Part shown: piece after piece, positions 1 through 6,294 of the stretch | Layout: the number at the start of each line of letters is the position of its first letter | How positions within the stretch are numbered: the first letter of the stretch is position 1 | DNA from: Nanoarchaeota archaeon | GTDB taxonomy: Archaea; EX4484-52; LFW-46 | Length of the DNA: 6,294 nt | NCBI GenBank assembly: GCA_018897155.1 | Contig: JAHILE010000002.1 | Location: 1-6,294, forward strand | Reading direction: 5' to 3' | Notes under the pieces: model-generated | Databases searched by the model: none | What the model saw: the letters and a program-made list of their open reading frames with translations, nothing else | Told to the model about the DNA's origin: nothing | Position numbers and translations under genes: made by a program

Positions 1-90
1 ACAAACGTTATCGGGTTGAAAAGCTTGCCGCAAGAGCGGCATGATTTGAGGACTCCAAACCTCAAAATCATCTCGCCAATCGCTCGAAGC

Positions 91-115
91 TTTTGAGAAC
101 GTTCAGTTCTCAAAA
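91..115. repeat. Perfect 10-base hairpin with 5-base loop
   Basis: TTTTGAGAAC (91-100) pairs exactly with GTTCTCAAAA (106-115) around the loop GTTCA. Its 5' arm overlaps the 3' arm of the longer-range 19-26/87-94 repeat, so the two pairings exclude each other. This could be two alternative states or chance overlap. Confidence 0.85.
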
Positions 116-140
116 TCCCAGCCGCAGCAGAGCTGCGGGG

Positions 141-161
141 TTTGCAACCGAAGGTTGTAAA
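141..161. repeat. 9-base hairpin with GAA triloop (one G-U pair)
   Basis: TTTGCAACC (141-149) pairs with GGTTGTAAA (153-161) around the loop GAA, with one G-T (G-U in RNA) pair at 144/158. The same C-GAA-G apex occurs in the hairpins at 233-249 and 255-269 on unrelated stems. The G-U pair keeps a helix in RNA from the plus strand, whereas from the minus strand it would be an A-C mismatch; this mildly favours plus-strand RNA. Confidence 0.8.
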
Positions 162-232
162 GCTTTTCGACCGTAGTCGAAATGATATTGCGCAAATTTT
201 TTCGCTTGCGCGAACCGGCAATTTCTATCTTT

Positions 233-269
233 TCTATGCGAAGCATAGACAGCTTGATACGAAGTATCA
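233..269. repeat. Two adjacent perfect hairpins, each with a C-GAA-G apex
   Basis: TCTATGC/GCATAGA (233-239/243-249) and TGATAC/GTATCA (255-260/264-269) are separated by five bases, and each encloses the triloop GAA. The apex of the first is exactly GCGAAGC, known from structural work as an exceptionally stable DNA mini-hairpin. Unrelated stems sharing the same loop suggest selection on shape and not on primary sequence. Confidence 0.85.
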
Positions 270-272
270 TGA

Positions 273-323
273 TTTTCAGTTTGGAACGCAGCAAGCTGCG
301 AGGTATTAAACCCAAACTGAAAA
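273..323. repeat. Compound hairpin: 12-base outer stem enclosing a 6-base inner hairpin
   Basis: The outer arms TTTTCAGTTTGG (273-284) and its exact complement (312-323) pair over 12 bases. Inside, CGCAGC (287-292) pairs with GCTGCG (295-300). This is the strongest structure of the array and the one nearest to the operon's 3' end, 55 bases beyond the last stop codon. It could terminate or protect the operon transcript, or be extruded as a cruciform. Confidence 0.85.
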
Positions 324-329
324 ATAAAC
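319..329 (-). terminator. Possible T-rich transcription terminator of the surface-protein operon
   Basis: Reading the minus strand past the last stop codon, the first marked T-rich run is GTTTATTTTTC, about 50 bases downstream, running straight into the 12-base hairpin arm. Archaeal termination often needs only a T-run. The run is interrupted and short, so the call is tentative. Confidence 0.3.
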
Positions 330-377
330 GCAATAATTACTCCATCCACCTTTTTAGTACCCTTTGAAACGTTTTAC

Positions 378-1391
378 TTATCCATATTGTATTTTTTCAG
401 ACAGCTTTTTTTCAAGTTCTTTCCATTTTCTTTTTTCTTGTATTTTTTTGTAGGCGGCAATTGCGATCACTAGCAAAACCACCAATATTATTAGAATATA
501 ATATTTCTCTTTACTGGTTTCTGTGCTTTTGCAGTCCTTATCTTCGTAGGTTGTGCAATCAGGGTCGCATTTATTGTCTTTGACTTTGTCGCAATAACCG
601 TCTTCCAAACCCGAAGGGCAATCTTGCGGACAGGTTTTTATGTTTTCATTATTTTCGCATATGCCGTTGCCGTTGCAATCTGAAACAGACATTATGTTTG
701 CCGGAGCATCAAGAACACTAAATTCATTAGTGATGCTTAGATTTTCATATTCTTTTTTCGAGATGAGGTATGAAACCGAGTGCATTCCTTGTTCGTCGGC
801 TTTGAATGATGCGAGATTGTTGGCAAAAGCCACCCTTTCAACAGTTCCTTTGGGTGTCTTAATTGTGGCGTCGATGGCAATATCTTGGACAAGCGTGTCA
901 ATTTTCAGGTAAATTGTTTCGCCAGCGATAAATACTACTTTTCTTTCAGAGCATTTTTCATCCGCGCAAATATTGGCATCTGCCCGAATGGTTTTCTTTG
1001 TGCCCATAACTTTGAATTCTTTATAGTTTTGAGTTATGATGTTTTCTTTTTCATCCCTTAATTCAACATCCACTCGATATAATCCGTCCGGCATAGTATC
1101 GCCTATAATCATTGCAAATGAAAATGCATTGCTTTTTGCGCCGGGAGCCAAGTCAAATACTTCCCTAAAAGGTGCGGGGGGCAAGTCTGGATTAAATGAT
1201 GCAAAAGTTACAATTAAATCTCCTTTAAGTTGTTGATTTGTCGGGTTGAAAAGCACTATCATTGCCCTTACTTCATCATCCGGTTTGAATTCCTGTTGAT
1301 TCAAGGCGATATCAATCATCTGGGCGTTGGCATATGCTGGCAGGGCTAATAGTATCAATAAACACAATATCATTAATCTTTTTTTGAACAT
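378..1391 (-). CDS. Secreted, C-terminally membrane-anchored beta-domain protein with eight-Cys motif
   Basis: I do not recognise a named family; function is unknown. The 337 residues begin with a clear Sec signal peptide (MFKKR, a hydrophobic core, likely cut after AYANA at residue 23). Residues about 25-128 and 134-228 look like two beta-sandwich (Ig/CARDB-like) domains; the second starts near a Cys pair, C142 and C147. Residues 239-287 carry eight cysteines in the pattern CNGNGIC-x8-C-x3-C followed by an Asp-rich CDxDC-like part, a motif common in DPANN surface proteins and possibly metal-binding or disulfide-bonded. Residues about 297-314 form a transmembrane helix, followed by a cytoplasmic tail rich in Lys, Arg and Glu. 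Topology is therefore outside-facing with a C-terminal anchor, opposite to the N-terminally anchored gene before it. The two genes are four bases apart and surely co-transcribed, so a joint surface role is likely. Confidence 0.88.
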   Translation of the reverse strand: MFKKRLMILCLLILLALPAYANAQMIDIALNQQEFKPDDEVRAMIVLFNPTNQQLKGDLIVTFASFNPDLPPAPFREVFDLAPGAKSNAFSFAMIIGDTMPDGLYRVDVELRDEKENIITQNYKEFKVMGTKKTIRADANICADEKCSERKVVFIAGETIYLKIDTLVQDIAIDATIKTPKGTVERVAFANNLASFKADEQGMHSVSYLISKKEYENLSITNEFSVLDAPANIMSVSDCNGNGICENNENIKTCPQDCPSGLEDGYCDKVKDNKCDPDCTTYEDKDCKSTETSKEKYYILIILVVLLVIAIAAYKKIQEKRKWKELEKKLSEKIQYG

Positions 1392-1394
1392 ATT

Positions 1395-1400
1395 ATCACC
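1395..1400 (-). promoter_or_regulatory. Shine-Dalgarno GGTGAT overlapping the upstream stop codon
   Basis: Reading the minus strand, GGTGAT spans the last Trp codon and the TGA stop of the 1192-residue gene. It sits three bases before the ATG of the 337-residue gene. GGTGAT is complementary to the ATCACC of the conserved archaeal 16S rRNA 3' end, and that register gives normal spacing. It supports this ATG as the start and suggests that ribosomes finishing the large gene reinitiate on the next. Confidence 0.7.
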
Positions 1401-4400
1401 ATGTTACTTCTTTTAGCTTGAGCTGAATAGTTGGATCGCCCAACAGATAATAAAAACCGTGAGATGACTCTTCTGTAAATAGTTCGCCAGTAGTTATTGT
1501 GTCATGTTCCGTTCCAGTTAATCTTTTTAGATGCTTGCTATTAGATCCGCAGTCGAGATAAGCAACGCCGGAAGACCCCCAATATCCGACAGCGCCTTTT
1601 CTTATCATACTGGGCCCAAATGTTGCAGAACTCCCCTGCCAGTAGTTGTTTGTCAGGCAAGCCTGAGCGTCAGCAAATGGCAAATCAAGCCACGGAATTT
1701 CGAAGAAAGAAAGAGTGTTGGCCCACGAGCCCGGACCGCCGTGATCTGCATAAGTGATATATCGTTTATTGGTATAGTTGGAAACAAGCGGGCTTGTATC
1801 TATAGTACAGTTCGGATATCCTGCATTTTCGACGAAACATATTGAGTTGTAGCCGGATGCAGACGTTTTATCGTTTATATATTGTACATCAGATTCATCA
1901 CAGCTGAAACTATGCCCGACAGAGATTATATTGTAATTTGTTCCGTATAAGTCTTGAATTATCTGATCAAAAAATAGCGATTTAGCTATGTGGGATGATG
2001 CATCTGCAACAGTGATGCCATATATTCTGCCAACATACAGCAGGCTATTAAGATTATTAAGAGATGCGTATTTCCAATCTACCGGCCATCTGAATTGCCA
2101 AATACCACTACATCTGTTGTAAAGCGAATCAGGAATTGCATTTGGAGCAGCAACAACTGTGAGATAAGTTGGCATGAGATTGAGCGAGTTAATGAAATTG
2201 GCAGAATCGGCATCTGCAGTATTAAAATTATTTGTCAGTGCCGCACTGGCGATGCATCCTGCGTTTGTGCCGGAATCAGGCACTTCGGTATACATTATTG
2301 CTTCTTCTTTAGCAGCGGCTAAAAACGGAGCGGCTAATGACATTTTGCTAAAAATTGTGTTGATAAAAGAACTTTTCTGCGGGAAAAACGAATAGCTCAT
2401 TTTTATGCTAAGGTCTTTTGGATTCAAGAAAATCAATTTATCACTGCCGGTTTCTGTCAAATACCATTTTTGTAAATCTTCAAGAGTGTATTTGACATTG
2501 CAGCCTGAATTGGCGTCTATATAGCTTTGAGTTGTTGCATCGAGATTTTCGACAACGTATATTGTCTTTCCGTTAATCAAGGATTTATACGTTGGGAGAT
2601 TTGCTGAATTGACAAAAATAATCGGGCTGTTCTTATTTGATGCAAAAACTGCCGCCATGAGGCCCGCCTTGTAATTATTGTAATCGACTACAACCAGTGA
2701 ATTGAATGATGACCAGTATGAAAAGTAGTCCGATGATTTTATATTGACTATTGATGCCGCTTTCAGCCCGGCGCCAACAGGCTTTGCCGCAACAAGCAAA
2801 TTATTGAGATTCGCAGGAATTGTGCCTATTGTGGTTGCATGATTCGGTCCGTATAATTGCATAAAATGGATTGTGGAATCTGCATCGAATGCTGTCGCAG
2901 TTTCATGATGGTATATCAGGGCAGGGTATTTACGTATCGTGGCGCCTTCCTTCCATATCGCAAGCGGAACAAGGCTCAATGCGTCTTGCCAGTTGCTGTC
3001 AGAAATCATGAACGTTTCTTTGCTTGCGTATTTTGCATTGTTCTTGAAATTATTCACTGCGCATTCTGCGTTGACATTGATAGTTACAGTCGCGCTGGTT
3101 GTGGCACTTGCGCTGTCAGTAATTTTTAAAGTAATCGTGTGGGCATTGATAGAGAGATCATTTGTTGAAAAATAATCTTTACGCAAGCCTGAAGGCGTAA
3201 TATCACCGTCTTTGTTTGAGGTCCATTTATACGTATATGGCGGGATGCCTCCAGTAACAGAACTATTGAATTTGATAAGACTGTCTATTTTTTTGAATGT
3301 TGCGCCATTAATTGGTGATATTATAGTAGCAGCCAACGGTGCCGGGGGCGTTATAATGATGTTAACTTCGTCTTTAGCAATTTGCTTGGCGTTATCATTC
3401 ACACTCAGGGTGATTTTATGGCTGCCAACGGACAAGTTATTTCTTGCGAAGTCAATGTCGTAAGGGCTTGTAAATATTTCGCCGTCTTTGTCAGATGTCC
3501 ATGTGAATTTAAATGGCCATACACCTCCGCTGAAGGTTTCATTAAATGATATATAATTCCCGCGCGCTACTGTCGCACCGTTCAGGGGGCTGTCAATAGT
3601 GATTGTAAGTGGCGGAGGCGGAGTTATCTGAATGTGGCGCGTTTTGACAATTGTTTTTGGCGTGCCGCTGGAGTCTGTGATTGTCAGAGTAATTGTGTGA
3701 AGGCCTTCAGTTAAGTCATCTTTGCTGAATGCATACGCAGTATTGAGGATACCGTCTAAATCAGACACCCATAAATAGGCGTATGGCGGCGTTCCGCCCG
3801 TAATCCACGGACTGAACCATAGCATATTTCCATAAGAGGCTGTTGTTCCTTCAGTTGGATTAATCTGTGCGGTCATTTCAACAATATTGATTTTAGTTGC
3901 TGATGTTGCAATATTTCCGATATTGTCAGTTACTTTAAGTGTTATTGTGTGAGTCCCAACAGTCCACGAACTGGAGTCAATTGAAGGGCCCTGAACTGTT
4001 GAAAAATCCCCTTCAAGATCGGAATTCCAGACAAATGTGTATGGAGGTGTTCCTCCCGCGACATCAGACCATAAGTTTATGATTTCGCCTTTAGCAAATT
4101 CATCGATCCACCTATCGATATTTGCAGTTAATGTGCCTGCGGGTTTAACTTCGATAATTATATTGTCTGAAGCTTTTACACCCTTAATGTCGGTGGCAGT
4201 AACTGTGATAGTGTGCTTGTTTGTGGTGAGCGTATTCATTCCAAAATGCATATTGGTTGATAAACTGCCGTCTTTATCTGATTTCCATTCAAAGCTGTAA
4301 GCGGGAAACGTATAATCCGGTTGCCCTCCTAACGCAAAACTGAGGAACCTAAGCCAATCTCCATTAGCATAGATATCTCCATCATATGGTTGAATAATTG

Positions 4401-4974
4401 TTGCGGTTAATGGTGATGATGGAGATACGCATACGCCAGAATTGCATGTTTTTGGTGCGGTGCATGTTCCGCAGTTTTTTGATGCTCCGCACACAGTCTG
4501 CGTTCCGCAGTTATAGCCTAATGATGCGCATGTGTCTGTGCAACCTGACGGCGCGCATACGCCAGAATTGCATGTTTTTGGTGCGGTGCATGTTCCGCAG
4601 TTTTTTGATGCTCCGCACACAGTCTGCGTTCCGCAGTTATAGCCTAATGATGCGCATGTGTCTGTGCACGATAGAGTGCACGCTGAACCAGTCCATGTGT
4701 AGCCGGAAGCGCACTTGTAACAGCTCTCACCAGCTCCGCAGCAAATTCCTGACGATGCGACGGAATTGGATGGAGCGCTTGTCTTGCAGCCCGGGCTCGT
4801 GGAACATGTTTTTGTGCACGGGCTTTCTGGATCGCTGGTGCTTGAACTGGACAACGCTCCAAATTTATTGCTCATCAAGGAATATGAAAAAAGTAGTACC
4901 AGAGAAAGTAACAGAACTGCAATTCCGACGTTCGTAAGCAATTCTGTTTCAATGCCTTTTCGTACACTTGCCAT
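1396..4974 (-). CDS. Giant membrane-anchored surface protein: Cys-rich head, five PKD/Ig-like domains, C-terminal gingipain-like (C25) protease domain
   Basis: This 1192-residue protein is predicted to be extracellular. Residues 1-40 form a class III-like signal/anchor (VRKG then a hydrophobic stretch at 14-33). Residues 53-182 carry 24 cysteines, including two identical 38-residue eight-cysteine stretches at 103-140 and 145-182. Residues about 187-636 hold five Ig/PKD-like domains with the recurrent pattern GGxPPYxxxWxSDxDG...LxxGxHTITLxVTD. From about 640 the sequence resembles archaeal peptidase C25 (caspase-fold, clan CD) proteins: FDADS (697-701), a VGRIYG stretch near 981, DHGGPGSW with H1078, QACLTNN with C1106, then GAVGYWGSS and a terminal LLGDPTIQL. 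H1078 and C1106 would be the catalytic dyad. Such enzymes cleave proteins at the cell surface; the substrate here is unknown. The ATG is the first start after an in-frame stop, 42 bases past RuBisCO. No strong Shine-Dalgarno is seen. The protease assignment is by motif only. Confidence 0.9.
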   Translation of the reverse strand: MASVRKGIETELLTNVGIAVLLLSLVLLFSYSLMSNKFGALSSSSTSDPESPCTKTCSTSPGCKTSAPSNSVASSGICCGAGESCYKCASGYTWTGSACTLSCTDTCASLGYNCGTQTVCGASKNCGTCTAPKTCNSGVCAPSGCTDTCASLGYNCGTQTVCGASKNCGTCTAPKTCNSGVCVSPSSPLTATIIQPYDGDIYANGDWLRFLSFALGGQPDYTFPAYSFEWKSDKDGSLSTNMHFGMNTLTTNKHTITVTATDIKGVKASDNIIIEVKPAGTLTANIDRWIDEFAKGEIINLWSDVAGGTPPYTFVWNSDLEGDFSTVQGPSIDSSSWTVGTHTITLKVTDNIGNIATSATKINIVEMTAQINPTEGTTASYGNMLWFSPWITGGTPPYAYLWVSDLDGILNTAYAFSKDDLTEGLHTITLTITDSSGTPKTIVKTRHIQITPPPPLTITIDSPLNGATVARGNYISFNETFSGGVWPFKFTWTSDKDGEIFTSPYDIDFARNNLSVGSHKITLSVNDNAKQIAKDEVNIIITPPAPLAATIISPINGATFKKIDSLIKFNSSVTGGIPPYTYKWTSNKDGDITPSGLRKDYFSTNDLSINAHTITLKITDSASATTSATVTINVNAECAVNNFKNNAKYASKETFMISDSNWQDALSLVPLAIWKEGATIRKYPALIYHHETATAFDADSTIHFMQLYGPNHATTIGTIPANLNNLLVAAKPVGAGLKAASIVNIKSSDYFSYWSSFNSLVVVDYNNYKAGLMAAVFASNKNSPIIFVNSANLPTYKSLINGKTIYVVENLDATTQSYIDANSGCNVKYTLEDLQKWYLTETGSDKLIFLNPKDLSIKMSYSFFPQKSSFINTIFSKMSLAAPFLAAAKEEAIMYTEVPDSGTNAGCIASAALTNNFNTADADSANFINSLNLMPTYLTVVAAPNAIPDSLYNRCSGIWQFRWPVDWKYASLNNLNSLLYVGRIYGITVADASSHIAKSLFFDQIIQDLYGTNYNIISVGHSFSCDESDVQYINDKTSASGYNSICFVENAGYPNCTIDTSPLVSNYTNKRYITYADHGGPGSWANTLSFFEIPWLDLPFADAQACLTNNYWQGSSATFGPSMIRKGAVGYWGSSGVAYLDCGSNSKHLKRLTGTEHDTITTGELFTEESSHGFYYLLGDPTIQLKLKEVTW
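1399..3057 (-). other. C-terminal archaeal gingipain-like (peptidase C25) region
   Basis: Residues about 640-1192 form one large globular region. The first part (SDSNWQDALSLVPLA, then PALIYHH and FDADSTIHFM) is reminiscent of cell-wall-binding repeat 2-like modules that often precede archaeal C25 domains. Then come NPKDLS, a stretch ending in APFLAAAKEEAIMYTE, and a VGRIYGITVADASSHIAKSLFFDQI block typical of these proteins. The putative catalytic His is H1078 (codon 1741-1743) in YADHGG. The putative catalytic Cys is C1106 (codon 1657-1659) in ACLTNN, 28 residues on; gingipain R has 33. An alternative His/Cys pair, H1021 and C1025 in GHSFSC, seems less likely because it lacks the surrounding caspase-fold pattern. 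Confidence 0.65.
3067..4416 (-). repeat. Five tandem PKD/Ig-like domains (protein-level repeats)
   Basis: Residues about 187-278, 280-366, 367-451, 454-543 and 546-636 of the 1192-residue protein are five diverged copies of a roughly 90-residue beta-sandwich module. Each has a PPYTF.W-like strand after a GG turn, an SDxDG or SNKDG motif, and a final HTITLxxTD strand. The last two begin after Pro-rich linkers (TPPPPLT, TPPAPLA). The copies are well diverged in DNA, unlike the 115-base repeat next to them. They most likely form a rigid stalk that holds the C-terminal catalytic domain away from the membrane. Confidence 0.85.
4428..4668 (-). repeat. Perfect 115-base direct repeat (126-base period) encoding a duplicated eight-cysteine unit
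   Basis: Positions 4428-4542 and 4554-4668 are identical over 115 bases, separated by 11 bases, giving a period of 126 bases or exactly 42 codons. The reading frame is therefore kept. Each copy encodes a unit starting CTDTCASLGYNCG and ending CNSGVC, with eight cysteines likely paired in disulfides. Only the linkers differ (APSG after the first unit, VSPSS running into the PKD stalk after the second). Identity at synonymous positions points to a very recent duplication or to gene conversion. Similar CGxCxxxxxCxxGxC units occur in secreted proteins of other microbes. Confidence 0.95.
4855..4974 (-). other. N-terminal class III-like signal/anchor segment of the surface protein
   Basis: The first 40 residues begin with MASVRKG, then IETELLTN, then an uninterrupted hydrophobic stretch (residues 14-33), then a Ser-rich linker. 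A basic pair plus Gly before a polar, Glu-containing stretch and a hydrophobic helix is how archaeal archaellins and type IV pilin-like proteins start; their prepilin peptidase cuts after the Gly. Here that would be G7. The Glu residues fall at +2 and +4, not the classical +5, so an uncleaved N-terminal membrane anchor is equally possible. In either case the remaining 1150 residues would be outside the cell. Confidence 0.5.
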
Positions 4975-5016
4975 TATAAAGACCAGGTTAGATATTTTCG
5001 CATTCTTTTGAATCAG

Positions 5017-6237
5017 TTATTTCCATTTCTTAATCGCATCCTTCAATTCAACATGCGTCTTGGCGTACTCTTCCAAAGTTATTTCGCGCAAGCTGGCTTC
5101 AACCGCCTGGCGCATTGCGCGCGCTCCGGCAACAGTTCCTTTTGGATGCCCATGCACGCCGCCGCCTGCCTGTATTACAACATCAATGCCGAAAATTTTA
5201 ATGATGTCGGGAATCTGAAGCGGAGAAAGCCCGCCAGATGCAACCGGAAGCGCCTTTTTAAGTTCGTCCATTTTAGAAGTCAAAGCATCGCAATTTGAAA
5301 GAACCTCCTCTTTTTCTTCAAACATCTTTCCGACAGCTGCGCCGACATGAAGCTGGTCGATTCCTGCAAGACGCGAGAATTTTGCAAGAACTTTCATCGA
5401 AATCCCATGCTTCGGGTTCTTTGTTATTGCAGCATGCCCTGCCCGGTGGCCGTGAAGAATTAATTTGAAATTTTCATTGCGCAGCGTTTGAAGTCCCGAC
5501 CAGCCCACAGTCAAAACATCAACCATAGCATATTCGCCGCCGGCATCCTGCACGAGCTGCGCGCGCCGAAGCATTTCTTTTGTCTCTGCAGTTACGTTCA
5601 CAAGATAGCATTTCTTTTCATTGGCCCGGATTTCAGCTTTGTCGCGTGCCTCAAGAGTTTTTGATAATCGTGTCTCAAATTCATTGAATTTCTGCGACGA
5701 CAGGTTTTCGTCATCTTTTACAACATCGCATCCGCCGACCCACGCATCGTAAGCGACTTTTGCATGATCTTGTGAATTCAGCCCTATTTTCGGCTTCACA
5801 ATTGTTCCGATAAGAGGCCTTTTTCTGACTGCAAGCGTTTTTCTTATCCCTTCGATTCCATAGGCAGGGCCTTTGAATGAAGAAATGAGCCCATCAGGAA
5901 ATTCAATGTCAAGAAGTTTCAGGTTTTTTACAATCTTCATGCCGAAAACATTTCCGGCAACGCTTGAAAGAATGTTCGGGATGTTTCCGCCCTCGAAAAG
6001 CTCGTCAGGATATGCGATTTTTACAACGCCGCCCTTTATCGAGAAAACCTTTGCAGACAAGCGCTCGACATATTTCTTTGAAGTAGAAATGTCAGTCCAG
6101 GTTCCGATTGATGATTCTGCGGCAACGCCTCCGGCAGCTTCTTTCATTGAAACGCCATTAGGTTCAACAAAAAATGTGCAGACGAGATCAGATTCTTTTA
6201 TTTTGTATTTTGAGTTTACGTAATCCGCATATTTCAT
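5017..6237 (-). CDS. rbcL: Form III (archaeal) ribulose-1,5-bisphosphate carboxylase large subunit
   Basis: This cytoplasmic enzyme carboxylates ribulose-1,5-bisphosphate to two 3-phosphoglycerates. In archaea with form III enzymes the substrate usually comes from AMP/nucleoside breakdown, not the Calvin cycle. All active-site residues are visible (spinach numbering in brackets): E41 (60), T46-W47 (65-66), N96 (123) in GNVFG, K148 and K150 (175, 177) in TIVKPKIGL, the carbamylated lysine K174 with D176 and E177 (201, 203, 204) in VKDDEN, H264, R265 and H268 (294, 295, 298), H297 (327), loop-6 K304 (334), S334-G-G (379-381) and G358-G359 (403-404). That argues against a RuBisCO-like form IV protein. 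By eye the closest style is the methanogen-type enzyme (GTIVKPK, HAKVAYDAWVGG); subgroup III-a versus III-c is undecided. At 406 residues it is short, and the segment after loop 6 is about 15 residues shorter than in spinach. The start matches the family N-terminus. No small subunit or AMP-pathway gene is in the window. Confidence 0.96.
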   Translation of the reverse strand: MKYADYVNSKYKIKESDLVCTFFVEPNGVSMKEAAGGVAAESSIGTWTDISTSKKYVERLSAKVFSIKGGVVKIAYPDELFEGGNIPNILSSVAGNVFGMKIVKNLKLLDIEFPDGLISSFKGPAYGIEGIRKTLAVRKRPLIGTIVKPKIGLNSQDHAKVAYDAWVGGCDVVKDDENLSSQKFNEFETRLSKTLEARDKAEIRANEKKCYLVNVTAETKEMLRRAQLVQDAGGEYAMVDVLTVGWSGLQTLRNENFKLILHGHRAGHAAITKNPKHGISMKVLAKFSRLAGIDQLHVGAAVGKMFEEKEEVLSNCDALTSKMDELKKALPVASGGLSPLQIPDIIKIFGIDVVIQAGGGVHGHPKGTVAGARAMRQAVEASLREITLEEYAKTHVELKDAIKKWK

Positions 6238-6271
6238 AAAAGTCCCATAGTATATTATAGGTTCGTTCTAG

Positions 6272-6278
6272 TATATAT
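6272..6278 (-). promoter_or_regulatory. Candidate archaeal TATA box upstream of the RuBisCO gene
   Basis: On the minus strand the run ATATATA is centred 38 bases upstream of the RuBisCO ATG. It is preceded by a purine-rich CCAAAGC that could serve as a BRE. Archaeal transcription normally starts about 25 bases downstream of the TATA centre, which here gives a leader of roughly 10 bases. No convincing Shine-Dalgarno sequence precedes the ATG (the nearest purine run is TGGGAC), which fits a short-leader or leaderless transcript. A second AT-rich run, TATAATATA at about 6251-6259, lies too close to the ATG to be the main TATA box. The start site is inferred. Confidence 0.45.
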
Positions 6279-6294
6279 GTGCTTTGGAAAACAT

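What the first reader, a model, noticed from the sequence alone, without database searches (positions are those of the whole stretch)
19..323. A 300-base intergenic array of about ten different hairpins in a row
The sequence directly shows successive, mostly perfect inverted repeats with short loops covering most of the stretch, next to the 3' end of an operon and containing no credible gene. The stems are unrelated in sequence, so this is not a simple repeat expansion; what is repeated is the shape. It could be a multi-hairpin non-coding RNA, a very stable 3' end, or a DNA element recognised as single-stranded hairpins. I know of no named element that it matches.
Basis: seen in the sequence. 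Interest (0 to 1): 0.7.

Follow-up and report, generated by a model that had tools for sequence, protein, structure and literature searches.

The report
Mobile hairpin element built from nested modules
The row of hairpins is most of one copy of a small jumping DNA element that carries no gene of its own, related to bacterial IS200 elements, into which smaller hairpin modules have inserted; it matters because it shows step by step how such hairpin clusters are built in little-known archaea.

Summary
Positions 1-328 are the right three quarters of a ~444-bp non-coding element that continues onto contig C46. Identical left ends sit on four contigs, and ~20 relatives lie elsewhere in this genome. 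The right end (core GCAGCAAGCTGCGAGGTATTAAACCC, then a stem, then AATAAA) is the end of an IS200/IS605-type insertion sequence. In an Aenigmatarchaeota MAG, a SAR324 MAG and a Desulfobacteraceae MAG the same end bounds a Y1 transposase gene, and a decayed copy of that transposase lies in the window's own order. The core occurs in archaea and bacteria. The extra hairpins are modules: hairpin-AAGCTT-hairpin-ATGATTT (82 matches in this genome, 1 in the control). The linkers are fixed and the stems vary with compensation. In a related genus the same intergenic site is empty in one species, holds two tandem modules in another, and in a third holds one module plus an AATAAA element. So this is a transposase-less, PATE-like IS200/IS605 derivative with nested hairpin modules: a new variant of a known kind, probably moved as single-stranded DNA. 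Transposition itself was not observed, no matching transposase was found in this genome, and none is known for the module.

The parts
1..328 (+). Right ~328 bp of a ~444-bp non-autonomous element. The left 116 bp are on contig G000:C46 (reverse complement of C46:142-257), whose end overlaps the window start by 141 identical bases.
   Evidence: left-end copies on C21, C25, C26, C46
13..47 (+). Module 1: 3' arm of hairpin A (GGGTTGAAAA; its 5' arm TTTTTCAACC is on C46), linker AAGCTT 21-26, hairpin B GCCGC/GCGGC 27-40, ATGATTT 41-47
41..71 (.). Palindrome ATGATTTGAGG..CCTCAAAATCAT joining module 1 to the inverted module 2
65..115 (-). Module 2, on the minus strand: hairpin A 115-91 (TTTTGAGAAC/GTTCTCAAAA), AAGCTT 92-87, CGAGCGATTGGCGAG, ATGATTT 71-65
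117..140 (+). Inner copy of the terminal hairpin (CCCAGCCGCAGCAGAGCTGCGGGG), matching the left-end hairpin of autonomous IS200-type relatives. A shorter copy at C23:38133-38271 jumps from here straight to the right end.
141..188 (+). Module 3: TTTGCAACC-GAA-GGTTGTAAA, GCTT, TTTCGAC-CGTA-GTCGAAA, ATGATAT
190..226 (+). 3' arm of the left stem: GCGCAAATTTT and CGGCAATTTCT, complementary to AGAAATTGCC.TAAAATTTGCGC on C46, with a small hairpin between them
235..277 (+). Module 4: TATGC-GAA-GCATA, (GAC)AGCTT, GATAC-GAA-GTATC, ATGATTTTC, inserted after TTTTC (230-234), which it repeats at its own end. Relatives in the same genome read CTATCTTTTCAGTTTG with no insert.
273..323 (+). Right-end hairpin: outer stem TTTTCAGTTTGG/CCAAACTGAAAA (273-284/312-323) holding the conserved core GCAGCAAGCTGCGAGGTATTAAACCC (288-313)
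323..328 (+). AATAAA: right boundary. A(A/G)TAA or a close form also precedes the left end, as an IS200/IS605 target/cleavage site would.

Best explanation
The array is one copy of a non-autonomous (transposase-less) IS200/IS605-type mobile element of the PATE kind, enlarged by nested hairpin modules. Shown: its right end is a conserved hairpin plus AATAAA that also bounds complete IS200-type elements with a Y1 transposase gene; it is dispersed in several copies with a sharp left boundary after a TAA-type site; its interior is largely made of units hairpin A-AAGCTT-hairpin B-ATGATTT(T/C); such units insert after runs of T and recreate that run at their own 3' end, so they can stack in tandem and nest inside the larger element. 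Inferred: a TnpA of that clade supplied in trans folds the terminal hairpins on single-stranded DNA (probably the lagging-strand template), cuts at AATAA and pastes the element 3' of another AATAA ('peel and paste'); the module moves by a similar route with T4-5 as target; perfect but diverse stems are kept by selection for the folded shape and/or by template-switch correction of palindromes.
For: Dispersed copies: 35 matches of the array in its own genome. Four contigs (C21, C25, C26, C46) carry the identical left end after different flanks (..ttgaataa|..gtacataa|..gtttataa|..tttagtaa|AGAAATTGCC), and three of those contigs stop inside the repeat. The outer arms on C46 and in the window pair in the joined fold. 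The core has 94 exact-match stretches across DPANN archaea, Spirochaetaceae, Syntrophaceae, Desulfobacteraceae, Lentisphaerae and others, typically followed by (G/C)AATAAA. Complete elements LE-tnpA-core-AATAA in L053, L119 and L139; their proteins are Y1_Tnp and NF033573 IS200/IS605 transposases. A decayed tnpA 64% identical to that of L139, with left end AATAAA|..CGCAGCAAGCTGCGGGGTATTACG.., lies in G033 of the same order. Module: 82 matches against 1 control in the own genome, 85 against 0 in G001. Arm-swap test: 19/49 perfect 5-bp stems against mean 1.7, max 6; other family 22/29 against 2.2, max 8. Orthologous site: G027 empty, G033 two tandem modules, G012 one module plus an AATAAA element.
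Against: No TnpA of this clade was found in the window's own genome: its three Y1 genes have other ends and are 23-31% identical to the L053, L119 and L139 proteins over the aligned stretches, although repeated IS copies are easily lost from MAGs. No empty site was found for the window copy itself, since the neighbouring gene has no orthologue in G001. The C46-C2 join rests on a 141-bp overlap in a repeat. The outer right-end stem is not present in bacterial copies, so its compensation is seen in few lineages (7 stems of 7 bp or more out of 38, shuffles mean 0.6, max 5). The hairpin-A arm and T-run were found automatically in only part of the modules.
Confidence: 0.8

Rival explanations
1. REP/REPIN-type repeats: domesticated palindromes spread and maintained by a single-copy RAYT (TnpA-REP) rather than an insertion-sequence derivative.
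For: Many intergenic palindromes, high copy number and a Y1-family link.
Against: The transposases that share the ends lie inside complete elements bounded by both ends, and score as IS200/IS605 (NF033573), not as REP-associated (NF047646 below cut-off in one, no hit in the other two). The core carries GTAT, not the GTAG or CGTC tag of PMC3733652. The element is ~444 bp with two terminal structures.
Confidence: 0.1
2. A functional structured RNA, or an mRNA 3' end stabiliser or terminator, transcribed from the minus strand as the operon's 3' tail; the hairpins carry UUCG/UACG-type loops on that strand.
For: Fold z of -6.2 on both strands. The array lies downstream of the minus-strand operon. 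cUUCGg and cUACGg loops on the minus strand, read directly from the sequence.
Against: Copies lie beside unrelated genes and on both strands. No Rfam match. Presence or absence at an orthologous site in relatives. TTTT..AAAA arms are the reverse of an intrinsic terminator. A secondary role in transcript ends is not excluded.
Confidence: 0.07
3. The hairpins arise in place by replication slippage and template switching at palindromes, not by insertion of modules.
For: Stems are perfect while their sequences differ; modules 1 and 2 lie head to head around a palindrome.
Against: Linkers AAGCTT and ATGATTT are conserved across loci and families. Clean insertion after a T-run against an empty orthologue. 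The same insertion joint GGCGATTTTT|..ATGATTTTT|AGTC in several loci. May still explain the fast turnover of stems.
Confidence: 0.1

Closest known systems
PATEs (palindrome-associated transposable elements) of Haloquadratum walsbyi (PMC3119063)
   Same: Transposase-less archaeal elements with near-terminal palindromes like those of IS605-type transposons, no inverted terminal repeats, a short target oligonucleotide, and shortened 'terminal-only' copies from deletion between the two palindromes (compare L034, L038, L049, L132 and the C23 copy).
   Different: Different end sequences and target (AATAA). Here the interior is filled with hairpin modules joined by AAGCTT/ATGATTT, and the right end is shared between archaea and bacteria.
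IS200/IS605 family insertion sequences (Y1 HUH transposase, single-strand 'peel and paste')
   Same: Same hairpin-plus-AATAAA ends as elements that carry an IS200-type tnpA (L053, L119, L139) or tnpB (L054, L135).
   Different: The window element has no transposase gene and is decorated with extra hairpins; its mobility is inferred.
SMR-A short mobile repeats of Haloquadratum (PMC3119063)
   Same: Small non-coding elements that insert into the palindromes of PATEs without target duplication.
   Different: SMR-As are ~110 bp with inverted terminal repeats. The modules here are ~43-76 bp without such repeats, use T-runs as target, and their stems differ from copy to copy.
REP/REPIN/BIME repeats with RAYT transposases (PMC3116915, PMC3733652)
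   Same: Intergenic palindromes dispersed in the genome and tied to Y1 transposases.
   Different: No GTAG/CGTC tag, no flanking single-copy RAYT; complete IS-like elements exist with these ends.

Membership tests
IS200/IS605 family | Subterminal hairpins at both ends, no inverted terminal repeats | tested here: met
   Left stem and inner core hairpin, right-end hairpin with core
IS200/IS605 family | Same ends as elements encoding a Y1 (HUH) transposase | tested here: met
   L053, L119, L139 and decayed L145
IS200/IS605 family | Insertion 3' of a short fixed target that is also the right-end cleavage sequence, no target duplication | tested here: met
   AATAA at the right end and AATAAA/AATGAA or a close form at the left flank of many copies. 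The strongest are the Spirochaetaceae copies; some own-genome flanks are only GTAA or ATACA.
IS200/IS605 family | Own transposase gene | tested here: not met
   No credible gene in 1-377; the element is non-coding, so it can only be a derivative
IS200/IS605 family | Cleavage and joining of folded single-stranded ends by TnpA | not testable with these tools
   Needs biochemistry
PATE | Non-coding, near-terminal palindromes related to IS605-type ends, no ITR | tested here: met
PATE | Terminal-only copies formed by deletion between the two palindromes | tested here: met
   ~70-bp own copies with left end fused to right end (L034, L038) and the C23 copy; Spirochaetaceae minimal copies
PATE | Presence/absence at orthologous sites | tested here: inconclusive
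   Shown for the sister element in G012 against G027 and G033, not for the window copy
REP/REPIN (RAYT) | GTAG or CGTC tag next to the palindrome | tested here: not met
   Core reads GCAGCAAGCTGCGRGGTATTRAACCC
REP/REPIN (RAYT) | Single-copy RAYT gene flanked by the repeats | tested here: not met
   Flanks of the three own Y1 genes were inspected: none is bounded by the core, though one core copy lies ~0.5 kb from the C46 gene
Described structured RNA (Rfam) | Covariance model match | tested here: not met

The most novel reading that the evidence does not exclude
The hairpin A-AAGCTT-hairpin B-ATGATTT unit is a class of mobile hairpin of its own, recognised by shape and linkers rather than stem sequence, so that stems diversify freely while the element keeps moving into T-runs, including those of IS200-type elements, with a mobiliser not yet identified.
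Probability: 0.4. Interest if true: 0.65.

Novelty: new variant of a known kind. Interest (0 to 1): 0.5.

Why it matters
It gives a worked case of how long hairpin clusters form between genes: small single-strand-type transposons that recreate their own target stack in tandem and nest. It ties an otherwise nameless cluster in uncultured archaea to a transposon end shared by bacteria and archaea, and offers a system in which stem sequence varies while linkers stay fixed, suited to asking what Y1-type recombinases read: sequence or shape. In practice, these repeats break metagenome assemblies and can look like structured RNAs.

Tried and rejected
Rfam, gathering and permissive: nothing. Core pattern in viral contigs: none. 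The nearest own Y1 gene (C46:15909) as the mobiliser: its ends differ and the core copy lies outside it. An empty site for the window copy in G001: no orthologue of the neighbouring gene. Plain alignment of the orthologous site gave a messy picture; reading the raw sequences side by side resolved it. Literature on DPANN hairpin repeats: no hits.

Full report
WHAT IS THERE. The first ~330 bases of the window are dense in hairpins: ten inverted repeats of 5-10 bp stems plus a 12-bp outer stem, 8 of the 20 perfect stems of 6 bp or more in the whole window, and a fold far better than shuffles on both strands (z -6.2). No credible gene and no Rfam family is there.

IT IS PART OF A REPEATED ELEMENT. 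The stretch has 35 matches in its own genome. The end of contig C46 overlaps the window start by 141 identical bases and continues it. The reverse complement of C46 reads ..TTTAGTAAAGAAATTGCCTAAAATTTGCGC.., whose arms pair with GCGCAAATTTT..CGGCAATTTCT at window 190-226 in the joined fold. The same left end, identical over 137 bases, lies at the ends of C21, C25 and C26 with different flanks, each with TAA just before AGAAATTGCC. The assembly breaks there because the element is multi-copy. The whole element is ~444 bp: left stem enclosing many hairpins, a module, a right-end hairpin, AATAAA. Caveat: which left flank belongs to the window copy is not proved, since the overlap is within a repeat.

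WHAT THE ENDS BELONG TO. The right-end core GCAGCAAGCTGCGRGGTATTRAACCC is found in several families of the order and in 94 stretches of representative genomes from DPANN archaea and many bacteria, in most of them followed within about 20 bases by (G/C)AATAAA. In L053 (Desulfobacteraceae), L119 (SAR324) and L139 (Aenigmatarchaeota) it lies 26-30 bases from the start of an IS200-type tnpA, with a similar hairpin beyond the gene's other end preceded by AATAAA or AATGAA. These proteins are Y1_Tnp and IS200/IS605 transposases by Pfam and NCBIfam. In L054 and L135 the same core ends a TnpB-type element (TnpB assignment from the N-terminal sequence, not tested by HMM). Within the window's own order, G033 holds a tnpA broken by a stop, 64% identical to that of L139, with left end AATAAA|ACGAATTTTAGGTCTCGCCTATCCCAATCGCAGCAAGCTGCGGGGTATTACGGCGAGAC. 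Minimal copies AATAAA|AAATCCCCGCAGCAAGCTGCGGGGTATTAAACCCCACTGCG|AATAAA occur repeatedly in Spirochaetaceae, and short copies with left end fused to right end occur in the own genome. Such core deletions are described for PATEs in PMC3119063.

WHAT THE EXTRA HAIRPINS ARE. They obey a grammar: hairpin A, AAGCTT, hairpin B, ATGATTT(T/C). The pattern AAGCTT N8-38 ATGATTT has 82 matches in the own genome against 1 for the reversed control, 85 against 0 in the sister species, 14-49 in most genomes of family f7 (9 in one of them, G021), and 2-11 in the other families of the order; in the unrelated archaea tested it is at or only slightly above control. Stems between the fixed linkers vary in a compensatory way: swapping arms between copies leaves 1.7 perfect stems on average instead of 19 of 49 (own genome), and 2.2 instead of 22 of 29 (other family). 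Matched sites show insertion. In genus g9 one orthologous intergenic site reads CATTTTTTTATTATCGCGCCAGA in G027. In G033 it holds two tandem modules between the T-run and AATCGCGCCAGA, each ending ATGATTTTT. In G012 it holds one module with a different hairpin B plus an AATAAA element in the opposite direction. Modules also sit in the AATAAA element itself: GGCGATTTTTAGTC in L013/L081 against GGCGATTTTT[..ATGATTTTT]AGTC in L026/L109 and L126. In the window, CTATCTTTTC[43 nt ending ATGATTTTC]AGTTTGG compares with CTATCTTTTCAGTTTG in the own genome. Because a module ends with the T-run it inserts after, modules can stack in tandem, which explains arrays with ~73-76 bp period.

MECHANISM. Established for IS200/IS605 elements (background knowledge; reviewed in papers cited in PMC6006769): TnpA recognises folded single-stranded ends and joins them 3' of a short target that matches the right-end cleavage site. 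The window element has the matching anatomy, so mobilisation in trans by a TnpA of the L139/L145 clade is the best explanation. It is inferred, not shown; no such gene was found in this 96%-complete genome, whose three Y1 genes have other ends. For the module no transposase is known, and its use of the same route is a weaker inference. Compensatory stems could be kept by selection for folding or by template-switch correction; the data do not separate these.

LIMITS. The outer stem of the right end is an elaboration seen in DPANN copies only, so its covariation rests on few lineages. The hairpin-A arm and its T-run were located automatically in only part of the modules. Copy numbers are approximate because contigs break in the element.

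NOVELTY. It works like, and shares its ends with, IS200/IS605 elements, and fits the PATE definition except that presence/absence at an orthologous site was shown only for a sister element. The modular hairpin interior with fixed linkers and free stems was not found described in the papers searched, so it is rated a new variant of a known kind.

Noticed in passing
window 5017-6237 (-): Form III RuBisCO large subunit (TIGR03326, E 2e-163), in a DPANN-like archaeal genome.
   Followed up: partly
window 1396-4974 (-): 1192-aa secreted-looking protein with PKD/Big_13-like repeats and a possible cysteine-peptidase-like motif (..ADHGGPGSW..) read by eye; the gene holds a perfect 115-bp direct repeat at 4428-4542 and 4554-4668.
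   Followed up: no
L049, L057, L091, L106, L108, L122 (Spirochaetaceae MAGs): Many ~46-bp copies AATAAA|AAATCCCCGCAGCAAGCTGCGGGGTATTAAACCCCACTGCG|AATAAA: very short terminal-only elements that seem to be mobile on their own.
   Followed up: partly
L056, L058, L060, L068, L076, L085, L089 and others (Syntrophaceae/Smithella MAGs): The same core sits in a different conserved composite repeat (AATCACGGGTATGAACCCCAAAGCAAGCTTTGGAAACAGATTCCGCAGC...), suggesting another derivative family.
   Followed up: no
L054 and L135 (Nanoarchaeota MAG OS_PC_MetaG.mb.129): TnpB-like gene ending 86 bp from the same core and AATAAA: a tnpB element using the same end as tnpA-only elements.
   Followed up: no
L217, L221, L223, L224, L228, L229 (genus g9): Tandem module arrays with conserved loop words (TCTCCAATT..CACCAATAT; TATAAAGTATGACC), so the loops, not only the linkers, are constrained there.
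   Followed up: partly
L027 68-102 (G000:C23): Isolated perfect 16-bp stem with 3-nt loop (TATTCGATTAAGTTTC-TTT-GAAACTTAATCGAATA) between genes, unlike the modules.
   Followed up: no
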